A DNA stretch of 57,177 nt from an uncultured Dehalococcoidia bacterium. Its GTDB lineage: Bacteria; Chloroflexota; Dehalococcoidia; Dehalococcoidales; UBA1222. Position numbers and translations under genes: made by a program. Below, piece by piece: positions 1-57,177 of the stretch (positions within the stretch are counted from its first letter, which is position 1; each line of letters begins with the position of its first letter). The notes under the pieces were generated by a model. That model had not been told where the DNA came from. It did not search any database and saw only the letters and a program-made list of their open reading frames with translations. Where the stretch lies: contig CAIMVG010000012.1 of NCBI GenBank assembly GCA_903844845.1, positions 1-57,177 on the forward strand. Reading direction: 5' to 3'.

Positions 1-142
1 CTCCCCCCTGTCACCCCGGGCCGAGGCCCCGATACCGCTCCGGGATGAGCGCCGATCGTAGGGGCACGGCGCGCCGTGCCCCTACGATCGGCGCTCATCC
101 CGGAGCGGTATCGGGGCCTCGGCCCGGGGTGACAGGGGGGAG
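1..142. repeat. 142-bp perfect palindrome
   Basis: Bases 1-71 are the exact reverse complement of 72-142, with no spacer. The centre is GGCGCGCC inside the hairpin GTAGGGGCACGGCGCGCCG, a module that recurs at 1676-1703 and 9602-9629. The outer part is the CCCGGG-type hairpin followed by GGGGTGACAGGGGGGAG, seen in most other repeat blocks. The window starts exactly where the palindrome starts, so the arm could continue outside. It could be a true head-to-head pair of repeat elements or a fold-back artefact at a contig end. Confidence 0.9.
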
Positions 143-480
143 TTGGGGGGGTCTTCAAATTGTCATTGTCGGACTTGCTCCGGGTTGTTCCCCGAGGTTC
201 TTGTATTCGAGGCTCGAGTGCTCCGACAATCCAGACTTCAGGTACGACGACATTTAATATTGTTTCGCTGCGCTCGATCCGCCTAGGCGGACAGAGGTAA
301 TGGACCCCGGGTCTCGGCCCGAGGATGACAATTATATTTAACGACACCGAACAACAATCGTCTGTCGGGCGGTAAGGGTGAGGGTACGAGATTGCCGCAG
401 CCACTGCGTGGCTTCGCAATGACAGGCACAAAAATGGACCCCGGGTCGCGGCCCGGGGTGACAGGGGGGACGGGGGGGAA
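143..480. repeat. mosaic palindromic repeat block
   Basis: No gene is seen here. The block contains the TGTCGG...CCGACA hairpin (about 166-230) interrupted by a 36-base insert, a TCCGCCTAGGCGGA-like palindrome near 278, the GATTGCCGCAGCCACTGCG module (about 390-425) and two CCCGGG-type hairpins (about 303-330 and 433-470). The same modules recur in other intergenic blocks of the first 25 kb. Short open frames across it only translate the repeats. Confidence 0.8.
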
Positions 481-490
481 GTATCATGAC

Positions 491-516
491 GAAGGGGCCC
501 TGTTAAGGGCCCCTTC
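491..516. terminator. GC-rich hairpin, terminator-like
   Basis: GAAGGGGCCC and GGGCCCCTTC form a 10-bp perfect stem with a 6-base loop, 33 bases beyond the stop of the MazF-like gene. Only the + direction has a weak T-rich tail. Termination of the minus-strand toxin operon here is therefore plausible but not well supported. Confidence 0.5.
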
Positions 517-548
517 GCCTATTTATGTTTGCTTTTTGGCTGATCCGC

Positions 549-890
549 TCATTTGAGTTCAAGGCTCTTTTTGAGCGCCAAATCAACCTGTGACATGGCC
601 GGCCCGGTCAGGTTTCCCAGGCGCTTTCCCAATCGGGACTTATCGATAGTTACAAGCTGGGCGCAATCTACGGAGCTGTCATAGTCCAATCCCCCGGAGC
701 CGCGGGAGAGATTAACCATAAACGGATATGGCTTTTCTTTAGATGTAGTGACGGCTGCGACGATTGTCGTTCCGCCAAATTCATTGCCTATATCGTTCTG
801 GATGACGAGGGCCGGGCGTTCCCCTGCTTGCTCATGACCGCGCCCGCCTGACCAATTCACCAAGAATATATCGCCCCGGTGTATCTGCAA
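549..890 (-). CDS. MazF/PemK-family toxin, TTG start
   Basis: Type II toxin of the MazF/PemK family, whose members are mostly mRNA endoribonucleases. The protein opens with the family signature HRGDIFLVNW and continues with GERPALVIQND and TIVAAVTTS, giving about 113 residues, normal for the family. An upstream ATG at 938 would add 16 residues and overlap the antitoxin. The TTG at 890 is preferred because GGAGG lies 10 bases upstream and the protein then begins directly at the family domain. It follows the RHH antitoxin gene by 19 bases on the same strand, so the two form an antitoxin-toxin operon. The mRNA target is unknown. Confidence 0.85.
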   Translation of the reverse strand: MQIHRGDIFLVNWSGGRGHEQAGERPALVIQNDIGNEFGGTTIVAAVTTSKEKPYPFMVNLSRGSGGLDYDSSVDCAQLVTIDKSRLGKRLGNLTGPAMSQVDLALKKSLELK

Positions 891-909
891 TTGATTTATG
901 CCTCCGTAA

Positions 910-1155
910 CTATTCCCGGGACCTGGTTGATACCTCATGGACAGCATCTTCAATGGCATTCGCGAATGCAATGTGTTCTTTTGCCAGTGCCTTATATCCT
1001 TCCATCATAAGCTGCTGCTCTTCCTCTGCCACCCTGTGTTCCACACACTCACCCAAATAACGGCTGATAGTGACGTTTTGTGTTTTTGCTTTCTTGCGCA
1101 CAACCGCAGCCACGTCATGGGGGAGGCAAACGGTCAGGCGAGTGGTTTCAGCCAT
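910..1155 (-). CDS. ribbon-helix-helix antitoxin
   Basis: An 81-residue protein with an N-terminal RHH-like segment (RLTVCLPHDVAAVVRKKA, about residues 6-23) and a helical, acidic C-terminal part likely to bind the toxin. It starts at ATG 1155 behind GGAGAG. It lies immediately upstream of the MazF-like gene, the usual antitoxin-first order. RHH antitoxins normally bind their own promoter, and a palindrome overlapping the -10 box is present (1193-1202). The family assignment rests on pattern and context. Confidence 0.8.
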   Translation of the reverse strand: MAETTRLTVCLPHDVAAVVRKKAKTQNVTISRYLGECVEHRVAEEEQQLMMEGYKALAKEHIAFANAIEDAVHEVSTRSRE

Positions 1156-1188
1156 ATCAACTCTCCAGATAAAAGATTGTATGAGCTA

Positions 1189-1217
1189 ATAGTAACATGT
1201 TAATTATGATGATTCAA
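1189..1217 (-). promoter_or_regulatory. promoter and operator of TA module 1
   Basis: Read on the minus strand, TTGAAT (1217-1212) and TACTAT (1194-1189) are separated by 17 bases. The perfect 10-bp palindrome TAACATGTTA (1193-1202) overlaps the -10 box, a good position for autorepression by the antitoxin. Confidence 0.6.
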
Positions 1218-1880
1218 TATGCGCAATCATCAGCGGCTTTGTCTGTACCGCCGCTCTCGTTGTTCACCCCGGGCGGATCGGACTGGTCGAGAAGGGCTGG
1301 GCACGAGATTGCCACAGCCACTGCGTGGCTTCGCAATGACAACGAACTTATTCTGGATCCCTCGAGAATACGCTCGAGGACAAGAACACCCGAGCCTCGG
1401 GTGCGAGAACCTTGGGGCACCACCCAAGGCACCCGAGCCTCGGGTGCGAGAACCTTGGGGAACAACCCAAGGCCTCAGGCGGTTGCCTGAGGCCCGACTC
1501 GCGGGTCGGGATGACCCTTCACCACCGTTGTTCCGCCTAGGCGGATCGGACTCGATCCGACAATCCATTTCCATCATTTTGCGGCACGTCCGCCTTTGGA
1601 GGATCGCGCCGACAAACAATAATGTCATGCCGGAGGGGTCCGCCTAGGCGGAGCATCCATTTCCATCATTTTGGGGTAGGGGCACGGCGCGCCGGGCCCC
1701 TACGATTGACGCTCATCCCGGAGCGGTATCGAAGACTCAGCCCGGGGTGACAGGGGGGAGTGGGGGTTGAATCGGCTCTGGATCCCTAGAGGACACGCTC
1801 GAGTGCGAGAACCTCGGGGAAGACGCCCGAGGCCGCTCCGGGATGACAAACGACGATAGCCGGGGGTTATATTAGAACGA
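1218..1880. repeat. mosaic repeat block with tandem 43-bp hairpin modules
   Basis: No gene is seen. Modules include the GATTGCCACAGCCACTGCG element (about 1309-1340) and CTCGAG hairpins (about 1359-1380). Two tandem 43-bp units follow at 1387-1429 and 1430-1472, each made of a CACCCGAG/CTCGGGTG hairpin and a CCTTGGGG/CCCAAGG hairpin. Then come a CCTCAGGC/GCCTGAGG hairpin (1473-1492), a TCCGCCTAGGCGGA palindrome (1639-1652) and the GTAGGGGCACGGCGCGCCG hairpin (1676-1703). Open frames of 132-142 codons here are repeat translations with no family resemblance. Confidence 0.85.
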
Positions 1881-1892
1881 ACAACCTTCGAA

Positions 1893-3062
1893 TTATGAGC
1901 TGTTAGAATGCCTGTCTTTTGCCAGGAAAATATCCAGATAAGGCTTATATTCGTAGAGTTGACCGTATTTTACCGCTTTGCCTTTGTAGCTCAGGATGCC
2001 TTTTTCGATAAAGCGATCAATCAATTTTTGAGCGCCAGCCCGTGTGGAAAACCCAGTCCATTCCTGAACCCTGGCGACACTGACGATCGGCTGGACGTAA
2101 AGGCTGGTTAAAACTCTCATCGAGCTTTTTGCCGCACGCTTGCCCATCGTCTGTACAACCGCCATATCTTTTTGATGCAAAGCGGCGATTTTATCGACCG
2201 TTTCGATAGCTTCCAAGGCAATCTCGATAACACCATCCAGAAAGAAATTTACCCACTCTTCGACTCTGCCATGGTTATAAACATCGAGTTTGTCATAGTA
2301 GAGCTGCCTGTTGCGATTAAAATAAGATGACAAAAACAGCACCGGCTTCTCCAGAAAATGCTCCTGCCACAAGTAAAAGTTGATCAACATACGGCCTGTT
2401 CTGCCGTTGCCATCTTTGAACGGATGGATGGTTTCGAATTGTCCGTGAATAAGGCCTGCCTTAATGATTACAGGCAATGAATCGGATGTGTTGATAAAAC
2501 GCTCAAGGTCAGACAGGGCACGATGCATCTCATCCACAGGCGGCGGTACATAGCGGGCGTTGTCCCTGCGGGTGCCCCCGATCCATACTTGTTCAGTCCT
2601 GAATTCGCCGGGATCAACCCGACTGGTTGCCCTGGCGTTATGAATCAATTCACGGTGCAACTCGCGAATAAGGCGCAGGGTAAGAGGAAAATCATCTTTA
2701 CCAACTCGCTTTAAGCCATAATGCAGAGCCTTGATATAGTGCTGGATATCGTCAACATCGGGGGGCATTTTCGCGCGAGGTTGAATATCCGCCTCGATAG
2801 CATCTTCCATCGTGGCCTGTGTGCCTTCTATCTGTGAGGAGGAAGCCGCATCTTTTCGCAGGTACATCAGCAGGAAATAATCCATGTCCGGAAGTTCCCT
2901 GGTAACACCATCGAGCTTGCCGATCAACCTGCCGGCGTCCTCATTTTTGCGCAGCAAAGCAGAGCTGAAGTCAAAACCCGCTGTTGGCGGGAATGAAGCG
3001 GGGATAAAAGCCTTGAAACCTCCCGGCTGGGTTTTCAGTTCGCCTATCTCAGTAATTCTCAT
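1893..3062 (-). CDS. Fic family protein (class II-like) with C-terminal HTH
   Basis: Fic-domain enzyme, a family that usually transfers AMP from ATP to a target hydroxyl. The catalytic motif HPFKDGNGRTGR is complete at residues 213-224. An inhibitory-helix motif of the type SSSQIEG lies N-terminal at residues 74-80, as in class II Fic proteins that block their own active site. A Fic N-terminal domain precedes it, and the last 90 or so residues look like a winged helix-turn-helix. At 389 residues the length is typical. The ATG at 3062 has no Shine-Dalgarno. A palindromic operator sits directly in front of the start, so autoregulation through the HTH domain is plausible. Target protein unknown. 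Confidence 0.93.
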   Translation of the reverse strand: MRITEIGELKTQPGGFKAFIPASFPPTAGFDFSSALLRKNEDAGRLIGKLDGVTRELPDMDYFLLMYLRKDAASSSQIEGTQATMEDAIEADIQPRAKMPPDVDDIQHYIKALHYGLKRVGKDDFPLTLRLIRELHRELIHNARATSRVDPGEFRTEQVWIGGTRRDNARYVPPPVDEMHRALSDLERFINTSDSLPVIIKAGLIHGQFETIHPFKDGNGRTGRMLINFYLWQEHFLEKPVLFLSSYFNRNRQLYYDKLDVYNHGRVEEWVNFFLDGVIEIALEAIETVDKIAALHQKDMAVVQTMGKRAAKSSMRVLTSLYVQPIVSVARVQEWTGFSTRAGAQKLIDRFIEKGILSYKGKAVKYGQLYEYKPYLDIFLAKDRHSNSS

Positions 3063-3064
3063 AG

Positions 3065-3113
3065 TTAGTATACATCTTGAAAACTAATGTATACTTAGTA
3101 TAGTAGTTAGTAT
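3065..3113 (-). promoter_or_regulatory. palindromic operator of the Fic gene
   Basis: AGTATACAT (3067-3075) and ATGTATACT (3087-3095) form a perfect 9-bp inverted repeat with an 11-base spacer. One flanking position adds a further match. TTAGTAT recurs at 3065, 3095 and 3107. A minus-strand TATACT lies 4 bases from the ATG, so transcription may be leaderless and the palindrome would cover the promoter. Confidence 0.65.
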
Positions 3114-3125
3114 CTATTTTGTCAA

Positions 3126-3446
3126 GAGATAGGTACCGATTGAACGCTCATTATTACTGGATTCCACGGGGAACAACCCAAGGTCCGGCTCGCGGGCCGG
3201 GGTGACAGGGGGGAGTGGGGGTGGAATCGGCTCTGGATTCCGGTCCGCCTAGGCGGACGCCGGAATGACAATTTAGTTTTACGCAGCGAATAGCAATCGT
3301 CTGTCGGTCGAAAAGGGTGGGGCACGGGATTGCCGCAGCCACTGCGTGGCTTCGCAATGACAGGCACAAAAATGGACCCCGGGTCGCGGCCCGGGGTGAC
3401 AGGGGGGAGTGGGGGTAGGAAACGAGACTGCCATCCGCCAGGCGGG
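3126..3446. repeat. mosaic palindromic repeat block
   Basis: No gene is seen. The block carries CCCGGCC-type hairpins followed by GGGGTGACAGGGGGGAGTGG at about 3183-3220 and 3375-3418, the TCCGCCTAGGCGGA palindrome near 3244 and the GATTGCCGCAGCCACTGCG module near 3329. Its arrangement closely resembles the block at 360-475, so these are two copies of the same composite. Confidence 0.8.
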
Positions 3447-4055
3447 CTACAGAGTGGCAACCCAGGTGCTGATGCCTGCCAGTATCATTTGAACGGAAAT
3501 CATGGCCACGATCAGACCTGTAACGCGGATGAGGGCCCCAACGAGGTTGTAGTGTTTGAGGACTTTGTACAGAGTTATCGATAACAACATAAACACAAAA
3601 TTGATCAGGATAGCCATGAAAGTTGCCAGGGTCGTATGGAATATGCCCTCCTGGGCTGTCAGGGCGATCACGGCGGTGATGGTGGCAGGGCCGGCTATCA
3701 GCGGGGAGGCCAGGGGTATGACCGCATGTTCGACGATCTTGCGGCTTTCGTCAGCTTCATAAAATACACCCTTGGTCAGGGCCCTATAGCCCAGGGTAAA
3801 CAGCACCAGCCCCCCCAGGATCTGGAAAGAATATATCTCGATGTGGAATATTTTGGTAAATACGATATTCCCCAGGATGATGAAGCTGAAGAGGATGAGA
3901 AATGCCACTACGGAGGCGTCGGTGGACACTATGCGCAGTTCGCGGCCATGCCGGGATCCTTCGGCCGAGGCGAGATAAAACACCTTGCTGAGCGGGTTGA
4001 TCAAAACAAGCAGGTAGAAGGTTGAGGCGAAAAGTCCCTGTATGGAGAATGACAT
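3447..4055 (-). CDS. MarC family integral membrane protein
   Basis: A 202-residue hydrophobic protein with about six predicted membrane segments and the MarC/UPF0056 features LINPLSKVFYL near the N-terminus and SPLIAGPATITAV in the middle. The family was once tied to multiple antibiotic resistance, but no transported substrate is established. The gene is monocistronic on the minus strand, flanked by a repeat block downstream and a toxin-antitoxin pair upstream. Confidence 0.9.
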   Translation of the reverse strand: MSFSIQGLFASTFYLLVLINPLSKVFYLASAEGSRHGRELRIVSTDASVVAFLILFSFIILGNIVFTKIFHIEIYSFQILGGLVLFTLGYRALTKGVFYEADESRKIVEHAVIPLASPLIAGPATITAVIALTAQEGIFHTTLATFMAILINFVFMLLSITLYKVLKHYNLVGALIRVTGLIVAMISVQMILAGISTWVATL

Positions 4056-4096
4056 AGCTATATCAGTATACTACGCATATTCGGACTACTCATCGC

Positions 4097-4357
4097 TTAT
4101 GATAATCCGTATTTGTTCAATAAGTCCAACAAACCACGTTTACCGATGCCTGTTTGCTTTGGGCCCAAAATTAGCGAAAGTGTATAGTCGATCAAAGCTG
4201 ATTTCTTTTGTGGAATAGTTGTAACCCTTACTCTATCGGGGTATTTTTTATTCATCGTGAGACCATGTGTCGAGAACCTGCCTTGTCTCCAGCCATCCTT
4301 TTCCAATAAACGAACCAGTTGGGCTCCGGTGATGGCTGGAAGGTCGGTATATGGCAT
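4097..4357 (-). CDS. HicA-like toxin
   Basis: An 86-residue protein with the HicA/YcfA double-stranded RNA-binding-like pattern: GAQLVRLLEKDGW at the N-terminus, then a central strand with His31 (RFSTHGLTM), where canonical HicA toxins carry their catalytic His. Family members cleave mRNA. It starts 3 bases after the HicB-like gene ends, so the pair is translationally linked in the order antitoxin then toxin, the reverse of the most common hicA-hicB order. Confidence 0.75.
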   Translation of the reverse strand: MPYTDLPAITGAQLVRLLEKDGWRQGRFSTHGLTMNKKYPDRVRVTTIPQKKSALIDYTLSLILGPKQTGIGKRGLLDLLNKYGLS

Positions 4358-4360
4358 CTA

Positions 4361-4714
4361 TCAGCATCGGCCTGCAGGGATTCTTTGCAGTAAAGTTGCA
4401 AAGAATGTGTCTGTTTTTTCATTGAGGGGTATTTCAATCGTCCCCACGGTTGGTTTTTTAAGATGAAATTCAATCCCGTTATCTTTGAAAAATTTCTGTG
4501 CCTCTCCAACATCTTCCAATGCATCGAGCTGCAAGCAGACAAGTTCAATTAACTGCTTCTTTAATTCATAAATCGAACGATTGTATGTCGATGTTCCTAA
4601 TTCCTGACATTCCCCAACCCAATTTCGGGCCTCTTTATGAAATTTAAGAGTTAGTGTGATATATCCTTCCGGATCGCTTTTCTTCTGCGCGGTTAGCTTT
4701 AGAGTATTTTGCAT
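4361..4714 (-). CDS. HicB-like antitoxin
   Basis: A 117-residue protein whose N-terminal half fits the partially degraded RNase H fold of HicB antitoxins (YITLTLKFHKEARNWVGECQ, then a helix beginning YELKKQLIELV). The start has GGAGG and GAAGGA upstream. Its partner is the HicA-like gene 3 bases downstream. A sigma-70-like promoter lies about 130 bases upstream, leaving a long 5' leader. No clear DNA-binding domain was recognised in the C-terminal third. Confidence 0.7.
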   Translation of the reverse strand: MQNTLKLTAQKKSDPEGYITLTLKFHKEARNWVGECQELGTSTYNRSIYELKKQLIELVCLQLDALEDVGEAQKFFKDNGIEFHLKKPTVGTIEIPLNEKTDTFFATLLQRIPAGRC

Positions 4715-4847
4715 TTATCCTTCGCTTCCTCCTACCTGCGTTTCTTCCCGCCAGGTCAGGCCATCGACAGTTCCCTGTCTTTGTCATTTCGAATAATAGA
4801 AAAGGGGAGGAAAGGACCTCCATACACCTACCTGTGATGTATACGAA

Positions 4848-4876
4848 AATTAACACTTGATATACCAACCTGTCAA
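4848..4876 (-). promoter_or_regulatory. promoter of the hicBA-like operon
   Basis: Minus strand: TTGACA (4876-4871), 17-base spacer, TTAATT (4853-4848). This gives a predicted 5' leader of about 120 bases before the HicB-like start. Confidence 0.6.
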
Positions 4877-4954
4877 GACCGTTTACGCTCAACATCAGGT
4901 TACGCTCTTGTTAAATATCGCCAAATACTTCATCGGATGCAGGAAGGCAATAAA

Positions 4955-4982
4955 AAGGCCCCGGGGTTAACCCTCGGGGCCT
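4955..4982 (-). terminator. intrinsic terminator
   Basis: AAGGCCCC...CGGGGCCTT stem with one bulge, followed on the minus strand by TTTTTATT. It is oriented to end transcripts coming from the carboxymuconolactone decarboxylase-like gene. The 320 bases between that gene and this hairpin hold no convincing gene, only a weak 46-codon GTG frame at 5049-5189. Confidence 0.75.
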
Positions 4983-5303
4983 TGTCTTCGTTCCCTACTC
5001 CTCCAGCCTGGTTATCACAACCAGATGCTCTTTTCGGAGCTTTAAAAATTATGAGGAGCTTAGAAACCTTCTAGAGCTCTTCGCCGACCCGGCTATGAAA
5101 GACCACCAGTCGCCGGCGAGGAGCACGTACCAGGAAAATTCCATCGGCATATGAAGGCCAACAATCTCATCCAGTACTACCTCCTTCACCTTATTGGGGC
5201 GGTTTGTTAATCCACCCCTACACTTCTGAGTATACGCCGTTCATTAGATATGTCAAGACCCATAAGTATCATCAAATAACCGCTGTGGCGCAGCCCCCGC
5301 CTC

Positions 5304-5624
5304 CTAGGTGGTCAGCTGCGAGATTATCTCCTCTACCAGCTGCATGGAAGCGATCATCGTGGGGAAACCGGCTGTGGTAACAGATAGCAGGACCGCATGC
5401 CTGACCTCGTCGGGCGTGACGCCTTCGGCCAGCGCCTGCATCGCCAGGTTTTGGATATCGCCTTCGACGCCCCTGCCGATGGCGACTCCCAGTTTTACCA
5501 TGCGCTGGGTTTTTTCATCGAGAGGCCCGGCCGCAGAGCAGTCCGCCGCCAGGGCGTCGAAACTTTTGGTTACCTTCGGGTAGCGTTTTTTGAGGTTCGT
5601 ATAATATTCCGGTGAATAGCGCAT
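5304..5624 (-). CDS. carboxymuconolactone decarboxylase-like protein lacking the redox Cys
   Basis: A 106-residue all-helical protein of the carboxymuconolactone decarboxylase/AhpD superfamily (KTQRMVKLGVAIGRGVEGDIQ, then EVRHAVLLSVTTAGFP). The position that in AhpD-type members carries the reactive Cys motif reads GVEGDIQNLAMQAL and has no Cys, so a peroxidase or disulfide role is unlikely. The start has a perfect AAAGGAGG. The promoter carries a palindrome between -35 and -10, pointing to repressor control. The substrate is not deducible. Confidence 0.85.
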   Translation of the reverse strand: MRYSPEYYTNLKKRYPKVTKSFDALAADCSAAGPLDEKTQRMVKLGVAIGRGVEGDIQNLAMQALAEGVTPDEVRHAVLLSVTTAGFPTMIASMQLVEEIISQLTT

Positions 5625-5715
5625 GATATCCTCCTTTAAAATATGATATTGGTCCGCCCGGTCTTTCCTTCCCCCGCCGTGTCCCGGCAGGTCCCGAACA
5701 CACCTCCTTACTTCA

Positions 5716-5743
5716 ATTATACTTCGATTGCGAAGTTACACAA
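5716..5743 (-). promoter_or_regulatory. promoter with operator in the spacer
   Basis: Minus strand: TTGTGT (5743-5738), 16-base spacer, TATAAT (5721-5716). The inverted repeat ACTTCG-ATTG-CGAAGT (5721-5736) fills the spacer exactly. This layout is typical of MarR- or HTH-type repressor operators. No such regulator gene is in the window. Confidence 0.65.
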
Positions 5744-5839
5744 TACCTGTAGAGGCGGACTTAGTTTCAGGAAGCACGTCAGTCGGCAAACTGAATCGAA
5801 GGGCCATGGAACCGGATACAGGATGCCTGATACGACATG

Positions 5840-5883
5840 GCGCATATGCGCATATTGTAATTTATCCGCCGTAGTGTGATAAT
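5840..5883 (+). promoter_or_regulatory. promoter of the tri-heme lipoprotein
   Basis: TTGTAA (5855-5860), 17-base spacer, GATAAT (5878-5883). The perfect 12-bp palindrome GCGCATATGCGC (5840-5851) ends 3 bases before the -35 box, where an activator could bind. Confidence 0.55.
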
Positions 5884-5904
5884 TAGGTGCTTGGAGGCCT
5901 GAAA

Positions 5905-6459
5905 ATGCGTTATAAACTCACGGTATCAGCAACAACATCATTTCTTGCCGCGGTGCTTGCACTGTCGGCTTGCGGCGGAGGAGCTAAGACTACCGCCGGC
6001 ACCCAGCCGCCGGTCATCACCAGTAGTGCCGCGCAAACCGCCGGCACCCAACCGCCGGTCACCACCAGCGCTGCTGCGCAAACCACCGGCAGCAGCCAGT
6101 CAAATATCTCAACTACCCCGATAGCCAGTACACAGGCTGCCACCGGATTTTTAGTCGTCGTCACAGCGGGAACCGTAGCGCCTCCCGGCGGGATCCGCGT
6201 TATGTTTCAAGACCCCAACCCGGGCAAACAACCCGCCACAAAGGTCCCTCATATACTGGACGGGGCTTTTACGAACTGCCTGACATGCCATTACAGCGAG
6301 CCTGCCGTGGGCAGCCTGTTTGCAGTCGATGTAAAGCATCCCTGTATCGAATGCCACGCCGTCGCCCCTTCGATCGGTTTTGACCCGAGTCATTATTGCG
6401 GCGACACTCCGACTCAACCCCTGCAGCTATCTTGTATCCTGTGCCACAAGGCGGCTTAA
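5905..6459 (+). CDS. tri-heme c-type cytochrome lipoprotein
   Basis: A 184-residue exported lipoprotein. The signal peptide ends in the lipobox LSAC (Cys23). Residues 30-80 are a low-complexity Ser/Thr/Pro/Gln linker containing two near-identical repeats of AGTQPPVxTSxAAQT. The C-terminal half holds three CxxCH heme c-binding motifs: CLTCH (125-129), CIECH (147-151) and CILCH (177-181). It is predicted to be an outer-face, membrane-anchored electron carrier. The ATG at 5905 was chosen over 5887 because GGAGG lies 7 bases upstream and the signal peptide then starts properly. No cytochrome maturation genes are in the window, and no close family is recognised beyond the heme motifs. Confidence 0.85.
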   Translation: MRYKLTVSATTSFLAAVLALSACGGGAKTTAGTQPPVITSSAAQTAGTQPPVTTSAAAQTTGSSQSNISTTPIASTQAATGFLVVVTAGTVAPPGGIRVMFQDPNPGKQPATKVPHILDGAFTNCLTCHYSEPAVGSLFAVDVKHPCIECHAVAPSIGFDPSHYCGDTPTQPLQLSCILCHKAA

Positions 6460-6556
6460 AGGAAATAAGTCCATTCCGGAGTCGGCTGTTTTCGATGCCT
6501 ATTCTCAGCAGTGTTATTTACCATGGGAATGAAAAAACATTGGCGGGGAGTATCGT

Positions 6557-7054
6557 ATGATCAGGCGATCTCTACACCTTGCAACCAGTGCCGTTGTATG
6601 CCTGATGGCCTGCATTTTAACGGGCAGCGGATGTTCCCAATCGGCCTATTCTTTTGAGCAGCCGATGGCCCTGGGCCCGGCCCCTGTCAGCGTGTCTATC
6701 GAACAAATAAGCAGCGAGTATAAAAATGACCCTGCAGCCGCCGATGCCCGATACCTGGATAAAATATTATCGTTTGGGCAGGTCACGGTTGAAAATGTTC
6801 ATACTTACTATTACTCGGTAGGGGCGGGCCAACCCTGGTCCCTGCAAGTGGAATATTTCACCTCCGGAAATGTTGCATTCCAGCTGCTTGATTTCAAGGG
6901 AGCCCAACAGAACGTACAGGCGGGCTATATCCTCATTCTGGAGGGCATGTGCAAGGGCATGGTAAAGGATGGGCATGTTCTGGTTACGGACTGCTGGTAT
7001 AAGAGTATACAGGGCGATATCGGAACCGTTATAACCCGCGCAGGCAGTTACTAG
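6557..7054 (+). CDS. OB-fold (tRNA_anti-like) lipoprotein
   Basis: A 165-residue protein with a signal peptide and lipobox ending GSGC (Cys26). The mature part resembles the tRNA_anti-like OB-fold proteins: ISSEYKNDPAAADARYLDKI, then beta strands, then EGMCKGMVKDGHVLVTDC. The function of this family is unknown. It follows the tri-heme lipoprotein by 97 bases on the same strand and may be cotranscribed with it. The start has GGGGAG upstream. Confidence 0.75.
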   Translation: MIRRSLHLATSAVVCLMACILTGSGCSQSAYSFEQPMALGPAPVSVSIEQISSEYKNDPAAADARYLDKILSFGQVTVENVHTYYYSVGAGQPWSLQVEYFTSGNVAFQLLDFKGAQQNVQAGYILILEGMCKGMVKDGHVLVTDCWYKSIQGDIGTVITRAGSY

Positions 7055-7076
7055 CAGGGATCCATCATCACGGGCC

Positions 7077-7169
7077 ATAGAATGCTCCCGGGATTTCGAG
7101 AAGAAAAAGAGCCGCACGAGGACCGCCTGCGGGAAACTGAACGCCGAAGCCGTCGTGTTATCGTTTTGA
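7077..7169 (+). pseudogene. decayed fragment of peptidyl-tRNA hydrolase (pth)
   Basis: Bases 7095-7157 align without gaps to 63 bases of the intact pth gene with 48 identities by eye. The translated piece FEKKKSRTRTACGKLNAEAV matches FEKKEGLARTAHGRLNGEEI of the intact protein. The frame ends at a TGA at 7167-7169, inside the 3' end of the APC permease gene on the other strand. The remnant and the intact gene therefore bracket the permease, suggesting an old duplication or an insertion that split a pth region. Confidence 0.6.
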
Positions 7170-8453
7170 CCCTTTCATCCCCCGCCGTTCCATTATGAAA
7201 TGGAAAAGCCCCCCTGAAATCAGGAGTATCCCGCCTGACAAAGCCGCCTGCCAGCCGATAGTTATCGCCAACCAGAGCGAGGTCAAGGCCCCTAAAACGG
7301 GCGGAACTATATTTACCAGCACCTGTTTCAGGGCCCCCGATTTGCCGCTGCGGAATATCTTTACCGCTCCTGCATTGACGCCCGCGAAAACAAGCAGGGT
7401 GCTGAAATTTGTGTAGTCCGCGATATCTTTGATATTCCTGAACACGACGAAGAGACCGGCGATGCCCCCCACGGCGATGATGGTAAACCACGGGGTGCGC
7501 CGGCCCTCCCCGATAACACAGAACGTCATGGGCAGCGCTCCCGCACACGACATGGCCCACATGGCCCGTGACGAAGTGAACAGCAGGAGAAGGACGGTAT
7601 TGCCGGTTGCGGCGAGCGCGATGAGAGTCAGTACCAGGTCCGCTTTTGCGCCTAAAATCCTGGATGCCACCGCCGCCAGCGGCGCACTGGTCTGGCTCAG
7701 CCCCTGCCATCCCAGCACGCTGACTGCGGAGATGCTGACCAGCAGATAGATGACCGCGCTGATACCGAGGGCCAATAAGATCGCTTTCGGGAGGTCGCGC
7801 TCGGGGCTGTGCATCTCCTCGGAAAGATTGGCTATTGCTTCAAACCCCAGGAAGGCGAAGAAGACCAGCGGAGCTGCCCCGATAACTCCCGCTATCCCCT
7901 GCGGCATCTCGACCAGGTTGGCCTGCCCGAAAGAAGGGATGCCGATGACTACCACAAAAATCAAGCCTGCAGCCGCAGCGAGAGTGAGTATCCCTGAAAG
8001 AACAACCGACTCGCCCACCCCGATAAATACCACGGCGGAAGACAGGATGATCAATACCAGGGCGCCGCTGACGGGAGGCAGGCCTGAAAGGTGTTCGAGG
8101 TAGCTGCCGAACCCCAGGGCCACCGCGGCTGAAGATATGACGGTGGCCCACAGCATCATCCAGCCGCTCAGGAATGCGGGGACCCTGCCGAAAGCCATGC
8201 CGATATACTGGAATTCAGGAGCATTTTTGGGCTTCAGGCGGGCCAGCCGGGCGTATGAAAATCCCGTCAGGGCTGCCACGAAAGCCGCGATCAGGAATGA
8301 CAGCCAAACGGCGTTGCCCGCTTGCCCGGCGGCCACGCCCAGCAATACATAGATCCCCGCGCCCAGGATCAAACCCACGCCGATGATAGTCGCCGCCCAT
8401 AATCCGAGGCGTTTCGACAGGCCGGTCTTTACGGCAACGAACGGCTCATTCAT
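7158..8453 (-). CDS. APC family amino acid permease
   Basis: A 431-residue membrane protein with about 12 hydrophobic segments. The N-terminus carries the APC-superfamily signature IIGVGLILGAGIYVLLG, and the middle has FFAFLGFEAIANLSEEMHSP, the conserved stretch around membrane segment 6. It is a likely amino acid or amine transporter with unspecified substrate. It stands alone on the minus strand, divergent from pth with 160 bases between starts. Its last codons overlap the pth remnant on the opposite strand. Confidence 0.9.
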   Translation of the reverse strand: MNEPFVAVKTGLSKRLGLWAATIIGVGLILGAGIYVLLGVAAGQAGNAVWLSFLIAAFVAALTGFSYARLARLKPKNAPEFQYIGMAFGRVPAFLSGWMMLWATVISSAAVALGFGSYLEHLSGLPPVSGALVLIILSSAVVFIGVGESVVLSGILTLAAAAGLIFVVVIGIPSFGQANLVEMPQGIAGVIGAAPLVFFAFLGFEAIANLSEEMHSPERDLPKAILLALGISAVIYLLVSISAVSVLGWQGLSQTSAPLAAVASRILGAKADLVLTLIALAATGNTVLLLLFTSSRAMWAMSCAGALPMTFCVIGEGRRTPWFTIIAVGGIAGLFVVFRNIKDIADYTNFSTLLVFAGVNAGAVKIFRSGKSGALKQVLVNIVPPVLGALTSLWLAITIGWQAALSGGILLISGGLFHFIMERRGMKGSKR

Positions 8454-8613
8454 GTCACGGGCTTCTCATGCGGGTTCCATCACGACCTTCATACGCACCA
8501 GCATAACTGACCCGCTTTGCCGCCGTCAAAACGATCATGAAGCCAAAGGTATCCGGGTTTCGGGGGAAATCGATTTGCGTCTCCGGCCCTCCGCGTATTA
8601 TCCTTACGTGACC

Positions 8614-9315
8614 ATGAAACTTATCGTAGGTTTGGGCAATCCGGGCAACCAGTACGCGCACAGCCGCCACAACATCGGCTTCATGTGCGTTTCGCACTTC
8701 GCCAAAACGCGGGACTGGAATTTCGAAAAGAAAGAGGGCCTCGCGAGGACCGCCCACGGGCGGCTGAACGGCGAGGAGATCGTGCTGGCCCGCCCGCAGA
8801 CCTTCATGAACCTCAGCGGCGAAGCCGTCAAGAAACTGACCATCAAATACCGCATCAAGCCCGAAGACCTCATCGTCATCCACGACGAGATGGACCTGCG
8901 CCTGGGCATCATCCGCATACGCAAGGGCGGCGGTTCGGCGGGGCATAACGGCGTCGAATCGATCATCAGGGAGATCGGCACGGCCGATTTTATCCGCCTG
9001 AGGGTAGGCGTCGGGCGTCCCGAAGCTGCCCCCGGCGAAGAGCGCCGCCAGGTGGTGGGTTTCGTGCTGGGAGACTTCAGCCCGGACGAGGCAGGGGTCA
9101 TCAAAAAAGTCATCGGCGAGGCCGACATGGCGATCGTTTCCCTCCTTGGGGAGGGGCTGGATACGGCCATGAACAAGTTCAACAAAACCAACGCGCCGAA
9201 GAAGGAAAAGCCGCCGGCGGAGAAGAAAGAACTAAAAATTCCACTCCCCTCGCCCCGAGAGGGAGAGGGTACACGTGGCTTATCAAATCCCGGTGACGCA
9301 AAAAAAGCCGATTAA
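8614..9315 (+). CDS. pth: peptidyl-tRNA hydrolase with repeat-derived C-terminal tail
   Basis: Releases tRNA from peptidyl-tRNA that has dropped off the ribosome. The family motifs are intact: GLGNPG (Asn9), RHNIGF (His19, the catalytic base), RPQTFMNLSG, IHDEMDL and GGGSAGHNGVESI. The frame is open back to 8383, but the ATG at 8614 gives the family start MKLIVGLGNPG. The protein is 233 residues, about 40 longer than usual. The extra C-terminus is Lys/Glu/Pro-rich and ends in a stretch encoded by an intergenic repeat element (from about 9243), whose sister copy lies at about 15106. Confidence 0.95.
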   Translation: MKLIVGLGNPGNQYAHSRHNIGFMCVSHFAKTRDWNFEKKEGLARTAHGRLNGEEIVLARPQTFMNLSGEAVKKLTIKYRIKPEDLIVIHDEMDLRLGIIRIRKGGGSAGHNGVESIIREIGTADFIRLRVGVGRPEAAPGEERRQVVGFVLGDFSPDEAGVIKKVIGEADMAIVSLLGEGLDTAMNKFNKTNAPKKEKPPAEKKELKIPLPSPREGEGTRGLSNPGDAKKAD

Positions 9316-9362
9316 CGCGCCCCTCATTTTTTATCTTCTCCCCCGGTAAATGGGGGAGAAGA
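9243..9362 (+). repeat. composite repeat overlapping the pth 3' end
   Basis: The element runs from CTCGCCCCGAGAGGGAGAGG through ATCAAATCCCGG to a hairpin CTTCTCCCCC/GGGGGAGAAG. A sister copy with the same order of parts lies at about 15106-15240, and its second half alone occurs at about 13597-13642 and, inverted, near 16370-16420. The pth stop codon (9313-9315) lies within it, and the final hairpin may serve as a terminator. Confidence 0.75.
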
Positions 9363-9857
9363 AGACCGAGCCCCGTTATTATCGGGCTTGCTCCGACAAT
9401 CCAGATACTAGAGTCCGGAATCTCATATTTTGGATCCCTCGAGCCTCGAGGACAAGAACACCCGAGCGTCGGGTGCGAGAACCTTGGGGAACAACCCAAG
9501 GCACCCGAGCGTCGGGTGCGAGAACCTCGGGGCACATCCCAAGGCCTCGGGGGACCCCCAGGTTCGATTCTATACATTGGGGCATGATTGACAAGGCGTT
9601 TGTAGGGGCACGGCGCGCCGTGCCCCTACCCTGACAATCAAAAAGAGCCCCGACAATCCATTAGTTCCGACCGACGACATTTAGTATTGTCTCGCTGCGC
9701 TCAACAACCAAATGGAGGGGGTCACTCGAGCCTCGAGTACAAGGACACCCGGGTCTCGAGTGCGAGAACCTTGGGGAACATCCCAAGGCGAGGCCCGGGT
9801 CTTGGCCCGTGATGACAGGCGGGAGTAGGGGCAGCCCGAACCGCATTTCGTTTTGAA
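9363..9857. repeat. mosaic repeat block with tandem 43-bp modules
   Basis: No gene is seen. It contains a TTGCTCCGACAATCCAG half-element (about 9388), a CTCGAGCCTCGAG hairpin (about 9438) and two tandem 43-bp modules (9459-9501 and 9502-9544) of the same type as at 1387-1472. It also holds the palindrome GTAGGGGCACGGCGCGCCG (from 9602) and a further CTCGAG/CTTGGGG/CCCGGG set from about 9726 to 9830. Confidence 0.8.
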
Positions 9858-10286
9858 CTACGCCTGATCTTTGGCCCTTAACGACATGACTATCCCGGCG
9901 GCGCTCGCCACGATCCCGAGTGCGCCGAGCACATCAAGAGCCGGTTTCATGGTCGTATTGCATGTGTGAACGAGGGTCTGGCAGGTACCGATGAGGACGT
10001 TCGGCAGTGCCAGTACAACTCCGAAGATTAGCAAAGCTGTAAGGCTGAGGTAGCCCGTCACCTGCTTACGCCGGTTGAACAGCAGCATCATGCCGATGCC
10101 GGCCAGCGGGATGGCAGAGCCGATCTCGGCGACACCCGTCCAATGGCATTTCATGGGGACCTTGTTGCCGTTCGCGAGAACGCTCAGCATCCCCTGGGAC
10201 TGGCAGTCCGTAAAGTGAGGGACAACCCCTATCGCGATAGCGAGCGCGATAAATATCACCCCGAGGACCAGGTTCGTCGTTTTCAT
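9858..10286 (-). CDS. DUF4418 family membrane protein
   Basis: A 142-residue protein with four hydrophobic segments and the DUF4418 signature MKCHWTGVAEIG between the first and second. Two Cys residues (TCQTLVHTC) face the same side. The family has no assigned biochemical function; members elsewhere often accompany MacB/FtsX-type export systems, which are not present here. The ATG at 10286 is preferred to 10316 because GGAGA lies 7 bases upstream. It is preceded by a structured leader and a Cys-rich secreted protein on the same strand. Confidence 0.8.
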   Translation of the reverse strand: MKTTNLVLGVIFIALAIAIGVVPHFTDCQSQGMLSVLANGNKVPMKCHWTGVAEIGSAIPLAGIGMMLLFNRRKQVTGYLSLTALLIFGVVLALPNVLIGTCQTLVHTCNTTMKPALDVLGALGIVASAAGIVMSLRAKDQA

Positions 10287-10386
10287 AAAAGCATCTCCTT
10301 TATTGCCTAGAGGCAACTTTGCGATCCAATGGCAGTTTTCGGCCCTTCTCGGGCTGATGCCTGTAATTTAAAACAAAAGTTGAAAA
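10287..10386 (-). promoter_or_regulatory. structured leader upstream of the DUF4418 gene
   Basis: Read on the minus strand, the 100-base gap can form GGCA/TGCC enclosing GCCC-GAGAA-GGGC, then CGCAAAG, then a TTGCCT/AGGCAA hairpin just before the Shine-Dalgarno. The order GGCA-hairpin-CGCAAAG is faintly like a c-di-GMP-I (GEMM) aptamer but departs from its consensus. It could equally be an unrelated leader or a weak terminator region. Confidence 0.3.
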
Positions 10387-10770
10387 CTAGATTTCAGAGC
10401 GAGGAGGCTGCCTGGGAGGGGCGGTGAATACCGATTCAGGTTCTTCACCGGCTAGAGGTACGATCGTTGCGGAAATCAAACATTGGCTGCACGACAACGC
10501 AGAACCATACAAAAACGGCATGGGTTCAGAGTTGTTCAAAGACCCCCTGGGCATGGGTTCGCTGGTCGTAAGTACCGCTTTTACCGGCAGGCACGGGAGG
10601 CCCGTATGCGTTTGTCCCATTTGAGGTGACGGCTGCACGTCGCAGGCGGACGCCGGGCAAGGCATAAATGCCATCCCGAGACAGTCTGTTTTGGGACAAC
10701 ATGCACGGGGGTTGGCCGCCCACGCGACGATGGCTAAAAGCAACATGCACCCCAATGCTATCCTGGCCAA
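10387..10770 (-). CDS. secreted Cys-rich hypothetical protein, TTG start
   Basis: A 127-residue protein with an N-terminal signal peptide (about residues 1-19) followed by a Cys-rich segment (CCPKTDC, CPASAC) and more Cys at LPCLPV and SCSQC. The C-terminus FTAPPRQPP resembles the tail of small DUF2946-type exported proteins, but no family is firmly recognised. The TTG start at 10770 has AGGAGC 5 bases upstream. It precedes the DUF4418 gene by 100 bases on the same strand. Metal binding is a guess from the Cys content. Confidence 0.6.
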   Translation of the reverse strand: MARIALGCMLLLAIVAWAANPRACCPKTDCLGMAFMPCPASACDVQPSPQMGQTHTGLPCLPVKAVLTTSEPMPRGSLNNSEPMPFLYGSALSCSQCLISATIVPLAGEEPESVFTAPPRQPPRSEI

Positions 10771-10804
10771 ATACGCTCCTGTAAAAGTGTTTCCATGATC
10801 GCAT

Positions 10805-11289
10805 ACAGGCGTTTCAATCAGGGCGTATTATAAATGCGGCCCTATTAAATTATCATGCAATAAGGCGAAAATATGTTAAATATTTATTACAATTCACCTA
10901 AGTTGTTACAGGCACTGCTTTGTCATGCCGGAGGATGACGATCGTCTTTATCTGTCATTGACCCGACAATCCATTTCCGTTAATTTGTCGTGCCGACAAA
11001 CCATAAATAGCCTCGAAACAAACCGCCGGGATTATTTAGTATTATCTCGCTGCGCTCGATAAGGCAGAGGTAATGGACCCCGGATACTGCGGTTCCGGGG
11101 TGACAGGGTGGAGTTGGGGTTGAATCGGCCCTGGATCCGGGTCCGCCTAGGCGGAGAGGGTCGCGTGCCCCGTTTGTCATTGCGAGGAGGCGACCGACGC
11201 GGCAATCTCGTTCCCCATCCTCCCCTGTTCCCGCCCCGTTACGCCAGAGGATGACCACCCCCTTTCCTCCCCCTGTCACTGTCGAATTG
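10805..11289. repeat. gap with mosaic repeats
   Basis: The first 110 bases are AT-rich with no gene seen. From about 10922 the repeats begin: TTGACCCGACAATCCATTTC, a TCTCGCTGCGCTCGATAAGG module (about 11044), a CCCCGGATACTGCGGTTCCGG hairpin (about 11080-11100), the TCCGCCTAGGCGGA palindrome (about 11142) and a reversed GCCGCGTCGGT-type module near 11190. The block ends just before the selenoprotein operon promoter. Confidence 0.7.
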
Positions 11290-11336
11290 TTGACAGTATG
11301 CCACATAATATATTAATATTCGTATATTAATATATT
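11290..11336 (+). promoter_or_regulatory. promoter and 13-bp palindromic operator of the selenoprotein operon
   Basis: A consensus TTGACA lies at 11290-11295, with TAATAT (11314-11319) after 18 bases. AATATATTAATAT (11307-11319) and ATATTAATATATT (11324-11336) form a perfect 13-bp inverted repeat with spacer TCGT, lying over the -10 and the likely start site. Shape and AT content recall ArsR/SmtB operators. No such regulator gene is in the window. Confidence 0.7.
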
Positions 11337-11380
11337 TAATTCTTTCAGCCGTTTGGAACGCAGTCGAAAAGGAAACCAAG

Positions 11381-11665
11381 ATGATTGAAATAACCGACAT
11401 CGCCAAAACGAAACTGCAGGAAGTCCTGGTCAAAAACCCGGGCAAGTATCTGCGTGTTTTCATCCAGGGGCATGGCTGAGGCGGCCCCCAGCTGGGATTG
11501 GCTCTGGACGAGCCAAACGGGGAAGAGAAGAGCCACAAGGTCGACGATTTTGAAATACTGATCGCAGAGGACATCAAGCATTACGCGTACGGCGCCCTGG
11601 TGGACTACGCTGTTTCGCCGTATTACGAAGGATTCGTCATCAACAGCGGCCATTCGAGCTGCTGA
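11381..11665 (+). CDS. selenocysteine-containing HesB/IscA-like protein
   Basis: Reading ATG 11381 through an in-frame TGA at 11477-11479 to TGA 11663-11665 gives 94 residues. The TGA is codon 33, within FIQGHG-U-GGPQLGLALDEP. HesB/IscA-family proteins have a conserved Cys of the iron-sulfur site at this position. A HesB-like selenoprotein family is established in bacteria, so Sec is far more likely than a broken gene: the frame, family conservation and codon quality continue unchanged past the TGA, and a hairpin with SECIS geometry follows. AAGGA lies 7 bases before the ATG. The C-terminus ends SGHSSC. It heads an operon with AhpD-like and zinc-ribbon genes, suggesting a thiol/selenol redox or Fe-S repair role. 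Confidence 0.88.
11480..11516 (+). promoter_or_regulatory. candidate bacterial SECIS element
   Basis: TTGGCTC (11498-11504) and GAGCCAA (11510-11516) form a perfect 7-bp stem with the loop TGGAC. The loop starts 25 bases after the UGA and has G at its second position. Bacterial SECIS elements lie within the coding region about 16-37 bases after the UGA with a G in the first two loop positions, so the geometry fits. Confidence 0.75.
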
Positions 11666-11695
11666 TCGATTTTAATTGACCGGTGGTTTCTGAAA

Positions 11696-12169
11696 ATGGA
11701 AAAATATCGTAAAAGGACCTTTAAAAATCTGAAGGGATTCGCCGAAGGCCTGTCCTTTCCGGTCAGGAACAGGGCGCGGTTGAAGGGCATTAGATCGATA
11801 TCCCCCGCCTTTCGGGAACGCCTGATGCTGGCCGTTACCGCCGTGAACGGCTGCCGGTATTGTTCCTACTTCCATGCCGGGCAGGCATTGAAAAGCGGGA
11901 TTTCCTCAGCGGAGCTAAACCGCATGTTGTCAGGGGACATCGCGGACTGCCCGGAAGATGAGGCGGCGGCGGTGCTGTACGCCCAGCATTGGGCCGAGTC
12001 GGATGCCCGCCCCGACAGCGAAGCTGTGATAAGATTGGAGCAGGCCTACGGCGCCCAAAAAACACAGGCGATCGATTCGGTGCTTCAACTCATCCGGTTC
12101 GCCAACCTGTTGGGAAACTCGCTGGACTACGTGATATACCGCTTATCGTTCGGGAGATGGGGAGGATAA
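11696..12169 (+). CDS. AhpD-like/carboxymuconolactone decarboxylase family protein
   Basis: A 157-residue helical protein with the AhpD redox motif GCRYCSYFH (Cys53, Cys56, His60), the CxxC...H arrangement used for disulfide reduction in alkylhydroperoxidase AhpD. ISPAFRERLMLAVTAVN precedes it and IRFANLLGNSLD follows, both typical of the fold. Selenocysteine versions of this family are known, but here both positions are Cys. It begins 30 bases after the selenoprotein gene, whose likely job it shares: a cytoplasmic thiol peroxidase or redox partner. Confidence 0.85.
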   Translation: MEKYRKRTFKNLKGFAEGLSFPVRNRARLKGIRSISPAFRERLMLAVTAVNGCRYCSYFHAGQALKSGISSAELNRMLSGDIADCPEDEAAAVLYAQHWAESDARPDSEAVIRLEQAYGAQKTQAIDSVLQLIRFANLLGNSLDYVIYRLSFGRWGG

Positions 12170-12175
12170 TCCGAT

Positions 12176-12322
12176 ATGGAGAACGCACAGGAAAACAGCC
12201 CGAATGTGAAATGCCCGAAGTGTGCAGGCCAGGATGTCGAGGTTTTTACTATTTCGAACACGGTCTATTGCAAATGCCGGAAATGCGGGCATGGGTGGAA
12301 GATCGAGCTGGAAGAGGGATAG
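12176..12322 (+). CDS. 48-residue zinc-ribbon protein
   Basis: A small protein beginning MENAQENSPNVKCPKC with two zinc-knuckle pairs, CPKC and, after CK, CRKCGHGWK, a classic zinc ribbon. GGAGG lies 10 bases before the ATG and overlaps the end of the AhpD-like gene, which stops 6 bases earlier, so the two are translationally close. It could be a metal carrier or adaptor for the operon. No specific function is known. Confidence 0.75.
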   Translation: MENAQENSPNVKCPKCAGQDVEVFTISNTVYCKCRKCGHGWKIELEEG

Positions 12323-12334
12323 CCTGTTAGTGCC

Positions 12335-12740
12335 CCAGTCATTGTCGGGTTTGAATCGACAATCCAGATACCAGGTGCGACGACATTTAGTATTGTTTCA
12401 CTACGCTCAATGAACAAATGGAGTGGACCCCTCGAGTAGCCGCTCGAGGGCAAGAACCTCGGGGAAGACGCCCGAGGCCCGGATACTGCGGTTCCGGGAT
12501 GACAGGGGGGAGTAGGAGGGGAGAACGATGACACCAAACCTATCGTTGTCATTGTCGGACTTGATCCGACAATCCATTTTCATCTTTCGCATATTTTCCG
12601 AACGAACCGCGGGCAGATACCTGTCCGTTTTTGGATTCTTCCATCCCCGTGCAGACAGAGGCTAAAGCAGCCGTATTTTCGAATAGCCATAATTCAGAGG
12701 CAGGAACAGCAACCCGGGGATCCACCATATTAACCTCCGG
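12335..12740. repeat. gap with mosaic repeats
   Basis: No gene is seen. It holds TTGAATCGACAATCCAG (about 12350), the TATTGTTTCACTACGCTCAA module (about 12390), a CTCGAG hairpin with GACAAGAACCTCGGGGAAGA-type sequence (about 12428-12475), a CCCGGATACTGCGGTTCCGGG hairpin (12478-12498) and TGTCGGACTTGATCCGACA (12551-12569). The part from 12340 to 12500 closely repeats 19195-19345. Bases 12600-12740 show nothing recognisable. Confidence 0.75.
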
Positions 12741-13085
12741 TTACCCGATATCCAAGTGCTCTTTAATAGCCAAGGACACTTCTTCTCGGAATTGTGAACC
12801 TTCCAGATACCCCAACAAACCTTTGAGCCGTTGTTTCGATATCGTTCGTATTTGATGCGCCATGATAATCGAATCTAACGGTTGTCCCGCTTTGCCCCGT
12901 GGCAGAAAGACTTCAGAGGGATAAAGCTGCCGTTTGGTGGAGGTTAAAGGGAGGACTGTGACATTGGACATGGCTTGATTAAACTCTTCGTTGCTCACTA
13001 CCAGCACCGGCCGGGTTCCTTTTTGTTCAGCCCCGGCAACAGGATCCAGATCGGCCTCCATGATAGCCCATTGGAAAGCCTGCAT
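12741..13085 (-). CDS. MazF-like toxin
   Basis: A 114-residue MazF/PemK-family protein: WAIMEADLDP at the N-terminus, GTRPVLVVSNEEFN and NVTVLPLTSTKR in the core, then DSIIMAHQIRTISKQRLKG. Members cleave mRNA at short sites. Its ATG overlaps the antitoxin stop by one base (TGATG), so translation is coupled. The N-terminus lacks the more usual RGDI and begins with QAFQWAIMEADL, a common variant of the same strand. Confidence 0.85.
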   Translation of the reverse strand: MQAFQWAIMEADLDPVAGAEQKGTRPVLVVSNEEFNQAMSNVTVLPLTSTKRQLYPSEVFLPRGKAGQPLDSIIMAHQIRTISKQRLKGLLGYLEGSQFREEVSLAIKEHLDIG

Positions 13086-13351
13086 CAGCTGATCCTCCGG
13101 GCGGTCTCGGCATCTGCAGATTTAAAGGCGGCCTCATTCTCGCTAAGGTCATTTATCAGTGCGGGGTCCCTGGCCCCTTGCTCCCACTGGGCTTTCCGTG
13201 CCAGCCTTTGTAACTCTTTCATTTCTTTTACCAACGCACGCTCTACCAGAGCGTTCTTGCTGGGAGCTGCGCCCTCGGCCATTACCTTATCCAGTTCAGC
13301 AAGTATACCTGGAGATAAATTAAAAGTAGCTTTTTTGGTTTTTTCGCTCAT
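13085..13351 (-). CDS. antitoxin of the MazF-like toxin
   Basis: An 88-residue protein with a ribbon-helix-helix-like N-terminus (KATFNLSPGILAELDKVMAE, then SKNALVERALV), followed by an acidic, Arg-rich helical tail for toxin binding. It is directly upstream of and overlaps the toxin gene. A 9-bp inverted repeat frames the -35 box of the shared promoter, in keeping with autoregulation. Confidence 0.8.
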   Translation of the reverse strand: MSEKTKKATFNLSPGILAELDKVMAEGAAPSKNALVERALVKEMKELQRLARKAQWEQGARDPALINDLSENEAAFKSADAETARRIS

Positions 13352-13379
13352 ATTTACGAACTCCTGTCAGATACCTAAT

Positions 13380-13422
13380 ATGATACACTTGCCTTCCACA
13401 ACAAACAAGTACATTGTGGAAG
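13380..13422 (-). promoter_or_regulatory. promoter and operator of TA module 3
   Basis: Minus strand: TTGTTT (13408-13403), 17-base spacer, TATCAT (13385-13380). CTTCCACAA (13393-13401) and TTGTGGAAG (13414-13422) form a perfect 9-bp inverted repeat with a 12-base spacer containing the -35 box, a good target for the RHH antitoxin. Confidence 0.65.
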
Positions 13423-13440
13423 TATATTGACGCTTCAAAA

Positions 13441-13887
13441 TAATTTAACCGGATTCTGGATTCCTCGAGCCTCGAGGACAAGAACCTCGGGTAACCGCCC
13501 GAGGCCCGGGTCTCGGCCCGGGGTGACAGGAGGGAGTAGGAGTTGAATCGGCTCTATTTCCTCCGCCCATACAAAACGAGAGGGAATGACACGTTAGCGC
13601 CCCTCATTTTTTATCTTCTCCCCCGGTGAATGGGGGAGAAGAAAGCCTGCCCCCCGTGTTGAAAACAAACACCCGGCGTTATATAATTCGGCGATTTATG
13701 ATGAAAGCCGTGTCAAATCCTTGTTCCTATCCACTCAAGCGCCCGGCGCTGCCGGGCAACCGCGGTTTCTCCCCGGTCAACCCCAGGGGCCCCAGGAGGC
13801 TTCCGGTCTCCGTTTTCGATTGAACCCCCGTCATTCCTCGTTCGCTGCCGTTCAAGACGGCCCCACTGATACCAGAGAGGGATCGAC
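13441..13887. repeat. gap with mosaic repeats before the first DMT gene
   Basis: It holds a CTCGAGCCTCGAG hairpin (about 13466), CTCGGGTAACCGCCCGAG (about 13487-13504), a CCCGGGTCTCGGCCCGGG hairpin (13504-13521) and the hairpin CTTCTCCCCC/GGGGGAGAAG (about 13615-13640). Bases 13645-13887 contain TATATAAT near 13680 as a possible -10, but no gene is seen. Confidence 0.7.
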
Positions 13888-14799
13888 GTGAATTCAAGTT
13901 GGGTTTTCCTTGCACTTACAAGCACAATAATCGCCGCACTTGTCAACATACTTGACAGCCACTACATGACGAAGCGCATGCCGGGCTGGCAGGCATACGT
14001 GGTCATCTGCGACGTATTCACCCTGCCGCTCAGCATCGTCATGCTTATATTGATACCCCTGCCCGCCAATATCGGCCTGCGGCCGTACTTCGCTCTATTG
14101 GGTTCCAGCTGCGTTTCGATTTTAGCCAGCATATTGATACTCGAAGCCATGAAAAAAGAGCATATCTCCAGGATCTCCCCGCTCATCAGCACTTCTCCCG
14201 TATTCGTAGCCGTCCTCGCGTTCCTGTTCCTTGGAGAACGCCTCAGCTGGCTCCAGACAGCCGGCGTCTCCGCCGTGGTTACCGGGGCGATACTCATCTC
14301 ACTAAAATGGGACGCGAAAAGCGGGGCGCGCCTGCACCTTCGCCCTGTGCTGATTTTGATCGGGTCCGCGGTACTCATCGCCATAAGCGGCACGCTGAAT
14401 AAATACGCACTCGGGTATATGTCTTTCTGGAACGACGCTACTATCCAGTTCTTCCTTTCATCTTCACTTTTTCTTGCGATATGCGTCAGGCCCTCGGTTC
14501 TGCGCCAGATAGCGGGGTTGAAACAGCGCACCTTCACCATCGGGTTTGCAATATTTGCCCAGGCTGTCGCCTGTGTCGCCATGCTCCTGGCGTATTCGGC
14601 CATCCAGAAGGGGGAGGTGGCGCTCGTTTCGGCGGTGATGAACAGCAAGCCGCTTTTCATCTTCGCTCTTTCGATGATAGCAGGCAAGTTCGCACCGAAT
14701 TTCCTGGCCCCCGACCATATGAGCCGCAAAAGCGTACTCGTCAAGGCAGGGGCGACGGTACTGGTGACGGCGGGACTGGTGGCGATGCTGACGGGGTAG
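13888..14799 (+). CDS. EamA/DMT-type transporter, copy 1
   Basis: A 303-residue membrane protein with about ten hydrophobic segments arranged as two EamA-like halves; the first half ends in ISTSPVFVAVLAFLFLGERLS, a hallmark of the drug/metabolite transporter superfamily. The substrate is unknown. The GTG start at 13888 is preceded by GAGAGGG. It is a clear paralogue of the gene at 15270: LVNILDSH, RMPGW, NKY-LGYMS and NSKPLFIFA are shared and roughly half of all positions look identical. A repeat block separates the two copies. Confidence 0.85.
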   Translation: MNSSWVFLALTSTIIAALVNILDSHYMTKRMPGWQAYVVICDVFTLPLSIVMLILIPLPANIGLRPYFALLGSSCVSILASILILEAMKKEHISRISPLISTSPVFVAVLAFLFLGERLSWLQTAGVSAVVTGAILISLKWDAKSGARLHLRPVLILIGSAVLIAISGTLNKYALGYMSFWNDATIQFFLSSSLFLAICVRPSVLRQIAGLKQRTFTIGFAIFAQAVACVAMLLAYSAIQKGEVALVSAVMNSKPLFIFALSMIAGKFAPNFLAPDHMSRKSVLVKAGATVLVTAGLVAMLTG

Positions 14800-14849
14800 C
14801 GAGCGGTCAGCTGCCAGCTTTCAGCGGTCAGCGAGAAGGGGATGGGCGA

Positions 14850-15244
14850 ATGGGTCATCCCGGCCCGCGAGCCGGGATCCAGAATAAGGTAGCCTCAACG
14901 CTGGTGTCTGGATTGTCGGGGCAAGCCCGACAATGACGCCGAGGTAGGGGGGTGCCTGGGGTTTTGTGATTGACCCCTACTCCTCCCTGTCATCCCGGGC
15001 CGAGACCCGGGATCCATTTTGATTGGTTGGAGGGGGATGAGGACGGGTCATCCCGGGAGTGGGGGCGGGATACGAGGTTGTGTATGGGGAAGTAAAGCCA
15101 AAAACTCTTTTTCCTCGCCCTGAGAGGGAGAGGGTTAGGGTGAGGGTACACGGGAACCATCAAATCCCGGCGATTTGAAAAGTAGTTCTTGATGCGCCCC
15201 TCATCTGTATCTTCTCCCCCGGGAATGGGGGAGAAGAAAAGCGC
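14850..15244. repeat. repeat block between the two DMT genes
   Basis: The block includes a CCCGGC-type hairpin (about 14857-14880), the inverted TGTCGGGGCAAGCCCGACA element (about 14917), TCCCGGGCCGAGACCCGGGA (about 14994-15013) and the composite element (about 15106-15240) whose other full copy overlaps the pth 3' end. It ends 25 bases before the second DMT start. Confidence 0.75.
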
Positions 15245-15269
15245 GGTTCCGGAAAGGTGTAATTCAAGC

Positions 15270-16178
15270 ATGTCCATAGCCTGGGTACTCCTCGCTCTAT
15301 CGAGCACGCTGATATCGGCGCTCGTGAATATACTGGACAGCCACTTCATGTCGCGGCGCATGCCGGGCTGGAAGGCTTATGTCCTCATCTGCGACCTTTT
15401 CGCCCTGCCGGTGAGCATCGTCATGCTGTTCATCTTCCCCCTGCCGCACGGGGTAGGATTCGCTCCCGTCGCCGCCGTCTGCGCCTCCGCCATGATAAGT
15501 TCCCTGTCCGTAGTTCTCGTTCTCGAAATCATGCGGAAAGAGGACGTGGCCGCGGTATCCCCGATAACAAGCACCGCTCCCGTTTTCGTGGCCATTTTGG
15601 CCATGCTCTTCCTCGGGGAAGACCTGGCGCTCCACCAGTGGCTGGCCATCTCCGCCGTAGTGACAGGCGCTATCGTCATATCCTTCCGATGGGACACTAG
15701 AGGCGGGGCGCATCTCCACATCCGCCCGTTCCTGATACTGATGGCCGCCGCCGTACTGATAGCTGTCAGCAACGTGTTCAACAAATACGGGCTCGGATAC
15801 ATGTCTTACTGGAACAGCGCCACGCTTATCTTCCTTTTCTCCGCCATCCTTTTCATCGGCATCTGTTTCCGTCCGAAGGTGCTTCGCGAGATCGCATCGC
15901 TGAGGGACCGCACAGGCACCGTCGGGTTTACCCTGGCCAACCAGATAGCCGCTATGGCGGCGACGGTGCTGGCTTACAAGGCCGTCGAGGCGGGGCCAGT
16001 GGCCCTGGCTTCGACCATCTTCAACAGCAAACCGCTCTTCATCTTCGCTTTCTCAGCCCTCGCGGCGAGGATAGCGCCGGGATTTTTGATACACGAAAAA
16101 AGCAGCCTCAAACTGCTGGCGGTACGCGCGGGGGCGACCATGCTGGTGGTGGCGGGGCTCGTGATAATGCTCGTGTAG
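15270..16178 (+). CDS. EamA/DMT-type transporter, copy 2
   Basis: A 302-residue membrane protein, paralogous to copy 1 over its full length, with about ten membrane segments and SPITSTAPVFVAILAMLFLGE at the end of the first half. The frame is open from 15189, but the ATG at 15270 aligns with the copy 1 start, and upstream codons belong to the repeat. Both copies are preceded by the same CTTCTCCCCC hairpin, so the duplication may have included that element. The substrate is unknown. Confidence 0.85.
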   Translation: MSIAWVLLALSSTLISALVNILDSHFMSRRMPGWKAYVLICDLFALPVSIVMLFIFPLPHGVGFAPVAAVCASAMISSLSVVLVLEIMRKEDVAAVSPITSTAPVFVAILAMLFLGEDLALHQWLAISAVVTGAIVISFRWDTRGGAHLHIRPFLILMAAAVLIAVSNVFNKYGLGYMSYWNSATLIFLFSAILFIGICFRPKVLREIASLRDRTGTVGFTLANQIAAMAATVLAYKAVEAGPVALASTIFNSKPLFIFAFSALAARIAPGFLIHEKSSLKLLAVRAGATMLVVAGLVIMLV

Positions 16179-16440
16179 GGCTGCGGATTGCACCCCACCC
16201 AGGGATAATGGATCCCGGGTCTCGGCCCGGGATGACAGGAGGGAGTAGGAGTGGGGAACGAGATTGCCGCGCTTCGCTCGCAAAGACAGGCACAATGGAC
16301 GCCACTCCCTCTCTTGTTGTCATTCCCGCGGAGGCGGGAATCCAGAGTCCGGTTTTCTTCTCCACCATATCATCGGGGGAGAAGATGGAAAATGAGGGTG
16401 CACCGGCACAGCCGACGCCTGATGGCTGGCAGTTGAAAGC
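16179..16440. repeat. repeat block
   Basis: No gene is seen. It holds a CCCGGGTCTCGGCCCGGG hairpin (16215-16232), a GAGATTGCCGCGCTTCGCTC module (about 16260), a TCCCGCGGAGGCGGGA hairpin (about 16324) and the inverted form of the GGGGGAGAAG element (about 16374-16420). Confidence 0.7.
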
Positions 16441-16443
16441 TAT

Positions 16444-16451
16444 GCTATAAT
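16444..16451 (+). promoter_or_regulatory. extended -10 promoter
   Basis: TGCTATAAT (16443-16451) is an extended -10 (TG-N-TATAAT) 22 bases before the LOG-like TTG start. No good -35 was found. Confidence 0.5.
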
Positions 16452-16473
16452 CACCCTGCCGCGAGGATTTATA

Positions 16474-16950
16474 TTGAATAAAAACAAATTCATCGCCGTC
16501 ATCGGGGGTTCCCAGGCGAACGCCTCCGAACTCATAGCCGCCGAACTAGTGGGCCGTGAAATAGCCCGCGCAGGGGCGGCTCTTGTATGCGGCGGACTGG
16601 GCGGCGTCATGGAAGCCGCCTGCCGCGGAGCCGCAGAAGAAGGCGGGATGACCATCGGCATCCTTTCCGGGGACAACCGCAACGCTGCCAACCAATTCGT
16701 CAAGATCCCCATCGTCACCGGCATGGGCTACGCCCGCAACGTGGCGGTGGTGAAATCCGCACAGGCCGTCATCGCCATCGGCGGAAGCTACGGCACCCTT
16801 TCCGAGATCGGCCATGCCCTTCAAAGCGGCCTGCCGGTCATCGGGCTGGACACCTGGGGCATCTCGCGCAGGGGCAAAGACAAAAGCCCCATCATCGAAG
16901 CCAAAACGCCGGCCGAGGCCGTAGAAAAAGCGCTGGAAATGATTGGATGA
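16474..16950 (+). CDS. TIGR00725/LOG-like Rossmann protein, TTG start
   Basis: A 158-residue SLOG-superfamily protein with AVIGGS at the N-terminus, CGGLGGVMEAACRGA (about residues 39-53), NVAVVKSAQAVIAIGGSYGT and LSEI. Relatives (LOG, lysine decarboxylase-like) cleave cytokinin nucleotides or bind nucleotides. This short subfamily lacks an assigned role. The TTG start at 16474 has GAGG 7 bases upstream. It is followed 6 bases later by enolase, so the two are cotranscribed. Confidence 0.82.
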   Translation: MNKNKFIAVIGGSQANASELIAAELVGREIARAGAALVCGGLGGVMEAACRGAAEEGGMTIGILSGDNRNAANQFVKIPIVTGMGYARNVAVVKSAQAVIAIGGSYGTLSEIGHALQSGLPVIGLDTWGISRRGKDKSPIIEAKTPAEAVEKALEMIG

Positions 16951-18243
<1,293 letters not shown>

Positions 18244-18274
18244 TCACCGGGAATAGCGAAACGGGGGAGGGCTT

Positions 18275-19123
18275 ATGGCCTCGCCGCAGCAGGCATCCAA
18301 ATGGACCTGCCACAAACTGGAGTGCACGGCGGATTTCATCGGAATGGTTTCCGCCGGCGCCAGGGACTCCGGTTGCTGCGTCGAACTTTTCGCCTCCCCG
18401 CGCGGCCACGCCTGCCGGGCAGCCGCCTGCGAACAGGCTGCTTCAAGCGAGCCCGCGTCCCACAGGATGAGACAGCGTTTTTCCCGCTGCATCTATATCG
18501 CCAGGAACGAAGAGGAGGCAGGGAAACTGGCTGAGATCGTCTCGCCTTCCGGCCCGGGGCACTCTCAGGTCATCACGGGCAACCCCCTGCACGAATCCGT
18601 CATACGCCAGCTGTTCGACGCCATCCCCCGCTCAACCACCAGCCTGGTCATCATCGACCCGCCGGGCTACTCGGCGCTCAGGTGGTCGGTCATCAAAAAG
18701 CTGGCCCAACACGGGGCTGATTGGAAAGGGCATAAGATGGACCTGCTCATCCTTTTCCCGCTGGAGATGTCGCTGGTGCGCAACCTGGCCCGAAAAGAAT
18801 GCGAGAACTCGATAAACCGGCTCTACGGGGGCCCGTCATGGCAGGCGGCCCGGCTCGAAAAGATGGAAGGCAAACCCGACCTGAACCGCATGAGACGGGA
18901 CCTCATAGGGATATTCAAGGAAAACCTGAAAAGCCTGGGCTACAAGCACGTCGAGGACGCCGAGCCAGCGCGTTTCTCGAACCCGCCGTATTACCACGTC
19001 ATCTGGGCGAGCGACAGGGCCAGCCGGGTGAACGAGTTGAAAGAAGCATGGGGCCGCGAAAGGTTCTTGCCCTGCGAGATGTTCCACGAGGGGCGGCTGG
19101 CGGGGGCGAACCCTCCGACGTAA
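18275..19123 (+). CDS. TcmP-like protein (three-Cys-motif partner family)
   Basis: A 282-residue protein resembling the three-Cys-motif partner family: an N-terminal KL...CVELFAS region, VIIDPPGYSALRW in the middle, MDLLILFPLEMSLVRNL, then SWQAARLE and YYHVIWASD near the end. The fold is methyltransferase-like and the role unknown. The family is usually described beside a radical SAM-like Gp37/Gp68 partner, which is absent from this window. The N-terminal part is divergent and Cys-rich. GGGAGG lies 4 bases before the ATG. Confidence 0.65.
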   Translation: MASPQQASKWTCHKLECTADFIGMVSAGARDSGCCVELFASPRGHACRAAACEQAASSEPASHRMRQRFSRCIYIARNEEEAGKLAEIVSPSGPGHSQVITGNPLHESVIRQLFDAIPRSTTSLVIIDPPGYSALRWSVIKKLAQHGADWKGHKMDLLILFPLEMSLVRNLARKECENSINRLYGGPSWQAARLEKMEGKPDLNRMRRDLIGIFKENLKSLGYKHVEDAEPARFSNPPYYHVIWASDRASRVNELKEAWGRERFLPCEMFHEGRLAGANPPT

Positions 19124-19717
19124 AACGACGAAAACGCCACCCGGGATACCACCACGCCATAACCCCTCTCGTTGTTCCGCAGAGGCGGATCGGGCTTGAC
19201 CCGACAGCCCATTATTCAGTTACCAAGACATTTAGTATTGTCTCGCTACGCTCAATGAACAAATGGAGTGGACCCCTCGAGTAACCGCTCGAGGGCAAGA
19301 ACCTCGGGGAAGACGCCCGAGGCCCGGATACTGCGGTTCCGGGATGACAGGGATGAGTAGGGGTCAATCACAAAAGGCCAGTCTACATCCCTCTCCACGT
19401 CATTGTCGGACTCGATCCGACAATCCAGACGCCAGCGTCATCCAAGGACCCTTTACTCTGGATCCCTCGAGCCTCGAGGACAAGAACCTCAGGGAACAAC
19501 CTGAGGCCCGACTCGCGGGTCGGGATGACCCCACTCCATAACACCTCTCGTTGTTCCGCCTAGGCGGATCGGACTTGATCCGACAATCCAGGCGCCAGCG
19601 TCATCCAAGGACCCGTTACTCTGGATCCCGGCGCACGGGCCGGGATGACCCAGCCTCCATGCCCTCGGTCATTGTCGGGCTTGACCCGACAATCCAGACG
19701 CCTTACCATTGCGAAAT
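19124..19717. repeat. large mosaic repeat block
   Basis: No gene is seen. It carries the stretch 19195-19345 that nearly duplicates 12340-12500, TGTCGGACTCGATCCGACA (about 19405) and a GGATCCC-type hairpin split by a CTCGAGCCTCGAG...CCTGAGG insert (about 19460-19530). It also has the CCGCCTAGGCGG palindrome (about 19557), a plain GGATCCCGGCGCACGGGCC hairpin (about 19623) and TGTCGGGCTTGACCCGACA (about 19674). Confidence 0.8.
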
Positions 19718-20023
19718 ATGACCACAGATAAAGAAAATAATTATTACGTCTACATCATGACGAATAAACGTAACGGAACTTTGTATACCGGCGTAACAAA
19801 CGACCTGACCCGAAGGGTTTTCGAGCATAGAACTGATGCGATTAAGGGCTTCACGAAACGCTACCAACTCCACTCCCTTGTGTATTTTGGGGAAACAAGC
19901 ACTATCGATTCAGCATTGAATTCTGAAAAACGCATCAAAAAGTGGACGAGAAAACGCAAGCTTGCCCTCATCGAGACTTCCAATCCCGATTGGAAAGATT
20001 TGTGGGAGGAAATTATCGGATGA
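19718..20023 (+). CDS. small GIY-YIG endonuclease-like protein
   Basis: A 101-residue stand-alone GIY-YIG domain of the YhbQ type. YVYIMTNK and GTLYTGVTNDLTRRVFEH give the GIY-YIG strand pair and the following helix, and SEKRIKKWTRKRKLALIE is the conserved C-terminal helix. The domain cuts or nicks DNA in other families; this small class has no defined target. The ATG at 19718 is used, with a TTG at 19709 possible. It has no clear ribosome site and is tightly enclosed by repeats on both sides, with an R2-type hairpin starting 20 bases after the stop. Confidence 0.85.
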   Translation: MTTDKENNYYVYIMTNKRNGTLYTGVTNDLTRRVFEHRTDAIKGFTKRYQLHSLVYFGETSTIDSALNSEKRIKKWTRKRKLALIETSNPDWKDLWEEIIG

Positions 20024-20361
20024 CCGCCACCCCCCAATTTATTCTGGATCCCTCGAGCCTCGAGGACAAGAACCTCAGGGAACAACCTGAGGCCCGGCTC
20101 GCGAGCCGGGATGACCCATTCTCAACCCCAGGTTGTTCCGCCTAGGCGGATCGGGCTCGATCCGACAATCCAGATGTTATAACCGCCCAAGACCCGATAC
20201 ACTGGACCCCGGGTCACGGCCCGGGGTGACACCCGCTCATAACCCTGCGGGTGCCATTTTTGGTACAATAGACACAGGAAGCAATGACCGCTAAACAAAT
20301 CACTCGTTATGTTAAGTTTAGTTCCATCCCCTTTTTTATAGTGTCGGAATGATATTGGCGG
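20024..20361. repeat. repeat block and promoter region
   Basis: It contains another GGATCCC hairpin split by a CTCGAGCCTCGAG...CCTGAGG insert (about 20045-20112), the CCGCCTAGGCGG palindrome (about 20139) and a CCCCGGGTCACGGCCCGGGG hairpin (about 20206-20225). TGGTACAAT (20261-20269) is a possible extended -10 for the dehydratase-like gene. Bases 20275-20361 show nothing else. Confidence 0.7.
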
Positions 20362-21417
20362 ATGTCGGATGAAAACCAAAAATCGGGGCGCCGTTTGAAA
20401 AGGATCGGCATCACCACCACCGTTCCGATAGAGGTCCTGCTGGCCGCGGGTTACATGCCCGTCGACCTGAATAACGTTTTTATCACCGACGCCGACCCCG
20501 AACGGCTGGTCCGCAAAGCCGAACGCGCCGGTTTCCCGCTCAACACCTGCGCCTGGATAAAAGGCATCTACAGCGTCTGCCTCGAGCAGAAGCTGGATTC
20601 AGTCATCTGCGTCACCACCGGCGACTGCTCCAACACCACCATGCTGATGGAGGTGCTCAAACTGAGAGGCATCCACACCATACCCTTCGCCTTCCCCGAC
20701 GAACCGGACGTCGACAGGATGCAGATAGCCCTGGAATCCCTCGCCGAACGCCTGGGAACAACCATGATAGAAGCCGAAAAGGTCAGGGAATCCCTCTTGC
20801 CATGCCGCGCAACACTCGGAGAGATCGACCGCCTCACCTGGGGGGAAAACCGGGCCGGGGGGTTCGAGAACCACTACTGGCTGGTCTCGAGTTCCGATTT
20901 CAACCAGGACATAGACAAATTTTGCGTGGATGTAAACCGTTCCGCATGTGAATATCGCTCCCGGCCCCCTTTCCCCCCGGAAGAATTGAGACTGGCGTTC
21001 ATCGGCGTCCCGCCGGTTTTCGCTAAAGAGCTGTACCCTTACCTGGAGCAAAACGGAGGGCGGGTAGTATATAATGAGATCCAGCGCCAGTTCGCCATGA
21101 TAAATCCCGTGAAATCGCTGGCTGAACAATATACGCTTTATACCTATCCGTACCCGCTCGAAGGGAGGATAGAAGACATTAAAAAAGCTGTGGCAGAGAG
21201 GCAGATAGACGGCATCGTCCACTACGTGCAGGCATTTTGCCATCGCGGTATCGGCGACATCGTCCTGCGGAGCAACCTCGGGCTCCCCATCCTGACACTC
21301 GAGGGAAACACCGATTTCAAGCTCACCCAGCACGTGAAAACCAGGCTGGAAGCGTTTACGGACATGCTCGGGCAGATAAAAGCCAAAAAGTCTTCAACAG
21401 GCAAGGGCGCCTGTTAA
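20362..21417 (+). CDS. 2-hydroxyacyl-CoA dehydratase (HgdB)-like protein
   Basis: A 351-residue member of the 2-hydroxyglutaryl-CoA dehydratase D-component family. Cys residues at NTCAWIKG, TTGDCSNT and QAFCHRG are spaced as the ligands of the single [4Fe-4S] cluster in HgdB/BcrB-type subunits. No second subunit or ATP-dependent activator (HgdC-like) is adjacent, so a true dehydratase is unproven; stand-alone members may have other reductive roles. The ATG at 20362 has only a weak GGCGG upstream. GAPDH follows 28 bases later, so the genes may be cotranscribed. Confidence 0.8.
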   Translation: MSDENQKSGRRLKRIGITTTVPIEVLLAAGYMPVDLNNVFITDADPERLVRKAERAGFPLNTCAWIKGIYSVCLEQKLDSVICVTTGDCSNTTMLMEVLKLRGIHTIPFAFPDEPDVDRMQIALESLAERLGTTMIEAEKVRESLLPCRATLGEIDRLTWGENRAGGFENHYWLVSSSDFNQDIDKFCVDVNRSACEYRSRPPFPPEELRLAFIGVPPVFAKELYPYLEQNGGRVVYNEIQRQFAMINPVKSLAEQYTLYTYPYPLEGRIEDIKKAVAERQIDGIVHYVQAFCHRGIGDIVLRSNLGLPILTLEGNTDFKLTQHVKTRLEAFTDMLGQIKAKKSSTGKGAC

Positions 21418-21445
21418 AACAAATAAATAATCAGGAGGCGAAAAC

Positions 21446-22459
21446 ATGGCAATCAGGGTCGGCATCAACGGCTTCGGGCGCATCGGTCGCCTGACACTAA
21501 GGACCATCAATAAATATCACGCAGGCGAGATCCAGGTCGTGGCCATCAACGACCTCACGGATACGAAAACCAACGCCCACCTCTTCAAGTGGGACACTAC
21601 CTACGGCCCTTACAGCGGCACCGTGACCTCGGGCGAAAACGTCATCAGCATCGACGGGGCGCACATCAAGGTATTCGCTCAGAAAGACCCCGCCGCCATC
21701 CCCTGGAAAGACGAAGGGGTGGACATCGTTATCGAATCTACCGGGCTTTTCACGGATGGAACCAAGGCCGCCGCGCATATCCAGGCCGGCGCTAAAAAGG
21801 TCATCATCTCCGCGCCCGCCAAAAAAGACGACATCACCATCGTCCTGGGGGTCAACCAGGATAAATACGACGCCAGGAAACACAACATCATCTCGAACGC
21901 CTCCTGCACCACCAACGCTCTCGCGCCTGTCGCCAAAGCCCTCAATGACAATTTCCGCATCCAGAAAGCCATGATGAGCACTATACATGCCTATACCGGC
22001 GACCAGAAACTGCAGGACACCGCTCACAAAGACCTCCGCCGCGCACGCGCCGCCTGCGAGAACATCGTACCGACATCCACCGGCGCCGCCTATGCCATCG
22101 GGCAGGTGCTTCCCGAACTCGAAGGCAAGATGCACGGCATCGCTTTCCGCGTCCCCACCGCCACCGTTTCACTGGTGGACCTGGTGGCCGAGGTCGGGCA
22201 AAACGTCACCGTCGAAGAGGTGAATAAAGTCTTCAAAGCCGCCGCCGAAGGCCCCATGCGCGGCATCCTCGAATACTGCACCGAGGAACTCGTCTCCAGC
22301 GACTTCAAAGGGAACTTTCATAGCTCCATCCTCGATGCCCTATCCACGATGGTCATCGGCGGGAACATGGTGAAAATCCTGGCCTGGTACGACAACGAAT
22401 GGGGTTATTCCTGCCGCCTCGGAGACCTCACGGCGTTCGTGGCCCAAAAGGGGTTTTAA
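21446..22459 (+). CDS. gap: glyceraldehyde-3-phosphate dehydrogenase, type I
   Basis: Oxidises glyceraldehyde 3-phosphate with NAD(P) and phosphate. The 337-residue protein has the dinucleotide site GINGFGRIGR (6-15), the catalytic Cys154 in NASCTTNALAPV, GAAYAIGQVLPELEGKMHG and the C-terminal WYDNEWGYS. The start follows AGGAGG. It lies close behind the dehydratase-like gene. It ends before an A/T-poor gap holding a promoter for the tubulin-like gene. Confidence 0.97.
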   Translation: MAIRVGINGFGRIGRLTLRTINKYHAGEIQVVAINDLTDTKTNAHLFKWDTTYGPYSGTVTSGENVISIDGAHIKVFAQKDPAAIPWKDEGVDIVIESTGLFTDGTKAAAHIQAGAKKVIISAPAKKDDITIVLGVNQDKYDARKHNIISNASCTTNALAPVAKALNDNFRIQKAMMSTIHAYTGDQKLQDTAHKDLRRARAACENIVPTSTGAAYAIGQVLPELEGKMHGIAFRVPTATVSLVDLVAEVGQNVTVEEVNKVFKAAAEGPMRGILEYCTEELVSSDFKGNFHSSILDALSTMVIGGNMVKILAWYDNEWGYSCRLGDLTAFVAQKGF

Positions 22460-22556
22460 AACAGGGATAGCCGTCAGCACTCAGCGGTCAGCGCTCAGCG
22501 CCGAGGGACAAGACAACGATACGTGCGGCGGGGCTATCCCGCCTCCCGCCCTTCGG

Positions 22557-22586
22557 TTGACACCCCTCTTCGCTAAAAGATAGAAT
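22557..22586 (+). promoter_or_regulatory. promoter of the tubulin-like gene
   Basis: TTGACA (22557-22562), 18-base spacer, TAGAAT (22581-22586). This is 35 bases before the ATG, which has GGAGG in front, so the gene is transcribed on its own. Confidence 0.7.
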
Positions 22587-22620
22587 TGTCCGGTTTATCA
22601 AACACGTTTGGAGGAAGAAG

Positions 22621-23784
22621 ATGAAGTTAGTGGTAATCGGCCTCGGACAGTGCGGCAGCCGCATCGCCGACGAGTTCGCGCGCCTGAACAAGCAGGCCAT
22701 CAGTCAGCGCAAAACCGAGATCTGCCCGGGCGTTTTTGCAGTCAATACCGATGCCACCGACCTCTCGGGGCTTCGTACCATAAAGAGCGACTTCCAGCAC
22801 CGTATCCTCATCGGCGGGCGTAAAACCGGCGGGCACGGGGTCGGCAAGATCAACGAAGTCGGGGCGGAAATCGCCCGCGAAGACGCCGACAAAGTCGTCG
22901 ACGCGCTGAGGTCCTCCAAGAATTTCTACGAAACAGACGCTTTCCTGCTGATCGCCAGCACCGGGGGCGGCACGGGGTCAGGGTCCCTGCCCATCATGGT
23001 CCAGCACGTTAAAGACCGCTACGCCGACAAGCCGGTTTACGCCATGGCGGTATTGCCCTTCGACCATGAACAGGAAAACGAAGAACGCACCATCTACAAT
23101 TCCGCCGTTTGCTTGAAAAGCGTTTTCTCCGTAGCCGACGCTGTGATACTGGTGGACAACCAGCGCTATGTGAAAAAAGGCTATTCGATGCAGTTCAACC
23201 TTGACCAGATAAACTCCATGATAGCCGAACCCTTCTATGACCTGCTGTGCGCGGGCGAAGAAAAGAAATCCCAGCGCGTTGGCTCCAAAACACTCGACGC
23301 CGGCGACATCATCCAGACCCTCAGCGGCTGGACTGTCATCGGGCGCGGTTCAGCCAAGCTGGGCGGCATCAAGATGGGCTCGACCGATTTCCGGCATAAA
23401 AGCTCCGAGACACACAAGGGCATCCAGGCCATGGACGCCGCTATCGCGGACCTTTCGGCCAAGTGCCGCCCGCTCGACGCCGGGCGCGCCATGTACCTCA
23501 TCTCAGCCCCTCCCCGCGAGATCAACATGGACCTCGTAAAGGAACTGGGCGACTGGCTCAAGGACCTGGCCCCCAACGCGGTGCTCAGGAACGGGGACTA
23601 TCCCGTCGGAAAAGCGCTCGACATCATTTTGATCCTTTCCGAACTGAGCGACGTCGAGATCGTGCGCAACTACTACAACAAATCGACCGACCTGGTGCCC
23701 GTCTTGAAACTGCGCCAGGAAGATGTGCGCGCGAAGCTCCAGAACATCGACGACGCCGGGAAAGACATCCCGACCGTATTTTAA
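22621..23784 (+). CDS. bacterial tubulin/FtsZ-superfamily protein (CetZ-like)
   Basis: A 387-residue protein with the tubulin-superfamily GTP-binding features: GLGQCGSRIADEF at residues 7-19 (compare GQCGNQ of tubulins), the NTD loop at 42-44, and the signature GGGTGSG at 115-121. It is not FtsZ: it lacks the FtsZ C-terminal linker and peptide and has a long inserted middle region (DFRHKSSETHKG). The C-terminal part differs from both FtsZ and canonical CetZ. Assembly and cellular role are unknown; cell shape or division is inferred only from the superfamily. It is a single-gene unit with its own promoter and a strong terminator. Confidence 0.85.
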   Translation: MKLVVIGLGQCGSRIADEFARLNKQAISQRKTEICPGVFAVNTDATDLSGLRTIKSDFQHRILIGGRKTGGHGVGKINEVGAEIAREDADKVVDALRSSKNFYETDAFLLIASTGGGTGSGSLPIMVQHVKDRYADKPVYAMAVLPFDHEQENEERTIYNSAVCLKSVFSVADAVILVDNQRYVKKGYSMQFNLDQINSMIAEPFYDLLCAGEEKKSQRVGSKTLDAGDIIQTLSGWTVIGRGSAKLGGIKMGSTDFRHKSSETHKGIQAMDAAIADLSAKCRPLDAGRAMYLISAPPREINMDLVKELGDWLKDLAPNAVLRNGDYPVGKALDIILILSELSDVEIVRNYYNKSTDLVPVLKLRQEDVRAKLQNIDDAGKDIPTVF

Positions 23785-23799
23785 CCGCTTCTTATGAGT

Positions 23800-23835
23800 A
23801 AAAAGGGGCCGCTGTTCAAGCGGCCCCTTTTTTAT
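23800..23835 (+). terminator. intrinsic terminator
   Basis: AAAAGGGGCCGCT and AGCGGCCCCTTTT form a 13-bp stem with a 6-base loop followed by further T residues, 15 bases after the tubulin-like stop. Confidence 0.92.
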
Positions 23836-23854
23836 CCCGTCCAAGCGAACACAA

Positions 23855-24380
23855 AACCTCGCACCGTGACGTATCCTGGATCCCGACTCGTGGGTCGGGA
23901 TGACCCTACCCCACCGTTGTTCCGCCTAGGCGGACAATTGAAATGGATCCCTCGAAGACACCCTCGAGGACAAGAACACCCGAGCGTCGGGTGCGAGAAC
24001 CTTGGGGAACAGGGTCGACTCTGGATCCCGGATCGCCGCCCGGGATGACAACGGGGGTAGAATGCATTTATTGTTTGTCGGCGCGACAAAATAATGGAAA
24101 TGGATTGTCGGATCGAGTCCGACAATGACAACGAGAGCGCCTGCGGTTCAGAGAGTTTGCTGTCAACCGTGAGTGAGATTCTGGATCCCGGGTCGCCGCC
24201 TGGGATGACAACGGGGGTAGAACGCATTTATTGTTTGTCGGCGCGACAAAATAAATGGAAATGGATTGTCGGACCGAGTCCGACAATGACAACCAGAGCG
24301 CCTGCGGTTCAAAGAGTTTGCTGTCAACCGTGAGTGAGATTCTGGATCCCGGGTCGCCGCCCGGGATGACGCGGGAAACA
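23855..24380. repeat. repeat block with a 160-bp tandem duplication
   Basis: The first part has GGATCCCGACTCGTGGGTCGGGATGACC-like uninterrupted R2 sequence (about 23878), CCGCCTAGGCGG (about 23923) and one truncated 43-bp module (about 23967-24009). From 24021 a 160-161-bp unit is repeated: CTGGATCCCGG lies at 24021, 24181 and 24342. Between them lie TTTATTGTTTGTCGGCGCGA, a TGTCGGAYCGAGTCCGACA hairpin and GCGCCTGCGGTTC. The two full units differ at only a few bases. Confidence 0.85.
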
Positions 24381-24386
24381 TGCTCA

Positions 24387-24416
24387 ATGACAAGATGACG
24401 GACAAGGTTCTATAAT
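24387..24416 (+). promoter_or_regulatory. promoter of the Fe-S protein, leaderless
   Basis: ATGACA (24387-24392), 18-base spacer, TATAAT (24411-24416). The ATG at 24422 is where transcription should begin, so a leaderless mRNA is predicted. Confidence 0.55.
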
Positions 24417-24421
24417 AATCT

Positions 24422-25003
24422 ATGCACCACACGCTGAAACTCTACAACCGCAACCGGCCGTTAGTTCTTAAGGGCTATATCTTCTTCGCAAAATGGACCC
24501 GCATACCCGTCATAGGAGGACTGGTGCGCCGCGTCGCCAACCTGTGGGGCGGCAACATGACCTCGGCATATGCCCTCACTCCGGACGAAGCCTACGCAGT
24601 CATCGACGCATCGAACGGCCTGGCCCTGGGCCCGTGCACATGCCGGGAAACATTCAAAAACTGCTCCCATCCGGTAAATGCCGAGTTGTTGATCGGCATC
24701 AACCACGAGTTTGCCCACGACCACGGCAAAGAATTCCGCGAAGTAAGCAAGCAGGAAGCGAAAGACATCGTTAAAGACTGCCATCAGCGCGGGCTGCTGC
24801 ATACCATCATCAAATGCCGCCAGGATTATTACGCCCTGTGCAACTGCTGCCGCTGCTGCTGCGTGCCCCTGCGCCTGAGCAAGGATTACGGCATAGGCAA
24901 GGCACTGACACGGGACAAAACCATAGTCGAGCAGTTCAAACAGAGTTTCGAGCGATACGAAACAACGGAAAAGACCGGGATGACAGCGGGGAGCGGGGGT
25001 TGA
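24422..25003 (+). CDS. Cys-rich 4Fe-4S-type protein
   Basis: A 193-residue protein with two Cys clusters typical of a family of Fe-S proteins: GPCTCRETFKNCSHP (Cys72, 74, 81) and ALCNCCRCCCVPLRL (Cys140-147), linked by an HG...EAKDIVKDCHQRGLLH segment that in relatives reads as EEA...GLVH. It probably binds one or two [4Fe-4S] clusters and carries electrons; the partner is not evident. The last 10 or so codons (GMTAGSGG) are encoded by the GGGATGACAGCGGGGAGCGG end of a repeat, so the natural C-terminus was probably replaced. No ribosome site precedes the ATG. Confidence 0.7.
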   Translation: MHHTLKLYNRNRPLVLKGYIFFAKWTRIPVIGGLVRRVANLWGGNMTSAYALTPDEAYAVIDASNGLALGPCTCRETFKNCSHPVNAELLIGINHEFAHDHGKEFREVSKQEAKDIVKDCHQRGLLHTIIKCRQDYYALCNCCRCCCVPLRLSKDYGIGKALTRDKTIVEQFKQSFERYETTEKTGMTAGSGG

Positions 25004-25030
25004 GAAATATCCCGTTCGTTAAGGTATAAT
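25000..25030 (+). promoter_or_regulatory. promoter of dnaX-ybaB-recR
   Basis: TATAAT (25025-25030) lies 11 bases before the dnaX ATG, so the leader is only about 4 bases. A possible TTGAGA (25000-25005) with a 19-base spacer overlaps the stop codon of the preceding gene and the tail of the repeat. Confidence 0.5.
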
Positions 25031-25040
25031 ACCTGCAAAT

Positions 25041-26687
25041 ATGGCTCAAGTTTTTTACCGAAAATGGCGCCCGCAGACCCTTTCCGAGGTAGTCGGGCAG
25101 GAACACGTCACCCGCACACTTCTTAACGCCCTTGCCGGGGGCAATGTATCGCATGCCTACCTTTTCTGCGGGCCCCGCGGAACCGGCAAGACCAGCACCG
25201 GGCGCATACTGGCTAAGGCCGTAAACTGCATCAAACCCACGACAGGCGGCAAGGGCGAGCCATGCAATAAATGCGCCGTGTGCAAATCGATCACCGAGGG
25301 GCGGGCGATGGACATCATCGAGATAGACGCCGCCAGCCATACCGGGGTGGATGACGTGCGCGAAATTATCGAGCGTGTGAATTACGCCCCTGCGCAGGCA
25401 CGATACAAAGTGTATATCATCGACGAAGTTCATATGCTATCCACAAGCGCTTCCAATGCCCTGCTTAAAACGCTCGAAGAGCCCCCGCCAAAAGTCATTT
25501 TCATCCTGGCCACCACAGAGACGCATAAGGTGCTGCCCACCATCATCTCGAGGTGCCAGCGCTTCGATTTTCACCGCTTGAGCCAGAAGGCAACCGAAGA
25601 AAAATTGTCGCGCATCACCAAAGCCGAGGAGATCAAGATCGTACCGGAAGCCCTTCGGCTGGTGGCGAAAAGCGCCCGCGGCGGACTCAGGGACGCCGAA
25701 AACCTTCTCGAACAGCTGTACACATTTTACGGGGCGGACATCTCTCTCGCGCAAGTGCAGGAGATGCTGGGCATGGCCGGCGATGAACGCGCCCGCGAAC
25801 TGGTCAAATATATCCTTCAAAAAGACATCGGGGCGGGGCTCCGCTCTATCGGGCGTGCAGTGGAAGACGGGATCGACCTGAAACAGGTAGACCGCGAGAT
25901 AGTCAGCTACCTGCGCGAACTGCTCCTCCTGAAAAGCGGGCTCGACAAGGAAAGCGGCCTGACACAGGAAGAGATGGCCGACCTTAAGATACTCGCAGGG
26001 ACAGCCACGCTCGAACAGATATTGCGGGCCCTCAAGCTTTTCGGGCAACTCGAAGGCACGATAGACAATGACAGTTCCCTCCCCCTTGAACTTGCTCTGG
26101 TGGACGCCTGTATAGAGCCTGTCGCGGAAAAACCTGCGCCCAGGGCCGAAGCCGAACCGGCAAGGGCCGTAAAGAGCCCATCCCCTCCCGCCGTTCAGCC
26201 AGCCAGGCCGGCGAGCAGCCAGCCGACAGCACCCAGGCCCGTTAACCCGGACATCCCGACAGCCAACCAGCCGCCGGCTGCCAGGCCGGTATCCCACCCG
26301 GCGGAAACCGCACAGGTCAAAGAACCTGCCAAGGTCTCGGCCTTGCAGGGCGCCGGGAGCCCGCTCGAACAGCTTAAGAACAACTGGGCCCTCATCATCC
26401 AGCAGGTACCCGACGCCGTAAAACGCTCGGCGGCCGTCGCCATGCTGAGGAGCGCCGGAATCAAGCCCATCGATATCGAGGGCGACACGGTGGTGCTTTC
26501 TTTTAAATACCCATATCACCGCGAGAAGATCGAAGAGATAGAAAATAAAAAAATCGTAGCAGGGCTCATCAGTAAATTCATGGGCCATACCTGCCAGATA
26601 AAATGTGTTTACGAGCCCGAAGAAAATCACCTGGTACGCGAAGCCCAGAAACTGGGCGCTCAGATCATTGAGGTGGAGGACAAATGA
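25041..26687 (+). CDS. dnaX: DNA polymerase III subunit gamma/tau
   Basis: Clamp-loader ATPase subunit. The 548-residue protein begins FYRKWRPQTLSEVVGQEHV, with Walker A GPRGTGKTS (44-52), a zinc site Cys63-Cys75-Cys78-Cys81, Walker B around YIIDEVHML, SRCQRFDFHRL (sensor region) and domain III after it. A Pro/Ala-rich linker (about residues 350-435) leads to a C-terminal domain ending in EVEDK. No frameshift slippery site for a short gamma form was noticed. Its stop overlaps the ybaB start by 4 bases. Confidence 0.96.
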   Translation: MAQVFYRKWRPQTLSEVVGQEHVTRTLLNALAGGNVSHAYLFCGPRGTGKTSTGRILAKAVNCIKPTTGGKGEPCNKCAVCKSITEGRAMDIIEIDAASHTGVDDVREIIERVNYAPAQARYKVYIIDEVHMLSTSASNALLKTLEEPPPKVIFILATTETHKVLPTIISRCQRFDFHRLSQKATEEKLSRITKAEEIKIVPEALRLVAKSARGGLRDAENLLEQLYTFYGADISLAQVQEMLGMAGDERARELVKYILQKDIGAGLRSIGRAVEDGIDLKQVDREIVSYLRELLLLKSGLDKESGLTQEEMADLKILAGTATLEQILRALKLFGQLEGTIDNDSSLPLELALVDACIEPVAEKPAPRAEAEPARAVKSPSPPAVQPARPASSQPTAPRPVNPDIPTANQPPAARPVSHPAETAQVKEPAKVSALQGAGSPLEQLKNNWALIIQQVPDAVKRSAAVAMLRSAGIKPIDIEGDTVVLSFKYPYHREKIEEIENKKIVAGLISKFMGHTCQIKCVYEPEENHLVREAQKLGAQIIEVEDK

Positions 26688-26989
26688 ATCTTGGAATGAT
26701 GAAACAGGCATTGGAAATGCGCAGCAAACTGGAAAAAGCGCAGAAAGAACTGGCTAAAAAAACCGTTGAAGTCGAAACCGGAAAAGGCGCCGTCAAAGTG
26801 GTCGCCAACGGCCAACTGCGCATACTCTCATTGAAAATAGCGCCGGAAGCTGTCGACCCCAAAAAAGCGGGCGAGCTCGAAAAACTTGTATTCAAAGCCG
26901 TCAACGACGCACTGGACGCCGCCCAGGACATGGCTGCCAAAGAACTTAACCAGATAACCGGCGGGCTGAAGATTCCCGGCCTTACCTAG
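26684..26989 (+). CDS. YbaB/EbfC nucleoid-associated protein
   Basis: A 101-residue DNA-binding protein of the YbaB/EbfC family: a helical N-terminus (MKQALEMRSKLEKAQKELA), the beta core KVVANGQLRILSLKI, and the C-terminal DALDAAQDMAAKEL helix. The family forms dimers that coat DNA. It overlaps dnaX by ATGA and is followed by recR 16 bases later, the widely conserved dnaX-ybaB-recR order. Confidence 0.93.
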   Translation: MNLGMMKQALEMRSKLEKAQKELAKKTVEVETGKGAVKVVANGQLRILSLKIAPEAVDPKKAGELEKLVFKAVNDALDAAQDMAAKELNQITGGLKIPGLT

Positions 26990-27005
26990 GCAAACGGAGC
27001 AGATC

Positions 27006-27617
27006 GTGGAAAAAACCCTGCCGCAGGCTACGGATGCGGTCAACCGCCTGATACAGGAATTCAGCAAGCTGCCCGGCGTAGGACCTAAGAGCGCGCAGCG
27101 CCTGACCTATTACATGCTGCGGGCGTCTGTCGAACAGACCCAGGCCCTGGCCGACGCGCTGCTATCGCTTAAACAAAAAACCCAGCTTTGTTCCTGCTGC
27201 TTCAATATCACCGACACCGACGTTTGCCAGATATGCCGGAACCCGCAACGCAACCCGGCACTGGTCCTCATAGTGGAGCAGCCGCAGGATATCCTGGCGC
27301 TCGAACACATGGGCATCTACAAGGGACGGTATCACGTACTTCACGGGGCCATCTCACCCACCGAGGGTGTCGGAAGCGGCGATATCCGCCTGAAAGAACT
27401 GATAGCCAGGCTTTCGGGAGGCGGTATCACAGAGGTCATCATCGGGACCAATCCTACCGTCGAGGGTGAAACTACCGCGATGTACCTCAAACGGCTGATA
27501 ACACCCCTGGGGCTCAGAATCACACGGCTGGCGCGGGGACTGCCGTTCGGGACCGAACTGGAATATGCCGACGACGTAACCCTGAGCCGCGCCATCGAAG
27601 GCCGCCAGGAGTTTTAA
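27006..27617 (+). CDS. recR: recombination mediator RecR
   Basis: Works with RecO (here at 30364) to load RecA at gaps. The 203-residue protein shows the helix-hairpin-helix LPGVGPKSAQRLTYY (22-36), a four-Cys zinc site (Cys62, 65, 74, 77), and the Toprim domain with VEQPQDILALE and GVGSGDIRLKEL. The GTG start at 27006 has GGAG 6 bases upstream. Length is normal for the family. Confidence 0.96.
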   Translation: MEKTLPQATDAVNRLIQEFSKLPGVGPKSAQRLTYYMLRASVEQTQALADALLSLKQKTQLCSCCFNITDTDVCQICRNPQRNPALVLIVEQPQDILALEHMGIYKGRYHVLHGAISPTEGVGSGDIRLKELIARLSGGGITEVIIGTNPTVEGETTAMYLKRLITPLGLRITRLARGLPFGTELEYADDVTLSRAIEGRQEF

Positions 27618-27651
27618 CCCCGGCTGCAACAACCGCGGTGAAGGGGGTTTT

Positions 27652-28419
27652 ATGGGAAGGGTTGAGAACAAAGTAGCCATCGTGACTGGAGCCGCCTCCG
27701 GCATCGGCAAAGCCACCGCCTTGTTGCTGGCCCGTGAAGGCGCCAGTGTCGCCCTGACGGACGTGTCGTTAGAGACGGGAAGGGCCCTGGCATCCGAAAT
27801 AGAAAAAAACGGAGGCAAGGCACGATTCTGGCTGATGGACGTCTCCAAAGAGGTCCAGGTCAAGGCCGTCTTCAAAGATGTAGCGGGTTCGTTGGGCAAG
27901 ATAGACATCCTCGTGAATAACGCCGGCATCGGCGGCAGCGGCAAACCCACCGACCTGGAAACCGAGGCCGGCTGGGACGCCCTCATGGCGGTAAACGTCA
28001 AAGGTGTTTTCTTTTGCACCAAGCACGTCATCCCCTACATGAGACGGGGCGGCGGGGGAAGCATCATCAATATGTCTTCCATTTACGGGCTCGTAGGCGC
28101 GGCTGACGCCCCCTCCTACCACGCTTCCAAAGGAGCCGTCAGGCTGATGGCAAAAACCGACGCCATGCTGTACGCCAAAGACAGGATCCGAGTCAATTCG
28201 GTGCATCCCGGGTTCATCCGCACTCCCCTGGTAACCAATTCGGCCGAATCATCAGGCAACGCGGAGGAAACGCTCAAATACATGGCAAGCCTGCATCCGC
28301 TGGGGCACATCGGAGAACCGGAAGATGTCGCCTACGGCGTGTTATACCTGGCATCCGATGAGGCTGCTTTTGTTACAGGCTCAGAACTGGTCATAGACGG
28401 CGGATATACGGCCCGGTAA
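27652..28419 (+). CDS. short-chain dehydrogenase/reductase
   Basis: A 255-residue classical SDR: cofactor motif TGAASGIG (12-19), NNAG (89-92), catalytic Ser143, Tyr156 and Lys160 (YHASK), and the C-terminal ASDEAAFVTGSELVIDGGYT. Asp37 after the second strand suggests NAD over NADP. The substrate is not deducible; cyclohexanol- or 3-alpha-steroid-type dehydrogenases look similar. AAGGGGG precedes the ATG. It may be cotranscribed with recR (34-base gap). Confidence 0.93.
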   Translation: MGRVENKVAIVTGAASGIGKATALLLAREGASVALTDVSLETGRALASEIEKNGGKARFWLMDVSKEVQVKAVFKDVAGSLGKIDILVNNAGIGGSGKPTDLETEAGWDALMAVNVKGVFFCTKHVIPYMRRGGGGSIINMSSIYGLVGAADAPSYHASKGAVRLMAKTDAMLYAKDRIRVNSVHPGFIRTPLVTNSAESSGNAEETLKYMASLHPLGHIGEPEDVAYGVLYLASDEAAFVTGSELVIDGGYTAR

Positions 28420-28455
28420 AGACCCATAAAATTTTCATGGGGGTGTTTTTAAGAA

Positions 28456-29514
28456 ATGACCGAAACCCTGCGCTCGGAAAAATCCGGCCTCCCGCCCGGA
28501 ACGCTGGTGCATATCGGGGAGGAGTTCGGCAAAGCCACCCTCGTCACTATCATCGATTATAACCAGGAGCAATTTCAGGAAACCGTTGTCAATAATATCG
28601 AGGATACATTCCCTTTCCGCGACACGCAAACCGTGTCATGGATAAACATAGACGGCCTTCACGATGTTGCCGCCATAGAGAAGATCGGCAACCATTTCGG
28701 GCTCCATCCGCTTATCCAGGAAGATATCGTCAACACACAGCAACGCCCCAAGACAGAGGACTTCGGGGATTACATCTTCATCATCCTGCGCATGCTGAGC
28801 TACGACGAACCCCTCGGCGCGGTCAAAAACGAGCAGGTGAGCCTGATACTCGGAAAGAACTTTGTTCTTTCGTTCCAGGAAGATGTAGGGGACGTCTGGG
28901 ACAATTTGCGCGACAGGATCCGGAAAAACAAAGGCCAGGTGAGAAAAGAGGGGGCGGACTACCTGGCTTATTCGCTTATGGACGCGATCGTCGACAACTA
29001 TTTCATCATCCTCGAAAAAGCAGGCGAAGATATCGAGGGAATCGAAGAAAAGCTGCTCCTCGCTCCAACCAGGGCAACCCTTCCCGCTATATATGGCTTG
29101 AAACGGGAGATGCTCGTCCTGCGAAAAGGCGTCTGGCCCCTTCGTGAGGTCGTGAACGCACTCGGGCATGGGGAAAATCCCCTTGTAAAAGCCTCTACCA
29201 AGATATATCTACGGGACATCTATGACCACACCATCCAGGTTATAGACACCATCGAAAACTACAGGGACATGATATCGACACTGGTCGACGTGTACCTGTC
29301 CAGCGTCAGCAACAGGCTTAACGAGATCATGAAAGTCCTCACGATACTTTCTTCGATTTTCATACCTCTGACATTCATCGTAGGCGTATACGGCATGAAC
29401 TTCCAGCATATGCCCGAACTTAAAATGACATGGACTTACCCGGCTTTACTGGCTTTCATGCTGGTCGTAGCGCTGATGATGGTCGGCTATTTCAAACGCA
29501 AGAAATGGTTTTAA
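28456..29514 (+). CDS. corA: CorA-type magnesium/cobalt transporter
   Basis: A 352-residue CorA-family channel with a large cytoplasmic N-terminal domain (INIDGLHDVAAIEKIGNHFG, then HPLIQEDIVNTQQRPK), the long stalk helix, and two C-terminal membrane segments. The selectivity motif YGMNF lies between ILSSIFIPLTFIVGV and the last segment, which ends in a basic KRKKWF. It imports Mg2+ and possibly Co2+ or Ni2+. It starts 36 bases after the SDR gene. Confidence 0.95.
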   Translation: MTETLRSEKSGLPPGTLVHIGEEFGKATLVTIIDYNQEQFQETVVNNIEDTFPFRDTQTVSWINIDGLHDVAAIEKIGNHFGLHPLIQEDIVNTQQRPKTEDFGDYIFIILRMLSYDEPLGAVKNEQVSLILGKNFVLSFQEDVGDVWDNLRDRIRKNKGQVRKEGADYLAYSLMDAIVDNYFIILEKAGEDIEGIEEKLLLAPTRATLPAIYGLKREMLVLRKGVWPLREVVNALGHGENPLVKASTKIYLRDIYDHTIQVIDTIENYRDMISTLVDVYLSSVSNRLNEIMKVLTILSSIFIPLTFIVGVYGMNFQHMPELKMTWTYPALLAFMLVVALMMVGYFKRKKWF

Positions 29515-29552
29515 GTCACGGCATCTGATAACAAAGCCTGCAGTGAACAATC

Positions 29553-30263
29553 ATGTCGATTGAATACGATTCCATCATCCACCGCTTGAAGTCTCTTGCT
29601 AACGAGGAAAACGCGGCAGGGATGGCCCGTTTCGGCATCGACGGGGCCAATACGCTGGGCATCTCGATGTACACCCTGCGGGACATCGTCAAAGAGATAA
29701 AACACGACCACGCGCTCGCTCTCGAGTTGTGGGATTCAGGGTTCCATGAAGCACGTATCCTGGCCGGGCTTATCGATGAACCTGAAAAGGTAACGGAGCG
29801 GCAGCTCGAACAATGGGTCGCGGACTTCGACACCTGGGACATCGTGGACCAGGTATCCGCCCTTATCGCCCAGACACCCTTTGTCATCAAGAAGATTCAC
29901 GAGTGGTCTGCACGCGAAGAAGAATTTGTTAAGCGGGCCGCGTTTTCACTCATCGCCGAAATCTCGTTCTATCACAAAAAAATGCCTGACAGCGACTTCG
30001 AGCAATTTTTCCCCATAATAATCCGGGAATCCAGAGATGGACGCAATTATGTGAGGAAAGCCGTCAACTGGGCCCTCAGGAATATCGGCAAGAAAAACCT
30101 CTATCTAAACCAACGCGCGGTTGAAACGGCGCGTGAAATCCAGAAACTCGACTCGAAGTCCGCGAGATGGATAGCGGCCGACGCCATCCGTGAACTGACA
30201 GGGGAAGCTGTGAAGAAAAGGCTGGAGAAAAAAGCCGGGTCTTCGAAAAACACCCCCAAATGA
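29553..30263 (+). CDS. DNA alkylation repair protein (AlkD-like)
   Basis: A 236-residue HEAT-like repeat protein of the AlkC/AlkD glycosylase family: ARFGIDGANTLGISMYTLR near the N-terminus, HEARILAGLIDEPEKV, the conserved FDTWDIVDQV and then SRDGRNYVRKAVNWALRNIG. AlkD removes bulky or charged alkylated bases such as 7-methylguanine without base flipping. Trp and Asp of the WD segment, which contribute to the active site, are present. The tail is Lys-rich. Confidence 0.9.
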   Translation: MSIEYDSIIHRLKSLANEENAAGMARFGIDGANTLGISMYTLRDIVKEIKHDHALALELWDSGFHEARILAGLIDEPEKVTERQLEQWVADFDTWDIVDQVSALIAQTPFVIKKIHEWSAREEEFVKRAAFSLIAEISFYHKKMPDSDFEQFFPIIIRESRDGRNYVRKAVNWALRNIGKKNLYLNQRAVETAREIQKLDSKSARWIAADAIRELTGEAVKKRLEKKAGSSKNTPK

Positions 30264-30363
30264 ACCGCCGACAAACGGTTGATAGTTCCCGGGGATCAAG
30301 CCGGACGAGCCACCCGAGGCTTAGCCCGGTACGACGCCCGAATGATATACTTGTAACACTCAT

Positions 30364-31146
30364 ATGACCAAACCGCGTACTTACCAGACACCGGCCATCG
30401 TCATCAAGAAAACAAAGCTTGGTGAAGCGGACAGGATACTGACGTTTTATACCCCGGAGCTTGGCAAAATCCAGGGAGTGGCCAAAGCTGTGCGCAAGCC
30501 CAAGAGCAAGCTTTCCGGCCACCTGGAAATGCTTTCTTATTCCCTTGTTACACTGGCCCGCGGAAAAAACATAGATACCGTGATAGGCAGCCAGACACTC
30601 AAACCGTTCCTGGCCATCAAGAACGATTTGGACCTTCTTTCCTGCGCGCTGTATATCACCGAAATGGTCAATCAATTTACTCCGCCGGAAACCGAAGACC
30701 CCCAGATATTCAACCTCCTGGCGTTCACTCTCGAACAGCTCCCGGAGGCGGCAGACAGAGAACTGCTCCTGCGATACTTCGAACTGCACCTGCTGAGACA
30801 AGCGGGATACCGCCCTGAATTAGAAAAATGCGTCATGTGCCGCAAGACGCTGGAAACCGTGACCAATTCATTCGCGCCTTCGGCGGGAGGGATGCTTTGC
30901 CCTTCGTGCCAGAGGCTCGGGAGGCACTATGGTTATCTCCTTTCCCCTGACGGGCTTGGGGTCATGCGCTTTATCCAGGGAGGGGACTGGGAGAGCATAA
31001 GCGTCGTACCCGTGGACTGCAGCACTATCGCGGAAATCGAGAGACTCATCAGAAGCTACATCAGGCATTTACTGGAAAAAGAGATCAAATCAGCCCTGTG
31101 GCTCGACAGCCTGAAGCTGGAGAGTTCTCAATCCGGGAAAGTGTAA
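30364..31146 (+). CDS. recO: DNA repair protein RecO
   Basis: A 260-residue RecO: N-terminal OB-fold (TPAIVIKKTKLGEADRILTF, then KIQGVAKAVRKPKSKLSGHL) and a C-terminal helical part with a four-Cys zinc site, CVMCRKT and MLCPSCQRL. It anneals ssDNA and with RecR helps load RecA. TATACT (30346-30351) lies only 13 bases before the ATG and there is no Shine-Dalgarno, so the mRNA is nearly leaderless. Confidence 0.93.
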   Translation: MTKPRTYQTPAIVIKKTKLGEADRILTFYTPELGKIQGVAKAVRKPKSKLSGHLEMLSYSLVTLARGKNIDTVIGSQTLKPFLAIKNDLDLLSCALYITEMVNQFTPPETEDPQIFNLLAFTLEQLPEAADRELLLRYFELHLLRQAGYRPELEKCVMCRKTLETVTNSFAPSAGGMLCPSCQRLGRHYGYLLSPDGLGVMRFIQGGDWESISVVPVDCSTIAEIERLIRSYIRHLLEKEIKSALWLDSLKLESSQSGKV

Positions 31147-31264
31147 ATCCAGAGCACGGCCACCTCCGGCTGAGAACCCAGGTTCTCCAACACCCATTTT
31201 CCAAGGCTCCGCATGACCCAACGTTTTATCCAGCCTTGGATTCATACCGCCCCTCCCAAGATTC

Positions 31265-31293
31265 TTTACTATCGAGTTGGGATAAAATATAAT
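31265..31293 (+). promoter_or_regulatory. lysS promoter
   Basis: TTTACT (31265-31270), 17-base spacer, TATAAT (31288-31293), about 57 bases before the lysS ATG. The leader can form a GAAGCC/GGCTTC hairpin; no T-box features were seen. Confidence 0.7.
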
Positions 31294-31349
31294 AGCCGAA
31301 GCCAGACTTTGAACCGCGGCTTCCCATTTTATCTCGGAAGGATTGAAAA

Positions 31350-32840
31350 ATGTCGCTCGTCGAACGTATAGCGCAGCAGCGCCTCGATAAACTCACTGAA
31401 TTGCGTTCGCGAGGCATCGACCCCTATCCCCCGCGCTGTAAACGCAGCCATACCAATGCCGAAGCCGTCGCTTTGCTGTTAAAACAGGAGCAGGAAAGCA
31501 TCGAACCTGTCGAAGTGTCCGTGGCCGGGCGTGTCATAGCCAACCGCGACATCGGCAAACTAGCCTTTATCAACCTGGCGGACGGCAGCGGCAAGATACA
31601 ACTTTTCATCAATAAATCCCTGCTTTCACCGGATAGTTCAGCTTTGCTTAAAGACCTGGACATCGGCGACTTTATCGGGGCGTCCGGCAAAGTCATCCGC
31701 ACACGCACCGGCGAACCCAGTATTGGGGCAGGCGAGATAACGCTCCTCTCAAAGAGCCTTCAGCCGTTGCCCGAGAAATGGCACGGCCTGCAGGATACGG
31801 AGAAACGCTATCGCCAGCGTTATGTCGACCTCATCGCCAACCCCGAGGTGAAAGAGATTTTCCGCAAACGCAGCCGCGTCGTCACCGGCATCCGCAGCTA
31901 TCTGGACTCGCACGACTTCCTGGAAGTGGAGACGCCCGTGCTCCAACCCAGCGCGGGCGGGGCCCTGGCGAGGCCGTTCATAACGCACCACAACGCGCTG
32001 GACTGCGACTTCTATCTGCGTATCGCGCTCGAACTGCACCTAAAACGCCTCATCGTGGGCGGCTTCGACGGCGTTTACGAGATCGGGCGCGTTTTCCGAA
32101 ACGAAGGCATCGATACGAAACACAATCCCGAATTCACCATGATGGAATGCTACAAGGCCTACGCCGACTACAATGACATCATGCGCCTTGTGGAAAACAT
32201 GATATCCACGGTTGTTAAAGACGTGGCAGGAGATTACAAGATACCCTTCGGCGATGATATCCTGGATTTCACTCCTCCCTGGAAACGCATAGACCTGAGG
32301 CAGGCAGTCATCGACATGGCCGGCATAGATTATGATAAGTTTCCCGACACGGCCTCGTTAGCCGCCGAGATGCGCGGCAAAGGCATTCAGTTCGACCCTT
32401 CACGCGACCGAGGACGCCTCATCGACGATCTGCTCTCGACCTTCGTCGAACCCACTCTGAAAAACCCCACCTTCATGGTGAACTACCCGATAGATATGTC
32501 GCCGCTCGCCAAGAACCGCCCGGGCGATGCACACACAGTGGAACGTTTCGAGGCCTACGCCGGCTGCATGGAGATAGCCAACGCGTTCAGCGAACTCAAC
32601 GACCCCGAAGAACAGGAACGTCGTTTTGCCGGGCAGTTATCGAACCGCAGCCAGGGGGCATGTTCAGCCAGGGACGAGGAAACCGAAACTATCGACGAAG
32701 ATTTCATCACGGCGCTGGAATACGGCATGCCTCCCACCGGCGGGCTCGGTGTGGGCATAGACCGCCTGGTCATGCTGATAACGAACCAGCAGTCCATCAG
32801 GGAGGTCATACTATTCCCCGCCCTCAAGGAAAAAGAATAA
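31350..32840 (+). CDS. lysS: lysyl-tRNA synthetase, class II
   Basis: Charges tRNA-Lys. The 496-residue protein has the N-terminal anticodon-binding OB-fold (VAGRVIANRDIGKLAFINLAD), the class II motif 2 region VYEIGRVFRNEGID and motif 3 GLGVGIDRLVML. The segment NRSQGACSARDEETETIDED before the final domain is slightly longer and more Cys/Ser-rich than usual. GGAAGGATTG precedes the ATG. It is followed by serS, 60 bases on. Confidence 0.97.
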   Translation: MSLVERIAQQRLDKLTELRSRGIDPYPPRCKRSHTNAEAVALLLKQEQESIEPVEVSVAGRVIANRDIGKLAFINLADGSGKIQLFINKSLLSPDSSALLKDLDIGDFIGASGKVIRTRTGEPSIGAGEITLLSKSLQPLPEKWHGLQDTEKRYRQRYVDLIANPEVKEIFRKRSRVVTGIRSYLDSHDFLEVETPVLQPSAGGALARPFITHHNALDCDFYLRIALELHLKRLIVGGFDGVYEIGRVFRNEGIDTKHNPEFTMMECYKAYADYNDIMRLVENMISTVVKDVAGDYKIPFGDDILDFTPPWKRIDLRQAVIDMAGIDYDKFPDTASLAAEMRGKGIQFDPSRDRGRLIDDLLSTFVEPTLKNPTFMVNYPIDMSPLAKNRPGDAHTVERFEAYAGCMEIANAFSELNDPEEQERRFAGQLSNRSQGACSARDEETETIDEDFITALEYGMPPTGGLGVGIDRLVMLITNQQSIREVILFPALKEKE

Positions 32841-32900
32841 AACGGCGGAAGCAGAGGCCGGCTCAAAACAGACTCAAACCGGAACAAAAAGGAGTAGCCT

Positions 32901-34142
32901 ATGTTGGATATTAAATTCATACGTGAAAATGCGGACACGGTCCGACAGGCTCTAGCCGCCCGGAATGACAAAGCACCCCTCGATGAAATCCTCTCTCTCG
33001 ACACGGAACGACGGCAGAAAATAACCGAACAGGAAGAACTCCGGCGGGCCAAGAAGGAAGCGGCACGCACGAGCCGCGGGGAATCCTCGGAAGGAGGTCG
33101 CGACCTCCGTGACCGCGTTAAAGCCGTCGAAGACAGGTTGCGCGAGATAGATGCCAGGCTTTCCGAACTCCTCCTCCAGGTCCCAAATATCCCCCAGGCT
33201 TCGGTGCCGCTGGGAAAAACCGAAGACGACAATATCGTCGAACGCGGATGGGGCAAGGAAAAAATCTTTGATTTCACGCCGGCGCCGCACTGGGAACTCG
33301 GCGAAAAACTGGGCATCATCGATTTCGAACGCGGCGTTAAATTGTCCGGCACGCGTTTTTACATCCTGAAGGGGATGGGCGCGCGGCTGGAAAGGGCCGT
33401 TATCACGTTCATGCTCGATATGCACACCAGGCAAAACAACTACCAGGAGATCTACCCCCCGTGGATGGTCAAGCGCGACGTGATGACCGCATCGGGAAAC
33501 CTCCCCAAATTCGCCGACAACCTGTACCATGACGACACGGATGACATGTGGTTCGTTCCCACTGCCGAGGTGCCGCTCACAAGCCTGCACGCAGGAGAAA
33601 TACTGGAGGCTGGCTCGCTTCCGCTGCGCTACGCTGCCTACACAGCCTGTTTCCGGCGAGAAAAGATGTCCGCCGGCAAAGACACCCGCGGCATCAAAAG
33701 AGGGCACCAGTTTGACAAGGTAGAGCTTTACAAGCTGACGCTGCCGTCTGAATCCAACCGCGAACACGACATGATGCTGGCGGATGTTGAGAACGTGTGC
33801 CAAAAGCTCGGCCTGGCATACCGCATCAAATTGCTGTGCACCGCGGATATAAGTTTTTCGTCTACCAAGACATATGACGTCGAGGTCTGGGCGCCCGGAT
33901 GCAAAGAATGGCTCGAAGTAAGCTCTTGTTCCAATTGCGGCGATTTCCAGGCGAGGCGCGCCGGCATCCGGTTCCGGCCTTCGCCCGATGCCAAGCCCGA
34001 GTACGTGCATACTCTTAACGGTTCAGGCCTGGCGTTGCCCCGTATTATGATCGCCATCATGGAGAATTATCAGCAGGCCGATGGAAGTATACTGGTACCG
34101 GAACCCCTGCAGGATTTTATGCATGCACAGATAATCAAGTAG
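32901..34142 (+). CDS. serS: seryl-tRNA synthetase
   Basis: Charges tRNA-Ser, one species of which is encoded at 35365. The 413-residue protein has the N-terminal long coiled-coil arm (residues about 25-100, EQEELRRAKKEAARTSRG), then the class II core with FVPTAEVPLTSLHAGEIL, TACFRREKMSAGKDTRG (motif 2), EVSSCSNCGDFQARR and LNGSGLALPRIMIAIME (motif 3). If Sec is used in this organism, this enzyme would also charge tRNA-Sec. Confidence 0.97.
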   Translation: MLDIKFIRENADTVRQALAARNDKAPLDEILSLDTERRQKITEQEELRRAKKEAARTSRGESSEGGRDLRDRVKAVEDRLREIDARLSELLLQVPNIPQASVPLGKTEDDNIVERGWGKEKIFDFTPAPHWELGEKLGIIDFERGVKLSGTRFYILKGMGARLERAVITFMLDMHTRQNNYQEIYPPWMVKRDVMTASGNLPKFADNLYHDDTDDMWFVPTAEVPLTSLHAGEILEAGSLPLRYAAYTACFRREKMSAGKDTRGIKRGHQFDKVELYKLTLPSESNREHDMMLADVENVCQKLGLAYRIKLLCTADISFSSTKTYDVEVWAPGCKEWLEVSSCSNCGDFQARRAGIRFRPSPDAKPEYVHTLNGSGLALPRIMIAIMENYQQADGSILVPEPLQDFMHAQIIK

Positions 34143-34152
34143 GGGGTGCATA

Positions 34153-34707
34153 ATGTCTTTCAAAAAGAGGTTGAACACATTCGTCTCCAACTGGCTCGGA
34201 GTTATCATCGCGGCAGTCATAGTGATTGTGTCGTCCACGTTCGGCGGTGTGTATTTATACGGCCGCAGCAAGATCGATAATGCCATCAATTTCACCACGC
34301 AAGCCATCACGCTCCGCCCAATAAACGGTATGACGCAAAGCGGGACGACCGATTCACCGAAAGGTTATATCTATCAGATCGTCCTTCAGGTATTTAACCC
34401 TTATGCCGACACTGTAGATATTTCGGTTTCCGATGCAACCATCACCCTCGATACATACACCCTGCCTATCAGCAAAAATGGATCCTGGGACAAAACGGCC
34501 CAGACAGGGTACCAGTATTTCGAAGGATCCATCACGATCGATGAGCAAACTTTCGCCGCCCTCGTTACCAAAGGCAGTGTGGATGTATTTATTAAAGGCA
34601 CCATTTCCGGGAGCGGCCATTACAAATGGATAAAAAGGCACGGACAGCGAACTTTCTCCATTCCTCTGCCCGGGGTGCTTTTCCGTTTTACCAATGCAAA
34701 TGCCTGA
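34153..34707 (+). CDS. membrane-anchored hypothetical protein
   Basis: A 184-residue protein with one N-terminal membrane segment (about residues 13-36) and an extracytoplasmic beta-rich domain. The pattern GYIYQIVLQVFNPYADTVDISVSD resembles LEA14/WHy-type domains, which carry a similar NPY element, but the match is weak. It starts 10 bases after serS behind GGGGG and is likely cotranscribed. No function is assigned. Confidence 0.55.
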   Translation: MSFKKRLNTFVSNWLGVIIAAVIVIVSSTFGGVYLYGRSKIDNAINFTTQAITLRPINGMTQSGTTDSPKGYIYQIVLQVFNPYADTVDISVSDATITLDTYTLPISKNGSWDKTAQTGYQYFEGSITIDEQTFAALVTKGSVDVFIKGTISGSGHYKWIKRHGQRTFSIPLPGVLFRFTNANA

Positions 34708-34804
34708 TGAATGAAGCAAATTTCACCGGCTTTCCGGGGCAATCGAATATTGACAAAACATGCAAAGATAGTAAGATATTGACCTAAAAGGCAAGGAGCA
34801 ATCA

Positions 34805-35212
34805 ATGACTTTTTCACAAATTTTCCTGATTTATTTCGCGACGCTGGCTGTGTTCAGCGGGGTGGACCTCTTATGGGTATGGGCGATTTCCAAGCGGTTA
34901 TACCGCACATACGCGGAAGGGCTGTTAAAGGCGAAATTTAACGCAATCCCGGCAGTGGTTTTTTACCTGCTTTATACGGTCGGACTGATGGTGTTCGTGA
35001 TAGTCCCGGCATTTCACAATACTTCGCTGGGCCAGGCGATGGGGCTGGGGGTGCTTTTCGGCCTCTTCACTTTCGGCACATACGCACTAGTAAACTTCTC
35101 GGTAATCCGGGACTGGTCGCTGCTGGTGGTACTTGTGGACCTGATCGAGGGCATGCTCATCACAGGTATCGCATGCACGGTGGCTTATTACCTGAGCCAG
35201 ATCGTAACCTGA
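34805..35212 (+). CDS. DUF2177 family membrane protein
   Basis: A 135-residue protein with four membrane segments and the DUF2177 pattern FSGVDLLWVW at the first helix, FNAIPAVVFYLLYTVGL and FGTYALVNFSVIRDWS. No function is known for the family. AAGGAG precedes the ATG, and a strong terminator follows. Confidence 0.88.
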   Translation: MTFSQIFLIYFATLAVFSGVDLLWVWAISKRLYRTYAEGLLKAKFNAIPAVVFYLLYTVGLMVFVIVPAFHNTSLGQAMGLGVLFGLFTFGTYALVNFSVIRDWSLLVVLVDLIEGMLITGIACTVAYYLSQIVT

Positions 35213-35247
35213 AGAAACCCGAATCATCCAGATAACTAAAAATCGTC

Positions 35248-35290
35248 AAAAAGGGTGTGGGGACCGCCTTGGTCCCCACACCCTTTTCTT
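35248..35290 (+). terminator. intrinsic terminator
   Basis: AAGGGTGTGGGGACC pairs with GGTCCCCACACCC(TT) around a 5-base loop, followed by TTTTCTTT. It ends the unit that finishes with the DUF2177 gene and insulates the tRNA gene. Confidence 0.93.
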
Positions 35291-35338
35291 TACGAAATAA
35301 ATTTGGCCTTCAGCCTAGATTCCTCCGGCGTTTCTCTG

Positions 35339-35344
35339 TATAAT
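35339..35344 (+). promoter_or_regulatory. -10 box of tRNA-Ser
   Basis: TATAAT lies 20 bases before the mature 5' end. No clear -35 was found. Confidence 0.5.
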
Positions 35345-35364
35345 AAACCCTGTTTGCCATTCAT

Positions 35365-35454
35365 GGAGGGGTGACCGAGCGGCCGATGGTGACGGTCTTG
35401 AAAACCGTTGTCTCCTCACGGGGACCGTGGGTTCGAATCCCACCCCCTCCGCCA
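35365..35454 (+). tRNA. tRNA-Ser (anticodon TGA)
   Basis: The acceptor stem GGAGGGG pairs with CCCCTCC, followed by G and an encoded CCA end. The anticodon stem ACGGT/ACCGT holds the loop CTTGAAA with anticodon TGA at 35399-35401, reading UCA. A long variable arm (GTCTCCTCACGGGGAC) is typical of tRNA-Ser. The T arm is GTGGG-TTCGAAT-CCCAC. It has the length and elements of a functional class II tRNA, not tRNA-Sec. Confidence 0.97.
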
Positions 35455-35525
35455 ACCGCGATGCAATATCTGCCTCATGATTCCCAACCGCTGATTTCAG
35501 TACCAAAACTGCTTTCCTTCACATG

Positions 35526-37109
35526 CTATTTCTGGATGTAGACCTCGTTAAGCGCAACCTCTCCGAGCGCATTCATGCTGTATCCTTTCACGTAACTTTG
35601 AACCAGCTGCATATTTTCCCCTGTCCATAGCGGAATGCAGGCGGCATCGTTAACCAGAATCTGTTCGGCTTGCTGATACAGTGTAAAACTGGATGCCAGG
35701 TCAGTGGCTGCATTGGCCTGTTTCAACAGGCCGTCGACCTGAGAGTTGGAATAGCCCCCGATGTTATAGGTTGTGCCAGTACCGAACAGGACTTCGATAA
35801 AATCCTGCGGGTGGGCATAATCGGCATTCCATCCCCAGTAATACATGTTGTCTTTTTCCTGCTTGAGGTCGTACGAGAATTGGGAAGGGTCCAACTGCCT
35901 TACCTCGATATCTATTCCGAATGCCTGTTCCCAATCATAAACTATCGCTTCCAGATCTCCGGATATCAACCCGCCGTATCCGCTCACGGTGATCACTATC
36001 CTGGGTAGATTGGCCGCCGAACCGTACTTTGAACCGCCTATAAGAGCTTTCGCAGATTCTATGTTATATTGGACGGTTTGCAACGCATCGTTGAAGCCCG
36101 GCATCCCGGGAGGAAGTATGCCTCCGGCGGGTGTCAACACGTTCCGGAACATCAAGTTGGCCAATTTTTGTTTGTCGATCGCCATAGAGAATGCCTTCCG
36201 AATGGAAAGGTCATCGAACGGTGCTTTGCTAAGGTCAAAACCCAGGTAAGTCAGAGACAGGGAAGGAGTAACAACAAGCTGGCTGTAGAATGGCCCACCG
36301 GGGTCCATCACCCTGTCATAATACGCGAGGTCCACGTCAGCTACATCAACCAAACCAGACTCGTAAAGATTCATCGGAATGCCGGCGAGCAGTTTATAGA
36401 CTACCCGGTTCAGTTTGGCTTTGTCTCCATAAAATAACGGATTGCGTTCTAGCACCAACTGGTCACCTCGGGTCCAAACGTTCAAACGAAAAGGCCCGGT
36501 GCCATTCGGAGACTTCCACCAGGAAGAGCCCCTCGCCACGTCTGCCTTGTCTACGACGAACGCCGTCGGATAACTAAGCTTGGATAAAAAGGCCGAGCTC
36601 GGGCCGCCGAGCGTAACCTTGAGCGTGTAGTCATCCACTGCCAGTACCCCGCTGAGACCCTGGATTTTTCCGCTCAGCATGTCCGTAACGCCTTCAACGT
36701 CACCGAGATAGATCGAAGCTGTCTGAGAGTTTGTAGCCGGGGTGCAAGCGCGTTCCCACGAATACTTTATGTCAGCCGCGGTGACTTTGCGGCCATCCTT
36801 GAAATAGGCATCATGCCGGAGGTTGAATATATAAACCAGCCCGTCTGTGCTGACGTTCCAGTCAACGGCAAGATCGCCCACGGGTTCCAGATTTGCATCG
36901 AGGCGGACCAGCCCGCTGAATAACTCCAGTACATAGCCATTCGACGTTGCGTCCCCGGCAGTCGCCGGATCCAGGGTGAGCGGATCGACGTTGTAAAGGT
37001 TCAGGGTACCTGTTCCACCGGCCGCCGGCAGGGATGAACTGCCGTGGTTGCATCCGGCAGCGGCAAGAATCAGCACCGCTGAAAGCAGGAAATATATCAG
37101 CTTTTTCAT
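35526..37109 (-). CDS. ABC transporter substrate-binding lipoprotein (family 5)
   Basis: A 527-residue SBP_bac_5-type protein, the class that binds peptides, nickel or similar solutes outside the membrane. The lipobox AAGC puts the lipidated residue at Cys20. Conserved regions are DPLTLDPATAGDATS, KVTAADIKYSWERA and DLSIRKAFSMAIDK, followed by YYWGWNADYAHP. No permease or ATPase genes adjoin it, so it must be an orphan component or work with transporters elsewhere. Its ATG overlaps the stop of the upstream peptidase gene by 4 bases. Confidence 0.93.
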   Translation of the reverse strand: MKKLIYFLLSAVLILAAAGCNHGSSSLPAAGGTGTLNLYNVDPLTLDPATAGDATSNGYVLELFSGLVRLDANLEPVGDLAVDWNVSTDGLVYIFNLRHDAYFKDGRKVTAADIKYSWERACTPATNSQTASIYLGDVEGVTDMLSGKIQGLSGVLAVDDYTLKVTLGGPSSAFLSKLSYPTAFVVDKADVARGSSWWKSPNGTGPFRLNVWTRGDQLVLERNPLFYGDKAKLNRVVYKLLAGIPMNLYESGLVDVADVDLAYYDRVMDPGGPFYSQLVVTPSLSLTYLGFDLSKAPFDDLSIRKAFSMAIDKQKLANLMFRNVLTPAGGILPPGMPGFNDALQTVQYNIESAKALIGGSKYGSAANLPRIVITVSGYGGLISGDLEAIVYDWEQAFGIDIEVRQLDPSQFSYDLKQEKDNMYYWGWNADYAHPQDFIEVLFGTGTTYNIGGYSNSQVDGLLKQANAATDLASSFTLYQQAEQILVNDAACIPLWTGENMQLVQSYVKGYSMNALGEVALNEVYIQK

Positions 37110-38242
37110 GTCGAAGCTCCGGTTTTGACATTTAAATATTTGCTTGCGGCAAAAGGCAGCCAGAGCTTGTACAGGCCGTCCATATCGAAACCGTAAACCT
37201 CCCGGAGGGCGCCGTCATAGGTGTTTCCTTTGTGAAAAGCGTCCAGTAATGCGGCCATTTTGGACTGCCCGTATTTGGATACCAGAAAATCGATCAGGCT
37301 ATAACTCTGGGCATATTCCTGGTATGAAAGCGTTGCGTCGGTCGAAAAAGGACTGGACATGCTTCTAACGCTGAAAAGCGCGCCTTGAGAAAGCGCGGAC
37401 ACGAGTGAGGACTGGAAGGAAAGATCAAGCGGCCCCTCCGAATACATCGCGAGCCCCTCGTCCAGCCATGTGGGGAGTCCGCTGTAAGGGTTATTCGTCA
37501 TCTGGTAATTGACCATATGCGTCAACTCGTGTACCAGCGCGCCTTCCCCCCAGGTCAGGTTCGACGAGCTTATCCCTATAACGATAGTGCTGTACGGGGG
37601 ATAAGTTGCGCCACCGGTCCACTCCTGGGCGAATATCAGGGCGCCCTGCATGTCAGCGGAATTGGCATAAACATAGATCGAAACCGGGCGGCTGAGTGTT
37701 GCACCGGTGTTCTTTTGAAGGTTTGCCATTCCGTTCTGGGCGGTGTCAACCAGGGTTTTTGCCAGGTTACTATCATTACCGTACCAGTATAGTGTCAAGT
37801 TCTGGCCTTCGAGGGAATGCCACACGAACCTTGCATCATCAAATACCACTTTTTGTGTTCCTGTGAGGACGGTCTTCCCCGTTGAATCGGCGATGCTCCA
37901 CCAGTAATCCACAGCCGTGCCCGTGGGGAGCCCGCCGGTCTGCCTCATATCCCAGTAATACGATCCGGTCACCTTGGTCGAGGGAGTGAAACTCAGTTTC
38001 TCTTCGGTAGTGACTTTCACGAAGGCATCCCGTTCAACGGTAAAATGCAACCGGATATCAGTGATATTTGCGTCGCTCGTGGCTCCGATGTTAAATGTGA
38101 TGGCAAGAGGAAACTCTACAACGGCAGAACCGGATGAAATCTTGATTTCCGATGCCGAAAGTTTTTGCAAGGAAAACGCACCGGCCGCGCCGGTGGCCGC
38201 CAGCAAACAAACGATTAGCAGTAGACCTATCTTCTTAAACAT
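37106..38242 (-). CDS. secreted MA-like zinc metallopeptidase
   Basis: A 378-residue exported protein with an N-terminal signal peptide (about residues 1-22), a beta-rich domain (about 30-140) and a C-terminal peptidase MA-like domain. The zinc motif HELTH lies at 238-242 and the third ligand is probably Glu262 in WLDEGLAMY, the gluzincin arrangement. It would act outside the membrane. Translational overlap with the substrate-binding protein downstream suggests the peptidase may release peptides that the latter binds; this is inference. Confidence 0.85.
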   Translation of the reverse strand: MFKKIGLLLIVCLLAATGAAGAFSLQKLSASEIKISSGSAVVEFPLAITFNIGATSDANITDIRLHFTVERDAFVKVTTEEKLSFTPSTKVTGSYYWDMRQTGGLPTGTAVDYWWSIADSTGKTVLTGTQKVVFDDARFVWHSLEGQNLTLYWYGNDSNLAKTLVDTAQNGMANLQKNTGATLSRPVSIYVYANSADMQGALIFAQEWTGGATYPPYSTIVIGISSSNLTWGEGALVHELTHMVNYQMTNNPYSGLPTWLDEGLAMYSEGPLDLSFQSSLVSALSQGALFSVRSMSSPFSTDATLSYQEYAQSYSLIDFLVSKYGQSKMAALLDAFHKGNTYDGALREVYGFDMDGLYKLWLPFAASKYLNVKTGAST

Positions 38243-38243
38243 C

Positions 38244-39342
38244 CTATTGTCCCATCCCCGACCTTAAGTAGGCGTTGATAAAACCGTCAAGGTCCCCGTT
38301 CAGTACAGCTTCGGTATTTCCCGTTTCAAAACCGGTACGATGGTCTTTCACCAGACGATATGGATGGAGGGTATAACTGCGTATCTGGTTCCCCCATTCC
38401 GCCGAAACAAATTTACCCTTAAGCCTGGCGTGCTCTTCCTCCCTTTTGGCCAGGTCAAGTTTAAACAAGCGGGCCTTGAGGATTCGCAACGCGATCTCTT
38501 TATTCTGATGTTGAGAGCGTTCCGTTTGGCTGGTTACAACAAGGCCGCTCGGTATATGTACGATGCGCACGGCGCTGGAAACTTTTTGAACATTCTGGCC
38601 GCCGGGCCCGCTCGACCGGAACGCTTCAACCCTCAGGTCTTCGGGTTTGAGAATGATCTCCGAGTCTCCTTCAGCCTCAGGCAACACCTCCACCAGAGCG
38701 AAAGAAGTGTGGCGGGCATGATCAGAGTCGTACGGCGAAAGCCTGATCAGCCGGTGTACGCCGTGTTCGCTCTTCAGGTAGCCGTATGCATAATCTCCCG
38801 ATATCTCGATGGTAACGCTTTTAATGCCGGCCTCTTCACCCGGGGACCTATCAAGTATCTCAACTTTGTGGTGATGCTGCTCCGCCCAACCAAGGTACAT
38901 GCGCATAAGCATCTCGGCCCAATCCTGGCTTTCGACTCCCCCTGCGCCGGCATGGATAGACAGGATGGCGTTGCGCAGGTCGTAGGGACTGGCAAACGCC
39001 AGTTTGAATTCGAGATCATCGACGTGCTCGGTCAACTGAGCCATCTCAGCTTCAATTTCCGCTCCCAGCGTAGGGCTCGGAGACTCTTCTTCAAGCGCCA
39101 TGAGTTCCGCGAGTTCAACTGTCTTGCTTTCCATGGCCTTCCACTGACCGACCGTTTTTTTCAACTCCGCCAGATGGCGCATTTTCTGCTGAGCGGCGGC
39201 AGCGTCGGACCAGAAATCCGGAGCAATGATGGTTTGCTCGATGTCCGCTATCTCTTTTTCTTTTGCGGCGACGTCAAAGCCGCACCATATCGATGGCAAT
39301 TCTACGTTGTTCGTCTAGCAGTCTTTCACGTATTTCGGACAT
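38244..39342 (-). CDS. prfB: peptide chain release factor 2 with programmed +1 frameshift
   Basis: Terminates translation at UGA and UAA. A 22-codon first segment starts at ATG 39342 (GGAG 5 bases upstream) and ends at an in-frame TGA (39276-39274) in the context CTT-TGA-C. A +1 shift there continues into the long frame as LDVAAKEKEIADIE, giving about 365 residues, the normal length. The hydrolysis motif GGQ is present (SSGPGGQNVQKVSS). The stop-codon recognition tripeptide reads SPY (RLSPYDSDHARHTSFA) instead of the usual SPF. It lies one base after the peptidase start region on the same strand. Confidence 0.95.
39272..39279 (-). promoter_or_regulatory. prfB recoding site
   Basis: Minus strand CTTTGACG: CTT-UGA with C following, the conserved RF2 autoregulatory shift site. 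The usual upstream Shine-Dalgarno-like booster is weak here, with only GGTG and CGG within 10 bases. Confidence 0.9.
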
Positions 39343-39387
39343 TTCAACTCCAAATTTCAATATCGATAATCAAGGGTTTTCGGCAGT

Positions 39388-40089
39388 TCAAGAAACGGCT
39401 CGATTGCAAATATTTTTATTCAGCGGTAAATTACCGCCCGCGGCGAGATGAGCGAGCCGTGACATTTCAGGCAAACGATAGCCCGTTGTACACGACATCA
39501 CCCACCATACCGAGTTTTCAAGGCTTATCCTGTGACCCGGCGAAATGTAAAGCGGCTTCGAACCGGCACGGGTCCGAACCACTTCCCCAATCACGTCTTC
39601 CCCGTATTTCAATTCCTCCCGGCTGCCCGCGGCTAAACCTACTTCAGCGTGGACCCCACACAAACGGGATTTGGCGCAACCGATAGTCGGGATATCCAGC
39701 CACAACCCCAGGTGCGAAGCGATCCCGAGCCTCCTGGGATGAGCTGTCCCTTGCCCGTCAACGAATAAAAGGTCGGGTTTATTCTGTAACTTACCGAACA
39801 ATTCCAGGATCGGCGGCGCTTCCCGGAAAGAAAGGAGCCCGGGGATATAAGGAAAACAGAGATCGCTTTCCAGGGTTTTAACTTCCACAATATCCAGTTC
39901 AGGGAAACTGAGGACAACGATGGCTGTCCTGGCGGTCCGACTCCCCCGGGACGCCGAAATATCCGCACCTCCCAGAAGATGAACATCGCGGACCTCTCCC
40001 GACGTGACTATCTCCCGGGCCAGTTCCCTTTGAAGTGCGATTGCCTGCATTGGATTGAGATTCCAGCCATGCAGCGTAACAGCAGTCAT
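39388..40089 (-). CDS. nfi: endonuclease V
   Basis: Cuts DNA near deaminated bases such as hypoxanthine. The 233-residue protein carries the metal ligand Asp43 in GGADIS, PYIPGLLSFREAP (the Tyr wedge region), the signature DGQGTAHPRRLGIASHLG and GCAKSRLCG. It ends 45 bases before the prfB start on the same strand. Length is typical. Confidence 0.95.
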   Translation of the reverse strand: MTAVTLHGWNLNPMQAIALQRELAREIVTSGEVRDVHLLGGADISASRGSRTARTAIVVLSFPELDIVEVKTLESDLCFPYIPGLLSFREAPPILELFGKLQNKPDLLFVDGQGTAHPRRLGIASHLGLWLDIPTIGCAKSRLCGVHAEVGLAAGSREELKYGEDVIGEVVRTRAGSKPLYISPGHRISLENSVWWVMSCTTGYRLPEMSRLAHLAAGGNLPLNKNICNRAVS

Positions 40090-40259
40090 GATGTTTTATT
40101 ATATGCGATGGAGGGCTGCCTAACAAACGAGGACGAATATGGGAGTCAACGCCGTTCTATTCATACTAAACCACCTTTCATATGATGGCAACGTAACGAC
40201 TATACGTCGACCATATAGTTTCTTTCAACGAGCCAACAAAACATGCGACCTGCTTACTG

Positions 40260-40288
40260 TTGACACTTATAGGTAAATCCGGCATAAT
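40260..40288 (+). promoter_or_regulatory. rpsP operon promoter
   Basis: TTGACA (40260-40265), 17-base spacer, CATAAT (40283-40288), 22 bases before the rpsP ATG, which has GAAAGGA in front. It is among the best sigma-70-type promoters in the window. Confidence 0.85.
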
Positions 40289-40310
40289 TAGCTTTTAGAA
40301 AGGATACTTC

Positions 40311-40580
40311 ATGGTAAAAATCAGATTGCGCCGCATTGGGGCTCCCAAAAAGCCCGTCTATCGTATCGTTGTTGCAGATTCTCATGCCTCAAGGGGAGGG
40401 GCGTTTATAAGTATTATCGGTCAATATAACCCTCTGACCGATCCTGAGACCGTAACAATTGAGGAAGGTCAGGCCCTTGATTGGTTGAAGAAGGGCGCCC
40501 AGCCCACCGAAACAGTTGCCAGGCTCTTCAAGAAGGCGGGTATCATGGAAAAATACCAGGCTGCAAAGGAGATCAAATGA
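40311..40580 (+). CDS. rpsP: 30S ribosomal protein S16
   Basis: An 89-residue S16 beginning VKIRLRRIGAPKKPVYRIVVADSHASRGG, with IGQYNPLTDP and DWLKKGAQPTETV: the full family pattern. It binds 16S rRNA during 30S assembly. It heads rpsP-khpA-rimM and overlaps khpA by 4 bases. Confidence 0.97.
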   Translation: MVKIRLRRIGAPKKPVYRIVVADSHASRGGAFISIIGQYNPLTDPETVTIEEGQALDWLKKGAQPTETVARLFKKAGIMEKYQAAKEIK

Positions 40581-40807
40581 AGGATTTAGTTGAATACATC
40601 GCCAAATCGCTGGTCAACGCCCCCGACGCTGTCGTAGTCACCGAAGAAACCGACGCCGAGAACGGGATTCTTCTGAAGCTTAAAGTTGCCGATGAAGATA
40701 AAGGCCGAATCATTGGAAAACAAGGCCGCATCGCACAAGCCATCCGCACTCTCATTCGTGTCAAAGCTGCCAAGGCGGGTATAAAAGCTAGCCTCGAAAT
40801 CATCTAG
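40577..40807 (+). CDS. khpA: KH-domain RNA-binding protein KhpA
   Basis: A 76-residue single KH domain with the GxxG loop in GRIIGKQGRIAQAIRTLI. The ATG at 40577 overlaps the rpsP stop (ATGA) and has AAAGGAG upstream. The protein is known as a small RNA chaperone that pairs with KhpB in other bacteria. The order rpsP-khpA-rimM is conserved widely. Confidence 0.93.
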   Translation: MKDLVEYIAKSLVNAPDAVVVTEETDAENGILLKLKVADEDKGRIIGKQGRIAQAIRTLIRVKAAKAGIKASLEII

Positions 40808-40834
40808 CAAAATAATAATATTATTCTTACAGAG

Positions 40835-40878
40835 CACCTCATCAAGCTCAACCACCTTTTGAGCGATGGGGTGTTTTT
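40835..40878 (+). terminator. terminator or attenuator between khpA and rimM
   Basis: CACCTCATC pairs with GATGGGGTG and GCTCAA with TTGAGC, giving a long imperfect stem, followed by TTTTT (40874-40878). It lies inside the operon, so partial termination would lower rimM relative to rpsP. Confidence 0.75.
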
Positions 40879-40894
40879 CATTTAAGGGACTGAG

Positions 40895-41425
40895 ATGCCT
40901 GAAAAAAGCCGTGAAAATAAACAGCCGGACAAACAGACAGAATTCATCACCATCGGGGAGGTACTGGGAGCCTGGGGGCTTAAAGGGGCTTTCAGGGTCA
41001 GGCCCTTGACCGATTTCCCCGAAAGGTTTGATCCCGGTGAGAGCGTGTTCATCCAAGGGGTTCCGACCGTCATCCAAAGTTCCAATTGGCAAAAAGACGG
41101 AGTTATCGTAACACTGCCTGGAATCGACACACCCGAGGCCGCAGCTGCCCTACGCAGTAAAAACCTGGATATCCCGGCCACTGAATTGCGCCAATTACCT
41201 GAAGATCAGTACTACCAATTCGATATCATCGGCATGGAAGTGGTGACCACCGGCGGACTCAACCTCGGGAAGGTTACTGACATCTTGAACTGCGGCAACG
41301 ACGTCTATGTGGTGAAGGGGGACGCTAAAGAAACCCTGATTCCCGCCACAAAAGACGTCATCAAGAATATTGATTTGAAAAGCAAGAAAATCACTATCGA
41401 TCCGATAGAGGGGTTGTTGGGATAA
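40895..41425 (+). CDS. rimM: 16S rRNA processing protein RimM
   Basis: A 176-residue RimM: N-terminal EFITIGEVLGAWGLKGAFRV and PLTDFPERF, and the C-terminal PRC-barrel domain YQFDIIGMEVVTTGG, LNCGNDVYVV, ETLIPATKDVI. It binds S19 during 30S maturation. Length is normal. trmD and rplS, which often follow, are not here; the next gene is atpC on the other strand. Confidence 0.95.
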   Translation: MPEKSRENKQPDKQTEFITIGEVLGAWGLKGAFRVRPLTDFPERFDPGESVFIQGVPTVIQSSNWQKDGVIVTLPGIDTPEAAAALRSKNLDIPATELRQLPEDQYYQFDIIGMEVVTTGGLNLGKVTDILNCGNDVYVVKGDAKETLIPATKDVIKNIDLKSKKITIDPIEGLLG

Positions 41426-41487
41426 CCCTGATATCTATCTGGTGGCATCCAAAGCTATTTATAAAAACACCGTGCTGTTATCCGTAC

Positions 41488-41519
41488 AAAAAAGAGGGTG
41501 CTTAAGCACCCTCTTTTTT
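41488..41519. terminator. bidirectional terminator
   Basis: A perfect palindrome, AAAAAAGAGGGTGC-TTAA-GCACCCTCTTTTTT, lies between the convergent rimM and atpC genes and serves both strands. Confidence 0.95.
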
Positions 41520-41542
41520 ATTTGTTATTTTCGGTTGTAAAA

Positions 41543-41962
41543 CTAGACTGGACGCTCGTGGCGGCGGCGGGCCACCTTAAGCCTGGTTAAAGCGCGTTTA
41601 AGGGATGCCTCCGCTGCAAGAGCAGCTTCTGCCCCGACAGGTGCTTCAGCCCTTGCCTGTTCAGCCTTTTTACGGGCTTCTTCGGCTCTGGCAAGGTCAA
41701 TTTCTTCCGACCGTTCGGCCGTATCAGCCAGGATAATAACATGGTCCGGTCTGACTTCCATGAAGCCGCCTGAAACCGCCAAGCCGATTTCACTGCCTTC
41801 CTGTTTGACCCTGAGTTCCCCATGCGCGAGCATTGTCATCAAGGCCGCGTGGTTCGGCAGGATACCAAGCTCTCCATCGATGCCTGGCGCAATCACCTCA
41901 TCCACGTCTTCCGAGTAAACCAGCTTTTCAGCGGTTACGATATCTAGCCTGATTTTTGCCAT
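41543..41962 (-). CDS. atpC: ATP synthase epsilon subunit
   Basis: A 139-residue F1 epsilon subunit: N-terminal beta sandwich (VTAEKLVYSEDVDEVIAPGI and GELGILPNHAALMTML) and a helical hairpin that is Ala/Glu/Arg-rich (RAEEARKKAEQARAE). It couples rotation of the central stalk and can inhibit ATP hydrolysis. It is the last gene of the minus-strand atp operon, 13 bases after atpD. Confidence 0.96.
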   Translation of the reverse strand: MAKIRLDIVTAEKLVYSEDVDEVIAPGIDGELGILPNHAALMTMLAHGELRVKQEGSEIGLAVSGGFMEVRPDHVIILADTAERSEEIDLARAEEARKKAEQARAEAPVGAEAALAAEASLKRALTRLKVARRRHERPV

Positions 41963-41975
41963 CGTAATTTATGTC

Positions 41976-43373
<1,398 letters not shown>

Positions 43374-44234
43374 CTAAGCTAGAGCCGCCGCTCCGCCGAT
43401 GATATCCAGCAGCTCCGTGGTAATAGATTCCTGACGGGCTTTATTATAAACAAGAGTCAAATCGTCGATAAGTTCATTCGCATTCTGGGTAGCATTGCGC
43501 ATCGCCACCATCCGGGAAGACTGCTCGCTCGCGATAGCCTCCAGGATCGCATGATACACCCCCATTTCAACGAAACGCGGCAACAGCGCGTCGAGGACCG
43601 CAGCCGAGTCAGGCTCAAAGATATAGTCCATCCTCATTTTCCCGGCTTCAACAGCGACAGGAGTCACCGGGAGGACTTTCACAACTGTAGGTACCTGTAC
43701 CATCGTATTGACAAACTTTGCGTATGTTATGTATACAGCGTCTACCTTACCGGAGATAAAATCGTCTATGACTATGCGGGCAATGGGTAAGGTGTCTACC
43801 AGATCGGGTTTATCTCCCAGTTGGGTGAATTCGGCAACAATGTTCTGACCCGTGCGCCGCATGAATTCCATGCCTTTACGACCGACAGCGATAATTGACG
43901 CAGTCTGGCCCTGTTCGATCATAAAGGAAGCCGATTTGCGGTTAAGGTTAGAAACTAAACCGCCTGACAAACCGCGGTCGGGGGTGATATGCACTATCGC
44001 GATCTTTTTCACAGATTCTCTGTTAACCAATAACGGATGGGTAGTTTTATTTTGAGGAAGCGACGCCAGCGCAGAAATGACCTGCGTGATTTTTTGGGTA
44101 TATACCCGCCCCGCTAAACCGCGTTCCTGAGCGCGCCGCATCTTCGAGGCGGCAATCATTTCCATGGCCTTGGTAATCTTGGCCGTACTTTGAACGCCGC
44201 GTATGCGCCGCCTTATAAGACGAATGTTAGCCAA
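43374..44234 (-). CDS. atpG: ATP synthase gamma subunit, TTG start
   Basis: A 286-residue central rotor shaft. N-terminal RRRIRGVQSTAKITKAMEMI and SKMRRAQE, and C-terminal MVAMRNATQNANELIDDLTL then NKARQESITTELLDI, form the coiled coil. TTG at 44234 has AAGGA 7 bases upstream. It follows atpA by 22 bases. Confidence 0.97.
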   Translation of the reverse strand: MANIRLIRRRIRGVQSTAKITKAMEMIAASKMRRAQERGLAGRVYTQKITQVISALASLPQNKTTHPLLVNRESVKKIAIVHITPDRGLSGGLVSNLNRKSASFMIEQGQTASIIAVGRKGMEFMRRTGQNIVAEFTQLGDKPDLVDTLPIARIVIDDFISGKVDAVYITYAKFVNTMVQVPTVVKVLPVTPVAVEAGKMRMDYIFEPDSAAVLDALLPRFVEMGVYHAILEAIASEQSSRMVAMRNATQNANELIDDLTLVYNKARQESITTELLDIIGGAAALA

Positions 44235-44256
44235 TGTATATTCCTTCTATTTCAAG

Positions 44257-45765
44257 TTAAAAGGTTTTTCTAAATTCCGTAATGGCAGCTTTGAGTTTTT
44301 CTTCGGTCGCTTCATCCAGGACCTTTGTTTTGGCAATCGTTTCGCCAATGGCGGGATATTGCGCTTCCATGAACTGATGGAACCTTTTTTCGAAATCTAT
44401 AACTTTTTCGGTCGGAACATCGTCGATAAAACCGTTGATGGCAGCGTACAGAATCATGACCTGTTTTTCAACAGGCATAGGTTCATATTGGGGTTGCTTC
44501 AGGATTTCTGTAATGCGCCGACCCCTGTCAATCTGCGCGCGGGTCGACTTATCCAACTCCGAAGTACCGAACTGGGCGAATGCTGCCAGTTCGCGATACT
44601 GCGCCATGGCCAGCTTCAGCTTGCCAGCCACTTTTTTCATGGCTTTGGTCTGGGCGGCCGAACCAACACGCGAAACCGATGTACCGGCGTTGAGCGCGGG
44701 CCTGATACCGGCGTTGAACAGGTCGCTCTCCAGATAGAGCTGGCCGTCGGTAATGGAGATTACGTTGGTTGGGATATAGGCCGAAACGTCTCCGGCCTGT
44801 GTCTCAATGATAGGAAGTGCTGTAAGAGAACCGCCGCCGTGCTCTTTATCTAAACGCGCCGCCCGCTCCAGCAGTCTGGAATGCAGGTAGAACACGTCGC
44901 CGGGGTAAGCCTCGCGGCCGGGCGGACGCCGGAGAAGCAGCGACAGCTGGCGGTAGGCCCATCCGTGCTTTGACAGGTCATCGTAAACAACCAGCGCATC
45001 TTTCCCTGCTTCCATGAATTCTTCGCCAATGGCGCAGCCTGCGTAAGGAGCTAGATACTGCAAAGCAACAGAGTCCGCGGCATTAGCCGCGACCACAATG
45101 GTGTGCTCCATCGCGCCCATTTCTTCTAATTTGCCGACCACCTGGGCCACTTTGGATGCCTTCTGCCCGATGGCGACATAGATGCAGATAAGATCTCCGC
45201 CCCGCTGATTTATAATGGCATCGACCGCGATGGCGGTCTTGCCGGTAGAACGATCTCCGATGATCAGTTCGCGCTGGCCGCGGCCGATAGGGATCATGGC
45301 ATCGACGCACTTGATACCGGTCTGCACCGGGGTATCAACACCCTTGCGGACAACCACGTTGGGGGCAACCCTCTCTAACGGGCGAACGCGGGTGGATTTT
45401 ATCGGGCCTTTCCCATCCAGAGGCCTTCCAAGCGGGTCAACAACACGGCCGATAAGACCATTGCCGACGGGGACTTCAGCTACACGTCCGGTAGCCCGAA
45501 CTTCGTCGCCTTCTTTAATCCCAGAATCATCTCCGAGAATAACGGCTGCCACGCTCGATTCTTCGAGGTTGAGAGCGATACCTATTACATCCCCCGGAAA
45601 CTGGAGGAGCTCATTATACTTCGCGGCAGAAAGCCCGGCAATCCTGGCGATGCCGTCTCCGACCTGGGTAACGTTACCGACATCAACCATGGTAATCTGG
45701 GAGCCAAATTGCTCAACTTGTTGTTTCAGGAGCGATACTATATCTTTTTTAGCTTCGTTAGGCAT
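44257..45765 (-). CDS. atpA: ATP synthase alpha subunit
   Basis: A 502-residue non-catalytic nucleotide-binding F1 subunit: P-loop [41 protein letters not shown]-type region and [11 protein letters not shown]-like segment. Normal length. Its ATG shares one base with the atpH stop, so translation is coupled. Confidence 0.98.
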
Positions 45766-46301
45766 TAAATGAGCTCCTTGCTTAGAGTCTGCAGTCTGTG
45801 ACGTACACTGCCGTCAATCAGCTTATCTCCGACTCGAATGACAACACCACCGAGCAATTCCGGGTCAACTATTACGCTAAGCGTCACAGGCCTGCCTAGC
45901 ATCTCTCCAAGCCGCTTACCCAGTTTGAGCTTGTCTTCTTCGTCGAGCGGGATAGCCGTCGTGACCTCGGCTGTTTCGGTGCCGGCTATGCCATGATGCG
46001 TGTCAAGCAGGCGCTGATACTCAATCGATACGTTTTCCAACTCGCCCAGCTTGTCCTTCTCGGCCAGTACACCAATCATGTTCAGTACACGGGGGTTGAG
46101 TTTGCCTATCCGATCTTCAATCATCTTGCTTTTTTCGGTAAAAGACACCACATGTTTCTGCAAGACCGAAGAAATGGATGTATCTTTAACTATATCGGAT
46201 ACCAGCCTGATTTCACCAAGCCATCCGCTCAACTCGTTTTCTTTAGCAGCGTCCTCAAAAAGAGCCTTTGCTAAATTTTTAGCATACTCGCTAGTTGCCA
46301 T
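45765..46301 (-). CDS. atpH: ATP synthase delta subunit
   Basis: A 178-residue peripheral-stalk subunit: N-terminal helical domain ([15 protein letters not shown]) and C-terminal [23 protein letters not shown] 46301 is preferred over 46307 because GGAG then lies 7 bases upstream, not directly against the start. It binds the F1 head to the b subunits. Confidence 0.94.
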
Positions 46302-46328
46302 TGTCATTCTCCTCGAATGAGGATTTAT

Positions 46329-46832
46329 CTACTTTAAACTCGACACTTCTTTCAAAGTGTTGTCGATAAGCCTGCGCTGGGTCTCTTTATCGATGGTAGT
46401 GCCTATGGCTTTGCCGGCAACCATGACTGCAAGATCAGCTACTTCTTTGCGCAATTCGGTCATCGATTCCTGCTTCTCACGCTGTATCTCGACTTGAGCC
46501 TTGGCGATGATAGCATCGGCTTCCTTTTTGGCGTCTACCGCAGCACGTCGTTTGACATCTTCGGCGGTCTTCACTGCCTGCCCGACGATCTGTTGGCCCG
46601 AGGCGCTCGCTTCTTCTATTTTTTTTGCGATTTCTTTCTCGGCGCTTACGGCTTCGAGCTTGGCATGGTCGCCCGCTTCAAGGCTTTCTTTGATTTTATT
46701 AGCACGGGTATCCAGCATTTTCATGATGGGCTTGAAGGCGAATAACCGCAATAAAACAAGCAACAACCCGAAATTCACCAGTTGCGCGATAAAAACCGGC
46801 CCATTAAAGCCGAGTTTAGCTAGTGGTCCCAT
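46329..46832 (-). CDS. atpF: ATP synthase b subunit
   Basis: A 167-residue peripheral-stalk subunit with one N-terminal membrane helix (FIAQLVNFGLLLVLLRLFAF) and a long charged coiled coil, ending in a delta-binding region. Start has GGAGG at 8 bases. Only one b gene is present, so the stalk is probably a homodimer. Confidence 0.95.
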   Translation of the reverse strand: MGPLAKLGFNGPVFIAQLVNFGLLLVLLRLFAFKPIMKMLDTRANKIKESLEAGDHAKLEAVSAEKEIAKKIEEASASGQQIVGQAVKTAEDVKRRAAVDAKKEADAIIAKAQVEIQREKQESMTELRKEVADLAVMVAGKAIGTTIDKETQRRLIDNTLKEVSSLK

Positions 46833-46865
46833 TTCTTTCCCCTCCTGGGTCCAGTTTGTGGCTCT

Positions 46866-47096
46866 TTATGCAACAAAGATCAATAGAACGGCGATAACCA
46901 AGGCGTAGATGGCGACGGCTTCCGTAAGTCCGGCCATCAGGATCATGTTGGTGAACATGCGTCCCTGCGCCTCAGGATTGCGGGCCACACCGTTGAGCAT
47001 GGCGTTGCCGATTAAACCGAGGCCGATGCCGGGGCCGATTGCCCCCAGGCCCATTGCCAGACCGGCGCCTAACAATTTCGCTGCTTCAGGATCCAT
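46866..47096 (-). CDS. atpE: ATP synthase c subunit, proton-type
   Basis: A 76-residue two-helix rotor-ring subunit. The polar loop ARNPEA joins the helices and the ion-binding Glu is in [12 protein letters not shown]. The residues after it (AVA) and the L in GIGLGLIG lack the Gln and Ser/Thr that mark sodium-binding rings, so proton coupling is predicted. ATG 47096 is used because GGAGG lies 10 bases upstream; the TTG at 47105 would sit directly against it. Confidence 0.96.
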
Positions 47097-47149
47097 TTTT
47101 GACAAGCCTCCTTAAAGTATTAATGAATAATCGAAATTACTGACAATTA

Positions 47150-48109
47150 TCAATGGTGCTCGGCCGCAGCCTCGTGACCGGTTACCGACAGAGAGATATA
47201 CACGATTGTCAGGGCTGCGAAGATAAGGGCCTGAATAACGGCGAAGAAACTCTCCAGTCCGTAGAATACCAGGGGGACAAAATACGGTACAACGTATGCG
47301 ATTACCAGCAGAACGATTTCGCCGGCGAGCATATTGCCGAATAGACGGAATGTAAGGGAGATGATACGGATAACTTCGCTGACGAATTCAAGGATGCCGA
47401 CGATGCCCATGATGAAGCCCGATAGTAGCGCCATGACGTCGAACTTGCCTTTGAATATCTTCCCGACAGCCCGTCCGAAATCGCCCCAGGTAACGAATTT
47501 CTTCACGTAGCCGAAGCCCAGGCGTTTGAATCCCATGAATTCTACAGTGAAGAAAGTGATAAGCGCCAGGGCAAGAGGAGTATTGAAATCCGTGTTGGCG
47601 GCGCGCAATACCTCAAGGTTTCCTTCTCCGCTGTGAAAGAGCAGAGTGCCGAAGCCGGGTATAAGCGCGAGGAGGGCGTTGAACAGTACGAAAAGAAAGA
47701 TGGTTGCTACTAGCGGGAAGAACTTCCGGCCGTCTTTTTCTCCCGCTGTGCTGACACAGAGGTCGTAAACATAGCCCAGAAGGCTTTCGATAATCGATTG
47801 AACCCTGCCGGGGATAAGTTTAGGTTTGCGGGCAACAAGGAAAGCGATGAGAACCAGGAACACTACTGTGACCCAGGTAGCGATCAAAGTGTTGGTTACC
47901 CCGAAACCTGCGATGTGGAAGATGACGTCGGCCGGCAACTTCGGTTCAGGTAATTCGAGTGTCATCCATGAGGGAAGGCCAGTCACATTGAACTTGCGCC
48001 CCAGCGGCCCCGCGAGGAGCCCCATCACCAAAAATACCAGAGCGCCCCCACCAACTAAAATAGCTACAGGCAGTGAACACCCGAGACAGCCTTTTTTCTT
48101 AGTAGCCAC
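47150..48109 (-). CDS. atpB: ATP synthase a subunit, GTG start
   Basis: A 319-residue membrane stator subunit with the essential Arg in SLTFRLFGNMLAGE, the glutamine/His-rich later helices and a conserved N-terminal Cys-containing hydrophobic segment (GCLGCSLPVAILVGGG). The N-terminus is longer than in E. coli. GTG at 48109 overlaps the atpZ-like stop by one base. Confidence 0.95.
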   Translation of the reverse strand: MATKKKGCLGCSLPVAILVGGGALVFLVMGLLAGPLGRKFNVTGLPSWMTLELPEPKLPADVIFHIAGFGVTNTLIATWVTVVFLVLIAFLVARKPKLIPGRVQSIIESLLGYVYDLCVSTAGEKDGRKFFPLVATIFLFVLFNALLALIPGFGTLLFHSGEGNLEVLRAANTDFNTPLALALITFFTVEFMGFKRLGFGYVKKFVTWGDFGRAVGKIFKGKFDVMALLSGFIMGIVGILEFVSEVIRIISLTFRLFGNMLAGEIVLLVIAYVVPYFVPLVFYGLESFFAVIQALIFAALTIVYISLSVTGHEAAAEHH

Positions 48110-48333
48110 TAGGCATCCCCTTTACCCTGTTTATTTTTGATAAACGGGAGAAACATTTGATATACGCCATAAACGGCTGCGATGACGCCGATTATCAGAC
48201 CAATTATGGTAAAAAAAGGCTTGGTGCTGAACTTCCCGTCCACCCATACCCCACATAAGAGCCCGAGGATGATGGCTATTGCAATGTACCATCCCACCCC
48301 AAGAACTCCGAGAGCGGCCCGCCACCCCTGCAT
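48109..48333 (-). CDS. AtpZ/AtpI-like assembly protein
   Basis: A 74-residue protein with two membrane helices and the family pattern GWYIAIAIILGLLCGVWVDG, then PFFTIIGLIIGVIAAVYG. Members help c-ring assembly or Mg2+ handling. It is the first gene of the atp operon and overlaps atpB. Confidence 0.85.
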   Translation of the reverse strand: MQGWRAALGVLGVGWYIAIAIILGLLCGVWVDGKFSTKPFFTIIGLIIGVIAAVYGVYQMFLPFIKNKQGKGDA

Positions 48334-48355
48334 TTTGCCTCAAATTGCCGCCGAA

Positions 48356-48385
48356 AGAATAACAGAATATACCGAATAAAGTCAA
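48356..48385 (-). promoter_or_regulatory. atp operon promoter
   Basis: Minus strand: TTGACT (48385-48380), 18-base spacer, TATTCT (48361-48356), about 23 bases before the atpZ-like ATG. Confidence 0.65.
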
Positions 48386-48421
48386 GAGGGCAGTTAGCCT
48401 CAAAAATCTACCGGCAATAAA

Positions 48422-48447
48422 AAGCCCCGGAAAAAATCCCAGGGCTT
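48422..48447 (-). terminator. terminator of the bifunctional nuclease gene
   Basis: Minus strand: AAGCCC(TGG)...(CCGG)GGCTT hairpin followed by TTTTATT, 24 bases after the stop. It separates that gene from the atp operon promoter. Confidence 0.8.
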
Positions 48448-48470
48448 CATTCCGTTAAATGACTAAAGAG

Positions 48471-49064
48471 TCAGGACTTGTATTTGCCGAAATCTTCAAG
48501 ATCCAAGCTATTTAAAAAATCACTGAAGGCCGAGAGTTTGCCGAGTTCCTCATCGCTGACTTTGCCGGGTTTGCCCTCGGGCATTTTCCCTTCAATTTCG
48601 GGGTGCTGATTGTCCATAACGAAATCTTCGCCCTCGCCATGCGTCAAAGAAATGCCGGCTTTTTCAAGGACGGAATCTTCGGCATAAATAGGCACCTCAC
48701 CTGCCGTGAGAGCCAATGCGAACGCATCAGATGGGCGGGAATCCACTTCCATTTGGTTGCCATTGACTGTAAAAACCACTTTGGCGTAAAACGTGTCGTT
48801 TTTAAGGTCGCTGACCACCACAGAATCTATCGTGGCACCAAGGCTGTCAACGATGGAATTCATAAGATCGTGTGTTAAAGGACGCGGTACCTGCTCACCG
48901 CGCAACTTAATGGCGATAGCATTCGCTTCCGCAGGCCCGATAAATATAGGAAGATAACGTTCGGCTGATTTCTCCTTAAGCAGAACAACGTAAGGAGTGC
49001 CGTGTTGGGTGGACTTGGGGTTCATCATACCCACCCGCAGGCTGTCGATGGTCATCTCAATCAT
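48471..49064 (-). CDS. bifunctional nuclease family protein (DUF151)
   Basis: A 197-residue protein with the BFN/DUF151 core: YVVLLKEKSAERYLPIFIGPAEANAIAIKL, then RPLTHDLMNSIVDSLGA and EVDSRPSDAFALAL, followed by a linker and a C-terminal helical part. Plant members have DNase and RNase activity. The bacterial role is unclear. GGAGG lies 10 bases before the ATG. It is divergent from pps. Confidence 0.9.
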   Translation of the reverse strand: MIEMTIDSLRVGMMNPKSTQHGTPYVVLLKEKSAERYLPIFIGPAEANAIAIKLRGEQVPRPLTHDLMNSIVDSLGATIDSVVVSDLKNDTFYAKVVFTVNGNQMEVDSRPSDAFALALTAGEVPIYAEDSVLEKAGISLTHGEGEDFVMDNQHPEIEGKMPEGKPGKVSDEELGKLSAFSDFLNSLDLEDFGKYKS

Positions 49065-49317
49065 AGTTTCATCCCCTCCTTACAACCACATGCATAATTC
49101 TACCCCCGAGTATCAGGAGTGTCAACTGAATCTCCACACCTGTACCGAAAGGTTCGATCAGCCTGCTCAGGTATAGCACAAACTTCTGTGACCGGATGCA
49201 AGCGTGCTCGCCTTCATTTAAAATGCGAGGTATCGAGAAAACCAGCTTTTCTCTTTTTTCATCCAAGCAATACTGAAAATATTGTTCCGCCTCTACTAGC
49301 GCTTTTTTTTAGACTTC

Positions 49318-49326
49318 TGGTATAAT
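49318..49326 (+). promoter_or_regulatory. extended -10 promoter of pps-dgt-dnaG-rpoD
   Basis: TGGTATAAT (49318-49326) is an extended -10 after a T-rich stretch, 35 bases before the pps start. The 250-base gap to the divergent nuclease gene shows no other feature. Confidence 0.65.
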
Positions 49327-49361
49327 GATTGCACTTCTATCAACCTCAGGAGGGAAAATTC

Positions 49362-51617
49362 ATGCAAAAAGGCCATAAGGCGATTGTTTGGTTTGAAGAC
49401 GTAGGCCGTAAGGACATCCCCCTGGTAGGCGGCAAAGGAGCCAATCTGGGAGAGATGACCCGGGCCAAGATCCCTGTGCCTCCGGGTTTTATCGTCACCG
49501 TAGATGCGTACTTTGATTTTATCCAGAGCGCCGGACTCGCCCCAAAGATCGTCGAGAGTTTAGAAGGACTTGATACCAACGATAGCAAGAAACTCTTGCA
49601 AGCCTCAGCCCAGATCAAAAAACTAATCGCGAACGCGGCCATGCCGCCCGAAACCGCGAAAGCTATCGAAGAAGCATATCTGAAAATGGGTGACGGGCTT
49701 GTAGCTGTACGTTCTTCCGCCACCGCCGAGGATCTTGCCGAAGCCTCGTTTGCCGGGCAGCAAAGCACCTATCTGAATATAGAAGGCAAATCCAATGTCG
49801 TTAAAGCCGTGCAGATGTGCTGGGCTTCACTTTTCGAGGCCCGCGCGATCTACTACCGCGGCCAGCAGAAAATTGACCATCTCAAAGTCGGTATAGCAGT
49901 TCCGGTCCAGCGCATGGTAGCTTCAGAAGCCTCCGGCGTAATGTTTACCGTCGAACCCCTCACTTCGGACACGAATAAAATCGTTATCGAAGCCATTTAC
50001 GGGTTGGGTGAAGGTATCGTGTCCGGGGAAGTTACCCCGGATCTTTTTATTATTGAGAAAAAAACTAACACAATTTCTTCGCGTAAAATAAGCACGCAAG
50101 ATAAGAAGTTGGTGCGTAATCCCTCTGGCGACCCGGAGCACACTAACCTGTGGGTACCAGTTTCCGGGGCGCGCGAAAAACAAAAAATCAGTGACGCCGA
50201 CGTGCTCAAACTGGCCGATCTTGCCAAGGCGCTCGAAGCCCATTATCAAAGCCCACAGGACATAGAATGGGCCCAGGAGGGTGGTAAAATATATATAGTA
50301 CAGACCCGCCCCGTCACCACCATCAAGGACGCGGTCGAAGTGGAACCCGAGATCGATGCTCCCGTTTTGCTGGCAGGCGACGCTGCCAGTCCCGGGCTTG
50401 CCACCGGCACAGTAAGGATCGTACTCGACCCTGCCAATATCGACCAGGTGAAAGACGGTGATATACTCGTGGCGGAAATGACCACCCCAGACTTCGTGCC
50501 TGCCATGAAACGGGCTGTGGCCATCGTCACGGACAGGGGCGGACGTACCTCGCATGCCGCTATCGTCAGCCGCGAACTGGGCACTCCTTGCGTCGTAGGG
50601 GCCGGAGAAGCCACCACAATGTTGCACGACGGGCAACTCATAACCGTAGACGGCTCGCACGGCAAGGTTTACGCCGGCAAGGTATCTCGCAGCGTACACG
50701 GCCCATCCGTCGCTTCAATAGTGAAAGAGATAATCAAAACGCGCACTCGCGTTTATGTAAACTTGGCACAGCCCGAATTGGCCGACAAGGTGGCCGCCCG
50801 CAACGTGGACGGGGTCGGCCTGCTGCGCGCCGAGTTCATCGTGAGCCAGATCGGTGTCCATCCCCTATATATGATCAAACACAACCGGCAGGAAGAGTAT
50901 ATACAGAAGATGTATGATGGCATCCTGCCTTTTGCCAAGGCTTTCTCGCCCCGTCCAGTGGTCTACCGGACCACCGATTTCAAGACCAACGAATACAAAG
51001 AGCTTATCGGTGGCGCAGAATTCGAAGAAGTTGAAGAGAATCCCATGCTTGGCTACCGTGGCGCCTCCCGTTATATCACGGACAAAGAGAGTTTCCGCAT
51101 GGAAATCGAGGCCATTAAGCGTGTGCGCAAGGACTATAAGAACCTCTGGGTGATGATTCCATTCGTGCGTACCGTAAATGAGTTGGCCCAGACTAAAGCC
51201 CTCATGGAGGAATTCGGCCTCAAGCGTTCAGAAGACTTTAAACTCTGGATGATGACAGAGATTCCGGCCAATATCTTCATCATGGAAAAATTCCTGGCTG
51301 TAGGCATCGACGGAATCTCCATCGGATCCAACGACCTGACACAGCTTACACTTGGGATCGACCGCGACAGTTCCAAACTGGCTGAAACCTTCGACGAGCG
51401 CAATGACGCCGTGATGGTAGCCCTTGAGCGAGCCATCACCGTTTCAAAGAGCATGGGTGTAACGTCCTCCATTTGCGGGCAAGCGCCATCGGTGTACCCA
51501 GAACTTACCGAAAAACTGGTGGCATGGGGCATAACTTCAGTATCCGTCAGCCCTGATATGATTGGGACTACACGAGCAATAATCGCACGCGCCGAGGCCA
51601 AGCTCCAAGCTAAATGA
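49362..51617 (+). CDS. ppsA: phosphoenolpyruvate synthase
   Basis: Makes phosphoenolpyruvate from pyruvate and ATP. The 751-residue protein has the ATP-grasp domain (VGGKGANLGEMTRAKIPVPP, then AVRSSATAEDLAEASFAGQQ), the phospho-His domain with GGRTSHAAIVSRELGTPCVVG, and the PEP-binding barrel (TEIPANIFIMEKF, GSNDLTQLTLGIDRDSS, and SICGQAP). ATG 49362 is used because AGGAGGG lies 7 bases upstream. With enolase and GAPDH in the window it supports gluconeogenesis from pyruvate. It overlaps dgt by 4 bases. Confidence 0.96.
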   Translation: MQKGHKAIVWFEDVGRKDIPLVGGKGANLGEMTRAKIPVPPGFIVTVDAYFDFIQSAGLAPKIVESLEGLDTNDSKKLLQASAQIKKLIANAAMPPETAKAIEEAYLKMGDGLVAVRSSATAEDLAEASFAGQQSTYLNIEGKSNVVKAVQMCWASLFEARAIYYRGQQKIDHLKVGIAVPVQRMVASEASGVMFTVEPLTSDTNKIVIEAIYGLGEGIVSGEVTPDLFIIEKKTNTISSRKISTQDKKLVRNPSGDPEHTNLWVPVSGAREKQKISDADVLKLADLAKALEAHYQSPQDIEWAQEGGKIYIVQTRPVTTIKDAVEVEPEIDAPVLLAGDAASPGLATGTVRIVLDPANIDQVKDGDILVAEMTTPDFVPAMKRAVAIVTDRGGRTSHAAIVSRELGTPCVVGAGEATTMLHDGQLITVDGSHGKVYAGKVSRSVHGPSVASIVKEIIKTRTRVYVNLAQPELADKVAARNVDGVGLLRAEFIVSQIGVHPLYMIKHNRQEEYIQKMYDGILPFAKAFSPRPVVYRTTDFKTNEYKELIGGAEFEEVEENPMLGYRGASRYITDKESFRMEIEAIKRVRKDYKNLWVMIPFVRTVNELAQTKALMEEFGLKRSEDFKLWMMTEIPANIFIMEKFLAVGIDGISIGSNDLTQLTLGIDRDSSKLAETFDERNDAVMVALERAITVSKSMGVTSSICGQAPSVYPELTEKLVAWGITSVSVSPDMIGTTRAIIARAEAKLQAK

Positions 51618-52660
51618 TAGACCGGCTGAACGTCCGGCAACATAGCGAAGACAGGGAAAACAGCCTGTCGATTTATGCGGTGAAGAGTAGTTCTTCACGC
51701 GGAAGAGAGCGTGAAGAAGATTCTTGCCCCATACGCACCGCGTTTCAACGCGACCGCGATCGTATAATGCACACCAACGCATTCAGGCGGCTTAAACACA
51801 AGACACAGGTCTTTATCGCGCCTCTTGGTGATCATTACGTAACCCGGTTGACTCACACACTCGAAGTTTCCCAGGTGGCGCGCACTATTGCTCGCGCACT
51901 CGACCTCAACGAGGACCTCGCCGAAGCCATCAGCCTCGGGCACGACCTAGGACATACTCCTTTCGGCCACATCGGAGAGGATGTCCTTAACGAATTATAT
52001 TATGGGGGTTTTAGGCATAACGAGCAAAGCCTTCGAGTAGTTTCCCTTCTGGAGAAAAACGGCCTCGGACTGAACCTCACCTGGGAGGTACGCGACGGAA
52101 TCCTTAACCATTCCAAAGGGGAAAAAAGCCTGTTCAGTTCCGATTGGGGCCGAAGCAATTCCTATGAGGCGGAAGTGGTCAAGATTTCCGATGCTATCGC
52201 CTATATCAACCACGATATCGGAGATGCGATCAGGGCTGGAATAATTTCCGAAAACGACCTGCCCCGCGATTCGTCGGAATTACTCGGGGATTCACACGCA
52301 AAACGTGTAAATACGATGGTAAGGGATATAGTAGAAAATTCGTGGGCGGTTTCCGGAAGAGTCGAAACGTCGAGGCGCCCTGAGATTGCGATGAGTACAG
52401 AAATCGGATGGGCGACCGACCGGCTGCGCAATTTTATGTTCGAGAAAGTTTATAAAGTCCTTTCCGATAATGCTGTCGCCCAAAATGCTCGAGATGTTGT
52501 GAGAGGCCTTTACGAATATCTGGTTATACATGAGGACATTCTTCCTACTGAATATCTGAGTTACAGCGAAGAAACAGAGCGGCGCGTAGTCGATTATATC
52601 GCCGGAATGACCGACCGGTACGCTCTCGACCTGGCTCGTGACTTTGGTTTACAGGCATAA
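51614..52660 (+). CDS. dgt: dGTP triphosphohydrolase-like HD protein
   Basis: A 348-residue dNTP triphosphohydrolase: RTAFQRDRDRIMHTNAFRRL, the HD metal site spread over TRLTHTLEVSQ and GHDLGHTPFGHIGE, then FRHNEQSLRV. It hydrolyses dNTPs to nucleoside and triphosphate. ATG overlaps the pps stop. This gene precedes dnaG in many bacteria. Confidence 0.93.
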   Translation: MIDRLNVRQHSEDRENSLSIYAVKSSSSRGREREEDSCPIRTAFQRDRDRIMHTNAFRRLKHKTQVFIAPLGDHYVTRLTHTLEVSQVARTIARALDLNEDLAEAISLGHDLGHTPFGHIGEDVLNELYYGGFRHNEQSLRVVSLLEKNGLGLNLTWEVRDGILNHSKGEKSLFSSDWGRSNSYEAEVVKISDAIAYINHDIGDAIRAGIISENDLPRDSSELLGDSHAKRVNTMVRDIVENSWAVSGRVETSRRPEIAMSTEIGWATDRLRNFMFEKVYKVLSDNAVAQNARDVVRGLYEYLVIHEDILPTEYLSYSEETERRVVDYIAGMTDRYALDLARDFGLQA

Positions 52661-52789
52661 TTTCATCCGACGGTCGTATTAACTTACTAACGGTTGGCGC
52701 ACCTAAATGGTCTCGCGATCGAAATAAAATATTTGAACCAGGGATAATAGGGTTTTTTTGAAACTACGAAGGGTATTATCAACACTCTG

Positions 52790-54505
52790 ATGAGCGTCAT
52801 AGAAGAAGTAAAACAGAAAACGGATATCGTGGAAGTCATAGGGCAATATACGCCTCTGACCAAAAGCGGAAAAACATTCCGCGGGCTATGCCCGTTCCAT
52901 AGTGAAAAACACGGTTCTTTTTTTGTTTATCCGGACCAGCAAAGCTGGCACTGTTTCGGGGCGTGCGGCACCGGAGGGGACGTTTTTTCTTTTATCATGA
53001 AAAAGGATGGCGTCGGTTTCGGAGACGCTCTTCGGCTCATGGCAGAAAAATGCGGAGTGACGATCCCGCAAAATGCGCTGGCAGAGAAAGCCAGAGAAAA
53101 ACATGACCGGCTATACCTGGCTAACGAGGCGACTGCGGACTATTACCATCAACTCCTGCTCAGGTCACCGGAAGCCCAGACCGTACGAGATTACCTCTCA
53201 AAACGCGAGGTCAACGCCCAATCTATAGAAGATTTCAAACTCGGATACAGTCCCTCCGCCTGGGATGGGTTACAAAAACACCTGATCGAAAGAGGCTTCA
53301 CCAATGAAGAGTTGCTGGAAGCAGGGCTCATAAGCGAAAGCGATAATAATAAAATGAAGCATGATCGGTTCCGACACCGTTTGATGTTTCCCATCGACGA
53401 CGTACGCGGACGGATCATCGGTTTCGGAGGCCGGGCACTAGACGACAACCAACAGCCAAAGTACCTGAATTCCCCCCAAACGCCGCTTTTCGATAAAAGC
53501 GCCAATTTGTACGGGCTCGATCTTGCTAAGGACGCCATGCGAAAAGAAGGACGCGCTGTGATCGTCGAGGGCTACATGGACGTAATCCTGCCGCACCAGC
53601 ACGGGTACAAAAACATCATCGCTTCGATGGGCACCGCCATCGGAGAAAATCATGTCGCTATCTTGAAAAAGCTTACCAAAAACCTTGTTTTGGCGCTAGA
53701 TCCCGATAGTGCGGGGGAAGAAGCCACTTTACGCTCAGTCGGTCTGGAAAACAGCCTCGGAGCCGAAATCCGTGTTGCAATCTTGCCTGAAGGCCAGGAC
53801 CCAGATGAGATTGTAATAAAAGATCCTCAGAAATGGCACGATCTCATCAACACATCTATCCCGATACTGGATTATTCATTCGAAAAAGCGTCAACGGGGT
53901 TGGATCTCAAGTCTTCGCTGGGTAAAACATCTGCTATTGAAGCCCTGATGCCCATCGTAAGCCAGATAAAGGATGTCGTACGCCAGACATATTATGCGGA
54001 TAAACTCGCTGCCCTGGTCGGACAGGCTCCCCGAAAAATAGAGCTATTGTTACAGAATAACAAGACCGCGAGATTTGCTAAAAAATCTCAGGCGGAAATC
54101 GCAAAAGCCTCTGTGTCCAATCCACTGGAGGAATTCTGTCTGGCAGTCATTCTTAAAAATCCAGGTCTAAAGAACCAGTACGCCGAATTACTGCCGGAAT
54201 ATTTTGACTGCTCAGAAAACCGTGAGGTATATAATGTAATTAGGAGTTGCCAGGATACGTCTCAGGTTAAGACTCTTCTGGACAGCAGTCTTCTAGAACA
54301 TTTCGAGCGTATCATGGGAAAAAAACTGATCGAAAACAAAATGGAAGCCAAATTGGCCGATGCGGTATTGAGGCTTCGCGAGGAATACCTCAAACGGCTG
54401 GCAGGCAATCGCGCAGACACACTTGCAATTGAAGAAGGCAAACAGCTTAAAGAATTATTTGTGAATAAAGAACACCTGGGTGAACAAAAGAGGAGACAAA
54501 AGTGA
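52790..54505 (+). CDS. dnaG: DNA primase
   Basis: Makes RNA primers for replication. The 571-residue protein has an N-terminal CHC2 zinc domain (Cys34, His37, Cys55, Cys59), the RNA polymerase core with [20 protein letters not shown], Toprim elements EGYMDVI and DPDSAGEEA, and a C-terminal helicase-binding domain. The last zinc pair is spaced C-FGA-C where the usual pattern is C-FG-C, one residue longer. It starts 129 bases after dgt and overlaps rpoD by 4 bases. Confidence 0.97.
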
Positions 54506-56001
54506 GTCCCAAGAAAAAATTGGATAAACCGATTGAGGAAGAAGCCGCTGAAATAAAGGCGGTCGCCAAGAAGGCGGGCGAAGAAGCGGAAGAGGAAGTT
54601 GAAGAGGAACCTCTTAAAGAAGAGATAGACGAAGAAGAGCTCCCCACCAAGGAAGCCCTTGAGGAAGTCGAGGTCCCGGCACCCGACCTTTCCATCCCCA
54701 TCGAACAATTCGAAGAACCAGGAGTCGTGGACGATCCTGTTCGAATGTATCTGCACGAGATCGGAAGGGTGCCACTGCTGACGGCTGATGATGAAAAGAG
54801 CCTCGCGCAGAAGATGGAAAAGGGCAAGCGTGTCGACGAAATTCGTTCGTTCTTGCGTAAAAAACTGGGCAGGGACCCATCAACCACTGAAATAATGCAG
54901 GCCATGTTAAAAGAAATCGGGCAGGCTGCCCCACTGGTTCATGCATTACAAAAAGAACTTGGCCTCAAACACGCTACGGGTTTCAAAAAAGCCGTCTTTG
55001 CTCCGCAGATCCGACAGGCTATCGATAACGAGATTAATCAGAACCTGACAATGGCGCTCGCCCAAGCGCTTAATCGGCCTGTAGCAGACATTGAGCAAAT
55101 ATTGATAAACCTGTCGTTAAACTCGAGCCTCCTGCCACACGAAGTGATCGACCAAATCGATGCCGAAGAAGTTCTCGATGGCGTGGAAACACTCTCCGAA
55201 GATGAGAAATTCATCAAGGCCATACAGGCTCACGAAAAAAAGTTCACGCACTACCTGGAAGCCATGCGCATCGAAGCACAAAAGGCACAAAAACATCTTA
55301 TCGAGGCGAACCTCCGGCTGGTCGTGAGCGTAGCAAAGAAACACATAGGCCGAGGGATGCCCTTGCTGGACCTCCTCCAGGAGGGCAACATTGGGCTTAT
55401 TAGGGCAGTAGAAAAGTTTGACTACCATCGCGGATTTAAATTTTCTACCTATGCCACATGGTGGATACGCCAGGCTATCACAAGGGCCATTGCAGACCAG
55501 GCACGGACTATCCGTATCCCTGTTCATATGGTTGAGACTATCAACAAGCTATTGAGTGTGAGCCGACAACTCTCCCAGGAACATGGCCGCGAACCCACCC
55601 CGAAAGAAATCGGCGACATCATGGAGATGTCGCCCGACCGTGTTCGGGAAATAATCAAGGTTTCGCAACTCCCCATTTCACTGGAGTCACCCATAGGGGA
55701 AGAAGAAGATAGCCATCTCGGCGATTTTATCGAGGACCAAAACGCCATGGCACCTCCAGATGCTGCGTCAAGACAGTTACTAAAGGAACAAATTGATGGA
55801 GTGCTTTCGAGTTTGACCCCCCGCGAAAGACGAGTCCTGCAGTTGCGTTTTGGACTCGAAGACGGGCGTAGCCGCACTCTTGAGGAAGTGGGCAAAGAAT
55901 TCAATGTCACTCGTGAACGTATCCGTCAGATCGAAGCCAAGGCGCTTCGGAAACTACGGCATCCTACACGCAGCAGAAAACTCAAAGACTACCTGGAATA
56001 G
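54502..56001 (+). CDS. rpoD: RNA polymerase primary sigma factor, GTG start
   Basis: A 499-residue housekeeping sigma factor. A charged, Glu-rich N-terminal extension (residues 1-65) replaces a clear region 1.1. Region 1.2 is [19 protein letters not shown], region 2 [20 protein letters not shown] and [17 protein letters not shown], region 3 [12 protein letters not shown], region 4 [22 protein letters not shown] at 54502 overlaps the dnaG stop (GTGA) and has GAGGAG upstream. It closes the macromolecular-synthesis-like unit. Confidence 0.97.
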
Positions 56002-56042
56002 AAAAAAGGAAAAGCGCGGGAAATCCCGCGCTTTTCCTTTTT
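56002..56042 (+). terminator. rpoD terminator
   Basis: AAAAGGAAAAGCGCGGG pairs with CCCGCGCTTTTCCTTTT around the loop AAAT, directly after the rpoD stop, with more T residues. Confidence 0.95.
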
Positions 56043-56071
56043 ATGCCAGATTAGTGGACCGTTATAATAAT

Positions 56072-56413
56072 TTAACGTTTTCGGTATTTGCTGTGGTGAC
56101 AGGCTAACCCTTTATTTGGAGACAGGGGGAGGGCTTCGACCACACTCACAGCCCTGGTCCCCAGTAACTTCCCATCCATACCGTGCACAGCCGCTTCGCC
56201 TTGCGATTTGAGGGCCATTTCTACATACGCATAAGCCCTTGGTTGGCGACTGCCTATGTAAGCGTCGCTCATAACGCTGACAGAAATGACTTCGCCAAAG
56301 ATACCGAAAGCCACTCTGATCTCGGATTCAGTCACAGCTGGTGAGAGGTTTCCAACATAGAGGTACGTTCTGGCGGGCTTGGGAGAATAACCTGTTGTTT
56401 GTTGTTCCAACAA
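56072..56413 (-). CDS. RRM-type RNA-binding protein, TTG start
   Basis: A 113-residue protein with one RNA recognition motif: RNP2 as YLYVGNLS and RNP1-like RAYAYVEM, with VAFGIFGEVISVSVM between. Short bacterial RRM proteins of this kind are often cold-induced RNA chaperones. The TTG at 56413 has GGAGG 8 bases upstream. It is separated from the zinc-ribbon gene upstream by a strong hairpin. Confidence 0.88.
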   Translation of the reverse strand: MLEQQTTGYSPKPARTYLYVGNLSPAVTESEIRVAFGIFGEVISVSVMSDAYIGSRQPRAYAYVEMALKSQGEAAVHGMDGKLLGTRAVSVVEALPLSPNKGLACHHSKYRKR

Positions 56414-56471
56414 CTTCTTTGCCTCCTATCACCGGCTCGGCGAGTGGTACCGGCGCTCCCCGCAAAAGACA

Positions 56472-56501
56472 ACGGGGGGCTGGATAAATCCAGCCCCCCG
56501 T
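56472..56501. terminator. strong hairpin between zinc-ribbon and RRM genes
   Basis: ACGGGGGGCTGGAT pairs with ATCCAGCCCCCCGT around a 2-4-base loop. On the minus strand the following T tract is broken (TGTCTTTT), so termination of the zinc-ribbon transcript may be partial. Confidence 0.7.
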
Positions 56502-56525
56502 GTTTTCACCAGACCAAGTGCTGGT

Positions 56526-56864
56526 TTAGCGCTTTACTTTGCGATAGCAGTCGCTGCAATAGACCGGTTTGCCATTGCGAGGTTCGAAAGGAACCTGCGT
56601 GGCTTTACCGCAATCCGAGCAAGTCGCGGGGAACATCTGGCGTGTAGTGTAGCTGCTGCTATTGCTATTGCCGCCGCTGTAGCTATTGCCACTATAACCG
56701 CCGGTGCTGGTCCCGCGTTCCGCTTTCCTGGCATCGCGACACGTTGGGCAGCGCTTGGGCTCATTGGTATAACCCTTGGACTGGAAGAATTCCTGGTCCT
56801 GAACACTGAACGTGAACGTGGCTCCGCAATCGGAACATTGAAGTGATTTGTCTTGAAAACTCAT
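56526..56864 (-). CDS. double zinc-ribbon protein
   Basis: A 112-residue protein with two Cys4 zinc knuckle sets joined by a Gly/Ser/Asn-rich linker: LQCSDCGATFTFSVQDQEFF then RCPTCRDAR, and TCSDCGKATQVPFEPRNGKP then YCSDCYRK. This matches the widespread CxxC...CxxC zinc-ribbon family with a low-complexity middle. The role is unknown. A 10-bp inverted repeat covers the edge of its ribosome site, hinting at translational control. Confidence 0.85.
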   Translation of the reverse strand: MSFQDKSLQCSDCGATFTFSVQDQEFFQSKGYTNEPKRCPTCRDARKAERGTSTGGYSGNSYSGGNSNSSSYTTRQMFPATCSDCGKATQVPFEPRNGKPVYCSDCYRKVKR

Positions 56865-56913
56865 TTGGATGACCTCCTCTCTTTAATAACTAGTTAGAGT
56901 TTGGGTCATCCAA
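56865..56913 (-). promoter_or_regulatory. inverted repeat over the ribosome site of the zinc-ribbon gene
   Basis: In the mRNA TTGGATGACC (56913-56904) pairs perfectly with GGTCATCCAA (56874-56865), which starts at the end of GGAGG and stops directly at the ATG. The 29-base loop contains the self-complementary TAACTAGTTA. Folding would hide part of the Shine-Dalgarno and the start. Confidence 0.6.
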
Positions 56914-56975
56914 TAATGGAGGAAAGATCCGGGGGATACCCGAAGACTTAGTAACCTAAACTTAAACTTAATACC

Positions 56976-57004
56976 ATTATACTACACAAGGCCAAATAAA
57001 ACAA
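56976..57004 (-). promoter_or_regulatory. promoter of the zinc-ribbon gene
   Basis: Minus strand: TTGTTT (57004-56999), 17-base spacer, TATAAT (56981-56976). The predicted leader is about 105 bases and contains the inverted repeat. Confidence 0.6.
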
Positions 57005-57035
57005 ACGCGTTCGGTCTTTTGGTGCTTTGTAAATT

Positions 57036-57177
57036 TCAAGCAGGTGTAAGGGTCCAGTACATATTGGATTTTCGGGGGTTGGTGATGAAATTATCCACAT
57101 AGTAGCGCAAAGGGGAAGATTTTCCAATGCCCCGGTGAGGCTTTTCAGTGTTGTACCAGATTAGATATTTCATAAGC
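57036..57177 (-). CDS. IS481-like transposase, C-terminal part (cut by window end)
   Basis: The last 46 codons of a DDE transposase/integrase: YLIWYNTEKPHRGIGKSSPL, then RYYVDNFI and a stop at 57038-57036. YN-T-PH-G is the conserved C-terminal element of IS481/IS3-type integrase cores. The 5' part lies beyond the window. The IS end should lie between 57035 and the zinc-ribbon promoter; no terminal repeat could be defined without its partner. Confidence 0.85.
   Translation of the reverse strand, partial: LMKYLIWYNTEKPHRGIGKSSPLRYYVDNFITNPRKSNMYWTLTPA

Follow-up and report, generated by a model that had tools for sequence, protein, structure and literature searches.

Structure of the locus

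The window, by which we mean the whole stretch of DNA analysed here, comprises 57,177 nucleotides of an uncultured Dehalococcoidia bacterium. The features of interest are listed in Table 1. They consist of a hesB-like gene with a single in-frame TGA, promoter-like and operator-like sequences on its 5′ side, and genes for a carboxymuconolactone decarboxylase (CMD)/AhpD-like protein and a small zinc-ribbon protein on its 3′ side.

Table 1. Features of the hesB-like locus (positions within the window).
Feature	Position	Strand	Description and basis
Promoter-like TTGACA / TAATAT	11290..11319	+	18-nt spacer; 3 found vs 0.6 expected in region scanned
Perfect 13-bp AT-only inverted repeat AATATATTAATAT-TCGT-ATATTAATATATT	11307..11336		Over the -10 box; candidate operator
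RBS-like (Shine-Dalgarno-like) AAGGA	11369..11373	+	7 nt 5′ of ATG; direct sequence reading
hesB-like selenoprotein gene	11381..11665	+	94 aa, selenocysteine (Sec) = residue 33, then stop TGA; profiles, seven TGA-bearing homologues
Sec codon TGA (codon 33)	11477..11479	+	Falls on the first conserved Cys ligand of IscA/SufA when aligned to solved A-type structures
Predicted SECIS apical hairpin TTGGCTC-TGGAC-GAGCCAA	11498..11516	+	7 bp perfect; loop UGGAC lies 25 nt after Sec TGA; covariation, rules of PMC13188914
Terminal stop codon TGA	11663..11665	+	SECIS-rule hairpin absent 3′ of stop
CMD/AhpD-like gene, CxxC (NGCRYC)	11696..12169	+	PF02627 E 1e-8, TIGR00778
48-aa zinc-ribbon protein	12176..12322	+	

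Translation of the gene with TGA as Sec (U) gave MIEITDIAKTKLQEVLVKNPGKYLRVFIQGHGUGGPQLGLALDEPNGEEKSHKVDDFEILIAEDIKHYAYGALVDYAVSPYYEGFVINSGHSSC, followed by the second TGA. An earlier, sequence-only reading of this DNA had placed the gene at exactly these coordinates and had stated that it escapes ordinary ORF calling, and both points held: in the table-11 ORF listing, the frame appeared on the + strand only as fragments of 32 and 55 aa. Antisense to it, the same listing contained two longer ORFs of 102 and 112 aa. That reading had also located the TGA at the conserved Cys position of a HesB/IscA-like protein and described the family sequence as undisturbed up to the second stop. Translation and alignment bore out the first statement, and the second agreed with seven homologues (44–54% identity to the window protein) that were intact past the TGA and free of the random decay for which they were checked. 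The two properties expected of a bacterial selenoprotein gene, an in-frame TGA at the conserved Cys/Sec site and conserved sequence downstream of it, were therefore both found.

The terminal codon is also TGA in 6 of the 8 genes of this clade, each time directly after a Cys. The possibility that the terminal TGA (11663) encodes another Sec was considered and rejected, because a hairpin obeying the SECIS rules was found behind only 1 of the 8 terminal stops and there was no conservation on the 3′ side. The hesB-like gene and the downstream CMD gene are in the same frame, with the terminal TGA as the sole intervening stop (11663–11695), and so a fusion by readthrough is possible on paper.

A conserved stem-loop behind the TGA codon

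The published rules for bacterial SECIS elements specify a loop of 3–9 nt with a G in the first two positions, a stem of 4–16 bp, a distance of 16–37 nt from the UGA, and an energy of at most -7.5 kcal/mol (PMC13188914). The 7-bp hairpin that had been remarked on as lying at the distance of a bacterial SECIS satisfied all of these limits, with a loop of 5 nt and an energy of -9.5 kcal/mol. Over the window as a whole, a perfect stem of at least 7 bp was found in the allowed range after about 2% of all TGA triplets, and all of the rules were satisfied after 5.7%. Therefore, the hairpin in a single sequence proves little, and it is its conservation and covariation across eight sequences that set it above chance.

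The hairpin was present in the same place in 8/8 sequences, with its loop 25 nt after the TGA (26 in homologue L027 if a three-base loop forms there), and in the seven homologues the loop was UGGAN. The pair 24-38 was G-C in six sequences and A-U in two, and the pair 27-35 was U-A in seven and G-C in one (L055), so that two base pairs showed double changes that keep the pairing (GC-AU and UA-GC). Overall, 91% of the hairpin cells were paired, compared to 20–48% in controls in which the partner was slid. With the UA-GC change, the codon GAG (Glu) becomes GCG (Ala) in L055; therefore, protein conservation does not explain the kept pairing, and it seems to be the pairing rather than the protein that is kept at this position. 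In a shuffle test on the eight sequences, uncorrected for relatedness, the outcome was moderate (2, 5, 5, and 31 of 500 shuffles were as high, by four measures), and the count of further pair types in the hairpin was not above chance.

Selenocysteine machinery

The host genome is 1.91 Mb in size and 98% complete. The search for selA, selB, selD, and tRNA-Sec that the sequence-only reading had recommended found all of them: contig C7 of the same genome carries tRNA-Sec (selC; anticodon tca), selD, selA, and selB one after another. The selD gene has its own in-frame TGA at the catalytic position (YSG-U-GAKL), followed 16 nt away by a 7-bp hairpin with the loop CGGGU, and is a second Sec gene in this genome. 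The alpha subunit of formate dehydrogenase (FdhA) was not found in the host genome. FlpD/MvhD was tried as a further selenoprotein and rejected, as the matched part of its homologue in this genome contains no in-frame TGA. In the window itself, a tRNA-Ser (tga) at 35365–35454 barely reached the Rfam tRNA-Sec threshold (47.6 vs 47 bits), which is a caution against calling Sec machinery by this model alone.

The presence of Sec had been thought notable because the best-known Dehalococcoides strains lack it. The premise stood, in that three near-complete small genomes of one genus (g4), which is probably Dehalococcoides, had neither selA nor selB. The taxonomic surprise was mostly removed: Sec has already been described in Dehalogenimonas alkenigignens (PMC4918011) and in other Dehalococcoidia or Chloroflexi (PMC3971608, PMC5736913), and selA was found in 98/156 genomes of the order, including 8/8 genomes seen of genus g5 (inferred, with PMC4918011, to be Dehalogenimonas) and 0/3 of g4. 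A 2006 survey counted three Chloroflexi selenoproteins.

Among the members of the order with the Sec-type hesB gene (hesB-Sec), the window genome included, selA was present in 5/6, and selB scored over the cut-off in G143, G167, G229, and G483. In G485, selA lies close to a contig end and selB was not seen. The exception for selA was G443, which is 85% complete and carries a TGA-bearing hesB, and in which neither selA nor a full selB was seen; this gap is most simply attributed to incompleteness of the genome.

Homologues, selection and phylogeny

The searches covered 393 genomes at class level and 156 at order level. The seven TGA-bearing homologues came from G143 (two copies), G167, G229, G443, G483, and G485. 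Together with the window gene, eight sequences of seven genomes thus have TGA at the same codon and no other stop, and no Cys form was found within the clade. Past the TGA, all pairs gave pN of 0.13–0.43 against pS of 0.37–0.93, ratios that are rough as many pairs are synonymously saturated, and this pattern indicates purifying selection on the part of the gene after the TGA. The two copies in G143 (L055 and L056) have different surroundings. Most genomes of the order had no homologue, and in a sister species of the same genus (G263) the Sec machinery was present and the hesB-Sec gene was not found. Therefore, hesB-Sec is dispensable or was recently gained or lost.

Ordinary Cys-containing A-type proteins, widespread in the rest of the class and phylum, are much more distant. 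In the phylogenetic tree, the eight Sec proteins formed one branch (support 97/93), apart from the Chloroflexota A-type proteins and the Cys-containing GCGGP proteins of Desulfobacterota; the tree was made without the Sec forms of Geobacter, Desulfovibrio, and Methanococcus. The scan of named genomes used a Cys pattern and thus returned Cys forms only, mostly from Desulfobacterota.

Family assignment and predicted structure

The best NCBIfam matches of the window protein were NF038090 (IscA_HesB_Se; E 1.1e-16, 61 bits) and TIGR01911 (HesB_rel_seleno; E 6e-9, 36.5 bits), followed by general A-type families. Both scores are below the curated cut-offs (85 and 66.35, respectively), and each of the eight members had an E value of 0.001 or lower with either model. 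The protein belongs to the HesB-like family as broadly defined in the literature (HesB/IscA fold plus UxGP), with UGGP at residues 33–36. A profile of the eight members matched the solved structures of IscA, SufA, and HI1723, with the Sec column on the first conserved Cys, and an AlphaFold model (pLDDT 82, pTM 0.66) had IscA and SufA as its best structural matches (Foldseek E 4e-6). On this evidence, the protein has an IscA/SufA/HesB fold in which selenocysteine replaces the first cysteine ligand.

Among the Cys and Sec positions, the selenocysteine alone is invariant across the eight members. The C-terminal Cys-x-Cys is missing in six of them, including the window protein; two (L028 and L061) end in CSC, and one of the six, L027, lacks any C-terminal Cys. 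The set of three Cys ligands of A-type Fe-S carriers (the first plus the C-terminal Cys-x-Cys) is thus absent from the window protein, the first ligand being Sec.

Flanking region and neighbouring genes

The 13-bp inverted repeat lies about 45 nt 5′ of the hesB start and is unique in the window, and 0/2000 base shuffles reached 13 bp. It was not found upstream of the hesB-Sec homologues. BLAST found no gene of the window flank at the homologous loci; by family, a CMD gene is downstream both in the window and at L055, where a transglutaminase-like gene also follows. The neighbours of L056 encode a cysteine synthase, an ArsR-like regulator, a rhodanese, and zinc ribbons; those of L057, a Fur-type regulator, thioredoxin, a YgaP-like membrane protein, ferredoxin, and a zinc ribbon; and a cysteine synthase and a cupin-like protein are encoded near L058. 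The ArsR, thioredoxin, ferredoxin, and cupin neighbours were named by sequence rather than by profile. The neighbours point towards the handling of sulfur and metals and towards redox functions, and because the neighbourhood differs between loci, a functional inference from it is weak.

Elsewhere in the window, an interspersed repeat of two palindromes (CACCCGAGCSTCGGGTGCGAGAACCT...) was seen at 1387–1473, 9459–9545, 9746–9771, and 23977–24002. Repeats of this type number six copies in the window, none being expected by chance, and occur twice as tandem 43-bp pairs. A tandem array with a 161-bp unit (24020–24370; 2.2 copies, 95% alike) adjoins this repeat.

Discussion

We consider that the hesB-like gene is a genuine selenoprotein gene, with a probability of about 0.96 on the comparative evidence. 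The comparison of sequences indicates that the organism decodes the UGA at codon 33 as selenocysteine with its own SelB and tRNA-Sec, and that the stem-loop starting 18 nt 3′ of the codon directs this.

A young pseudogene, too, typically shows a lone in-frame stop in a gene that is intact elsewhere; here this would be a HesB gene that once had Cys and was killed by a nonsense mutation. The homologues refute this explanation, because a TGA at one and the same codon of eight sequences from seven genomes, with no other stop and with purifying selection after it, is very hard to reconcile with decay. The frame would equally be open if TGA were read as an ordinary amino acid, by stop-codon reassignment or general readthrough. 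Such a reading is highly improbable given that the genome has the full Sec machinery, including a tRNA-Sec with the anticodon tca, that TGA also terminates hesB here and in most of the relatives' copies, that the TGA is at the position of a ligand Cys, and that the SECIS hairpin covaries. There is scarcely more reason to regard the match on the + strand as a shadow of a true gene on the minus strand (11239–11577 or 11345–11653): these antisense ORFs of 112 and 102 aa are free of stops, and some homologues have similar ones, but it is the + strand frame that matches the family profiles and agrees with the pattern of change, and the length and extent of the antisense ORFs vary from one homologue to another, as expected of shadows.

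The function of this selenoprotein can be proposed only tentatively. The selenolate may serve as a ligand for an Fe-S/persulfide species or for a soft metal, or may take part in thiol-selenol redox chemistry, and the protein could then be an accessory of anaerobic life rather than a general Fe-S cluster carrier; we regard this as plausible, at somewhat less than even odds. The alternative, an ordinary A-type Fe-S carrier that simply has Sec instead of the first of its three cysteine ligands, would account for the shared fold and clear homology with IscA, SufA, and ErpA, and for the absence of any other A-type protein among the NF038090 matches in the host genome at the sensitivity used. It is nonetheless rather unlikely, as the window protein and five other members are without the C-terminal Cys-x-Cys, one of them having no C-terminal Cys, and as most genomes of the order have no homologue, so that the order can in general do without such a carrier. 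To return to the accessory selenoprotein, a more speculative extension, which we think doubtful as a whole, is that the Dehalococcoidia have a Sec-only kind of HesB protein that would handle sulfur, selenium, or a soft metal by its selenolate instead of carrying Fe-S clusters, that would be controlled here by a local operator, and that would be one of a very small number of selenoproteins justifying the cost of the Sec system in a genome without formate dehydrogenase.

Taken together, the window gene is real, is correctly read as a selenoprotein gene, and represents a new branch of an established selenoprotein family (PMC1794560, PMC13188914). The HesB-like kind of selenoprotein is itself old, and what is new is the well-supported, separate, Sec-only clade; no published HesB-like selenoprotein of Dehalococcoidia was found in the literature searched, coverage of which was incomplete. 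The gene provides a sound case of recoding backed by covariation, and it indicates that in this order the Sec trait is kept for more than formate dehydrogenase. Because the window protein scores below the cut-offs of NF038090 and TIGR01911, current annotation would probably miss or truncate its gene. A clade in which selenocysteine is the only invariant Cys/Sec residue makes the function of HesB-like selenoproteins easier to test. The HesB-like selenoprotein of Methanococcus maripaludis has been shown by 75Se labelling and is dispensable for nitrogen fixation (PMC11097638).

In comparison to known systems, the A-type Fe-S carriers IscA, SufA, and ErpA have the fold and the position of the first ligand in common with the window protein, which differs from them in having Sec for Cys at that position and in the missing C-terminal Cys-x-Cys. 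The HesB-like selenoproteins (TIGR01911, NF038090; PMC1794560) are alike in fold, size, Sec site, and anaerobic hosts. Their UxGP motif (PMC13188914) is U-G-G-P in the window clade and once U-N-G-P, and a hairpin is located behind the codon in both groups, whereas the window protein falls under both curated cut-offs and its clade is apart from the Desulfobacterota Cys GCGGP proteins. The Sec system of D. alkenigignens (PMC4918011) consists of selC, selA, selB, and a Sec-containing selD as it does here, probably in the same bacterial order. The selenoproteins named in that organism are SelD and formate dehydrogenase, whereas in the window genome, in which a formate dehydrogenase alpha subunit was not detected, a HesB-like protein is a client.
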